Assembly: GCA_034190875.2 (NCBI GenBank)
Contig: CM067349.1
Coordinates: forward strand, 30,616,020 to 30,680,019
From: Urechis unicinctus
Taxonomy: Eukaryota > Annelida > Polychaeta > Xenopneusta > Urechidae
Length of the DNA: 64,000 bases
Direction: 5' to 3'
Shown here: positions 1 to 64,000 of the stretch, piece by piece
Layout: the number at the start of each line of letters is the position of its first letter
Numbering within the stretch: the stretch's first letter is position 1
Translations under genes and position numbers: made by a program
The notes under the pieces: model-generated
What the model was told of the DNA's origin: nothing
The model's input: the letters and a program-made list of their open reading frames with translations, nothing else
The model's database searches: none

Positions 1-170
1 ACAATATATCGTACATCATCCTGCCATCATACATATCTCGCATACTGATATTTTCCTTCAAGTGCCAATATGATTGCGCACACAGCTTCCAAAAAGCAAA
101 ACGAATGATAGAGATGAACACTTGGCCCCTTTCCAGAGTAACAAAATGTGCAAGTAAGACATAGAGGCAG
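1..170 (+). repeat. Fragment of the modular repeat unit
   Basis: The stretch with a 'catcatacatatct' string followed by 'gcacacagcttccaaaa' matches parts of copy A (about 10,115-10,240) and copy B (about 16,190-16,260) in the same order. It is probably the right-hand part of another repeat copy cut by the window edge. No coding sequence is supported here. Confidence 0.45.
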
Positions 171-1420
171 TACCAGTCAGATATATCTGACGAAAGCAAT
201 TTGTTCCTCATATGATGCTCGTAACCTTATCACCTGTAACTGATGCTGAGGTCGCCGTTGTGTATCCATGGGTAACTTCGCGTAGTGAGTATTATCTTGG
301 CAAAAATGCAGAGGTGGTTTAGATGCAACCTTTTCACCCTTGGATATGGATAGAGAAGTTTAGTGGCCTGAAGCAAGAAATATTATCTGTGGTGAAAGCC
401 GAGCACTGTATCATGCCCTTATGTACGTCTGTTCCCGAGGCTGAGCTGCCTATGAAAGGGCTCAAGATCTCTATAAAAAGAGCTCTGCATGACCCGACGG
501 GTGTGTATTTCTGGAGGGAACGCTACGCTTATATAAACCTACAACCTTCCAATAGTTTCAGAATGCTCCTCAAAATGATTGACCTCATTGTCCAGGCGTA
601 CATAAAGCATCTTCTGTGAATGTCATATTTATCATAAATGATAGAATGTTTTTTATGCTCCGCTTTAACGTTGCTGGCCGATAAGCCTTATCGCTTGCCA
701 GCTAGCGACAAATTCACACACAATGCAAGAAGACAAGGGAGTATGGAAGGTAATGGTGTGTAGGAGGTAAGCGGGTCAGATAGCATGCTTTGGGCAGCCT
801 AGAGGCGCGAGGTGAGATTGGGCAAACAGTGAACAGGTGATATTAAAACTGGGTTTATCTCTTCCCGGCGTCCTGTTGAGCTTGAAAGAACGCAGTTGGA
901 AACCTTGGAATGAGAATCTACATAAGCGTTTGATTCCTTCGTTACCTTTGATTAGTTGGGGGGATCCTGTTACCTTGCATGTGGATTCAAATGATGAGCA
1001 AATAGGATCTACTATCACATATCCGATTCCAGTCGATGTATGGCCTGGTTCACAATTCACGCAAAGTGAATATTAGGATCATGGCCATATAAATCCTTCT
1101 TCCGAATGCTTCTTTATATACCTTCTTTCATACAAATCAGACAATGGACACTGAGAGGAAAAGAAAAAGAAGTGGACTCAATGAAAGTACTTAACGGATG
1201 ACAAACCAATGCATCTTTGCGTTGCCATTACATTCATTATACATTGACTTCCCACCAGCTCCTGCTTATACACGCGCCTGCTTCTTGTCTAGTGTAGCGA
1301 TTACACCTAAGCTTCGATCAGGAAACACACAAGGCAATGCTCTAACACTAAGACTCCGTACAGGCACGGTAAGCATGATAACGAGCGAGCACACACCATA
1401 AATTCATCATAAACATATGC
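171..1420. repeat. Intergenic stretch with one shared repeat module, no gene
   Basis: No gene is supported. Around 735-845 a module containing 'gcatgctttgggcagcc' recurs at about 48,140-48,245, 37,310-37,415 and 27,620-27,720, with substitutions and frame-breaking indels between copies. The short open frames here do not agree with the shared module and are not conserved between copies. The rest looks like diverged unique sequence. Confidence 0.45.
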
Positions 1421-1427
1421 AACAAAT

Positions 1428-1431
1428 GGTA

Positions 1432-1494
<63 letters not shown>
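1428..1494 (+). repeat. (GAT)n microsatellite
   Basis: An almost perfect run of about 22 GAT/ATG trinucleotides, followed by a short GCT/GTT-rich tail. Open frames across it would read poly-Ser or poly-His and reflect the repeat only. Confidence 0.95.
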
Positions 1495-1495
<1 letters not shown>

Positions 1496-1559
1496 CGTTG
1501 CTGTTGCTGTTCTTCCCTTTTTCCACTTAGCAACCACCCACCTGGGATTCATATGCACC

Positions 1560-2800
1560 TACTGGCAAAGTTTACGTTTTGACAAAATGGCAAGTACATC
1601 ATGGCGTTACTGTAGTATAAGTTGCGATCAAGAATCCTAGGTTGAATATAAAGAAATATCAATCCTTTGAAAAGGATGCTACTGTACCCTGTGGTAGTAG
1701 CAGGCTCATAATGTAACACTTAAGTATACTCATTTACGAAACATCGTTAGCTACATGAAAACTATGGAAGTGGGCCAATAGCGATGAATTCCATCGTAAA
1801 TTTGCCTTGTATTTGTCAAACACCTGCATTGTCCGTTGTTATACTTCTCAAGAAGCACGTGTACGGCCCATCGCTTGCAATACCTGCAAATGCTGGGCGA
1901 AGAGGTAAGGCAAACAAATGCAAATGTCAAAACTATCTTTCATCATCCAATGCAGCATTTACCGCCCGCCATGGATGAAAAAAATACACAGGTGCTACTC
2001 GACCATTTACTTTGCTAGTTCACTTATGATTGACTGTCCTGCAATTGGATTAAATTGGTACCCTTAACGCTCGGTCCACACACGGTGTAACTTAATCAAC
2101 ACCTGACGAATAGCTAAAAGAGGAAATTATCTTAACCACAACTGTGCACACGCCTTGAAAAATTCTGAGACAATCGGTAATTCATAAGGCTTAGTATATA
2201 AAGCATTAGGATATAAATTGGTTGTAAACTGTACATATGATTGCATTGTTCATTGTTCATATGAAGCATTGTTCACAAACTTACCTGACTAGCAACAGGT
2301 AACAGGTACTTGCTTTTTTCTAATGATGCTGGGTAATCATATTTGATGTATATCGATGACAATCATGGATAACAAGGTATTGTGAGGCAAATGCGTTTTT
2401 GAATTTATCTCTTGATTGTGTCACGCTCGCATGTGTGTAACTTCAGTGCATTTCATATAAAAATAAGTAAGCGTAAAATAACAACATATGGGTTAAGCTA
2501 TGTGTGCAATTGCATCGAGGTATATTTAGATACATTTATCTGGCAAATGCAAAGTGTTAAAGATTTGTGATAACCTGCTGGGAGTTGGAGGAAACCCCAC
2601 GCGCGTTTATCGTTTACACCAGAAACAGGATACTCGGTGTATTTGAATGTTACCCGATAGCTCGATATCAATGCTTCGTTGTTATTTGTTCATTACCTGT
2701 TCGATGCAACGCCTAGTGGTATCGCTTACTAGAGTACTTTTCGAAAGACGTGTTACACAGCTCTATGGAACGATTCACATGGTAACCCCAGTACAATTCT
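1560..2800. other. AT-rich intergenic stretch, nothing recognised
   Basis: I find no gene, RNA or clear repeat copy in this stretch. Open frames are short, begin at arbitrary ATGs and show no protein motif. Confidence 0.4.
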
Positions 2801-2823
2801 CAAACTGACGACGAAAGCCAATA

Positions 2824-4030
2824 TGCATGAACATTATTCCAACCAGCCATATTACAGGTCTCGTTTCTTCGCAGCTATGGTTTCATATGTACTGCTCTGA
2901 TTGGGGCCGACGCTCGCATCGAACAAAACATTGGGAAATTGATAAAACCCATCAGTACCTAGCGGTATGCAATTGTTCATTTAAACACAGCTATGAATGA
3001 GCGATGCAAACATATATATTTCCAGTGAAAATTGTGAACTGTTCATCATTCAATTTCGTGATTACGTGATGGTATGAATGTATTCCCTCAAAAATAACAA
3101 ATGGTTCTTTTCGGGGAACCTGTGGAGACAATTAGTGATCTTAAAATAAAGCCTCTTTACATCTGGATATGAATAGACTAGCTGACTGGGTTATCACCTA
3201 GTGATGATGAGTGATTCATCCTGCCCTTATTAACATCTAACAGCATTTGTATTGAGGTATATTAGAAGGAATTTATCTGCAAAACGCATTGGGTTTTCAG
3301 ATAGCTCAATAGATGCATTCACTAGAGTTGCTGTCGATGAGTGTGTTATGTAGATGAAAAAAGCGATTCACATTCAATCGATAACATTAATCTCAAACTT
3401 GCGGCAAAAGCTGAATACACGATCAATTAACATTATGCCAACCAGCCACGTTTCAGGTATCACAGCCATACTTCTTGCCGGCACTGGCTTCATTGGAGCT
3501 GTTATGATTGGACCCGCAACTTCCATCTTACAAAACAGCGGGTTATTTATAGCGATCGGCCCGATGTCAGCGGCAGGTAAAGGTTAATTCACGATACGTG
3601 AGTTAGATAAGGAGGCTGCACAAACCGCAGCAACGGCGTAAACATATCATACCTAACCTCAATGGCAACAGGTACCTGGTAGACGATGCAGGAGCAAGCA
3701 GTTTTAAGATGTATGATGTTCGTACACTGACCCTTAGTGACGATGCTGCTGTACCTTTTCCCCTTTAATAGTTAACTGTATTAGTTTATGTAGTAAGGAT
3801 TAGACCTAAGTATCTGACTGAGTAGTCCCTAAGCCAAGAATAGATTATATTTGCACACGGCCAAATATTTCCGACCCTCAGAGCAGATAATAATAAGAAC
3901 TACATATCGATTGATCGTAACCCCTGCAGAATGTGCTTCCAACCGTATTAGTAGTAGATATTGTGGACGATAAGGTTGCATTGCATGCATCATAACGGCA
4001 ATGTCAGTTGACACCCTAGCAGCTGGATGG
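2824..4030 (+). repeat. Diverged copy of the modular unit (copy 0)
   Basis: It contains the 'ccaaccagcca' marker twice (about 2,842 and 3,438). These are followed by 'cagcggcaggtaaaggttaa', by 'cgtaaacatatcatacc' and 'caacaggtacc', then by the 'cgattgatcgtaacccctgc ... gcatgc' block near 3,900-4,000. The same order is seen in copies D, E and F (about 46,400-46,900, 50,500-51,150 and 54,180-54,790). Indels between copies are not multiples of three, so the open frame at 3,354-3,587 is not treated as a gene. Confidence 0.6.
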
Positions 4031-4059
4031 CGTGTATTTTTCATACACGGTGTTTTTGC

Positions 4060-4750
4060 AAATGAACACTTTCATTGACTCAGTTGAGGATCTTAGTCAT
4101 ACACTATGCTGACGATACATGGGTTTCATTTATTTAGCACGGTTTGGTCAAGGTTATTCAATACCGCGCCACTATCTGCTGCTCGCATTTTCCCTTCCTG
4201 GCCCATGCAATTAAATGGATCAGCAGCAAGTAAACAGAGATTTAAGAAGCTTTACACAATGTAATGATTTGATAAATCTAGGTAATTTAATCCCCGAATT
4301 TTGAAGGAAGATTAAAGAAGTCATAGTGACCACGTGGGATATGATTTGAAATGTGGTCGCGCGTGTGTACAATATCGCTTACTGAATGCTGGTTTATTAT
4401 ATGGATTCACTAGAAGTAGTACGTCACCACAGATAATGTGACCGTTATTCCGATAGCTTTGCTGTTTGACTCATATGCAATTCTTTTGGTTGTCAATGGC
4501 GACACATGTCGGAAACATCCGAATCCAATCCGTAGGGACTAATCAAAGCCGTCGGACGAAGGACGCCGTATAATAACCGACGACTGCCACTGCTGGCTGA
4601 GAACATATAATGCTGTCACGCAGTATAGTTCTGTCAAACTTCAATGAACGGGAGTAATGGAACATACGTGACTGACGAACGACATATAATTCTGTGAAAA
4701 AAATCAATGCATAGGTATAATCGCGCTCTCGGTGACTGAAGAATGTAGAA
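4060..4750. other. Intergenic stretch before the minisatellite
   Basis: No gene is seen. From about 4,600 there are degenerate relatives of the downstream 63-bp repeat ('gacgaacgacatataattctgtgaaa' style), so the array decays gradually on this side. Confidence 0.4.
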
Positions 4751-4752
4751 TA

Positions 4753-5852
4753 AATCTGTTAAGCATTCACAGCAAGGGATTGATCGAGCACTCTATGGCT
4801 GAAGAACGCAGTATAAATCTGTAAAACATTCACAGCAAGGGATTGATCGAGCACTCTGTAACTGAAGAACGCAGTATAAATCTGTAAAACATTCACAGCA
4901 AGGGATTGATCGAGCACTCTGTAACTGAAGAACGCAGTATAAATCTGTAAAACATTCACAGCAAGGGATTGATCGAGCACTCTGTAACTGAAGAACTGAT
5001 AAATCTGAAAACATTCACAGCAAGGGATTATCGAACTCTGTAAAACAAAACATTCACAGCAAGGGATTGATCGAGCACTCTGTGACTGAAGAACGCAGTA
5101 TAAATCTGTAAAACATTCACAGCAAGGGATTAATCGAGCACTCTGTGACTGAAGAACGCATTATAAATCTGTAAAACATTCACAGCAAGGGATTAATCGA
5201 GCACTCTGTGACTGAAGAACGCAGTATAAATCTGTAAAACATTCAAAGCAAGGGATTAATCGAGCACTCTGTAAAACTGAAGGGAACGCACTCTGTATAA
5301 ATCTGTAAAATCTGTAAAACATTCACAGCAAGGGATTAATCGAGCACTCTGTGACTGAAGAACGCATTATAAATCTGTAAAACATTCACAGCAAGGGATT
5401 AATCGAGCACACGGTGTCTGAAGAACGCATCTGTAAAACATTCACAGCAAGGGATTGATCGAGCACTCTGTGACTAAGAACGCAGTATAAATCTGTAAAA
5501 CATTCACAGCAAGGGATTGATCGAGCACTCTGTACTGAAGAACGCAGTATAAATCTGTAAAACATTCACAGCAAGGGATTGATCGAGCACTCTGTAACTG
5601 AAGAACGCATTATAAATCTGTAAAACATTCACAGCAAGGGATTGATCGAGCACTCTGTAACTGAAGAACGCAGTATAAATCTGTAAAACATTCACAGCAA
5701 GGGATTAATCGAGTACTCTGTGACAGAAGAACGCATTATAAATCTGTATAACGTTCAAAGCAAGGGATTGATCGAGTACTCTGTGACTGAAGAACGCATT
5801 ATAAATCTGTATAACGTTCAAAGCAAGGGATTAATCGAGCACTCTGTGGCTG
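4753..5852 (+). repeat. 63-bp tandem minisatellite, about 17 copies
   Basis: The period is 63 bp (for example, 'gaacgcagtataaatctg' starts at 4,804 and 4,867). The unit carries the invariant core 'acattcacagcaaggga' and 'tcgagcactctgt'. Internal copies are nearly identical, while edge copies diverge. Some units are shortened or rearranged (about 5,000-5,045 and 5,270-5,310). Because 63 is a multiple of three, long open frames with 21-residue repeats appear on both strands; they are a by-product of the period. There are no unique spacers, so this is not a CRISPR array. Confidence 0.95.
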
Positions 5853-5994
5853 AAGCGCAGTATAATCCCGTCAATATTCTACTTTTTCTTAATGAACATA
5901 GTGTAGTGTGGGGACTTATCCAGGACTTCGTCACTCATATTTCTGCATATGGTTTACAATTTGTGGTTTTTCTTAATGCAGGTATAGAATAATG

Positions 5995-6400
5995 TTCAGC
6001 TTTTAACTATCAGAGATAACATGTCCTTACTGATGGTACTGCGATTAAGTGCCAACTGTGCGGATGGTATAATCTTATCATCTAGACGCATAGTTAGCAT
6101 ATAAATATTCATGGTTAGCTAAGGGACTAGGCGCTGGAGTAATGATAAACGTAACAATCACCCACTCATATTCATGTTATACGTATGTAAGCTGTGTGAG
6201 TCCTTGACAATATAACCACTGATATAAGTTCTAAATGATTGTTGAAGCACAGCCCAAACTGTACGCCTTACATCAAAGTTACTAGCCTCATTATGACGTC
6301 GCCGTCAAAAGACAAAAGAGCTACTGTAGGCTATAATAAGGCGCTTTTGATATAAAGCCAAATATCAGACCTGTATGTACCTATAGCACGTCTACCATTA
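5995..6400. other. Intergenic, nothing recognised
   Basis: AT-rich sequence with no supported gene and no clear match to other copies of the modular unit. Confidence 0.35.
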
Positions 6401-7420
6401 GAAACATATGGTAGTGATATAAATAGACGCAGAAAAGGCTTTCCCATTATTCGCTTTAACATATGACCCCATCATTTCATAATCAACTTTATGCACGCAT
6501 TAACACCTACATAGTAAATAGGATTATAAACATGTTGTTGCCACAAATACCAGACCAAGATATAGATTAGGTTGATGTTAGTAGCTATCTGTTAGCCATA
6601 AACATAACGTTCCTTGCCTTGAAAGAACAGCAATGTACCCGTTTGATCAGGTTATTTAACAGATATGAGGCGGATATGCATAATCATAGCTACACTGTCG
6701 ATTGATAGCTCATACTCACCGTGTCAGGTCACACTTCCGTATCATTGCTTATGATATATAGCACATATACATGTACATATGTATGACTATTGTATGTAAT
6801 GTAATGTGGCTGTCTTATCAAGCAATTACCAGTCACATCAGGGAGTGGAAATTCACTTGCAATATAAAATTTAATTGCTTTTTGGGGGTGTGGGGGCTAT
6901 ATATATCAAAATATCCATATACTCAATCTCAATGTTAGGTAGTCTTATAATAGGTAATGGTAGCATCGATTGCGATGCCGGTGTGGGGTTAATCAACACC
7001 AGGTAACGTCAGGTCACATGATCTCTATGGTCCAAAATGAGGTATTTATTCAAAGTGACATAACCGGTAGTTGGCTGAATATATTTTTTGCCATGACAGC
7101 AAACGCATGTAACTGCGATGAAGATAATCTAAATACATAGCACACGTGGTTCTTATCGAGATTATACTTGCAGCGTGCACAGGCTTTTGGTCAGAATAAA
7201 GGTCAGGGAAAGGTCATGACGCGCGCTACTTTTATTAACAAACATTGCAATCATATCGTAACCATTTTTTTTTAAATTGCCATCCCATGATAAAAGATTC
7301 TTAGCGGCATTATTTGTGGCTTTATGTTTACTCAACGCTCCTTACATACACACAGCATGCAATAACACGTATCGGTTACTTAATGCACACTTCTATCTGA
7401 GTCTGTGGAAGCGTGGGAGT
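6400..7420 (+). repeat. Partial copy of the modular unit
   Basis: Segments here match copy A in order. The 'cattaacacctacatagtaaa ... gttgttg' segment matches about 9,070-9,115. The 'ttaatcaacaccaggtaacg' segment near 6,990 matches 9,658-9,680 ('ttaatcagcaccaggtaacg'). The rest follows through the 'aacctaaat' and 'gttctaatcgagattata' block. It is the left neighbour of copy A and is diverged and non-coding. Confidence 0.55.
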
Positions 7421-7560
7421 TATGCAATGGTCTCTTAATTTTCCAACGAAAATCGTCCTTGCAAAATACCAATGGGTAGCAAATAATGCACAAGTATTAC
7501 CCAGTGTTCATTGACAGAATTCATCTCCAGCTGGGCTTTTCGAATTTAAATAATCTATAC

Positions 7561-10500
7561 TGGCCTTACTGATGAAGATACTGCGTTCATTGCACACACA
7601 TCTGAAACTATAGTTGAAGATCATTTGTTTTACCAGGTGTTTGGAATCCATCAATAAGACATTGAAGTATCTAAATATTGAATTATGCGCTGCGATAACA
7701 CAATTACGTGGGTCGTATCCATGGGTTACTATGCATATGCATTATTAATAAGCATCAGGTATTATCAGGTACCGTGAATGTTCTCAAAATCATGCTACTT
7801 AAGGCATAACCATAATATTGCCGTCATGTTGCAGTCAGGAAGGCCTTCATATAGACGAACACAGCATATTCTTGGATACATTCTGTCACCGCGTTAGCGG
7901 AGAGCCGAGAGCTGCATCATGTTCTGGTTAGCATCTGCTTGTGGAGCTTAAGTACAAGTAACTGCCAAAGACTTCTATCGAGAACATCCCAATACCACAC
8001 AGTTGTGCATATCACTTTTTGATCAATGCAACTATCTAACCTTTGGAACCATTCATAACCGACATGAAAGCTGATCAATGGTGGACCTTTGATTGTCATG
8101 TTCGCACATACATAATACAGCGATACAACCACCTGATAACTGCTATATACACTACGCAACATGCTAAAATAATAATCGACCGTAAAACTACAACTGCTCA
8201 ATGGGACCTTCCGTCGCGCATTAGTACTTCCTCCACACAAAACACACCATTGGCTCGGATGGCAGAGGAAATGCGATTCATGTAGCGGACCAACGATGAA
8301 TATTTGTAAAATAAACAAATTATATGATTTGATTCTTACAATGCCAACACTTAAGCAGTAATGACAATATATACAATCCTGGTATATAAAGGCTTCACCA
8401 CTCGATTCCAGGCTGTTTGAGCTTCAACAATTGTATACAATTTTGTCAACAAACAGCGTTAAAAATCTCAATTCTACATTGTATTCAAAGACAAACACCA
8501 ACCTAACCTAAACAACTATCAAGTAAGAGGTAGAAATAAGTTCTTTGTCACAAACACATCGTTCCTGACCAAATCCCCCACCACCCCGTCATAGATTCGC
8601 ACCGAACCTAATGGAATAGTCAATAATATGCCAATGCATTATTTTCATTGTCAACAGCTGTACATACGATCAAACAACGGTGCAAATTATGCCAACCAGC
8701 CATGGAGCATATCACGTTCAATCATGCTCCAGCACAAACCACAGGAACGACGTAAACATATCACACCTGACCGCAATGACAACAGGTACCAGTTAAATGA
8801 TGCATGTGTAAGCAGATTGTTCAGTCTCTATTCCTCGATGACGCTGCTGCTGTAGGTTTTCAGGAAATATGTACTTAACCATTGTTTTTCCTTTCTTAAG
8901 TTAACTTTGTTTTGTTTTGGTCAAGTCAGTTCAGTAAAGAAATTTTGTCGAATAGCTGAGTTAAGGTAAAGTAATATTTTTGTGACTATTTACCAAATGT
9001 ATACATCGACAACGCTGATCAATTGGTCGAGCATAAGAACCAATCATGTCGGGTTGCACATTCAGCAAACATTAACATCAACATGGTAAACATGATAATA
9101 AATGTGTTGTTAATAACAGGAAGCAACCACTAACACAAGGCCTTTAAACAGCACTAGGCTAATGTTAGTAACAATCTTATCACCATAAATATACCTCTTC
9201 TGGTCTGGAATGAATAGCAATATACAAGTTTTATCAGCTAATGTAACATCTATAATATAACAAGATAAGGCGAATATTCTACGTCTTAGCTACACAAACG
9301 ATTGACAGCGAATATTCTTCGTCTCGGGGTCGTTATATATTCTTTTGCGTCATCAATTTATATTTCAAGATCAATTATCTACCTCGCATATCCTACAACC
9401 ATGCTTCACAATTCCAGGTAATGGTCCTATCCTTCTCTACCTCTTTTCATTGCCTTTCTAACATCATTGTACATAACATATAGCCACATGTGTGTTAGAT
9501 GTTACATAACGTAGTAGGAAATAACTTCTAATATTTTATGTGATTTTTTTTTGGGGGGGGAGCTCTACTGTATCAAGCTATTCAAATACTCAATCTTCAT
9601 CTCAGGTAGTTTCATTATATATGCGTGTAATCATTGGCTACCGTGCAGGGGTATGGTTAATCAGCACCAGGTAACGTCAGGTAACACGACCCCGTCTTCC
9701 AAATAAGGTGTATTTTCAAGGTAATATAACCGTCAGATATATGTTGTGCGATGAGAGCGCGGTGGTGTAACTGTGATTAAATAACCTAAATACGCAACAT
9801 TTGTGGTTCTAATCGAGATTATATGTGACTCCAAGGCATTTAGAGCTTTAATGGCGATATTTGCAACGTACACAGACTGTGAATCGTGTTGATGTTTTGC
9901 TTAGAATAAAGCCCAGGAAACGGTCTAGACACGCACTGCTTTTATATAAAACTTCTGAAAACAAATTATGACCCATAAAAACAGACAGTTAGTTAGAATT
10001 GCTTTCCTATGGTGATTGCTTCTCAGTGGCATTGTTCGTGATTTAATGTCAAGACCATGCTCATTCGATAACAAAACATGCCCGAAGACGTCCATTGGTT
10101 TATGTACATAAACCAATCATCATACATATCTTGTTCAATTATGTTTACTCGCGAAATGACTGCACACGAAGCTTCCAAAAGGGTAATACTCCGGATGCTG
10201 CGTCAGCACAAGGGTTCCACCCAATGGCTGGAAAAGGTTAAGTTAGTTAGAGGCTACATCAGCCACATTCGCTTTGTAAACAAATAATAACAGTGCAAGG
10301 TTTACCTTATCAAAGCACATTTATATTGCCAGAGACTATTGGGAACTGATTGTTATTAACTAACGGTGAAGACGCTGATGGTGCAGGTGTATATTCGGAC
10401 TCCCGCAGAAATATCAAAGCGTTCGTTTCGAGAAACCTGCGTTACGTTAGATGGATATGATAAAGACCTTTAAACACAACCTCTTAACCTCTGGGCATGA

Positions 10501-13500
10501 ATAGGCTACTTGAGATGCCAAGCAACTATTCAACAGCAGTTGGTTTTATCACCTCTAGTGATAGCTGAGTGCTTCATCCGCCCTTTTAAATTTCTGTGGC
10601 AGAGGCTGCGTTGTTGACGAAAGGATGATGTTGCAAACATTGTTCTATCCTACAGCTGTGTTATTTGGAGAGGTTGTGCTTATCCTTTGGTAGAGAGCCC
10701 CACGTGCTCTGACATTTATACTGATTGCTGGTGGCTGGGCTCTAAAATTGCAATGTGGTTAGACGGCTCTTGTCTTCTAAATATCAGATGGCAACAAGCA
10801 TAGCAAAACAAAATATCCCCACGTGTCACTAATTTGATAACCTATGGTCTAATCAATGCCTGGATATTAGTGTTATAAGCCATGGCGGAGTAGAAAATGA
10901 CGTAAGCATGATATACAGCATGCTTATGATTTTCTATCGAGTTCAAAAACCTGCGATTGCAAATAATATCATAGGGCGTTTGTTCTACGCGTACTGTGTT
11001 AGTTGAATCAAACTGAATATCTGCTTTTATCTATTTTACACGCATATTTGTCCTCGTGGAAGTAAGCAAGAAGTGGTCATAAGGTGTGCATGATCGCTTT
11101 GTAAGCAACAATATCAATGGCATACATTAAACACATGATATACTGATTGCAATCATGTTAGGATTTCATTATTCGATTCTATTTTGCTTCTATTATGAGC
11201 TCAACAATTGTGTCATCGTTTTCATCGGGATAATATTTCGATCCCATCAAACGTTCCACCAAATCAAGCTTCCTCCTACACACCAAAGATGGGGAAGATC
11301 GACTAAAGGTATGATCAGTTTGAATTGAGATTTTTTAATTCACAGCTACAGGTGTTGTCATACCTTAGATGTTGGATTATTAACTGACCCCAATATACAA
11401 AGTTGACATGCAGTGATAACCAATTATGACAATATTAGTTTACTGGTCGCCTACTGGCATAAATTTTACATTCCACAACATCAATTCACAAAATATTGTA
11501 TAGGTTGATAAAGCCCAATACAAACCCACTACTTTTTGCTAATGCAACCACAGTCACGACTTATTGATGCTGGATGCTTGCTTGAAGCTATCATATGGTG
11601 CGGTAAATCCCACATCTACACATGAAGATGTAATTTGCTGATGCAATTTTCAGACGTCTGAAAATTATTACTTACTTTTCGTACATCTTGCTCGTTGAGC
11701 TGAGATAAGCATTCATGCCATTGCTAAATCTAACGTGCAGTCGTTGAGCCTCCATATCAAGAAGCTTGTGCAGACGTAAATTGGGCTGGGTCATAATGTA
11801 TCATTCCATATTTTCTGTGGATGCATTTACTTCGTGTATGTAACCTATTGCGCATTCACTTGATAATTACTTTCATGGCGTTGGTGAATCAAAAATTCCA
11901 TTGTTGGTCCTGTAATTCGATAGTTTCAGTAGATACATTAATTTACTTCATTTACATACAATCGCTTGATGATAGCGGCAGCCAGTTCATACAGGAACTT
12001 GAAAGTAATTTTTGGTCGATTTTCGGAACTTCCGGGGTTGTATTAATAGGATCAAATACAGATTTAGCGTTCATCAACACTAAGTGACGTCATTTACCCA
12101 TGATATCATGTAGCAAGCTCAGGAGATAAAGAAGGTGTAATGTAGAGGAATCAATGCAAAATGTAGCCCAGTTTTAGCCCATAAGGAGCATTACGGTCGT
12201 TTATGTACTGTTTAGTTGTTGGTTTTTTTGTCGTACCAGTGGGTTGCGATTCTGTGCTTTGTGATGTCTTATACCCAGCCTCGTATTACAGTGTGCTTTT
12301 TGCCATACTACTCTTCCCAAAACCTAGTTTACGCCAAGATGGAATCCGTTATAGGAAAAAGTAATTAAGTAAGACATGGTGTTAAAACTGCGTTTAATAT
12401 CGGGTGCCTGGTGCATTGTCTCATAGACTACGAGGGTATGAAATAACACACCTTGCATATGAAATTAGAACCTAACAACTTATGGTCTATAGTCGACAAC
12501 TTTACTCACTATGATAACCAGTCCAAAACAACAACGCCTTATTTGGCTTAGTTTTAATTGCTGCTGAATTATTACCTGATTAACTGATTCATTAACGAAC
12601 TGTAACCATGAATTAATGTGGGTTATTTTATTTGACCAGCTTAAAGTTATTTGTCAGTATTAAGCTGGTATTACTACAAGTTACCTCGAAGATGGATAGG
12701 TTGTTTTTTGTATATCAGCTTAAGTAATACAAACACTGGTGTTTACAGTAAATAGCATTTGTATTGTCAGGATTACGAAGTAAGCATCCACCCAGCAAAA
12801 TTCCAGGTGAATGAAGATGGTGGTGTATATTAATGAACTGTGGTACGTTGATGCTGCTATTGTCTGACGAACTTACAAATGTAAGTATTCAACATAATTA
12901 TGTCAGACACCTTGGTGAAGTCAATGTTGTGATCATATACTCAGATTATATAAATCGACAACCAATGAATAAACATTCAACTGACTGACTGATATTGAAG
13001 AGGTGGGCTGCTATAAATACTTTGAGGAGAATATATCACTAAGAGAAAAGGGAACATGATGCTGAACTTAGCTCGGACTGCAGCCTGGGTAGAGAGAGAG
13101 AATATCTCCAATTTAATATATATGCTGACGCTAATTTGGATGCCATTTCGTCCCACCCACGTTGCTGCTGATTCCCTGGGGCCAACCTGGCAATAACACG
13201 AGCCGTTGAGATGATCACTATATAAATATTTCCTGTTCATCCAGTACAAACCTCTTCAGAACTATCGGACACTTATAGCTCACTATCATCAGAGGATAGA
13301 GATGCTCATTGTTCGGCAGGTGTTAGCTCTAATATTGTACAATTGTTTGAACATTATGAATAAATTCTTACTTCGCGCAGAACTGTGTGCCTGTCAGTTG
13401 ATTAATCAAAGCAGAGCCACTCTTCGTGACGCGGCTCAGATTCATCATCAATATCTCCCATTCATTTCCAAAGACCCTTTCTGGCTTTACCGGTGGTAGT

Positions 13501-13530
13501 ACTGTTCATATAGATTATGTTAGAAAGCTC
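7561..13530 (+). repeat. Modular unit copy A (about 6 kb)
   Basis: This is one half of a direct tandem pair with copy B. Ordered markers and their partners in B are: 'aggccttcatatagacgaac' 7,841 / 13,581; 'acattgtattcaaagacaaa' 8,475 / 14,485; 'gagcataagaaccaatcat' 9,029 / 15,246; 'gcacaagggttccacccaa' 10,205 / 16,271; the 'cacctctagtg' block 10,550 / 16,619; 'gctcaacaattgtgt' 11,199 / 17,281; 'tgttcggcaggtg' 13,309 / 19,160. Partner offsets vary between about 5.7 and 6.2 kb because of indels. No open frame is preserved between A and B, so the unit appears non-coding. Confidence 0.75.
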
Positions 13531-13572
13531 ATCTTATTAATGTCATGCTAACTGCCTAAATATATTTAAGGG

Positions 13573-16500
13573 GCTGCAGACAGCGAGGCCTTCATGTACA
13601 CGAACACAGCATGTGGTTCAATAGCATCAGTAACCGCTGTAGCGGAGAATAGCGTCCAAACGTGAGGAGCAATCTTCTTCACCACGATTGGCCATATGCA
13701 TCCATACGCATCCAATTACAGGATAACTGGCACTTCCGGTGGTTTAGTAGATGAAGCTGAGGGAAACAATAAAAAAGATTGCGAACTGAATTTATGTGAT
13801 TTCTGCCTCCCAACTACAGTCAACAAACCGTGTGAATTCAATTATCTAGGTTTCACTGAAGAAGGCAAAATGGGTACTACTCCCATATCACGGGGACTAA
13901 CCAAGGCAAACTAAAACATTGAAGCTTGATTGAACAAGCAAACCTGAGGTCAGTTACACTTCTCCTTTACAGAGAAAGTATTGAGAAAGGATGCGAGAGA
14001 AGGATCAGTTAAATGCAAAGGCTGTAAGATTTAGACATCCCCTTTGTTGGTTAATTGGCGTCGCTACCTTTCGCACCACTTTCAAACTATCCATTTACCC
14101 ATTCACTCACTTGATTAAATTCACTGATGTGCCATCAATGGCGAAATATAAAGGAATCATTTGGAATTTTAAGCTACGCCGAACGGTTAGGTATTGGTAG
14201 AGCTAGTTTCTAGTATATATCAAAATAGCAGTGGTTGCTGGCATGAATTACCCCTCTTATTTAATACCGACCGCTCTTCACAAAGGCAGTTTTTATACAT
14301 TGGTGTGGATGTGAGAGGAGATCGATTCACGTAGGGGAACCATGGTGAATATATGAAGCATTAAACAGGTATGATTATCAATACAATCTTGTTATATAAA
14401 GACTGAACCAATCGAGTCCAGGTTTTATGAGTTTAATAATAAATGTTCAAGTTTGTCAACAAACACAGTTAACCAGCTTAATGCTACATTGTATTCAAAG
14501 ACAAACACCAAACCTAACCCTACCAACTATCAGGTCAGTGGCAGAAGCAGGTTCTTCGTCATAAACATCGTTCCTGCCCTCATCCCCTTTCCTGGAAGTG
14601 TAATTCATTCAGATTAGCACATCTGTGTTAACAAACAGCGTAGGTGCTGTGTTTACTTAATTTCCTATTGGGTGTGGTACCTATTTGCATGGCAGCACTC
14701 ACTAGAGTTGTCAGCAGATGAATGTGTGTACAGATCCAGCTGACATCAACAGTTGTATAACAGATCAAGCAACGGTGAAAGTTATGCCAACCAGCCATGG
14801 TACATATCTCGCTAAGTCAAGCTCCTTCGCGGTTCTGGCTTCATGTGTGGTTCTGTGATTGCCACTAAACTCCCACCCATAAAAACATGGGGTTATTTAT
14901 GAACAATTGTACTGCGACCAGCAGCAGGTGAAGGTCAATTTACAGATAAACGTGTTAAATAAGTAGGCAAACCACAGGAAGGGCGTTATCATATCACATC
15001 TGACCTTAGAGGTATCAGGTACCAGGTAAATGATCCAGGTGTAAGCAGGTTGATCGTCCATTGGTCATTGTGGCAGTGCTGAGTTAGGTTATTAAGTAAC
15101 CTTTTTTCCTTTTTTACATGAACTGCGCTGGTGTAGGTCCAGTCAGTTCATTAAGGATTCTTGATCGGTATAGCGGAGTTATAGTCAGGTAATATTTTGG
15201 GACTATTTTCAATATGCATACATTAACAACGCTGTACAATCGATCGAGCATAAGAACCAATCATTTCACAATCAGCACCCATTAACATCCACATGGTAAA
15301 CATGATATCAAATGAGTTGTTAATAACCCAAAAGGAGGCAACCACTAATACTAGATCTTTCAATGTCACTTTCATATTAGGTTGGTATCAGTAACAATCT
15401 ACTCGCCATAAACATACCTTGTCCGGTCTGGAATTAACAGCAATGTTCCCATTTAATCAGAATATTTACCCGATGTAACCGAACAAGATAAGGCACATAT
15501 GATAAGTCTTAGCTACTCGAGCAACTTATATTTCAAGATCAGATATTTGCCTCGTATATCCTACAACCTTGATACATAAATTCGCGTAATGGTCCCATCC
15601 TTCTTTACTTATATATAACATATAGCCAAAGTATGTTACATGTTACATTAGTTTGTCGTTTTGGTGCTTCAGATCATCAAGGTTTATTAATACTCAATCT
15701 TCATCTTAGGTAGTTTCGTTACAGGTGCTTGTAGCATTGGCTACCATGAAGAGGTAACTTCAGGTAACACGGCCGCTGTGCTCCCAATGAGGTGTTTGCT
15801 CATGGTAATATAACCGGCAGGTACATGTTTTACGATGAGAGCAAGGGGATGTAACTGTGTTGTACAGAACCTAAATATGCAACATATATGATTCTAATAG
15901 AGATTATATGTAACATGAAGGCATTCATGGCTTTGATGGGGACATTTGCCAAGTACACAGGCTGCAAGTCTTGTTTTTCTTTTGTTAAGAATAAAGGTCA
16001 GGAAAAGTTCAAGACACGCTGTGCTTGTTTTATCATATCTGTGAAATCAAATTGTAACTGACATTTGGTTAGAATTTGCCATACCATGATAATTGGCATT
16101 GCTCATAGCTTAACGTTAAGACCACGTGCATTAGATGCCAGAAGACGGCTATTTGTTTGCGTGCGTTTTTCTATGTGCATCAATCAGTCATCATACATAT
16201 CTTAGTCATTTACGAGTATTCAATACGAAATGACTGCTCACGATTCTTCCAAAGGGTACAACTCCGAACATTGCGTCAACACAAGGGTTCCACCCAGTCG
16301 CAGGAAAAGCTTAAGTAAGATATGTATTGTGCGCAGGCCACGTGTAAACCGCTAACAAATCATCGCTGATCTTAAAGACACCCGTTCAATTGAGATCTAC
16401 CTTATGAAACCACATTTCTATTTCCAAAGATGATTGGGAACAGATCATCATTAACTAACGGTGATGACGCTGATAGTACTGGTGCATTTGGTTCCCTCAG

Positions 16501-19370
16501 AAATGACAAATAATTTGTATTGGTGGAGATAATAAATAAACTTTACACACAGCCTCTGGACATGTATGGGATACATGTCCAGAGGCTGTGTGTAAACCAT
16601 TTTAGCAGTTGGTTTTATCACCTCTAGTGAAAGCTGAGTGCTACATCCGTAGCTTTTAGCTTTTGGGGCAGAGGGTCAGTTGCTGACGAAAGGATGATGT
16701 GGCAAACATTGCTACATCCTACAGTTGTGTATTTAGAGGGGTTGTGCTTACATAAACCTTTGTTGGGGAGCCCCACGTGTTCTGACATTAATACTGATTG
16801 CTAGTGGCTGGGTTCTCAAATTGTATGTAGTTCGACGTCTTCTGTCTTCTTAATATCATCTGGAAACAAGCAGGTCAGAATGAAAGGTTTCCATGTGTCA
16901 TCAATTACATAACCTAAGGTTGGGTTCCATGTGGTGCAGATGATGCCTCGGTATTTGCGTTGTAAGCCGTGGTGCTGTAGGAAATGACAACATGCAGTGT
17001 AATTCCGTCTGCCGTGATAATGAGAGTTGCAAAACCTTTGATGGCAAATAATCAGATTATCTGACGTTCGGTCTACGCGTTATATAATAGTGATCAAGCC
17101 GAAAGCCTACTTTTATCTATATGATTTGCATACGTGAGAGTAAACGAGAAGCGGTCTTTGGTTTGTATGTGAAATCAATTCTCGTAGAATAAACATAAGC
17201 ATCACATACATTAAACACAGAATAATTTGATAACAATTATGTTATGATTTTATAATTTGATTCTATTTTGCTCGTATGATGTGCTCAACAATTGTGTTAT
17301 CGAGTTTCACCTGGGTGGCATTTCGATCACATCAAACGTTCCACTATATCAAGCTTCCATCTTCACTCCAGTAATAGTGAATGTGGCAAAAATGTGACAT
17401 TCCACTATAAGCAATTCACAAAATACTGTAGGTTAATAAGACTCATTGCAAACACACTTCGTTTTACCAATACAAACACAGTCACGAGTTAATATCGATG
17501 CCGTTTGCTCTGAACTGCAATATGGTGTTGTTGATCCCATATCCAGGCATGAAGCCTGCTGTATTGTTCAAATGTTACTCACTTGTCGTACATTATACTC
17601 GTTAGTAAATTGTACAATGCAGCCGTCCGGCCGCCACATCGAGAAGCTTGTGCAGACTTAACTTGATGCGGGTCAGAATCTATCATTGGAAGGGAACGAT
17701 GGTGTTATGTAGAGGAATATATGCATAATAAGGTCCATGTGGTGCATTGTGGAGACATAAAGATCGTAAAACTCTTCAAACTTAAATTGGTTTTAAGATC
17801 TGTTTTATTCTAAACGGACAACAGGTGATACAGAGCATATTCTGTTCAATGCACCATTAAGTCAAAAGCCTGATGAAGCCAAACTAAACGTCGCCATCAT
17901 ATTCAACCTGTCACATTACTCAGGTAGAACCAACAAGACGGGTTCTTCTGATATATCATAGCCATTATATTATATTGTGATGTTTGCTTGGCTGCTCTTC
18001 TCATTGCCTAGTTTACGCCACGATGGAATCCTCTTTTGGAAAAAGTCATATATTGTCATTTATGTGGAGCAATAAACAAGTTGAATGCCTGAATTTTTGG
18101 TGTCTGATATATAATGTCTCACAGACTGCGAGGATTTACTGATTCACTGATTGACGGATTCTAACTATGCATTAAGGCTGTTTAACTTTATTTGACCAGC
18201 TCAAAGAGGTATGCAAATATTAAGCTGTAAGTATTACATGTTACCTCGCAGATAGACATTAATGAAAAACTAGTATAGCCAGGTACAATGACCGCAATGT
18301 TGATATTTGTATATCTGCGGAAGTAATACAAATACTAGTGTTTTCAGCCAATGTTACAATGAAATAATAATAGTAGAACTATTTACACTATCAGCCGCGC
18401 CATGTTAACCAAGTTTGGCTTTTGTAGTTATTTGCAGGCAATTGCGTTCAGACAGGGCAATCATGACGCGTCAATTATTACACTGTAACGTCGCCTCACA
18501 GTGAGACAAACATTGGATTGCCGTTCGATAGACGTCGATGATGATGTTGATGGTTATAGCATATTTTGAACAATATTTTCACCATTTGCCTTACATATAC
18601 AGATAGCAAATGTGTTTGTGTTGTCATGATTACATAATAAGATGGAGGAGGGTGATGGTGTTCTGAGGTTCGTGTATATTGTTATTGTCTGAAGAAATTA
18701 CAAATGTTGATACTCAACATATTAATATCAGACACCTTTCTTGAACCTGAGGTTGTGATCATATACTCTGATAACACGAATAGGCAACCAATAAATAAAC
18801 GAACAACTGTCTCATGCCCATATTGAAGAGGTTGGCTGCTATAAATACTTTGAATAGAACAGTCACCATGCAATGCCAGCAATTGTAAAGAAAACAGGAT
18901 GCTATGCTGAGATCTGACTGCGGCCTGGGTAGAGACAGAAAATAATTTCAATTAATATTTATTCTGCTAGGTCGTGACGCAAATTTGAATGCTGTTTCTT
19001 ACCACATACAATGCTATTGACTCCCTGATAACCGACTGACAATAGCACGAGCCAGTGTGATGATCACTATGTAAATATTTCCTGGACACCTATCGCAAAC
19101 GTCTTCAGAACTATCGAACTCTTGTAGCTCACTTACATCTTAGGATTCTGGAGAGGCTCGTTGTTCGGCAGGTGCAAACGTTGGTATTATACAATGGTTC
19201 AAACAATAATCACGCGAGATTCGTGTTTCGCGCAGGAAAACATACCTGTAGTTGGTGCATCTTACCTGTCAATTGATAATTCATTGCGGAAGCATTCTTC
19301 CGGACGCGACTTCCACAGACCCATAATGGCTTTACTGGAGGTAGTACTGCGTTCATAGAACAAAGGTTAT
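13573..19370 (+). repeat. Modular unit copy B (about 5.8 kb)
   Basis: The tandem partner of copy A, in the same orientation and marker order. Compared with A it keeps about 200 bp near 14,600-14,780 that A has lost and that copy C (30,200-30,380) also keeps. It lacks about 400 bp that A carries near 11,700-12,200. It contains a long hairpin at 16,542-16,596 that is not in A. No gene is supported. Confidence 0.75.
16542..16596. repeat. Perfect 25-bp inverted repeat with 5-nt loop
   Basis: The left arm 16,542-16,566 ('tttacacacagcctctgg' then 'acatgta') is exactly complementary to the right arm 16,572-16,596, with loop 'tggga'. The equivalent position in copy A (about 10,480-10,510) has a single 'cctctgggcatgaatagg' and no second arm, so the palindrome arose in copy B. 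Confidence 0.9.
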
Positions 19371-20211
19371 ATACTATACACGACGCTCGTGTGTTACACC
19401 ATGTGTATTATAATCCATCGTTCAGTCATATAATTTGATACTTACCCGTCACTAGCTCATCGAAATATTGAACCTGCAATCCAATAACTACGACGCATAT
19501 GTATCAAGTACAGTCAGGACCCATCAATGCTTTGATACTCTATTAATTTCTATCAATATAAAACAGACTAAAATAAGCGGTCAATGATTGACAGGAATTA
19601 TTTATTTTCAAGGAAGGATTATCACACGGTTACCAGACACCTTTAATCAAATTTGATGTTCAATTATCTCTTTATTTCCAGCGCTTTAATGAATATCATA
19701 TCATGATTATCTGTGTTAAACTATTGAAAATCTGATAACTCGTTAGTTGTTAGTTTAAAAGCATCGATTGTGAGTAGGGACAGATAACCGCTCATTCTTA
19801 AACAATTCGTATTTTACAAATACACCCCATTTGCCGAATGCTGTCACGATCCTGCTGATGAGGTTGACAACTGACACAGGCATGTTTAATATGAGAGGGC
19901 TATGAAGCATGCATGGGGGTCACGACGTGTCTTTTCTGAAGGTCGTTTATATTTGACTGTTTATACCCATGTATACAAATATGACCTAATTACAAACTCG
20001 GTTAGCTGCTGCGTCCATATCCTTCCTCGCTATACCAATCAAGATTTCTTACTGCACTGTTTCGATCTAAGCTAACATAGATATTTCCGGAAAAGCTACA
20101 ACAGCAGCGTCACCGAGGACATTTCGAGTAAACAAACACCATCCAAAATACAAAATGCGTAAATCGTCAACACGTACATGCTACCAGTTGCCAATGAGGT
20201 CAGGTATGCAG
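19371..20211. repeat. Diverged link between copy B and unit I
   Basis: No gene is supported. Weak similarity ('tcatcgaaatattgaa' near 19,457) to the block at 49,270 and 37,780 that precedes other copies suggests this is an older, eroded repeat segment. Confidence 0.35.
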
Positions 20212-20325
20212 TGTTAAATTAACCTTAACTGATGCTGGCTGCAGTCCAACTACTATAAATAAACCGACGTTAAATTAGATGGAAGTTGCGGGCCCAAAAG
20301 AGCCGTAAAAAAGCATGATTTTGTG

Positions 20326-20400
20326 AGACTTTTTAACATGGCTGGTTAGCATAATGTTACTTGATATTGTATACAGCTATTGACGTCAGCTGGGTATAAA
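20326..20400 (-). repeat. Inverted fragment of the module, unit I
   Basis: The reverse complement reads through 'gctgacgtcaatagctgtat' and ends at a 'ccagccatgtt' sequence. It matches the direct-orientation stretch at about 14,737-14,805 in copy B and 30,335-30,400 in copy C. This piece of the module therefore sits in the opposite orientation at the start of the unit. Confidence 0.6.
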
Positions 20401-20808
20401 TGTTTGCGACTGAATGTAAATCGTTTCTTATAGCCATATTACCCATTCCCCCGATAACAACTCTTGTGAGCCATACCTTACCAACAGGTTTTGCTTTCTG
20501 CGGGTAATGTACTAACCTCTAAGAAAGGCAGACATACCTAGTATCCTGTATCTGGTGTAAAAGATAAACGCACCCGGTGGGGCGCGGGTTTTCCCCCACA
20601 CCCAAAGAGCAATGCATTCACCAGATGACGTTCTCAAGATGTATAAATGCTATCCCAGCACCAGTTGCTTAAAGATAATTTGTTATTATACCCTTAACTA
20701 AAACAGTATATTTTATGCTGAAGTTATATACACGCTTGACACAATTAACCCAACGCCACAAAGTTACCTTTCAAAGAAAGAATCGCCTGCATATACCTAC
20801 CAATAAAA

Positions 20809-21008
20809 GGTAATATACGTAGAATGCGTTCTGTGAAATTACTCAGCAGTGGGTACTGTGCCTGTTGTCGTGGGGGAGATCTGCTCAAATGCCGAGGTCT
20901 GGTTGTAAACATCATGTAACCAGTTAGGTTATCACACCTGTGCATCGAACGTAAAACCCATGGATCAAAAGGTGACGCACCTCTGTGACCACTGTGCCAC
21001 GAGGATGA
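20809..21008 (-). mobile_element. tRNA-derived SINE, copy in unit I
   Basis: Read on the minus strand, the head is 'cgtggcacagtggt', an A-box-like start. About 30 bp on come 'ttttgatccatgggttttac' and 'gttcgatgc', which are B-box-like. A body with 'aagacctcggcatttgagca'-type sequence follows and runs to about 20,809. A tRNA-like head of this form is typical of animal SINEs. The same element lies at the collinear place in unit II, so it was inserted before the duplication. The open frames reading through it are not genes. Confidence 0.65.
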
Positions 21009-21442
21009 TCCTACCTTGATGATTAAATAGCGTCATTGCAAAATGAGGGTGTCGAGACGTCACATTGAATGGAAAGAAACGGCGAGACAGATCAACAGGT
21101 AGAGCTCATATGTCATGATAGGTGTGATACGACTTAACATAGCTTGCTGCTATGTCACACAGTTAGTGAGCTATGGTGAGTAGCTGCAATCACATCCCCT
21201 TTTAAAGCTCCAAACACTGAGCCACATGAATAATCGAACGCCACAAAATTTTCCAATTCGTGTTTTATGATGTGGCGAGGACGACTGCACATCTTGGCTT
21301 GGTGCCAATCGTTAGGCTTCTATCAAGCTGCATTTTGTTTAGTCCGAACGCAATACGTAATTATCGAATCTAATTATAGAACAGTCAATCACAAAAAAAC
21401 TAGCAGCACACGTGGTTGGCTAATTCCTGTTTATTCTTTCAC

Positions 21443-21450
21443 CCATAGCT
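21443..21450 (+). repeat. Target-site duplication, left (CCATAGCT)
   Basis: CCATAGCT directly precedes the element beginning GCATTTTC and is repeated at 23,719-23,726. Unit II has a single copy at 32,989-32,996, which is the empty site. Confidence 0.8.
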
Positions 21451-23718
21451 GCATTTTCTCCCGCAAGGGGCCGCTTCCTGTCCCTTACAGCATACCCCTT
21501 TCTCATAACTGATTCACCCAGTCCCGAGATTCTCGGGAGTCTCCTTACGCCAAAAACATAGTTCTAAAAATTACTACTCAATACAAGTACACATTCGAGT
21601 CAAATTCTGCACGTGGTTTTACACCACAATCAGTTCGCTGCAAGGTTCGCGAAAACAGTTTTCTTCATATGATTCTAACACCTTGAAATTACGGATGCTA
21701 ATATTAGAAAACTCACGAGTTCTTCACATTCATATTTAACTGTTGGGTTGAAGAAATTGGAGCAATGAAATCAAAAGAAATCACGTGTACACAGACGCGG
21801 TGGGCACGGAAGGGGGTGGGGTAAGATATTCGAAAATGGGTATCATCCAGTCCCTAGCATTTCTGAAGATGAATTAGGATCGTAAAGGGTGTTGATATTC
21901 ATATTTCAAGAAGTGACCGGTTATGCCATTGGAAAATCGGGTGAATGCAATGGGTAATTTAAACGAGGTAATGCTCTCCCAATTTAATTCATCTGCAATT
22001 AAAAATAATAACGCTCTAAAGTTATTGTTTCAATAAACGAAAGGGAAAATTATGGTGTGAATGCATTATCAAAGTTCACTGTTGTGCAACACATAGCCAT
22101 CTTTGTTTTAAAGTTCTGGGAAATTGACACATGGAAAAATCTAACTATCATGGAAAAAATATATTTTATGGTTGGTGGTCATATAATAAAATCAAGTTGG
22201 CTGAAATTGTATGAGTTATGAGAGGTAAAAAACAAAACCTTGCAAATAGTTTGCTGTGAAAGATAAAACATGATTAGAGTTGATAAATGGGCTTGTTTAT
22301 TTAAGCCAGGTGCATTTAAGAAATGGAATAAACAAAAAAAAACATTGCACACAGCAAAGGTGGGGGAGAAAACCACCATGACAACATGAAAAGGTTGTAC
22401 ATTTAAATAAACTACAACAAGACAGGAAAACAGTGGAGGGTGGGATAGGAAAATCAAAATTGTGTGTGCAATGAACAGAGTCACAACAGGAAGTGATTAC
22501 CATCCCTATCGGCTAAGCAATTAGTTAAAAGTCATGTGACCTCCACGCAGGGCAGTAAGCTGTTGGCCAATAGATCACATGAGCATCAAACAAGTATAGA
22601 GAGAGAGAAAGCCAAACATTACGACATTAACAATCGCTATGTCTCCCAACTATATCAAAAGACAGAAATAAGAAACCTGCTTGGCAATATGAATGTAAAC
22701 ACATGAACATGGCATATTGAATCTGCATTTCTTAACAACTGGAGGACCAATCATGCGCACATATAATATCATGCTATTCTAATTTACTAATATTAATATC
22801 TATGCTTTGTGTGTGTAATACATAGAACATGGAAATGGCATCTCTTTTCCACTGAAGTGTTTTGGTCAATCTATTGATACAATTCTCACATAATTAGTAT
22901 TCACAGTCATGGGGCATTTCTATCAAAAATTCAGTCACATTATTCAGAAGCCGAACGTGACAAGGCTTCCTGTCCTCCCCGCACGAAAAGCATAGATGAT
23001 AGTGTCTCAACCTGGACAAGGTTATCTTCATTGGAGTCTGAAATTCTGAAGCACATGGACACAAACAAATGAATACTATTTTATAAAATAAAAACGAGTC
23101 ATTTTTTAATTATGAATTGTGATTCAGTAAGGAAGAACAACTTTGTTCAAGCAGTTTTCGTGACCAACACTTCCAACAAGTAGGCTTTAATTTATGAGAG
23201 AGCATGCCAGAGACCCAGAACCAGACCAGTGGACCCCAAGTTACAGGACAGCAAACATGAATGACCATGTGAACCCTAGTGTGTATACAGCGTATGTAAA
23301 TGCCGTAGAAATCACTGAAAAAATGCATCACTACCATTTCTCCCTCCCTACCCCCCCCTCGGACCCCCCGCGTCAACCACACTGGCATATGCATGCACCG
23401 ATGCGGTGTACTTCTATTTCATCGCTCATTCTTCCAAAATTAACTGAATCGACAATTTGTCACAAAGCCTGCATAATCAACTCTAATTTATTGAATATAT
23501 AAATACAATTACTGAACATTAGTGTGATACATTAAGGTTGACAATTGCTTACCAACGACAGGCTTGATATTTTCCCGATCAGAAACACCGCAAACATTGA
23601 CAGACGCTGCCATCTTGCCATCTTGCTGGAACTACTTTCGGCTCAATCCCATGATTCTTAGAACGAGTTATGCGAAAGGTCAGTGCGAGAGAGCGCGCCA
23701 CATTTCGGGCGAAAATGC
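21451..23718. mobile_element. Non-autonomous DNA transposon, 2,268 bp
   Basis: The left end GCATTTTCTCCCG and the right end (reverse complement GCATTTTCGCCCG) form a 13-bp terminal inverted repeat with one mismatch. The flanks duplicate CCATAGCT (8 bp). If the repeat is taken to start at CATTTTC, the duplication is the 10-bp CCCATAGCTG. Unit II has the uninterrupted site. An 8-bp duplication would fit hAT, P or Merlin-like elements, and 9-10 bp would fit Mutator-like elements; the ends do not decide. No transposase is visible inside: open frames are short and without motifs, and the interior is AT-rich with homopolymer C tracts near 23,350. Confidence 0.8.
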
Positions 23719-23726
23719 CCATAGCT
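23719..23726 (+). repeat. Target-site duplication, right (CCATAGCT)
   Basis: The second copy of the 8-bp target, directly after the inverted-repeat end GAAAATGC. Confidence 0.8.
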
Positions 23727-24509
23727 GCTGTTAGGCGCAGCATTTAATCTTGAATGTTTGTTTTGACGTTTGCATTTGGTTACCAATACTTTTTAACTTG
23801 AAGTTACAGGTAATGCAAGTCAAGTTCCATTTGGGAGTGATGAGCGCACATGTACTTCATTTTTGCATACCTTTGAGAATCAGTCGTACGATTTGCATCT
23901 TTTAGACTCTTTCAACAATCAGAATTGGAACTGAAATAAACTACATTATGTTTATCCCCGAAAAGTCAAGTCAATCGATTTCTTTTTTTATTACATGTAT
24001 AAAACTTGGAAAGTCGTCAATAAATGTTGATTGTGCGTTAGAGCTGCAAATCATTTGTACAGTAATGGTATGTTGTTTTCTGTGCTGTCCCACATATAGA
24101 CAGATACTGGATAAGTATAACAAGATAACAGTCTGATAAACAAAGCAAATTGGCAATTGCATTCATCGCTTTACAACTACATCGTTGACGCATCTTGTCT
24201 ATTTAACAATGTCACAAATATAAGTTGTACTCCTGTGTTATATTGTCAATATTGTTCACCAATCCTATTTTGTCTTTCTCGTATGTCGAACTAATGTAAT
24301 CAATCTCTGCCATAAAGCTGTTTTTGCTACCACTGTGTACAGAAGTATTCTAAACAAGGGATTTGAACTAGATCTTTTTCTATAGATCAAACCAAAGAAT
24401 TATGCTAGTTTTTTATGATATAGTAACATGTAACGGGAGAAAGGTTGATGTGGTACCTGGCAGGTGTCTCCCATGTGTATTTATGCCTTAAAAGCAAGAC
24501 CATAGCTCA

Positions 24510-24680
24510 GCATCGTCATCATCATTACCATCATCACCATCATCATCATTAATATTATTTTCATAATCATCTGCATCATCATCATCTACTTCTTCTTCTT
24601 CTTCTTCTTTTTCTTCTTCTTCTTCTTCTTCTTCTTCTTCTTCTTCTTTTTTTCTTCTTTTTCCTCCTCTTCTTTTTAAT
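24510..24680 (+). repeat. (ATC)n / (TTC)n compound microsatellite, unit I
   Basis: Imperfect CAT/ATC repeats are followed by a CTT run interrupted by T-rich pieces. A homologous but much purer compound tract occurs at 33,796-33,948 in unit II. Confidence 0.9.
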
Positions 24681-26866
24681 CATCACCATCATACCTTGTC
24701 TATCAGGAATCTGTTGCCAGCGATATGTTCATGATGAATCTGTGGTGTGTGCTCGCTCTTTATCTTACTTAACCTTTTCCGTACTCCAAACGGAGTCTAC
24801 ACGTTACCCCATTACCCCATGTGTTTCTAGACGGAAGCTTAGTGCGTAATCGTTTGGGCGAATATGTATAAGCAACTGGTCTGTGCACGATGAATGTTGA
24901 ACACAGATTGGAATATGCCGTACCCGATTTATCTATAATGTATTTAAGCTGCATCCAATTTTTTAAATGGATGTCGGGAATGCAATACAGATTACAAACA
25001 TAACATCCTTAAAGTTTGCTTGTTGGTGCAAGATATTTATTATACTATTGAATCGATAACTTTTGGATTAGACAATCTAGTTGGTGCATATCTACGACTG
25101 GATTTCACATTTAATTGTCTTTTTCTGTCCGTCTACAAAGCTTACAGAACTTGTTGTTGATTTTACTATTGTGTTCAATGTTGTTGCTTATATGCGGCCT
25201 TTAAATAGCCTGCTGTACTCCTGGCGTATTCACTGGTGTAAATATGATTATGTAAACAGATGAAGGAACATAGTTTTTGTAAATCTCAACAAGTTTTGGA
25301 TTGCCGATCCACTTCCTCATACTTATGATTTGGAGAAAATCACATTCAGTCCTAGATGACCTTGATTAAGCCATTAAAAGTACAATGGTAACAGTTGTTA
25401 GACAATCCTATCCGTTATTATTGCGCGGTCGAATTTCGGCTTTATTAAGCACAATTTAACATTTCATCAGCCCTGTTCCAATTGACTATCCATTGCATTT
25501 TCAGTATTATCTATTATTCACACGCTATACAGACCTCGGTTGGTTGATAAGATAATGGCTTACAGGAGTGTCTGAGTAACGATGTATGATTGTTATTCAG
25601 ACAATGCATGTGTTGTTGGTAGAGGTTGATGAGAATACCTACCTAGCAATAACCAGCGATTCTCATTCATGTAGCCCTTCAGTGTTAGTGTTACTCAAAC
25701 TACCCCAAGACAGTGTGATTGTGGGTTGGTTACATTTTACAAGATCAACGAACCATTATGTAACGGACATATACAACATGTGTATTAATTTCCCCGGTTC
25801 ACCTTTTGTTTCATCCCACCTCACGACACTGGGCCACCAAAGCATGCTACCCGACCCGCTCAATTCCTCCACGCAAAGGTCTTCCGCACCACTACCTGGT
25901 AACAATAAAAGTTAGTGATATATGTACGTCCTGCCATTTCCTCTTATCTTGTGTGTGAATGTGTTTATTTCTTGTAAATTGATAAAGAGTATGCATTTTG
26001 ATAAAATCTGGAATTATCGTAAATATGAAATTCACGGAGCATGATAAGTGTACGATGCACGAATGTTTGTCGAGTTTCAACGGCTGGTTAAATATCATTA
26101 ACAAATTTGCAAAACTATTTGAGGTTATTAATCCATTATAGGTTCATATAAGAGAAACGCTCCCGCCAGGAATACGCATACATATGGTGCGAGATGTTTG
26201 TCATGGACACATTAAAACCTTTCATTTGTGGAACAGAAGTTGGAAAGGGCAGGATTCAGTGCTTTCATGATATTTCAAGCTGAAAGGGAGATATCGCAAA
26301 ACTTTTGCATATATGCTACCTCTGTTTTGTTACAAGATCATACGACAGTAGACAATGGATAAGTATCGGCGATGTCAGCATCTGTTACTGGTGATAGGTG
26401 CTTCATCTGTGGAGCGAATTTACATTCGTCATATCTGACTGGTGCTTGCTAAAAGTGGGTTCGGGTATGATGTGTTTATGACGAACATGTAGATTGCGCT
26501 GTCTCTGTGTCTTCCTTTATTGTGTTATCCCCTGGAATGTTGCCGAGCGTTCATATATTTGGCTTTTTGAAAGCTGCGCGAGCAATCAACATCAAAGGTC
26601 GCCTAATGTTTTGTAAAATGTATCAGTGTTGCAGTGGACGAAAATGTTGATCTAAGCGCTGTCTTCTGATAGACTAGCGGCTGATTACGAACTAAGCTTC
26701 CACCCAACAAATGACGTAGAGAAACGCCAGAACACGCGGTGGAATGTTGCCGTGTCCTTATTTAAAGTACGCTTGGTCTAAGGTGAATAAAGTACAGTAT
26801 GGCCTATCAATTCAGCTCATTGGCCTCTTAATATAAAACAAACGTTGTATAGTTGATAGCGATCAT

Positions 26867-27081
26867 GCTGAAGCAGTTGGCAGAGTGCTGTATCCTATCC
26901 TTGGGTGTTGCTGAAGCAGTTGGCAGAGTGCTGTATCCTATCCTTGGGTGTTGCTAAAGCAGTTGGCAGAGTGCTGTATCCTATCCTTGGGTGTTGCTAA
27001 AGCAGTTGGCAGAGTGCTGTATCCTATCCTTGGGTGTTGCTAAAGCAGTTGGCAGAGTGCTGTATCCTGTCCTTGGGTGTT
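26867..27081 (+). repeat. 43-bp tandem repeat, five copies
   Basis: Copies start at 26,867, 26,910, 26,953, 26,996 and 27,039 with the core 'gcagttggcagagtgctgta', followed by a truncated sixth ('gctgaagtgcc'). Copies differ at only a few bases (gctgaag/gctaaag; tatcctatcc/tatcctgtcc). The collinear place in unit II (about 36,893-36,955) has a single, diverged copy. Confidence 0.95.
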
Positions 27082-27308
27082 GCTGAAGTGCCAATCGAAG
27101 ATGCCAATAGCGTTTATTGGGAACATCGCCATTTCCAACGTCTGTGTTTTTCTACGTGCCGCGTTACGTCTGTGTAAGAATCAATACATTCCAATGAACC
27201 ATATGGAAAAGGTTTGGCATGTAGACAATTGCCTGTATATCGTTCACCAAACGTCCTGCATGCATGAAATTTATCTATACTATTGGAATTCACTACATGT
27301 CATATACA

Positions 27309-27523
<215 letters not shown>

Positions 27524-30221
27524 AGTCACTTATCAGTACACTTATCAGACAGAGGAACACGTCCATAGCAATGTAGCATCGTGGATGGCTGTCATGAAGT
27601 GGTATTGATAATTGGTAGGGAACGTGACTGGCCTAGGTTCATTAGAGTAGCGCGGGTCACGTAGCTTGCGTTGGACAGCCAAGTTTCCCGTAATGCGGAG
27701 ACAGGTGATATACATCGCCAATGTCTTTTCCTGAAACTGGTGGACTCGAACCAACCCTTTAGAACACTGACGTAGGGCAAGCTGAATAACACAGATTCTA
27801 CTGAGGCTCGGGTTTATTATTATTATCTGACGAACTAACAAATGATGATATTGGACAAAACCATGACATGCACCTTAATAAAACCGATTTTGAGATGTTG
27901 TTCTACCTCCACTTATGTCACGGAGGTGAGACGAGATAACCTACGACAACTGACCAGTAGTCGGCAGTATTACACCTGATTATAGTCATGTGTTGTACAA
28001 ACCAACGACTTCAATGGAGAGCGCTACATGACGCCACAGTTGTTAATCCCAATCCTTGATCTATGCAGCTATCTACAATGTAGTACCGTTCATGACATGC
28101 TTGACAGGAGATACATATTGGGTATTAGATTGTCATGTTTGCACATATAAAATACAGCAATACAACTACTGCAACTTAAACATCTAGTATATTCCCATGC
28201 AACACGATTCAAACGTGAAACGTTAAGGCGTGGATTACTTTTACTATTTATGGAGCCCCACCATTAACCCACAAAGCTATCGTCGACCGAAGCAAAACCC
28301 AGCCACACATCCGGCAGTGCTGATTCACACATGCACTCAATTTTCATGACACTCATCTGGGGAATGTACAACATATAAATCGATGTAAAACAGTACAAAC
28401 ACGACATGGGAATTACTGCTTCCAGTGTATCTATTGCATTTTATGCACCAACTGAACAAAGCAATCGTATGACTTACGTGGGAGAGAGGCTTAGGGTGGA
28501 GCATTATATGACTATGACTCCTATTTGAGAGCGCTTCAGCCGTGAAAATCTCAAGACCGTTTGCCAAAGGAAAGAAGTGCGTATTATCATTCATTGTGTC
28601 GGCATATGTGCGCTCATCGCTCTCAATAAAAAGTGACTTGCAGCATCAGCAAATAAAGATGTAAAGCAACCGTTTTTATATGTATTTCAACTAATTTACA
28701 TAACTATGAATTACTTGATATTAAATCTTGTAAATAGTAAAAGATCAATGTGAACTATATTCTTGATGTACAATGGGAGAATTGCTCATTTGTGATTAAA
28801 TCTCCCACAATCGGTTTACAATGATAAGCCATGTGACGTTAAGCCGTTTCCGGTGCAAATATAGCGTAACTTGATGGTAGCTTGGTGAATAGTGTCAAGC
28901 CGTGGGCAGCAATCGTCACCATTACCAATGGCAAAATGCATCTTATAGCATCCAATGAATGGAGCAGTGGAAATCTATTCAAAAGTATGTGGATTTAATA
29001 TATTTGACTTCAGCCTCCCAACTACAGTCAGCAAACCGTGTTAATTCATTGCAATGTTTTTTTCGTCTCGCGAGGTAGAAATCACAAAGAGTACTCCTCC
29101 AAGGACTAGCCAAAGCAAATTAAAACACCGACACCTTATTGAACATATAAATAGTCATAGCAGTTACTATACTTTTCCTGTAAAGCACTAATCAACAATT
29201 GATGAGCCGTTGTGTTTTACTTATCACACGTGACAGGACCTGTATTCAGCTGTTGTCTGGTGTATCAATACCAGCTGCAAGATTCGCCACCGAAAGTCAC
29301 ATCATTTCCAATATTTTATGTCGATATTTCAAGCACACTGTGCATTTTGGAATAAGATAACCATTACTGTGTGATTTCTGGATTATTTTGCATTTCATTT
29401 CATAACTGGCATATGACGCAATCTACATTCCAAACACGGCATGTTCCTTCGGCAGACCGTAGTGTAATTTCTTATACTCTTTTATAGCATATATCAACCA
29501 CCCACCACACATATCTCGTTGACAAACGCTTACTCAACGCAATGGTTGTTTGGCTATCTTTGTTGGCATGATATTGGTATTAAGAAATGATGCGCGGTAT
29601 TGGTATAGTTATTTTCTACATAAGCTGCACAATGCGATTCTTACCATTGTTTACAATAGCTGTAGCTGTGGATTAATCCTTCTTGTTTAATACCGACACA
29701 GCTTCTTGATAATTGTGCAATATGAAACTTCGCCCAAACTGCGCTTTCATACATTGGCTCGGTTGTCAGAGGAGATGAGATTCTCGTAGCGGACAAACGA
29801 TGACCATATGAAGCCTTGTACGATTCATATCATTCGATTACTACCTTGCCAACACATAAGCACTTATGACTATCTATACGTTCCTGGTATATAAAGGCTG
29901 ACCCACTTGATTCCAGGCGTAATGATATTTTATAACGAATGCTCAATTTTGTCAACAAACAGCGTTAAAAATATCAATGCTACATTGTAGTCAAAAACAA
30001 ACACAAAACTTTACCCTACCAACTATCAAATAAGTGGTAGTAACAACTTCCTTGTCTTAAACACACTGATCCTGACCACACCCCAGCGTAGATTCGTATC
30101 GAATCGAATGGAATAGTCAGTAATATATCTTTGATGAATTACTTACAATACAGGTGTTATAGATTTAGGATGTATCTTTTCAAACAGTGTGCTATCATGT
30201 GATGGTATATTGCCTGAGCTG

Positions 30222-30241
30222 TGTTTTTTTTTTTTTTTTTT
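30222..30241 (+). repeat. Poly-T run
   Basis: A run of about 18-20 T within copy C, absent from the equivalent positions of copies B, D and E. Confidence 0.9.
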
Positions 30242-31609
30242 GCGGGGTGATACAGTTTTGCATGACAACACTCACTTGTCAGCAGATCAATGTTTTGTAC
30301 GGATATTATTAAAGATTATCCAAACATCAATCTCCAGTTGACGACAACAGCTGTATATACGATCAAGCAACGGTGCAAGTTATGCCAACCAGCCATGGTA
30401 CACATATCGCTCCTTCGCGGCTCCTGCTTCATTGGTGCTGGTATGATTGCCCACTAGCGTTCCACCCAACAAAACTTCGGGATATTTATGAACAAGTGGC
30501 CTGCAGCCGGCGGCAGGTAAAGGTTAATTAACAGATCCGTGAGTTAGATAGGGAACCATCACAAACCACAGGAAAGGCGTAAACATATCATAAGTGACCT
30601 CAGAGGCAACGGGTACCAGGTAAATAATGTAGCTGTAAGCAGATTGTTGGCAAAAATTGCCATCGCATGACTATTGCTTCTCAATATCATGGTTTTGGGA
30701 GTAATTTTGAGACAACACGACAGGAGACGTACAATGTTGTTTATTCAACGCGCAATGACTGCACGCGAAGCTTTCAAAAGGGTTAAAGTCTCGATGCTGC
30801 GTCAACACCAGTGGCAGGAAAAGGTTAAGGTACATTGTAATTAAATCATACCAGTACAAGGTAGGTCGACACAATGAAAATGCATTTAGATTGCCAGAGA
30901 TGATTGGAAACTGATCTTCATTACCTAACGGGGATGACGCTGATAGTGCTCGTGTATATTTGGATGCCCTCGGAAACATCAAAACGTTCGTTTTGGGGAA
31001 CCTGTGTTACTTTAGGTGAAATAATAAATGACATTTTAAGTCAGTCTCTGACATCTGGACGTGAATAGGCCAAGTAACCATTCAACAGTAGTTAGTTTTA
31101 TCACCTCTAGTGAGAGCTGAGTGCTACATCCGCCCTTGTTATCTTCTGTGGCAGAGGCTGCGTTGTTGAGGAAAGGATGATGTTGCAAACATAGTTATAT
31201 CCTTCGGTTAAGTATTTGGAGAGGTTGTGCTTATTATATTTTTGTTAGAGAGTCCCACGTGCTCTGACATTAATACTGATTGTTTGTGGCTGGACTTAGA
31301 TAATGTGTATGGTTGGACGCCTCTTGTGTTCCAAAAATCAGCTAGCAACAGGCACGTGAAAACAAAAGGTTTGTATGTGTCATAAATTTTATAACCTAAG
31401 GGTAGGTTCCATGTGGCGCAATGGATGCCTCGGTATTTGCGCAGTAAGCCTTGATGGCATCGAAATGACGTGAGCAGGATATATAACATGCTGTATGATT
31501 TCTTCTGCTGGGATAAACATTTAAGTAAAGAGCTGCAAAACGTTCGATGATACATAATAAGTTTATCTTGTGTTCTTTCTACGTGTTATTTAATAGTTAT
31601 CAGACTGAA

Positions 31610-31611
31610 TA

Positions 31612-31686
<75 letters not shown>
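31610..31686 (+). repeat. (TA)n microsatellite in copy C
   Basis: About 75 bp of TA directly abutting the first of two identical 88-bp direct repeats. Confidence 0.95.
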
Positions 31687-31689
<3 letters not shown>

Positions 31690-31940
31690 AATCAATCATC
31701 GTGGATCAAACACAGTCATCACATGTATTAAACACAGCATAAGTTGATAACAACCATGTTATGATTTTATTATTTTATTCATGCATATGTTTCGTCGTGA
31801 AAGTAAACAAGAAACGGTCATAAAAATTTGAATGATCGCTTTGTAAACATTGTATGTGAATCAATCATCGTGGATCAAACACAGTCATCACATGTATTAA
31901 ACACAGCATAAGTTGATAACAACCATGTTATGATTTTATT
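31684..31940 (+). repeat. Two identical 88-bp direct repeats, 169 bp apart
   Basis: The segment starting 'tatgtgaatcaatcatcgtg' occurs at 31,684-31,771 and again at 31,853-31,940 with no difference that I can see. Copies A and B have this segment once. The lack of divergence marks a recent local duplication. Confidence 0.9.
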
Positions 31941-32245
31941 TATTGTTTTTCTTCCAATGTCATCTGGACAATATTTCGATAGAATCAACTTTCCACAATA
32001 TCAAGCTCGTAGCAATGGATATAGATTTAGTGCATTGTGAATGTTTAATAATATTATACCAAAACTGACATTGTTATGAATCAAAACCTCTTCAAACATA
32101 CGGCATACCTGAGGTCAGGAATTCCGTGATTAATGATGCCTCATTATCTTACTCGTCTATCAGTAATTTAACCTTTACCTGCTTCTGGCTACAGGACGAC
32201 TACTAACTCGATGTTAAACAAGAGCCGTGAAAACGATTTTGCGAG

Positions 32246-32322
32246 ACTTTTTAACATGGCTGGTTGGCATAATGTTGCTTCATCTTGTATACAGCTATTG
32301 ACATCAGCTGGGTATAAATGAT
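32246..32322 (-). repeat. Inverted fragment of the module, unit II
   Basis: The same inverted piece as at 20,326-20,400. Its reverse complement contains 'atgccaaccagccatgtt' and matches 14,785 in copy B. Confidence 0.6.
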
Positions 32323-32354
32323 GGCGAATCACCTGTATATACCTATAATAAAAG

Positions 32355-32550
32355 GTAGTATACGTAGAATGCGTTCTGTGAAATTACTCAGCAGTGGGTA
32401 CTGTGCCTGTTGTGATGGGAGAGATCTGCTCAAATGCCGAGGTCTTCTTATGAACACCATGCATCCAGCCATGTTATCACACCTGGGCATCAAACATAAA
32501 ACCCGCGGATCAAAAGGCGAGGTACCTAACCACTGTGCAACGAGGATGTT
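32355..32550 (-). mobile_element. tRNA-derived SINE, copy in unit II
   Basis: On the minus strand the head is 'cctcgttgcacagtggttag', followed by 'ttttgatccgcgggtt' and 'gtttgatgccc', then the body with 'aagacctcggcatttgagca'. It is collinear with the SINE in unit I. The 118-residue minus-strand frame across it is a reading of the SINE, not a gene. Confidence 0.65.
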
Positions 32551-33794
32551 CCCATCCGAATGTTCTATAGCTTCATTGACAAAAGAGGATGTCAATGCGT
32601 CACAATTGTATCGACAGAAACGGAGAGACAGATCTAAAGGTAGAACGCATTTGTCTGTTATGGTGTGTGTAATACGACTTAACATCGCTTGCTGCTATGT
32701 CACACAGTTTGTGAACTATGGTTGAGTAGCAGCAATCACATCCTCTTTTATAGATTCATACATTAAGCAACACGAATTATGGGCAGCCACTATATCTTCC
32801 AATGCGTGTAATAAGTTATGGCGAAGACGACTGCACATCTTGGCTTGATGCCAATCGTTAGGCTTCTATCAAGTTGCGTTGTGTTTTGACCGAACGCAAT
32901 ACGTAATTATTTAATCTAATTGTAGAACAGTCAATCACCAATTAGCTAGCAATGCATGTGGTTGGCTAATTCCTGTTTATTCTTTCACCCATAGCTGATG
33001 ATAGGCGAAGCATTTAATGATGAATTTTTGTTTTGACGTTTGCATTTGGTTACCATAGCGTTTTAACTTGGAGATGCAGGTAATGCAAGTCAAGTTCTAT
33101 TTGAGAGTGATGAGCGCACATGTACTTTGTCTTCGCTTATCTTTGAGAATCAGTCCAACGATTTGCATCTTTTAGACACTTTCAACTTGAAATGGAGTAA
33201 ACCGCGTTATGTCTCTCTCTCCCCGAAAAGTCAATCGATTTCTTCTTTTATTACATATATAAATCGTCAATGATTGATGTTTGTGCGTTTGAGTTGCAAG
33301 TCGTATGTACAGTAATGATATGTTGTTTTCTGCGCTGACCCACATACAGCCAGATACTGGATAAGTATAATAAGATAACAATCCGATTAACAAAGCAAAT
33401 TTGCAATAGCATTCATCGCTTTACAACGACATCGTTGACGCATCTTGCCTATTTAACAATGTCGCAAATATAGGTTGTACTCCTGTGTTATATTGACAAT
33501 CTTGTTCATCACCCTTGTCTTTCTCGTGCGTCGAACTAGTTAATTAATTTCTGCAATAAAGTCGGCGGCGTTCACTACCACTGTGTAAAGAAGTATTCTA
33601 ACCAAGGGATTTAAACACGATCTTTTTCTACAGATGAAACCAAAGAATCATGCTGGCTTCTTATGATATAGTAATATGTAATAGATGACAGGCTGATGAT
33701 GTACTTGGCAGGTGTCTCCCATTGGAAATACACAATTGCGTATATCTCCCTTGAATGATAGACCATAGCTCAGCATGGTCAAAATCTTTACCAT

Positions 33795-33795
<1 letters not shown>

Positions 33796-33862
<67 letters not shown>

Positions 33863-33948
33863 ATCAATATTATTATTATCATCATCATCATCATCTTCTT
33901 CTTCTTCTTCTTCTTCTTCTTCTTCTTCTTCTTCTTCTTCTTCTTCTG
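33796..33948 (+). repeat. (ATC)n then (TTC)n compound microsatellite, unit II
   Basis: About 22 ATC units, a short 'aatattattatt' spacer, more ATC, then about 18 TTC units. It is homologous to the interrupted tract at 24,510 in unit I. Confidence 0.95.
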
Positions 33949-35818
33949 CACGTTAGATCATTACCCCATGTGTTCTGGTTTTTAGGGTGTGCACGATGAA
34001 TGTTGAATACAGTTTCCAATATGCCGTACCCGAGTTAATGTATTTAAGCTACGTCCAATTTTTCAATGGATGTCGGGAAAGACATAAAGATTAGTAACAT
34101 AACATCCTTAGAGTTTGCTTCTTGATATATATTATGCTACTTAGCCGATACCTTTTGGATTCGACAAGCTTTTTCTGTTCGTCTACAGGGCTAACACTGT
34201 TGTGTCCGATGTGTCTGTTTTTAGACGGCCTTTAAACAACCATCAATGTAGCCCTTCGTGTAGCGTAAGTGATGCTCAAATTGCTCCAAGCCAGTGTGAT
34301 TGTGGGTAGGTTAAATTCTGCAAGATCAGCGAACCATTATGTATCGGACATATCATGTGTATTAATTTCACCTGTTCACCGTGTGTTTCACCACACACTC
34401 GGCTAACCACAGCATGCTACCCGACCCGCCCAACTCCTCCACGCCAGAAATAACTACAAATCAAGCATTGTCGTGAATATGACATTCATGGAGAATGATT
34501 AGTGCCCGGTGCGCGTAAGGTTGTCGAGTTACATATTGTGATGAACTTTGCAAGACTACTTATCAATCCGTTATAGGTTTATATCGGGGAAACGCTTCCC
34601 CCTGGAATACGCATCCTTACGGTGACGAGATGTTTCTCATAGACACATTGAACCCTTTTATTTGCAGCTTCGAAGATTTGGAACAGAGGTAAGTAAAGCC
34701 AGGGCTTGGCTTTCAACAGAGGTAATATTTCTAGCTGAAAGGGATATATCGCTGAACGTTTCTATTCATATCCAAAGGTCAAGAGGTTGAATATATGCTA
34801 CCTCTGTGTTTTAACAAGTCCTTACGCCAGTAGACAAAGGTACCCATGGATAAACATCAGCGACGTCAGCATCAGTCACTTGTGATAAGTTTACGAGCAT
34901 CATCTGTGGAACAAATTTGCATTCGTCTGATATATCTGACTGGTGCTTGTTATAAGTAGGTTTAGGTATGATGTGTTTATGACGAGCAAGTAGCTTGCGT
35001 TATCTCTGTGTCTTCCTTTATGTTCTGTCTCCTGAAAAGGGGTCAAGTGTACATACATTATCATCCTTTTTTTCTTTTTGATAGCTGCGTGAGCCATCAA
35101 TATCAAAGGTCGCCGAATGTAATGTACGGCTTTAGCGATGTCACTGAACAAACATAAATATTGCAGACTAGTATAACTAACATGCTTGCTCCATGGTATA
35201 TTTCTGACAGCGTCCATTTGTTTTACAAACCTTTCCATCATTCGATATCATGAAGGTTCCACCTATCAGTTAATCTGTTTCGAGAAAGGAGGAGCAGTCT
35301 CTAATACAGCGCGTTATTTATACCATATTGCGTGCATATCTTTGGGGTCATAAAATACATGTCTGTGCAGTAGAAATGGAGAAAACGGTTGAAAATGCGG
35401 CGTTATCTAACACCTTCACCGTGTGGGGGAAACTTACATAATACTCGCAGTTTAGAACAACACCTCCAGGTACCATACATATTGTGTTGTTGGAAAGCAT
35501 ATCATACCAATATTATATGTTACAGTGCTCTCATTGTCAGCTGTTAATTGGAGAATAACTTTGTTATATTTGTTAAAACATTCTAAATATCACAAATGAA
35601 GTAGCATAGCGGATCAGATCAGGATAATTTCTGCAACCATAGCAGATCATAGGCACCGAAAGAGATTAGACACATTCTCAGACTGTGTTGTGAGGGAAAT
35701 CATTGGTAAATTTGATATAGAAGTTTGCAAATGCGTCAACACACCTCATCATTCCTAATACAGAACACAGGATCACGATCAATGAAATGATACATATTAT
35801 TAATTTATTAAGATGTCC

Positions 35819-36043
35819 ACTGATGACAGATTTGTAATGTTTTGGGGATCACCCAGTCAGTGTGACGAGCACCGATTCACACTCACTCACTCTACGACCA
35901 CCCTAATGAGTTAGGCAAGTCGTAATATCGCAATACTGAAGACAGATTTGTAATGTTTTGGGGATCACCCAGTCAGTGTGACGAGCACCGATTCACACTC
36001 ACTCTACGATCTACCTTAATGAGTTAGGCAAGTCGTCATATCG
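35819..36043 (+). repeat. 116-bp tandem duplication
   Basis: The segment starting 'actgatgacagatttgtaat' at 35,819 repeats from 35,935 with few differences, the second copy being about 7-8 bp shorter through loss of a CACT-type repeat unit. Confidence 0.9.
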
Positions 36044-39000
36044 ATGTAGTTTTACGCATCCTATGCCCAATTATTCTTCGACAAGCATGAACAAATCGTT
36101 CGGTGGTTTGTGTTATAATGTGTCATTTGAATCGATGGACGATTAAATACGGATTTGTTTTTTTCTCATTAGACACTTAGATATATTTTGCAACAATTCA
36201 GAATATATGCAAGTTATAAATGTAAAGGTATGAATGGCTTTCATACCATTCTTGACAGCTATAACTTTGCTTTCACGTGGTATCATTATTTGGTTAACAT
36301 ATGCATTTATAATACTAGTTTGGGATACAAACTTCCACCTTAGTTGTAGTGTTAGTTTTTTGGTAGCTTTTTCGAACCCGGCACAAATAAATTGAGGATT
36401 CGAAGCATAGCGCGTTTTCAACTTTATATAGAATTTATGATATTACAAAACGCAATTACGTTAAGACATGCGCCTAACCATGACGCATAAACTATTACAT
36501 CTTAACGTCGGAAGAAAGGCTTGTATGTTTCACATAAAAAAAAACAGAATTGTCGTTTGATTGACGTCTGTTGCAGTGGAAATGATTATAACATGCTGTA
36601 TAATAAGTTGACCTTACATATTGCCGTACATATGCAGATTATCAATACATTTTTATTGTGAGGATCACGAGTTAAGTTTCCAACCAGCGAACCAAATGGA
36701 CAAACAAAAACACACTTAAGCTACATCCAGTGGAATCTTACCTGAAATCACGGGTAAGAGATTCCAGGTAGATAATGCTGGTACTTATTTAAAGTACGCG
36801 TGTTTTAAGATAAAGAGAGTACAGTATTGCCTATCAATCCAGCTCATTGGCCTCTTAATATGAAATAAGTTCTTAAGTTGATAACAATCATAACGAAGCT
36901 GTTCGCCAAGTGCTGCATGCTGTCTTTATTTACATCAGTTTGGGGCATTACTGAAGTGCCAACTGAAGAAGCCAATAGAGCTTATAGGAACATCGCTAAG
37001 TCTTACGGCTGTGTTTTTGAAGCTGCCAGGTTATGTTTGTGTAAGAATCAATACCTTCCAGTGATATTACACGACTCCTCAATGGACGGTATTTGATAGC
37101 ATTGACGAGGCGTCATATGTCGAGCATTTCCTGTACATCGTTCACTGGGTGTCCTTCATCCATGATTTATCTATGATAATGGGATTCGTTACATGTCATA
37201 TACACCACAAATAGAAACGTATTGTAACTTACCAGGCAGCACGACCCTTGGGGACCAGTCAAGAGCAATGTGGCACCATGGATGGCTTTCAAGAAGTGCT
37301 AGACAATTTAACTGGCCTTGGTGTGTAGGGGTTGAGCGGGTCGGGTAGCATGCGTTGGACCGCCCAGTGGCCCGTCGTGAGATGACACACCAATAGAGCA
37401 GGTGCTATACATTACTATAGGAGATGTCTTTGTCCGGTACATAAGAACACTGACTGAGGGCATGATGAATAACACCTATTCTACTGAGGCTCGGGTGTAT
37501 TATTTTTTTCTAACGAACTTGTTGATATTGAACAACATCGTGTCATATACCTTCGTAAAACCGATATTGAGATATTATACCCTGATTAAACGAGTACGGC
37601 TTATCTCAGATACGTTATCACGTATTCATCTCTAATTTCCAAAGCATGATCTATACTGGGTGCAGCGGAGGCGCTTCTTCATTCATGCTAGATACTTCGT
37701 GTACAATATGTCTCGGTCATAAGTTACATCTAGTGCTGGGAATCCACCAATCCTTACACAGTTGATATTTACTTGCCACCAGCTAATCGTGGTATACAAA
37801 TATTCTATCTGGTCCGGAATAACTACCACTACAGGGGGTCGTATCTAGGTTTCCAGCTCAATGTACCATCAATAAACATCACGTGAAATCAGGTACCATG
37901 TTCGCAGTGCGGCTACATTAGTGTCAAATAATGTAAAATAAACAAAACAACAGGCGACTGTGTTTGACAGAAAGTAAATGGCTTCATGGGCCGATAATGA
38001 AAAGGTTGGGCAATCGCTGGCTTGGCCGATTATGTTGAAGACCTCCAATTATGTCGAGGAGGTGAGACGAGATAACCACCGACAACTGACCAGTAGTCGG
38101 CAGTATTACACCTGCCTACAGTCAAGTGTTGTAACCTGCACCTGCTGGCATCTGTCTGTGGGTGTTAGTACTAATAAAAGCCAACGATTTTAATGCATAG
38201 CACAACATCTGTGTACGATTGATATTTACAGTCCTTAATCTATGCAAATGTTTACTCTTAATACCGTTCATGACAAGATTGACAGTCGATTAAAACTTTT
38301 AGGCGTAGATTGCTTTTTCTATTTGTGGAGTCGCATCATTAACCCGCAAAAGTATCGTCATCTGAAACCTAACCCAGCCACACATCTTGCTGTGCTGATT
38401 TACACACATGAAAATATTACATAGCCATGGGCATATAACGTCAAGACCCATCAACAAATCCAACGCATATCGATTCACTCGCCTGAACTACCCATTTGTC
38501 ATGAAATAAATGCATATACCAACCCACATTACGACCTTAGCGGTAATACATATATAATATTGAACATATAAAAAAATCGATATATCTGGTGAGGCCTGAA
38601 ATATTTCATATTGAGTGAACTTTAATACATCAGATAAAAATACAATGGCATAAGTGTTATACTAGTGAAACGAACGTTCTGCTCATCGTGCATTCTAATT
38701 AAGCTGAGAGCGGTGATGCTACCGAATGTGTCTTTGCTGACTTAACGTTTGGATCACTAATAGAAAACATCAGTGGAAGAAAACTCAGACGTTTTGGAGC
38801 GTTGAACTACACTGATTGGAAGTAATATAATAAGACCCAAAAACAAACACCAGATCAAAGGTGTTACACGTGGATATCATTCATATAAGTAAGATTGTTT
38901 CGCTGTGAAAGAATTGCCTTGCAAATCGGGCATTTGTATGATGCATGATTGTCCTGGAGTTATATGTTTATGGAATTGGCAAAACATACAGCATACCATT

Positions 39001-39368
39001 TTTATACAAAAGGCACGTGTCGGATGTAATCGAACGTTACCGTGCATGTGTTTTGTCACATATTAAGCGATGTAAAACAGTACAAATACGATATGAGAAT
39101 TACTGATAGTTATATTCTGAGTATGCTTCCAGTGTATTTATTGCATTTAATGCACCAACTGAACAAAGCAATCGTATGACTTACGTGGGAGAGAAGCTTA
39201 AGGTGGAGTATTTTATAACTATGACTCCTATTTGAGAGCGCTTCAGCCGTGAAAATCTACAGACCGATCGCCTTTGCGTCAGCAATATGTGCGCTCTCGC
39301 TCTCAATAAAAAGTGACTTGTAGCATCAGCAAAAAAAGATGTAATGTGTTTATATGTATGTCAACTAA

Positions 39369-39372
39369 TTAA
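39369..39372 (+). repeat. TTAA target-site duplication, left
   Basis: TTAA directly precedes the AGATCA terminus. It matches TTAA at 43,239-43,242, and the paralogous site in unit I (28,695-28,698) reads TTTA between the same flanks 'caactaa' and 'cataac'. Confidence 0.85.
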
Positions 39373-39578
39373 AGATCAAAACTAACATTTTTTGGCATAT
39401 CCGATTTGTATGTTGCAAAATGTAGGAAAATATCTTTTAATCTGACCACGGTAGATAATTTTACATTCTCTCAAGTACTGTGGACATAAATCCGCTGAGA
39501 ATGTGGTGCTCGGGTTTAATTCCGATCGAATTCCCAGAGTCCATTTTGCACCAGTTGGTCGCTAGGAGGCAGGTCGCG

Positions 39579-39586
39579 TGACGTCA
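39579..39586. promoter_or_regulatory. CRE-like palindrome TGACGTCA, left gene
   Basis: A full TGACGTCA (the consensus for CREB/ATF factors) about 120 bp upstream of the ATG of the P2X7-like gene. Its context 'gtgacgtcacgtttgc' is mirrored by the right-hand site ('gtgacgtcacgttcgc' on the minus strand), so the two are part of a subterminal inverted repeat. The promoter role is inferred from position. Confidence 0.45.
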
Positions 39587-39703
39587 CGTTTGCGGCTCGT
39601 CCCAAAACAAATTCGAAGGCGGTATTTCGGAAGCTGAGAAACATTATACGATCCGCGATTTTTTCCCTGCAACTTTCCTTTCTACTGATAGGTATCTATT
39701 AAC

Positions 39704-40940
39704 ATGTCGTCATCAGATGAAGATTATGAAGCCCCATTAGGTGAAATGGGTATTTATTTGAGCCCACACAATTGCGAATAACAAACGAGTCAGATAATGG
39801 TGTTGGGAGCTCAGAAACGGATTCCGATTCGGAAAATGAATTCAGCAAAGACGCTTTGACTTTCAGGCCAGTGGGAGTGTGGTGGGTAGAAATTTTTCTT
39901 CTCTATTAGTCTAAATGGATTAGCACCGGTAGAAATAACATTTCTGTGTAATGGGGTCTATCTGGCCCACACACCCAAGTCAATAAATTCACCCAGCGCG
40001 TTCCCCGAGCGATAGTGACATGTATGATAATATACATAATTGACTTGGGTGCCTGTGAACTGATCCTTTCAGAATTTAGACGTCCTGTTAATATATCTCT
40101 CATCAGCGTATATTTAAAAGACTAAGTCTACTCTTTTGCTCACAAATAAAGTCAGAATGCTGAGAAGAACTGAATCATGGACAAACATGGACTGCTGGGT
40201 CAGCTTTTGTTATGTGAATGATCTAACTTGGAGTTCAAAATGGTTAAGCTTGATTTGGGCAACCTTTCAGGTGTAGCTGTAACAACTGCGATCAGATGAC
40301 CACATTGCGGGAATGTGTTTGTTGTCGAAATTACCCGAAGATTGGCAACAATAGAAGAGTGGCCATGTATGACCGAACATCCAGGGTTCAAGTCAACCTG
40401 CTTGGACCGTTATGTCCTGCTTGCATGGAAATTCGAGTTCATACAGATAGATGGACATATAGGGGATGAAGTTAACACAAATGAGTTAGTTATGCCTTTA
40501 TTGAAGCACTTATAAGACACACAGCCACTTCTGGACATGGACAATGTGTATCCCAAGTGTCCATGTTGTGCAATACATTTGGTAATCACGTTCAGTGCTA
40601 CCCCATGACAACAAACAGCAAAACCAGCAATACATTTATATCTGGAGTACATAGTTGACAAAAAAAAGAGTTAAAAAACATTACTTTCATATTTCCCTAA
40701 GAAATAATTAATTCTTTTTTACTCCAGGTTATTCAGATATTTGGCCTATCGCCGTTTCATCTACTGGGTGTGGCACAGATTAGGTAGACATAACAGAAAA
40801 GTATTGCCATCATGTGTCTTAAACAAAATAAGATCTACATTCCCAGAAAGTATTGCCATCATGTGTCTTAAACAAAATAAGATCTACATTCCCAGACCCA
40901 GAGGGCCTTTACAGAGGATACCTAGAAAGTAGCCGAGTAG
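39704..40940 (+). pseudogene. P2X7 ballast-domain-like protein gene, three exons, broken
   Basis: Proposed exons are 39,704-39,881, 40,271-40,484 and 40,728 to about 40,940. Splice signals (donor GTGGGT, acceptor TTTCAG; donor GTTAGT, acceptor CTCCAG) join in consistent phase. Exon 1 gives an acidic/serine-rich start with a 'GYLFEP' motif and ends in W completed across the intron. Exon 2 begins with cysteines spaced C-S-C-N-N-C, then 'ECVCCR' and 'MTEHPGFKSTCL'. Exon 3 reads 'YRRFIYWVWHRLGRHNRKV', then 'LPSCVLNKIRSTFP'. These motifs in this order match the cysteine-rich C-terminal (ballast, zinc-binding) domain of P2X7 receptors and the many stand-alone invertebrate proteins with that domain. 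There are no transmembrane or ATP-binding P2X parts. Lesions are a one-base frameshift near 39,746, one near 40,345, and a 49-bp tandem duplication (40,799-40,896) that shifts the frame. The 3' end overlaps the transposase gene on the other strand. Confidence 0.75.
40799..40896 (+). repeat. 49-bp perfect tandem duplication
   Basis: The segment 40,799-40,847 ('aagtattgccatcatgtgtc...') is repeated exactly at 40,848-40,896. It lies in exon 3 of the P2X7-like gene, and since 49 is not a multiple of three it breaks the frame. Reading from the second copy restores the family-like continuation 'FPDPEGLYRGYLES'. Confidence 0.97.
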
Positions 40941-42916
40941 ATTTTGTTTGCATGATTGAAGCGGCATCGCCGTGCTCCCACAAGGATGTCCTTTGCTGGC
41001 TTTTCAAATTGAGCAGCAATAGGGGGCGGAACACTCCTTTCCACAGAAAGAACTTTCGCCAGTCTGTAATTGGGATATTTCTCACGAAGCACAAACACTT
41101 CAGTAATGAGGTTGTCAACATAATCTGAAGCATAACCAGTTAATAAAAGATTAGTAATAAATTGTCTTTGAATCATTAAATGGAATGTTTGATCTTTTGT
41201 GCCAGTATAATTACCCTATGGGCATGGCAGAGACTCATAATAAATTTATCTTAATAAATGCCAGCATTACATTATTGTTTAACTCATATTTACATATATT
41301 GAAAAACAAATCCTGTGATATATACCAATCAAAAGTGATGGGAACTTTGACAGGCTTCACCACTGGATCCCCCTGTCTGGACTTTGGAAAGGACACTCCC
41401 CATTGTGCCTGGCCTTGTGGAGTGACTGCCTGAGCTCTATTGGAGTTTTCATTAAAATGCAAAACTGCAAGGAGTAATCTGGAAGTAAAGCACCAACAGT
41501 AGCAGATATAGCCTGGTGGTCTGGCATGCCTATGTGAGCTCACAATACACCAGCATGTCATAACTTTATAAGGACCAACATAAACCCGTGTTTTACATCA
41601 GGTATTTGCAATATATACCACACTACAGTCACAGCAAAGCTCAAATTACCTTGCTTCCATAGTGGCAAAGGGAAAGTGTACACTCTTGGGCACGAAGAAG
41701 ATCACCACCTTGTGGAAAGATTCTAAGCTGCCAATTTCTTTCAGAAGGTGTTTGCTGTTCATGACCAGGGCCATCCTCTAGCTCAATGTCACTATAAAAC
41801 CAAAGTTGTAGGTGCTTTATTAGGCTTATGAGAGAGCACTGATTTGTATAAGTATGCAATACAATTCCACTGTTTACAGGGGTATTTTCAAAGTAATCTA
41901 TCACTTACATTTCCTGGTGCACTGCATGTTCATCCATATCATCCTCGTCACTTTCCATGTCGAATATAGACATCTAGGTGACTCAATATACCTACAAGCA
42001 AGCATGTTTGAACTCCAAACGATTTTGTGGAGCCCTCTACCGGTTCAGTTGAGCTGGCCTCTATCTCGGGCACACCTGTCATCTCCTTTTCACATTCACT
42101 GGAGGCATCAAGCATCTCAGCTCCAGTTAACATTTCATGCAGCACCTACAAACAGAGGCATCATGTGTTTCAGTGTCGACCAGTTGTACACCAATGATAT
42201 TTCCCAAAATAGGGATCAAAATCACCTATATCAATATACTTCTATGTACAGACTGTCTAATTTATCCTATGACATCAGTAGTACTCATGTAAATGGACCA
42301 ATTAAACACAGTATGTAGTGTATCCAAATCCCTAAACAATAAACAGGCAATGTCAAGCAAGCATTTTGAGATCACATTGAAACACCAGTTATTCTGTTAT
42401 TGAGCCATGCCCATGGGGCCTTTCTTTACCTGTTTACAAGTGATGCCTTAGCCTTAACACGGCCATGTCATTTGGGTCGTATGATTATTCATATAAGAAA
42501 TAAATTTTGCTGTCAATCAAACACAAAGGGCACAACCATGACTGGGATTTAGTGGGAATGAAAATTGAATGGTCCTAGCTATCTTACCTGTTGACGTCGT
42601 CTTTTCTCAAAGGCACCTCGACGTTTTACTCGATCCTGGTTCACACCCATGTAATTGAAAATCGTTGGCATGGCACCTTGGCGAAACCTAGTTTGTGTAG
42701 AAAAGCCCAGACTTTTGAGCAGCTCTGGGTCAGTTTCATAGGCGTCCCTCTCAAAGTGGTCGGAGCAAAGGACAGTTGTTTTGGTCGGCTTCCAATATCC
42801 TTCCTCTTCACCTTTGCAATCGAATTCTTGTGCATGTTTCGGTCTTTCGGGAACCGAAAGAAACTCTTACCCGACCTCTCGTCGTTTCTACACCAACCGG
42901 CACAACAATAAGGCAT
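40922..42916 (-). pseudogene. THAP-domain Kolobok-like transposase remnant
   Basis: The ATG at 42,916 opens exon 1 (to 42,588, donor GTAAGAT). It encodes 'MPYCCAGWC', 'SFFRFPKD', then in a shifted frame 'WKPTKTTVLCSDHF' and 'AMPTIF'. That is the C2CH THAP zinc finger with its closing motif, with a one-base frameshift near 42,795. Exon 2 starts at 42,145 in phase and is acidic. A later exon (41,777-41,650) reads 'LLKEIGSLESFHKVVIFF' and 'PKSVHFPFATMEAR'; it joins in phase to 41,478 onward ('LLLAVLHFNENSNRAQA', then a 'SFPKSRQG' motif). The last exon, 41,124-40,922, starts 'YVDNLITEVF' and carries 'PPPIAAQFEKPAK' before the TAG stop. These C-terminal blocks are the conserved tail of THAP/Kolobok-type transposase proteins. 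Between exon 2 and 41,777 there is room for only a few hundred bases, and no catalytic-core motifs are seen. The donor after 'VPITFDW' does not join cleanly to the last exon. The gene is internally deleted and non-functional. Confidence 0.8.
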
Positions 42917-43047
42917 AGTCCAAACTGTGAGTGTAACAAGCCGTGAAGACTTTTTCATAAACCATCAACGAGCCGCGACAACAATGGCGAACCTTGTTGA
43001 CATTCGTGATCGAGCCTCCGTGATCAGCGAGCACAGAGCAGCGAACG

Positions 43048-43055
43048 TGACGTCA
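43048..43055. promoter_or_regulatory. CRE-like palindrome TGACGTCA, right gene
   Basis: Lies about 130 bp upstream of the transposase ATG (42,916) in near mirror image to 39,579-39,586. The role as a promoter element is inferred from position and symmetry. Confidence 0.45.
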
Positions 43056-43238
43056 CGGGCCAAATAATTCCGAACGTTGCCGAGCGGGATGTTCAACGCG
43101 AGGAAGATGAAAACATACACTTTAAAATCATTTTTTAAAGGAATAGGGTGCTCCAAAGTAACCGCTATTGATATGAATACCATTATTGAAGTTTATTCTT
43201 TCGAATTTCGTTTAAAAAAAAAAATGGGTTTATGATCT

Positions 43239-43242
43239 TTAA
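43239..43242 (+). repeat. TTAA target-site duplication, right
   Basis: TTAA directly follows the terminal GATCT. The flank 'cataactatgaatta' continues as in unit I from 28,699. Confidence 0.85.
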
Positions 43243-43379
43243 CATAACTATGAATTATTTGATTTTCAATCTTGAAAAATAGTAAAAGATCAGTGCGAAC
43301 TATGTTCCTGATATTCAATGTCAAATATCGTCGCCTATGGTTGAAGCAAAAAGCCAGAATTACCTGCTCATGGTCGTGA

Positions 43380-46300
43380 CTCGATCATTTGTGATTAAAT
43401 ATCACGCATTCGAATTACAATGATAAGCCATTTGATGTTTAGCCATTTCAGGTGAAAATATAGCGTAACTTGATGTTAACTTGGCGAATAGTGTCTAGAC
43501 GGGGGCAGCAAGCGTCACCATTTCCCTTGGCCAAATGCATCTTCTGGCATGTTATAGTCAGCAAACCTTGTGTTATTATTGCGCATTATCTTCGCTATAT
43601 ACTATGAGGAACTAATACATCTTTAATGTGCTAACAATCTTGAGATCAGCCGAAGCAGTAAGCAGTATATTTATCATTTGTTTTCATTTTCCCTAAATAT
43701 CATAACGATTACCTGGATGGATAATACGTGAACTGGTGATATTCACATACCACTAATATACGTGACTTAGATAAGGTTAGGGTTCACTCTTGCAAGGAGA
43801 AAACTTCATCACTGTGAGTCAGCTGATGTGAGTTCTTCGTGGAATTGACAATTCCTTTATGTTACATATGATATTGATAATACTAGCAGGTTGTGTATTT
43901 CGGTATACAATCTCCATAACAGATGTCTGTGTCATGTAAGTACCACATCTTGTTCAATGAAGCGATCCAAATTCCAAACACAGCATGTTCTTTTCCTGCT
44001 GACTTGAGCTGTTAGGTTATAAACAAGGCGGCCCTACAGCAACAGGTGTGGTGATGTATCAACACCGTGGCCCCAAACAGAGGCGGCAAGAGGTAAAAAA
44101 GTCAGACATGGAGGCAACGCAAGCAACATATACATTGAAAACATATCATATCGGCCCTCCCTGGCTACCTGAACCATGGACTTGGTTACGTGATTAGTTT
44201 CGATAATCATGATGAACGCATCCTGATGACGCCGGTAGCGCCACTTAACGATGGCTGTATATTATAATTAGTGAAGCGATCACCGCAGAGCGAAGCTATA
44301 AACTCTTTGCATAGACTACCTCCAGTCAGCCATGTGATTAGTTAGTTGCAAGTTGTGTTAGATTCTGGTATTTATGTAGCCATGGTATTTTGAGACATAT
44401 TTTACCTTCAACACATACTGCACTGACCTTTTGATCTATATAACCGAACTACGTCTTTGATAAACAGAGCAATATCCACGGCTGAGCATTGCTGAGACCC
44501 CATTCTACGTGTCCTTCTCCTAGTTTACAGATATCTGCAAGTGATGCTTGTGTTAATCGTACACAACATTCATGCACTCATTCACTCACAAACTCACGTA
44601 TGCCATTTATAATGAGAGAATCGCTGTGTCTTGTACCATACAATACGGCAACGAATTGGTATAGGTGATTTCGTTCATAAATTTACTATGCGATTCTTAG
44701 CATTGATCACAATAGCTCCGGTAGCTAGCATGGGTTATCCCTCTCGTGTTATACAGAACGAATTTCTTGGTGATTGTGCTAAATGAAAAGTCAATTTCAA
44801 ATATATACTTTCACGTGATAACAGTACATTACACAGAGTACTGAGGATAGATACTCATAGCGGACAAAGGATGAACCGATGAAGCATTGGAAAATTTATC
44901 TGACTCACCTCCTACCTTGTAATTGCATCTGTACAATGGCTGAACCATTAGATTACAAGTGTTTTAAGTTATAATAAGTAATATTTGATTTGGTAAAAAA
45001 CAGTGTTAAATGGCATGATGTCACTAGGCAAATACAAAACCACCAACAGGCTTGTAGTGAAAAGTCACAAACACAGCTTTCCTGTAACACCCCCCCTCCT
45101 ACTACAACTCCCTCCCTCTCCCACCCATTAACACATCTTCACCCTCAAATCACACACACATCTCACCCCGGCAAAGCGTTTTATCTTATGATATCACTAA
45201 AAAGCATATCATTGAGGTATCATTAACCCTACAGGTTCTGTAGAATTTGGTTCCCAAGTCTGTGTATATTTACAAACAGTGAACCATCAGGCAATTGTAT
45301 ATGCGATGAGCTGTGTTTATTTCGGTTATTTTTTGTATAAATGGCTGTTGGTATGGCATCATTCGCTAGAGGTGCTCATAGAGGGATATGTTACATGGTA
45401 CTCATGAAGCGATTTACGATATAGCCCAGTATTAATCTCCAGCTGACATCAAAAGCTGCATGCGCGATCAACTAACGTTACAAGTGGCACCAACCACCAG
45501 GCGGATGGTGCAGCTTTATTTTGTGTAATGGTTGTGCACTGGTCCTCAGTAAGCGTTTATAAAATACGTCCTTAACTAAAGATTCCTTTTCAATGTTTGT
45601 TGACGGATTATGTGCAATAAGTACGAAGTTATTTCTTCAGCGTAGAATCAGTATAATTATGAAGCAAAAGACAATAGCAACTTACAAAATATGTAATATA
45701 GGTGACATTGAGAAAGAACACTACAAATAGCCCTGTTAATGGAAACGAAAATGTACCCCTGCTAATAGTGACACTAACTGTATAGGCAAATAATGTGTGC
45801 GAATAAATAGCGTTGGGTGATTCGTGATGTTGAACAAAATGGACAAGTTGTATGTATTTTTCAAATACAATCTTTTCAGATACTTGTTGTAATGCTGTCT
45901 CGACAGAAGCAGTACGCCTTATCTAAATTGGAACATGTGGTTTGTTCATGATTGACCCATCAGCAGCGAACGTATGGATTCACTGTAATTCGTATCCAGC
46001 TGACTGATGATTGCAATCATCAAATGTGGGTTTCATCATTTAATACGTGGTTCGTCAATTATTAGATGGCATAAATTAGTTAAGGTCTGGCGATGCATGG
46101 TGCGTGTAAATAATTATTTTCTAAAACACAGCCTCATTGCATGGTTCAAGGAAAACAAATACTTACTCCATAACAGCAATAACCTTTACCAGGAAGTTAA
46201 TTAACTGCGACTTTGGTCGTTATTTACAAATCATTAGGTTCAAATGAGCGCCTAATCATGACTTATCACTTATTAGAGATGAATTACTTACACAGAAAAC

Positions 46301-48900
46301 ACAGGATTGCTCATGATTTAGTGCTTGGAAAAATATTGGGAAAATATTTGCTATCAATTGCCACCAGGTGTAAAGACATGACTTCAAAAGCCGAATCCAA
46401 GATCAAGCATCAGTACAAGTCGTGATCCCTCGCGGCTCTGGCTTCATTGACGCTGTTAGGATTATCCTACAAAACATGGGGTTATTTATATACATTTGGG
46501 CTGAACCCAGCAGCAGGTTAAGGTTGTTTAACAGATAAATGAGTAAGATAAAGACCCAGCACAAACCACAGGACCGGCGTTAACATATCATACTCATTAG
46601 AAGATACCAGGTAGATGATGCCGGTATAGGCAGATTAATGTTGTATGATGTTCGTATATTGGTCCTCGATAACTCTGCTGTTCGGATTATTTGGAAAATA
46701 CGTCCTTAACAACAGTTTATTTTCGATTAAATATGTAAGATCTTGAACAAAGACTCTATAAATAGCACTGCAAATCGAGAAAACGATACTGCTTTAGATA
46801 TTTGTACCAACTGTATGAATAAGGAGGAGGATAAGGTTCCATTGCACGCTTCAGAACTGCCACATATCAAACCTGCTGATGTCAGCTTACACCCATATCA
46901 GCTACAAATGGGGTGAAGTACGATTTTCCAATTATGGAAGATGTATGTCGTAATGCTAACTCGGCTAAAGCAGAACTTTTGGCGCCTTTGGCAAATTGAA
47001 ATATGTGCGTGCTTGCTATTTTCACCATTGATCTCAAACCACAAGATCTGGATATCTATTGTTTACCATTGGCTACCACACCTACTGGGACAAATACGGC
47101 ATTGATGTAGTCGCCATCATCAGTTGATGACGTCATATATTTACGAGGTGTTTATCTACTGTTTCAATACAGGACACAGATACGGCTAAACAATCCCTAT
47201 TGGTGCAAGCATGCAAGAAACCTGGTTGTGCCAGCATTTGTTCTGTTATATGACAAATTATTGATTATAGAGTTGAAATGGTCTTATGAGAAGCTCATTA
47301 ACGTTTTTGTTAAAGCAAAACGAGTGCGAATATTGCATCTATCAAGTTGGTGCCGGTTGCCGTTCTTGCTAAAATGCGTGATCTATTCTTAGCCTTGTGG
47401 CACTCGTCAGTCGCACTTAGACACATATCTAACTTGACCTCGGGGTACTATGTCTCTAAAATCTACAGGTGCAAAATAAAATGCACAGCAATGCTCATAA
47501 CATTTCTAGTACTGTCTGCCAGGAGGATCATCGTATTTATTGATTTTTCTACCATTTGAAGATATATTTGTTTACTTGATGGGGAGATTCCGACTTATTT
47601 CGAGTAACGTGACGAAATCAGTACTAAATTACTTCTTCAACCAATAATCGGTATGATTATGAAGCAAAAGCCAATAGCAGTTTTCTAAATATATCGAATC
47701 GAAAAGAAAAAATACTCGCATTTACCTACTTTGGTGGTTATTTACAAACCATTAGGTTCAAATAAGTGCCTAATCATGACTTATCACTTATTACTTTCCA
47801 AAGTCGCCTCACAGAAAACCCAGTTTTTGGTTTAGCTTATGACCAAGTCCTGTATTGAGGACGTCAATGGTACATAATGGTAACTTCGCAATATTGCACT
47901 GTCCTGTTTTTCGACGTGTTACGCTATGCTCGTCGAAAGATTGGTACCCTCAAATGGTATTACAATGTTCGTAAATATATGTTATTAGCAAGAAGGGGCG
48001 TTAATCATTGACAATTACGTTGACTTAATATCCTCTATGTTTGGTTGATATATAATATAGGCATTTATCATATTTCATATGATTCACAAATATATACACC
48101 TTGCCTCTTATCACGTTGAGGGTCAAGTTTAGGGAGGGACGTGAAAGGCCTTGGTGTGTAGGAATTGGGCATGTCAGGCAGCATGCTTTGGACAGCCAAG
48201 TGGCGCAAGGTGGGGTAAAACAAACAGCGAACATGTGATTTCATGTACCTATTGAATATTTCTTCAATACAAAATGATGGGCAAAGGCAACGTTAGCTCA
48301 TGGCAAGATCCAGAACACTCTTTCTACTGAGGGTCGTGTATATTGTTTTGGCTGACAAACATACAAAAGTTAATATTCAACAAATTGATGTCAGGTACCT
48401 TCGTGAACTACATTTCGAGATCATTACACGAATAGACAACTAATGTATCTACAAACAACTAACTAATGCTCACCTTGATAAGTTTGGGTGCTATGAATAC
48501 TATGAGTAGAAAACAGTTACTATAGTTACCAGTAGAACACGATGTGGCCTTGTTACAGACAGAACATGGTTCTATTTGAATTGAACAATCACTGGGATGT
48601 ATGTCCTTCTCGCCCACACACGATGCTGTAGAATCTCCGATGCCAATCCAGTAATAACACGAGCTGTTGAGGTCACTATACAAAGGATACCTCGGGCACC
48701 CAGTGCATACCTCTTCAGGACTTCCGGGCACTTAAGGCACACTTTCATCTGAGGCTTGGGGAAATTCTCGTGTTCTGGTTGGAGGAAGCTTCGTTTCATG
48801 AAATGAGCTGTAAATTTTCCAAAGGAATTCGTAAATCCTGATCCAATGTAAAAGTTATAATTTGTCGACGAATACGCGTCCTAAAATCGGTCCATGTGGC
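43380..48900 (+). repeat. Modular unit copy D
   Basis: It starts at the 'gaatagtgtctagacggggg' block (43,489). It passes 'tccaaacacagcatgttc' (43,973; E 50,003; F 53,720) and 'gttaggttata...aaggcggcc' (44,011), then the 'gctgagctgtgtt' and 'ggcatcat' block (45,305-45,370). After that come the 'gcggctctggcttcattg' block (46,432; E 50,533), 'cgtaaacatatcatac'-type sequence (46,578) and the end block 48,300-48,780 matching 12,840-13,310 of A. It is closer to E than to C. No gene is supported. Confidence 0.65.
46220..47793 (+). repeat. 56-bp direct repeats 1.5 kb apart in copy D
   Basis: The sequence starting 'ttatttacaaatcattaggt' at 46,220 recurs at 47,738 with about four differences over some 56 bp. 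The neighbouring 'gaagcaaaagacaatagca' (45,660) also recurs at 47,660, so a 1.5-2 kb partial duplication lies inside D. Confidence 0.7.
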
Positions 48901-49140
48901 CTGTCGGTTTCAGCTATGAAACAATCGTAAATCAATTAAGAATCGTAACAACCCCATCATGGGGTCATTCAATATCGCATTTATCTATGCTTTGTATTTC
49001 ATGGGATTTTGTCATTGTGAGCTTTGATACAGTTTTGATTACCATTATTACCATAGTAACTGTGTTTATATTGTTGGAACAAGACCAATGACAATGACGT
49101 TATCATATATTCATCTCCAATTACATTTTCGAACAAATTA

Positions 49141-52100
49141 TCTTTCCTTGCTTTGATAGTGAAGGTGCTGCGTTCATGGCACATTCTACAAATATTATTT
49201 ATTACAATTTAAGTACCACCAGGTGTTTGGAATCCACCAATTAGTCCACAGTTGATATTTAAATGCCACCAGTTCATCGAGGTATCCAAATATTGAATTT
49301 CAGTTGCTAAGCGTCTATAAAGGTAATTTTTTGTATATCTATTTAATCAGCAAGATTCAAACATCTGCTAGTATTATCGAATAACTATGTGAGAAATGTG
49401 AGAAAACACAAATCACCGGTCAAGGGTTGCTGATTGACTAATATTTACATTAATTTTAAGTGTTAATTCTAATTGAATAACCGTTCAATTATTCAATTAA
49501 ACAACATTGGTTTATTTATTTTCAATTAAACAATAAAAACACACAACAGTAGCGTGACCAAGGGGTTACCTGGCGAATAGCGTCTTCCTCACAATGGGCC
49601 AAATTATTGGGAGAATTACGGATAAACTAGATCTTCTTATGGTTTGGTGCATTCACGTGACTGCCACGCTGTTATAATCAGTCTGAATCTCTGAAAATTA
49701 ACTTCATCTCATGCAGGTAAAAGCAACGGTGTACTGCCCCAATAATATGAGGACCCTTCATTGATCAAACAAAGGTCAGTCACAGCAGTAAACCGTTATT
49801 AGTATATTTTTATCTTGGATGAATAAAAATGAATTATTGATGAATCGTCGTTATGAATATATCACGTGACTTCGAAATGGTAAGGTTCTGTTCGTACCAG
49901 GATCACGATTCGCGACTGTGAGTTAGTTGATTGAGTTGAGTTGATGGCAGTTCCTATATTTGACACATAATATACGAGCTGTGCATTTCAGTGAAGCAAT
50001 CCGAATTCTAAACACAACATGTTCTGTCCTGCTTACATGGCGATCTGTTAGGTTATATACAAGGCGGCCATACAACCTCAGAAATGATAATGAATAAACT
50101 CTGGGACCCCAACACACCCACAACCCTCCCCAAACTCCTTCCCTCCTCCATCCCCTCTCCTTCCCCATCTCATCCCACTCCAAAACAAATCCCACACATC
50201 TCACTCCGGCAGAAATTTCAATCGAATGTTATGGAATAACCGAATGGTAGATCGTTGAAGCCGAATTTGGTTACCAAGGCTGAGTATCTTTACAAACATT
50301 TACCCATCAGGTAATTGTATATATGCTGAGTTGTGTTAGCTCCACCTCTTTTACGTTGCAATGCCCACTGGTTTGGCATCATCCACTTGAGTTGTTATCA
50401 GAGGAATATGTTATATAGTTCTCATCAAGCGATTTATCTTCTGACCCAGCATGAACTCCACCTGACGTCAAGAGCCGAATCCAAGATCAAGCATCATTAG
50501 AAGTTACACCAACTAGCCAAGTCATGATCCATCGCGGCTCTGGCTTCATTGGCGCTGTTATTATTGGGCACAAAACCTTTATCCCACAAAAGATGGGGTT
50601 ATTTATAAACATTTGGCCTACACCCAGCGGCAGGTAAAAGTTAATTTACAGATGAGTCAGACGGAGACCCAGTACAAACTACAGGAAGGGCGTTAACATA
50701 ACATACCTGACCTCATGTGCAACAGGTACCAGGTAGATGATGCCAGTATAAGCAGATTAATGTCGAATGATGTTCGTACATTGTTCACCGATTACTCTGC
50801 TGTTCTGATTGTTTAGATAATACGTTCTTAACAAACCTTTTAGGTGGAACTAGAACAAACTGACCTCTAGGATGTAAATTCGTTATATATTAGACGCAAC
50901 AGACAATAGCAGCTTATTGAATATGTAATTGGGTCGCACTTGTGCACAAAAGTGCATACTGTGCCCAGTCAAAAATCCAAAGACCTTGAGAAAGGGAACT
51001 AAAAATAGCACTGCATATCGATTAATCGTTACTGCTGCTGATATTGTTACCAACGTGTAAGCAGCTAACGAAGAGCACAAGGTTACATTCCACGCTTCGG
51101 TACTGCCACATATCAAACATGCTGATGTCAGCTGACACCCAATTCAGCGTCATGATGAAGACTATTGACAAATGGTGTTTATTATACTAATACAATTTTC
51201 CAATACGGACGATGTATGTCGTAATGCTGACTCGGCTAAAGAAGAACTTGTTGCGCCTTTCTAAAAGTGGAATATTTGAAGGCTTGCTTGCTGTGGTAAC
51301 GATTTACCCTTAAGCAACAAACTTAGGGATCCTTTGTGTTTCGTCAAAAGTCAACTGACTGATGGCTTCCCTCGTTTTATATGATTTTCCTGTTATTTTA
51401 TGCCACAAATCAATTAAGATTAGGAAATGCATAGCGAGTTTTCAGAATTATGTGTAATTGATAGTGTTACAAACACTACTGCATTGTATCGTGCAAGAAA
51501 AACAAATACTTACTTCATATCGGCAAAGACAATCACTAGGATGTGATTCTCCCATAAACATTTTATTACATTCGTGAATAATTTACAAAATTGGTCACGT
51601 TTATCCTATATCGACATCATGCGTACGATTGTGTTAATTTCGTGTTAGCAGCTAATGGAGGTTCACAAAGAGTTAATCCAAGCTGCAATTACTTCCACTG
51701 ACCTCGTAAAACGATCGTTAATGGATGCATGGTCTTAATTACCATTACTACCATTGTAATTGTTTTTATTGCTGGCAAATTCCAATGACAATGCTATTAT
51801 CATTTATTCATCTCCAATTGCGGTTTTCAAAATCAAATAATCTGTAATGACTTTATCAGTGAAATTATAGTCCTGCATTTGCTATTTATCACGCTTTTAA
51901 GTACCACCAAGTGTTTGGAATCCATGTATGGTTGACCAGATCCTAGCTCAGTCACAGTAAGCACTATGCCGATTTACCCACGTACTCCCACCACACGGGA
52001 AAATAATTCCATGGGCATATGAGATCAGGACCCATCGACATATTCAGCACAGTTTAATTCACTTCCCGTAACCATGTGCCATGAGCTTTGTTGTGAAGTC

Positions 52101-52930
52101 CAGGATGTTTCTTATTGAGTAAACTATGATAAAGACTGTATTGTAATGTATATACAATGACATGATTATGTCAGTGCCTTGCTGTTCTGGTGATGCCTTA
52201 TATTAGATGCGCATAATAAATGTGAGATGTCTTGGCCATAAACCGAAATTAAACGGACAGTAATAACTTGTTAATTTGTGTTTCACAACTTACATACAGA
52301 CTGATGATCGGGCGTAACCCTCAAGAACAAGCCAGTATAAATCATTCTGCATATAGACTTCTATAAACAGTGGCAGCAAAACCAGTATTTCTTGCAGTGA
52401 TGAAGTATATTAATAGGAAGTAATATAATCAGACAAAGCAGGGATAAGGTAATTGGGCGACAATGTTATACATTGAAGTCATTCATTGGTTTTACATTGC
52501 TCCATAGTTATAGGTGAGGGGCAGTAGTGATGAATGCTATAATAAAACACTCGGCTTGTTGTAAAAGCATATGCTATTCTGCTGATATACTTCTCAAGAA
52601 TCGACACAGGAAGAAACATGTTATTGTTATATGAAAGACTGTTGTAACAGAAAAGTACTGCGCACGTGCTTTTTGTATTAATCGATGTCAAACATTACAA
52701 CAACGATATGACTTTTAATTGCTAAGTATTTGTTATACAATGGATCTGTTTTCTGCGTGCTTATTGCGCCTTATGTACCAACGATAGCAGTAATCGTGTG
52801 ACTCACGTGAGAGAGTAGCATAATGTGCTCCGCGTTCATTGGTTGCCAGCTGTTTGATTGCCGAGGGAAGGGAGAATCGAGGATCACGTTTGCATGCGTT
52901 GTGACGGCACATGTGCGCTCTTAACTCTAA
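49141..52930 (+). repeat. Modular unit copy E
   Basis: It opens with 'aggtgctgcgttcatggcac' and 'ccaccaggtgtttggaatcc' (49,160-49,235; A 7,580-7,650). It then shows the 'gcgaatagcgtcttcctcac' block (49,572), 'gttaggttatatacaaggcg' (50,050), 'gcggctctggcttcattggc' (50,533) and 'caacaggtaccaggtagatg' (50,720). It ends with the 'gtgcgctctt' block (52,912), which corresponds to 28,608 in unit I and 39,287 in unit II. No gene is supported. Confidence 0.65.
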
Positions 52931-53214
52931 ATACAACGTGGTCTAAAACTAATCTTCAACAAATGTTAATTAGGGAAAATGTTGCGAATTCTAGTGCCTC
53001 GCAACTATTTATGTTATAATGGGTGTTGATAAAAGGTAATCCCTAAAGGTAATTGATAGTGCACACATTGGAGTAGTAACCAAATAATCATTAAATTCAC
53101 ACTGAACAATCATTTCGAAATTGATTCTATATTGTTCAACAAACGTTGAAGAATTTATTCTTAAGTTAAACAATTACACCAGTAGTTTGACTAGATTGTA
53201 ACTTGAAGAAAAGA

Positions 53215-54799
<1,585 letters not shown>

Positions 54800-54800
<1 letters not shown>

Positions 54801-57580
54801 GTTGAAACAACATTGACAAACGGCTTGGTGACATGGTTTGGATAATAATGCTGGACGCAATAATCATAAACTCACATAAATGTATTAGCAACTCACTATA
54901 TGTTATAGTCGCTTAAAGTTAAAAAAGAAAGCGTATTCTAGGCGTGCATGAGACAATATGATTAAAACTACTACGCTCAATGTGACGTCGGCAGATACAA
55001 CAACGATCAGAAATAGACAAACGAGCTACTGTAGTCTGCTATTAGGTGCTGTTAATTAGAAGCCACTTGTCATATCTGTTTGTAATGTTCACGTATCTGA
55101 GAACTTGTGACTTCAATTCCGATGTTATTAATGATATTTGTTTATTAAACATCATCCGCTCACAACGTTTGGTGATTAACGGATGGCAATGTAGATTTCG
55201 ATTGCGTTAATAGCATTGGGGTACATACATCTTGATACCTGATGCTGATTCAAGGCACTGGATCCATGGAATGATTGCATATAAAGCTTCCATACAGCAA
55301 GGCAATGGATGATGAGTTAACACTAAGGCTCCCCCCTTGCGGATGGAAAATGTTAAGTTAGGAATGGAGGGTGTGCCAGACACAGGTAAAGTGTTAGTAA
55401 ATCATTTCAGACCTACTACACATTACCAATTACATCTAAGTTAGTAAGTAAGTATAGGGTTTAACGGCACACCAACGCTAGTGTATTATATTGTTCCTAC
55501 AAAGGTGAATATAGTTATTTGACCTGATTAAGCAGCCGCCTTCTTGGATAAATGGTGGCAAAAAATGGGAAAGCGATGTTGATGAAGATGAACCAAGAGC
55601 ATTTACCTGATGCAGGTACATATATACTTCCGGCACTGATTGTTAACCTGGGTGACGTCGCTGATATTTCTGGCTTATCTTCGCATTCCATCAGGAGTTG
55701 TTATGTGCTATTTTAGAGAGAAACTGCATTGGTAGGGGAGGTATACAAAAATGTCCCCTGGATGCGTATAGATTACTGGCGATGTCAAGCGACCGCTCTT
55801 CCTGTCTACAGCAGATGCTCCTATCACCTCCGGTGATAACAACAACTGCTGTATCTTGCCCTTGTAACCCTGGTTGCAGAGACAGGGTTGTTGATGAAAG
55901 ACCTCGTTGATGCTTGTGGTGAACATCGTACTACCCAACAAAGGGGTATTTCAAGAGGGTTTTTTTCGCTTATTTTAACCTAAGATAGATACCCACAAGT
56001 GCTGCTTCCCCTAACTGATTGCCTTCCTTCCAGAGGTGCTGAATGTCGGCGTCGTAAACCTAGCAGAATCTTGTACGCTTTCAATTATAGCGTTTATTGT
56101 TGGTGGTTGGGTTCCCATATGGCTTGAGATTCAGGGTATCATCTGTTATCAGTTTTATAACGCATCCGCTACCAACCTAATGTTGGTTTTCACGCTTGCC
56201 ATGGATGCCTATGAGTGGGTGTGGTGGGCTTTTGGGAAGCAGGAAACGAAGTAACCAGCTTGCTGTATGACTTCTCTAGCCGTAAGGTAGAATAACACGG
56301 AGAACAGGTGGTGCAGATACACACCCCAGAGAGGTGCCGATACCTGGTGGATATCAATCAACGTATTTGCTGGCTGTGGTAGCAGGTCGAATGATATCAG
56401 CCATGTTAGGGTTTAAGTCACGCTCAATTACCCCAACGCAAGCCAAGTTTTTTGCCATTAACAATCAGCTCGCAAGTAGACTTCCCTTCGGGAGTGAATA
56501 CAAACGCATATTAAAGATCCTTACCATCCACGTTCGCTGTTAGACAGATGCTGGTGTAAAATAGTTAATGAGGAAATAGATACAATAACACACTGTATTG
56601 CTCAAGAGCAATTTCGAAAATGCACAACATCTAATAGAATCTGCTTTAGCATTGTATGTCAGTCAGCACAAACAGGCATAGACATATCAAGTTCCATCAT
56701 AGACATATCAAGCCATACACATGGCTGTTGATGAAGATACAGAGTTTGAGATGAAGCAATGTGCTCGCCCCAATCAATCGGACCAAGCTGATAAAACGCT
56801 GAGAAGCAGCTGACTCACTGCATCTTATGCAAGCTAAACAAGACTTATCTTTCCATATCTTCGATAAACAGGAAACTGCGTATATCTCAATACACTCTTG
56901 TTTCCCCACCTTGCTCTGACTTTAACAAAAAAACCATCAAGCAGCCGCGCAGAGAGTGGTTTGTAATGGGCCCACTCGGGCCGCGTTTTTAGGTCAATTA
57001 CTATTGCCGCAAAAATAGCACACCTATGTGGTCTTATAGAACACCTATCAGACGGGATGCTGCTTATGCGTTTGCTGCAGCTGCGCCTATATGATGCAGT
57101 GGAGGGATGATGGTGATAGAGCGGGGGTAAGAGAGATGCTGATAGCTGGCGTTCCTGCGCTACGAGGGAGGCAGAACTCGCGGTTTCCAACAAGGAGCTC
57201 TTGTGAAGTCGAAAGCGAGGCTGGCCTTGCTTCTTCTTTGTTTCCCTACAAACCTACCGCCCCTCTATTCGCTTCCAGAGATTACTCCGCGTTGGTTGCG
57301 AACGAGTTAGTTGGTCAAAAAGGATTGTTAACGCGCGAGATGCAACCTGTAGTAGAGGCTATTTAAGAGGTATTATCCTGCTTCTTGGAGGTCTTGTAAA
57401 GTTATAACGACTGTGGTTCCGTTCAGGGCGTCGCTATTTCTGACTGGAGTTGATATTTGTAGAGTTAGCACGGTAAGCTATTTATGTAATCCAATTGCGG
57501 TCGTACTTATATGTTTGCAAGGTGTGTGAATGTTTTCTCGTTTTGCAACGAGCAACGCATAACGTTGCTAGATCTACAAG
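54800..57580. other. Transition from repeat array to single-copy DNA, no gene supported
   Basis: A last repeat echo ('aaagcttccatacagcaagg' and 'ggaaaatgttaagttagg', 55,285-55,360) resembles 10,170-10,250. Beyond about 55,400 I see no match to the modules and the base composition becomes less AT-rich. Several open frames of 70-120 residues occur (for example 56,036-56,254, hydrophobic; 57,091-57,366; and minus 56,834-57,193). None has a recognisable motif, splice context or polyadenylation signal. Undetected exons of the downstream gene could lie here. Confidence 0.4.
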
Positions 57581-57884
57581 TATTTAAGCAGTGCGGGTAG
57601 TGTATACTATCCCTCGTCCCAAGTGCTGAAACTTGGTGTTGCTTAGCTGAGAGCTGTGTCATGGCCTTTGAGTTGCTTTTATAATGTATTTTGCATCTCA
57701 TTCAGACAGTGGTTATCAATATCGTATCGTTTTATTTAGACACCCTTATGCATATATTTTTTCAATAGAAATAAGAAAACTATTCTGCTCTTCGCGTATA
57801 GCTTTTGATGAGGGGCATTATTAAATATGGATTGTCAAATAACTTTAGTATTATTGTATTTTAACCAGTGTTTTTTCTCATTGC

Positions 57885-57886
57885 AG
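57885..57886 (+). other. Probable 3' splice site before the first coding exon
   Basis: A pyrimidine-rich stretch 'ttttttctcattgcag' ends at 57,886 and the following exon contains in-frame non-ATG sequence up to the ATG at 57,991. This suggests an upstream non-coding exon, which I could not place with confidence. Confidence 0.5.
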
Positions 57887-57990
57887 GACCCAAGTTAAAC
57901 TGAGAAGGTGTGACAGATTTTCTCCTCGTGTTATTTCTTCATGAGACACTTCGTGAATTCGTGAATGACTACACACTCCATCACGTGAAT

Positions 57991-58665
57991 ATGTCAGAGA
58001 AAAAGGAGGGGAAGAAACCGGGGCTTATGAAGCGCCTCTTCAGTTCCCGTAAGATGAGCGTCAACGCTGATGTGGTGGCGGAAGTTGAGGCGGAAGACAA
58101 GAACAATGACAAGAAGAACAAGATGCATCGCATGCATTCCGTCGATGGAACTTCCGCCAAAAAACAAAACGGAGATGATTCGATCCATAAGGATAACAAA
58201 GTGGTTAAGAAGCAGCATTCTGAGGGAGGGAAAGGCTCAGGGAAGGGCAAGTCTAGCAGTCGAGGTTCTTCTTCAAGGGCATCCACTTCCGCCGCCAAAC
58301 CGAAAGGAAAGGCCCGAAAGAAAAAGAAAGGGTCGCGTCAAAAGGGCGAGGTTACTGTGGATGTTGATGTATCCGTGCCGATTCCGTGGCCTGTCACGCC
58401 GGAAATTCTGTTGGCTTACCATAAAAAGAAGTCTTTCCTCAACCAGAACGAGGAATGGTTGGTAGTGGAACTGAATGAATACGAATGTCTAGTCGAAAAC
58501 ATGGACATCATTAAAATTATCGCGAAGCACTCCAAATTCTTTGAAGTGGAACCCGACGAACTTTGGGACGAGTTCTTTGAGTTTATGGAGGATGTTCCGA
58601 CGTACGATGAAATTGTGAACTATGACGTATGGCAGGAATTCCGCGATGAGAAGTACCCGTACTAA
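57991..58665 (+). CDS. Uncharacterised 224-residue protein, basic N-half and acidic C-half
   Basis: The first ATG of the frame is 57,991; the frame stays open upstream but without an ATG, back to a splice acceptor at 57,886. Residues 1-22 are basic ('KKEGKKPGLMKRLF'). Residues 30-120 are low-complexity and charged, with a Ser/Gly run at 82-100 and a Lys/Arg cluster at 103-119 that could bind nucleic acid or act as a nuclear signal. Residues 121-224 look folded: 'VDVSVPIPWPVTPEILLAYH' is followed by acidic, aromatic segments ('FFEVEPDELWDEFFEFMED' at 183-201) and the end 'EFRDEKYPY'. No cysteine-rich, membrane or signal features are visible. I do not recognise the family. The uniform codon use, the length of the frame and the change from disordered to ordered composition support a real gene. 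It lies about 3.3 kb upstream of the sulfotransferase gene on the same strand, with no sign of a link. Confidence 0.75.
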   Translation: MSEKKEGKKPGLMKRLFSSRKMSVNADVVAEVEAEDKNNDKKNKMHRMHSVDGTSAKKQNGDDSIHKDNKVVKKQHSEGGKGSGKGKSSSRGSSSRASTSAAKPKGKARKKKKGSRQKGEVTVDVDVSVPIPWPVTPEILLAYHKKKSFLNQNEEWLVVELNEYECLVENMDIIKIIAKHSKFFEVEPDELWDEFFEFMEDVPTYDEIVNYDVWQEFRDEKYPY

Positions 58666-61600
58666 CGGAGTGATGTTGCCAGTGGGGACTGGAGGTATGT
58701 GTGCGTACCACACCTAGATAAACAGTTCCCAATCGATTGTATGTTTATAGCTGTCTGCGTGGGATGTCGATATGTGTAGTGTCTGTCTATGTGCGAGTGA
58801 TGGCACACCCCATTCTATATCTGCAACAGCGGCGTTTTATTCGTGAACTCTCTGACCTGTCTGCAACACTCCTTGTGCCTATCTGATAATCGTCCCGTCC
58901 TTACCTTATCAACCTTATTCATTGTGGTGAATGGAAAACTTGGCGTCGTTCAGAAACTAAGTCTAGCCAGGACTGACTGAAGTAGGCACTTGCCTTGCCT
59001 CAGTCATGAGAATATGATCATCGACTGTGAGCGATAATGCAGCGTTATGAATGCTCCTTACCACTGAGCGTCGGCCTAGCCTTCCTGCCCATCTAGGCTA
59101 CCTGTTGCCTGTCAGCATGGAGCTTGCAACGTTTAGCTCAAACAAGGCTAAGCAGCCCAAGGCCTGCCTTCACTTCAATCTCGATCATTTCGTTCCTCTG
59201 AGGCTGCTGAGAACACATACCAGGGGCCGGGGAAGTTTTGTATTTCCCAAAAACTTGAAGCTGTCTGCGTTTAACTAGCGCTTTGTGAAGCACGTCGACG
59301 GATTGGAGCAAACACCACATCGATTAAATGGCGGCCGTCTATGACGTCACTTCTTCGCCAGGTGTTTTCAAGTTTTTACAAAAGAGCGTTTATTCTCGGC
59401 CAGGCGTCATTTCTCAACATATGAACAAGCGTTGGTGTTGGCACCTGGTTTTAAAAAAACATATCCCTTTGTATATATTTTGCAAATTTTCTCGTTGGTC
59501 TTCAAAGCAAGGGGACGGAAGTTGGTATAAATATACTTGTGATTGGTTAGGCCCACTGTTACCAGCCGGTATATTTAAATGGACATACTGCGCAGTGTGA
59601 ATCTGTATTTTCCCTAAGCTGGTTAACGTGAGAAGTTAATTTCGGAAAGATAACCCTCACAGTAGTTTCTCGTATGGTCAGGTGCAAGAACGTCCCGCCA
59701 GTTATTCTGCCATTGTTTACTGGTGAACCCGACCTTGCAATGTGATGGGAAATAGTTATTATCACTAGCGAGTCCATTAGGCCGAATGCATATCTTCCAC
59801 ATCAGGAGTATCTGGTATATGCAATAGGCATTAAGCGTTGCGCTTATCCTTTATAACAGCGTTTTGCGCGAAACAACATACTCTCAAATCGTGTAATTTT
59901 GGTCTCGAAGCAGAATGCGGAGAGAAATTTACTTCAAACAGTGTGTTAAAAAAGGGACACTTCGCACAACCAAACTAGTTATAAGGGGCATTTTAGGGAG
60001 GTATCCCTATTATCGTCATGGAATACGTGATTATCATTCTGTGTCGATCAACACGTTCCTCTCGAATAACCGATGCCTATGGTCGGGCGTAGATACTTAG
60101 AGATATTTGCCTTCATTCAAAATTTGCCTTTTGTTGTATTTGGTGGAAATTAAGTCAAGAATTCTTTATTCTTAAGCAAAACAGAACACAGAAGAAACAT
60201 AAGAAACATTTCAAATTCTATTTTGGCATCGTCTCCTGATCGGACCGGAAGTAGAGAAAACTTTGGGGAGTTGTGTTATAGCAAGCATTGGTCAGTATGA
60301 AAACGGGTCGGGGTCTTATACATTATATGTTAATTTGACTTTAATGTTTGTGTGGTTTTTTTTATATTTGAACCTACTCTTTTTTATATGGTTCTATGTT
60401 TATTCGTCTCGACTCGTAAACAGCACTAGGATATGGGCGTAGTATAGAGCGGCACATTGTATGTAATGAATGTGTCTTTGATACATCGTGTGTCTATGTA
60501 GGTATATATTATATAGAAGGCAATGTAAATAAATCGCAAATATTACTTAATGTTGACACGATTGTTGAATAAAAATTGATTTTGCAATTTGAATATTTTG
60601 ACGCAATATGAAGTTGGTGTACCTTGAGAAACGTCGATGTTATTCTGTTGTTATCAACACCGTTATTTAACAGCTTTCGTCGATACCATAGCTCTTGCAA
60701 CATGTACATCTTGGCAGTGTTAGTGACATGCACCGCACTACATACATCTACATAAATGACGATCAAGCATCAGCCCATCCTGAGGCACGTTTAATGATAC
60801 GAATGTAGGGATATTTTGGCTTCGCTTGTCTACAGTTCTGCTGTAGAATTTGTATTAGTTTCATCTAACCTCTACGCAACGACCATACTTCATTGTTGAA
60901 GTTTTTATCCAATGATTTTAACAAACACTTAAACAATGAGATCGATCTCTAATGAGCGGTGTATGAGTGTGCGCACATGTACTCGTGCTGCGTGGGGGCC
61001 GACTAACGCGCCAGATACTGCTTTATTCCACATCTGCCAAGTGGTCGATTAGCCATTTCTAATTTCCATCTCATTAGAGCCTTTGCCCCACACGATTTTC
61101 CACGTGTTCAGTAGACAGTGCCAGCTGGCCCATGAACAGGACCAACACGATGTTCCGTTTGTTTCATGCATTGTGACTGTTGTCAATTGGCACCCGGCGG
61201 CTGTTAATCACGTGACTAGTGAAGTATAGACTTGTAATTTGTTCGGATTGTGGACCACTGTCGACCGTTTTGATTGGCTATGCTGCTTCAGGTTTGTCCA
61301 GTTTTTTTAAAAGTTTATTTGGAATATCTTTAAAATTGGACGATTCGTTAAAAGTTATAGTGTACCAGGCCAGAAATATATTCAGATGCAGTAATATAAC
61401 GACTGACGCGTTGTCTTCCGCGCCTTGTTGTTTTGTGCTGCTTTCAAAATCAGACGGCTTTCGGAAAGGACGTGGCGCTGATAACACGTGGTTTCTCTGT
61501 TCAATGTGGCGGGTAATAGCGTGAAAGGGTTATTTTTTAATATTCAAACAAACGAGATGCCACCTGTCGAACAATACTGCTTGTATGATGTATAACTGAT

Positions 61601-61690
61601 GGCGTTTCTAATGGAGTGTCAGCTGTAGCACCTGCCACGAGATCACCAGCTGCATCCTACTTAAACTTCCAACCCCAACTCCCCTTGTTA
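58666..61690. other. 3' flank and intergenic DNA between the two host genes
   Basis: Two AATAAA hexamers at 60,528-60,533 and 60,568-60,573 are the first good polyadenylation signals downstream of the 57,991 gene. They would imply a 3' UTR of about 1.9 kb or an unseen 3' exon. Open frames at 59,051-59,278, 59,328-59,600 and 61,219-61,524 have no motifs and are not called. No repeat copies or RNA genes are recognised. Confidence 0.4.
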
Positions 61691-61698
61691 TAGCGCAT

Positions 61699-61706
61699 AA
61701 TATATA
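61699..61706 (+). promoter_or_regulatory. Possible TATA box of the sulfotransferase gene
   Basis: 'aatatata' in a locally less AT-rich setting, about 200 bp upstream of the proposed 5'-UTR donor site. Placement is by position only. Confidence 0.3.
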
Positions 61707-61901
61707 GCCTATAGTGACGTGAGATTACCTCCACTAACCGGCATGTGCGCGCGTGTCACAGCAGTACAGCGGTTATTACGGATAAACAGCAAACTCTCCC
61801 AGACAATACAAACAGATCAGTAAAAGCGCAACCACAAACCGCACCAACGCCTTTCGCAGTCACGACCACATCAGCGGCGCTAGTCCAAATTGACACAGAC
61901 G

Positions 61902-61979
61902 GTATGCATTATTAGTTTAGCGCCAATTATTTATATATCGTAAGCCTATGTCAATTTATTCGTGTTTGTCTGATTTCAG
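61902..61979 (+). other. Probable 78-bp intron in the 5' UTR
   Basis: The donor ACG|GTATGC at 61,902 and the acceptor with pyrimidine-rich 'tttgtctgatttcag' ending at 61,979 bracket an AT-rich stretch 27 bp before the start codon. The upstream exon (from about 61,730) is not open from an ATG in phase. Confidence 0.45.
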
Positions 61980-62006
61980 ATTGAGTCAATGATAGGCTGA
62001 TCAAGT

Positions 62007-63188
62007 ATGGTGTCGGCGCGAATCACTCGGAGTATGGTAAGCCTGCTGCGCGCCATCACTCTCATCTTATTCTGGGCTGTCATGGCGTCTGTGTTGGCCG
62101 AGCATGGATCGCGATTTTTCGGCAATTTCTTTCTTGGAAATACAACAGAGAGTGATATCGATGTGGATATCGCAGCCATTCGTCGTGATCAAATGGATAT
62201 GCCGGTGATGCCTACAAAGCCGAAGGCCAATACAGTTGCACCAGCCACTTTACCCGCTGTGAACAGGTCGAACGTTAGTGAAGTAAGAGGCGTAGAATTC
62301 GAGCTTCCCTTTGAAAAAAAGCCTCCAGTTGTTATCAGTAGTGATACTGGGGAGGATGATGATGTTATGTCGAAGGGCGTCCAACGACTGCCTGATTGCA
62401 TTGTGATAGGAGTACGGAAGGGAGGAACGCGCGCTCTGACCACTTTCCTGGCGCTCCATCCTAACATAGTAACTGTGAAAAGGGAAGTCGAGTTCTTCAA
62501 TGATGATAACAACTATAACAAAGGCTTAGACTGGTACCGTAAACAGATGCCAATGTCACATCCAACGAAACAAGTGCTCATCGAAAAATCGGCAGAATAT
62601 TTCCATAAATCCTTTGTTCCTGAACGCGTATATAAAATGAAGAAAGATATCAAGTTGATATTGGTGGTACGAGATCCATTCGTTCGTCTTGTGTCGGATT
62701 ATAACTTTATCCGGCGCTATGCGGCCATGACTGCTTCAAGCTATCCATTTATAGAACTCAGGCACAGCTTAGAAGACCTTCTCATAGATAATAGAACAGG
62801 TCAACTTATATACGATCATAAAGAATTCGGCGGTCTTCATCGCTCACAATACGCTAAATTCTTCAAGAATTGGCTAGACTGGTTTCCAAGAGAAAACATC
62901 CATATAGTCGACGGTGACCGCCTTGCCAAAGAGAACCCCGCGTTTGAGCTGAGTAAAGTTGAAACATTTATCAATGTCAAACATTACCTCACGGAAGACA
63001 TGTTTGTTTTTGACGAGCAAAAAGGATTCTATTGCACCAAGGCAACAGGGTGTCTAGGAAAGGAAAAGGGCCATAAACTTCCCAATTTTGACCCAGTCTT
63101 TGTCAGAAAGGTAAAAATGTTTTTCAAGAAATTCAACGATCAATTTTATGAACTTGCTGGTCGAACATTTGATTGGGACCGCATGTAA
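62007..63188 (+). CDS. Heparan sulfate 3-O-sulfotransferase-like enzyme
   Basis: A 393-residue protein of type II Golgi membrane topology: a short basic N-terminus, one membrane segment (about 11-30), then a stem to about 125 with sequons at N45, N86 and N89, then the sulfotransferase domain. The 5'-phosphosulfate loop is 'GVRKGGTRAL' (135-144, K138). The catalytic glutamate is expected at E160 in 'REVEFF'. The 3'-phosphate site is 'VRDPFVRLVSDY' (221-232, R222 and S230). Also present are 'IHIVDGDRL' (298-306), the cysteine pair C343/C349 and the cofactor loop 'GCLGKEKGHK' (348-357), and the C-terminal 'GRTFDW' (385-390). These are the ordered hallmarks of the 3-O-sulfotransferase (HS3ST) family, which moves sulfate from PAPS to the 3-OH of glucosamine in heparan sulfate. 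Length fits the family. The coding region is a single exon. Vertebrate enzymes have His where this one has E162 (EVHFF), so substrate preference or activity may differ. The in-frame ATG after a splice acceptor sets the start. Confidence 0.92.
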   Translation: MVSARITRSMVSLLRAITLILFWAVMASVLAEHGSRFFGNFFLGNTTESDIDVDIAAIRRDQMDMPVMPTKPKANTVAPATLPAVNRSNVSEVRGVEFELPFEKKPPVVISSDTGEDDDVMSKGVQRLPDCIVIGVRKGGTRALTTFLALHPNIVTVKREVEFFNDDNNYNKGLDWYRKQMPMSHPTKQVLIEKSAEYFHKSFVPERVYKMKKDIKLILVVRDPFVRLVSDYNFIRRYAAMTASSYPFIELRHSLEDLLIDNRTGQLIYDHKEFGGLHRSQYAKFFKNWLDWFPRENIHIVDGDRLAKENPAFELSKVETFINVKHYLTEDMFVFDEQKGFYCTKATGCLGKEKGHKLPNFDPVFVRKVKMFFKKFNDQFYELAGRTFDWDRM

Positions 63189-63475
63189 GCCCTCTGTGAT
63201 GTTAATGTACTTATGTAATAGTTATTAGTTATTTGTATGTGCGAAGAATGATCGATGAATGCTGCCATTGATGTCATCTTCTCGTTACATAATATGTAAC
63301 ATATATCTACGTATGTCTTCTCTTCATAACATACCTTCATCTCAGACTGGTACCATAGATTCCTATTCGCACCCCTTTCATGCGATTATCCTTTACATCA
63401 CACCAGCAACAGCTGTTCGCTCGACCAAAGTTAATTGCCTCATTACCATAACTGCGCCATGTAACGTCATCAGTC

Positions 63476-63481
63476 AATAAA
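63476..63481 (+). terminator. Polyadenylation signal AATAAA of the sulfotransferase gene
   Basis: The first canonical AATAAA downstream of the stop codon, giving a 3' UTR of about 300 bp. Confidence 0.65.
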
Positions 63482-63890
63482 CATTTGCATATTCGTATTT
63501 TATATTACGCATTAAAAAGACTGTCGGTCACAGTAATGAAATTAGCTATTTGGCTATTTTAAATTAAACCAGAAGTTGTATTATAAACTGACTATATATA
63601 AATGGGCTTGAATTATTATATTGTTATACATCTACAAAGATATATTCCACAAGTTAATAGCCATCATGTGAGTGAAACCATAATAGTGCTGTGAAGCAAC
63701 ATGTGATATTATGCATTAACACAGCAGAGACAATCTGAGAAAATGACAAATATAGAGAGCATGAATTAACGAAGCGAGGGAGAAAAGGAAATATACAAAT
63801 GAGAGAATTGAATGAATGTAGAAGACGAGAGACATATGAGAAGGACGAAAAGATCGAGGTGAAAAAGACAAATAAATATTAAAAAGTACA
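63482..63890. other. AT-rich 3' flank with a purine-rich stretch
   Basis: No gene is seen. From about 63,720 the plus strand becomes strongly purine-rich (GAGA, GAAA). Confidence 0.5.
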
Positions 63891-63989
63891 GAAAGATCAA
63901 AATACAAAATTAAAGAATAGAATGAAAGAACTGTTTGAAAGAAAGATCAAAATACAAAATTAAAGAATAGAATAAAAGAACTGTTTGAC
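63891..63989 (+). repeat. 50-bp tandem direct repeat
   Basis: The segment starting 'gaaagatcaaaatacaaaat' at 63,891 repeats from 63,941 with one or two differences. Confidence 0.9.
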
Positions 63990-64000
63990 TCATATGATGT

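What the first reader, a model, noticed from the sequence alone, without database searches (positions are those of the whole stretch)
39373..43238. One TTAA transposon carries both a THAP transposase and a P2X7 ballast-domain gene
Within one element bounded by inverted ends and TTAA duplications, a minus-strand THAP/Kolobok-type transposase remnant and a plus-strand three-exon gene with P2X7 C-terminal cysteine motifs face each other. The ballast domain is best known from the cytoplasmic tail of vertebrate P2X7 receptors and from many orphan invertebrate proteins. Finding it as cargo, or as a second gene, of a DNA transposon would explain how it spread. It would also raise the possibility that the receptor tail was captured from a mobile element. 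The linkage is seen in the sequence; the evolutionary reading is inference.
Basis: partly seen in the sequence, partly recalled or inferred. Interest (0 to 1): 0.88.

Follow-up and report, generated by a model that had tools for sequence, protein, structure and literature searches.

The report
Decayed Kolobok transposon carrying KolX gene
This is a broken copy of a two-gene jumping gene (a Kolobok transposon) whose second gene makes the same zinc-binding domain found in the tail of the vertebrate P2X7 receptor, a link that was already published in 2022.

Summary
Window 39373-43238 is one element between TTAA copies, with ends AGATCA...TGATCT and a mirrored 22-bp subterminal repeat (20/22) near both ends. 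Two decayed genes converge inside it. The plus-strand gene, read as three exons, carries the P2X7 ballast domain (Pfam P2RX7_C): E 4.8e-07 for one untouched piece, 8.6e-16 joined. It also matches solved P2X7 chains (E 2.1e-05, joined query). The minus-strand gene starts with a THAP domain (E 6.8e-06 untouched, 2.3e-12 joined).

The reading is right but not new. Kojima & Bao 2022 (PMC9587614; parts read) report that Kol0-lineage Kolobok transposons encode a DDD/E transposase plus KolX, that KolX has the ballast fold, and that P2X7 arose by fusion of a P2X4-like gene with KolX. This element is best read as a dead Kol0-type copy. Its transposase looks short; a small motif scan found no first two catalytic acids.

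Whether other copies carry both genes could not be tested: the genome search did not complete. A mirrored promoter-like repeat before both genes is the one detail I did not see described.

The parts
39369..39372 (.). TTAA target-site copy, left
   Evidence: sequence
39373..39392 (+). left terminal inverted repeat, begins 5'-AGATCA (RR start); length approximate
   Evidence: TTAAAGATCA is unique in the window
39577..39598 (+). left copy of the mirrored 22-bp subterminal repeat, contains the palindrome GTGACGTCAC
39704..39881 (+). KolX-like gene, exon 1 (ATG at 39704; acidic N-terminal part); one frame break. The 3' limit is my reading of a splice donor
40271..40484 (+). KolX-like gene, exon 2 (first and second cysteine clusters of the ballast domain); one frame break; limits are my reading of splice sites
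   Evidence: (P2RX7_C E 0.16 alone, below cut-off)
40728..40930 (+). KolX-like gene, exon 3 (end of the ballast domain), with a 49-nt tandem duplication that breaks the frame; 3' limit approximate
   Evidence: (P2RX7_C E 4.8e-07)
42588..42916 (-). THAP-domain exon of the transposase gene (ATG at 42916 on the minus strand); one frame break; 3' limit is my reading of a splice donor
   Evidence: (THAP E 6.8e-06)
40922..42145 (-). remaining decayed exons of the transposase gene, with an HFNEN motif near 41459 and a last open piece that ends at 40922; no separate domain above a Pfam cut-off
43036..43057 (-). right copy of the mirrored 22-bp subterminal repeat
43219..43238 (-). right terminal inverted repeat, ends TGATCT-3' (YY end); length approximate
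43239..43242 (.). TTAA target-site copy, right
   Evidence: sequence

Best explanation
A dead copy of a Kolobok DNA transposon of the Kol0 kind. The transposase, through its THAP DNA-binding domain, would have bound the element ends (possibly the subterminal repeat) and moved the element into TTAA sites. The second gene, KolX, encodes a short zinc-binding ballast-fold protein that I take to be an accessory factor of transposition or of its regulation. The two genes start behind mirrored promoter-like repeats and converge. Shown: ends, TTAA copies, the two domains, gene layout, decay. Inferred: Kol0 lineage, transposase and promoter function, and every role of KolX. As it stands this copy cannot make either full protein.
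For: TTAA copies and unique inverted ends; RR...YY termini, which PMC9587614 gives as setting Kolobok apart from piggyBac; THAP and P2RX7_C domains on opposite strands; P2X7 the only molecule among the 4 distinct sequences found in solved structures; mirrored 22-bp repeat and start codons 118 and 132 bp inside it; the published Kol0 gene pair, DDD/E transposase plus KolX with ballast fold.
Against: No catalytic D-D core was recognised in the minus-strand gene (a short recalled motif list), and no Pfam transposase family matched. No other copy could be fetched. No Kol0 reference sequence was at hand to align. The orientation of the two genes in described Kol0 elements was not seen in the text I read.
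Confidence: 0.9

Rival explanations
1. Chance nesting: a host ballast-domain gene, or a separate element holding it, was inserted into or beside a THAP transposon.
For: Only one copy was seen. A 20-nt, 80% inverse match to the left end lies inside at 41178-41197.
Against: Each gene starts at a similar distance behind its own end, behind the same 22-bp repeat. The inner match is not next to a TTAA and would cut off the transposase's last open piece; cut to the 20 nt that start at AGATCA, the left end finds no inverse match in the window at up to 4 mismatches. The same gene pair is published for Kol0.
Confidence: 0.04
2. [quoted passage not shown]
For: TTAA copies; statement in section 12 of PMC9587614.
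Against: Termini are RR...YY, which that paper gives as setting Kolobok apart from piggyBac. It says those piggyBac proteins lack most of the 7 cysteines, whereas here seven pair with P2X7 cysteines in the second alignment. The partner gene carries THAP.
Confidence: 0.02
3. A non-autonomous Kol0 family whose copies all carry this short transposase, moved by another element's enzyme, rather than one damaged copy of a full element. This is a subtype of the best explanation, so the two confidences do not add up to 1.
For: The minus-strand pieces that I could join come to 358 aa and show no recognised D-D core. The rows I saw of the Xenopus Kolobok table give reading frames of about 2.1-2.6 kb (PMC6004289).
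Against: None decisive; exon ends are uncertain in a decayed gene, and one damaged copy explains the same facts.
Confidence: 0.4

Closest known systems
Kolobok transposons, Kol0 lineage (represented by Kolobok-1_XT), Kojima & Bao 2022, PMC9587614
   Same: TTAA duplication, RR...YY termini, two genes: a transposase and KolX with ballast fold
   Different: This copy is decayed and no D-D core was recognised in its transposase; gene orientation in the described elements was not seen in the text read
P2X7 receptor C-terminal ballast domain (Pfam P2RX7_C; PDB 6u9v, 9e3m)
   Same: In the second of the two alignments shown seven cysteines pair, and the PSC...IR..FP...Y.G ending is kept. In the first, better-scoring one the N-terminal cysteine cluster is not clearly paired
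   Different: No P2X channel part. Of the GDP-binding residues listed by Rump et al., R546 and R578 are kept and H547, R574 and K583 are not (my reading)
Orphan ZCD/ballast proteins and Nanor (Rump et al. 2020, PMC7016195)
   Same: Short protein with the ballast domain at its C-terminus and no channel
   Different: Treated there as host genes; the word stem 'transpos' does not occur in that main text. Kojima & Bao take Nanor as a likely domesticated KolX
Xenopus Kolobok transposases (PMC6004289)
   Same: THAP C2CH domain
   Different: There 17 of 38 X. tropicalis and 7 of 24 X. laevis proteins are said to keep the motifs, DDE included (passage); here DDE was not recognised. P2X is not mentioned there

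Membership tests
Kolobok superfamily | TTAA 4-bp target-site duplication | tested here: met
Kolobok superfamily | termini 5'-RR and YY-3' | tested here: met
   AG...CT; rule from PMC9587614
Kolobok superfamily | THAP domain in the transposase | tested here: met
   Pfam THAP; named as usual for Kolobok in PMC6004289
Kolobok superfamily | DDD/E catalytic core with C/DxxH and zinc finger | tested here: inconclusive
   a short recalled motif list found no D-D core; loose C/D..H patterns hit 5 times, one of them inside the THAP domain, none in a recognisable core; an HFNEN motif near 41459 may hold the last E; no Kolobok profile was at hand
Kol0 lineage | second gene KolX with ballast fold | tested here: met
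   by sequence only: P2RX7_C E 4.8e-07 untouched, 8.6e-16 joined, P2X7 chains; definition
Kol0 lineage | transposase groups with Kol0 in a tree | not testable with these tools
   homologue search switched off; no reference sequences held
KolobokP | long terminal direct repeats of about 450 or 660 bp | tested here: not met
   longest direct repeat found in 39000-43700 is 49 nt (the tool can miss copies under about 65% alike)
KolobokP | His-Me finger nuclease gene | tested here: not met
   no nuclease family in the pieces scanned
P2X7 receptor gene | P2X channel domain before the ballast domain | tested here: not met
   no P2X channel hit in the pieces scanned

The most novel reading that the evidence does not exclude
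The mirrored 22-bp repeat with a GTGACGTCAC palindrome is at once the promoter of both genes and the site read by the transposon's own THAP protein or by KolX, so the element would control its gene expression and its mobility through one site. The ballast domain would then have begun as a DNA- or transposase-binding regulator before P2X7 took it over.
Probability: 0.12. Interest if true: 0.65.

Novelty: already known. Interest (0 to 1): 0.35.

Why it matters
It is a further sighting, from raw sequence, of the gene pair on which the published origin of the P2X7 tail rests. If KolX's job in the transposon were known, it would say what the ballast domain did before it became part of an immune receptor. 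That open question can be tested in intact Kol0 copies, not in this one.

Tried and rejected
Chance ends: rejected as sole reading, since the subterminal match falls in mirrored positions in the real window and in 0 of 100 shuffles. End similarity by score alone was weak: 14 of 992 random pairs as good or better.

Inner copy of the left end at 41178-41197 as border of a separate ballast element: rejected, no TTAA beside it, and it would cut the transposase gene.

KolobokP: rejected, no long direct repeats found.

Relatives elsewhere: with the joined ballast query, viral contigs gave 2 pattern matches and genome contigs (prokaryotes) 28, none a relative by tblastn; both are a poor place to look for animal transposons. 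Element DNA against the window: only itself; protein pieces against the window's ORFs: only themselves. Rfam and tRNA scans of the window: nothing.

Literature: answered searches. PMC9587614: outline, text parts 1-3 of 6, section 16 and passages. PMC7016195: outline with abstract, and passages. PMC6004289: passages. All other papers, PMC9319628 included, which holds 'P2X7' and 'Kolobok' once each: listings only. None of the searches asked for the mirrored repeat, and the figures and supplements were not seen, so I do not claim that it is unpublished.

Full report
What is there. The element spans 39373-43238 between TTAA copies at 39369-39372 and 43239-43242. The 10-mers TTAAAGATCA and TGATCTTTAA each occur once in the window, at these two places, facing each other. 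Inside both ends lies a 22-bp inverted repeat, 20 of 22 matched, found nowhere else in the window at up to 5 mismatches. Its palindrome GTGACGTCAC occurs only at these two places; the shorter TGACGTCA occurs 7 times in the window. In 100 first-order Markov shuffles, facing TTAA-RR-plus-4 pairs 2-6 kb apart occur on average 0.78 times (3 in the real window), and none of the 100 has one with a shared subterminal 14-mer (real: 1). Against this, the best local alignment of the two 340-bp ends is equalled or beaten by 14 of 992 random pairs.

The plus-strand gene. Overlapping open pieces at 39745-39909, 40254-40515 and 40708-41128 read as three exons; the splice sites are my reading. Without any joining, 40708-40932 matches Pfam P2RX7_C at E 4.8e-07; joined pieces give 8.6e-16 over profile positions 76-191 of 192. 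phmmer of the joined query against solved structures finds P2X7 and no other molecule in the 4 distinct sequences listed (best E 2.1e-05). The cysteine clusters and the ending follow, with exceptions, the consensus that Rump et al. give for the Zn-coordinating domain. The gene is broken by a frame break in each of exons 1 and 2 and by a 49-nt tandem duplication in exon 3.

The minus-strand gene. It starts at 42916 with a THAP domain broken by a frame break (E 6.8e-06 for one untouched piece, 2.3e-12 joined), runs through an acidic stretch and ends at about 40922. No further Pfam family reached its cut-off; weak hits below it were TX13_rpt (E 0.061 and 0.14), Helitron_like_N (0.038) and bpX1 (0.18), and four further pieces from inside the element gave none. 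A scan with a short, recalled list of catalytic-core motifs found nothing of the D-D type and one HFNEN. I read this as a transposase with its core missing; without a Kolobok profile this stays inconclusive.

Layout. The two start codons lie 118 and 132 bp inside the palindromes, which lie 206 and 183 bp inside the ends. The genes meet tail to tail near 40922-40930. A chance nested insertion would hardly give this symmetry. TGACGTCA is, from memory, the CREB/ATF site; promoter function is inference, and the 7 occurrences in the window show that the core alone is not special.

What it is. [quoted passage not shown]). They also write that it had not been pointed out that ballast-like proteins are a part of Kolobok elements. 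Of the four Kolobok features I tested, the present element meets three; the fourth, the catalytic core, is inconclusive. It is therefore best taken as another copy of a known kind of element, and the idea in the finding is published.

What I could not do. The source organism is unknown to me; a sulfotransferase frame at 62001-63188 (E 2.7e-23) and the introns fit an animal genome, which is inference.

Mechanism. Most likely KolX was an accessory or regulatory partner of the transposase (inference; in the papers and passages that I saw there is no experiment on KolX). The mirrored subterminal repeat is a candidate binding site for THAP or KolX and a candidate shared promoter. This is the part worth following.

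Noticed in passing
window 39577-39598 and 43036-43057: Mirrored 22-bp repeat with GTGACGTCAC about 120-130 bp before the start codon of each gene; possible shared promoter or protein-binding site.
   Followed up: partly
literature: PMC7016195 passage (Ixodes scapularis XP_029850348): Rump et al. report a tick protein with a 'TAHP' domain before the ballast domain. If that is a misprint for THAP, it could be the two Kol0 genes, or parts of them, in one gene model. Not checked.
   Followed up: no
window 62001-63188: Long open frame with a Sulfotransfer_1 domain (E 2.7e-23), a likely host sulfotransferase gene.
   Followed up: no
window 41178-41197: An inner 20-nt, 80% inverse match to the left end, without TTAA beside it; probably chance.
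   Followed up: partly
window 57904-58665: 253-aa open frame rich in lysine and serine with no Pfam family at E 0.1.
   Followed up: no
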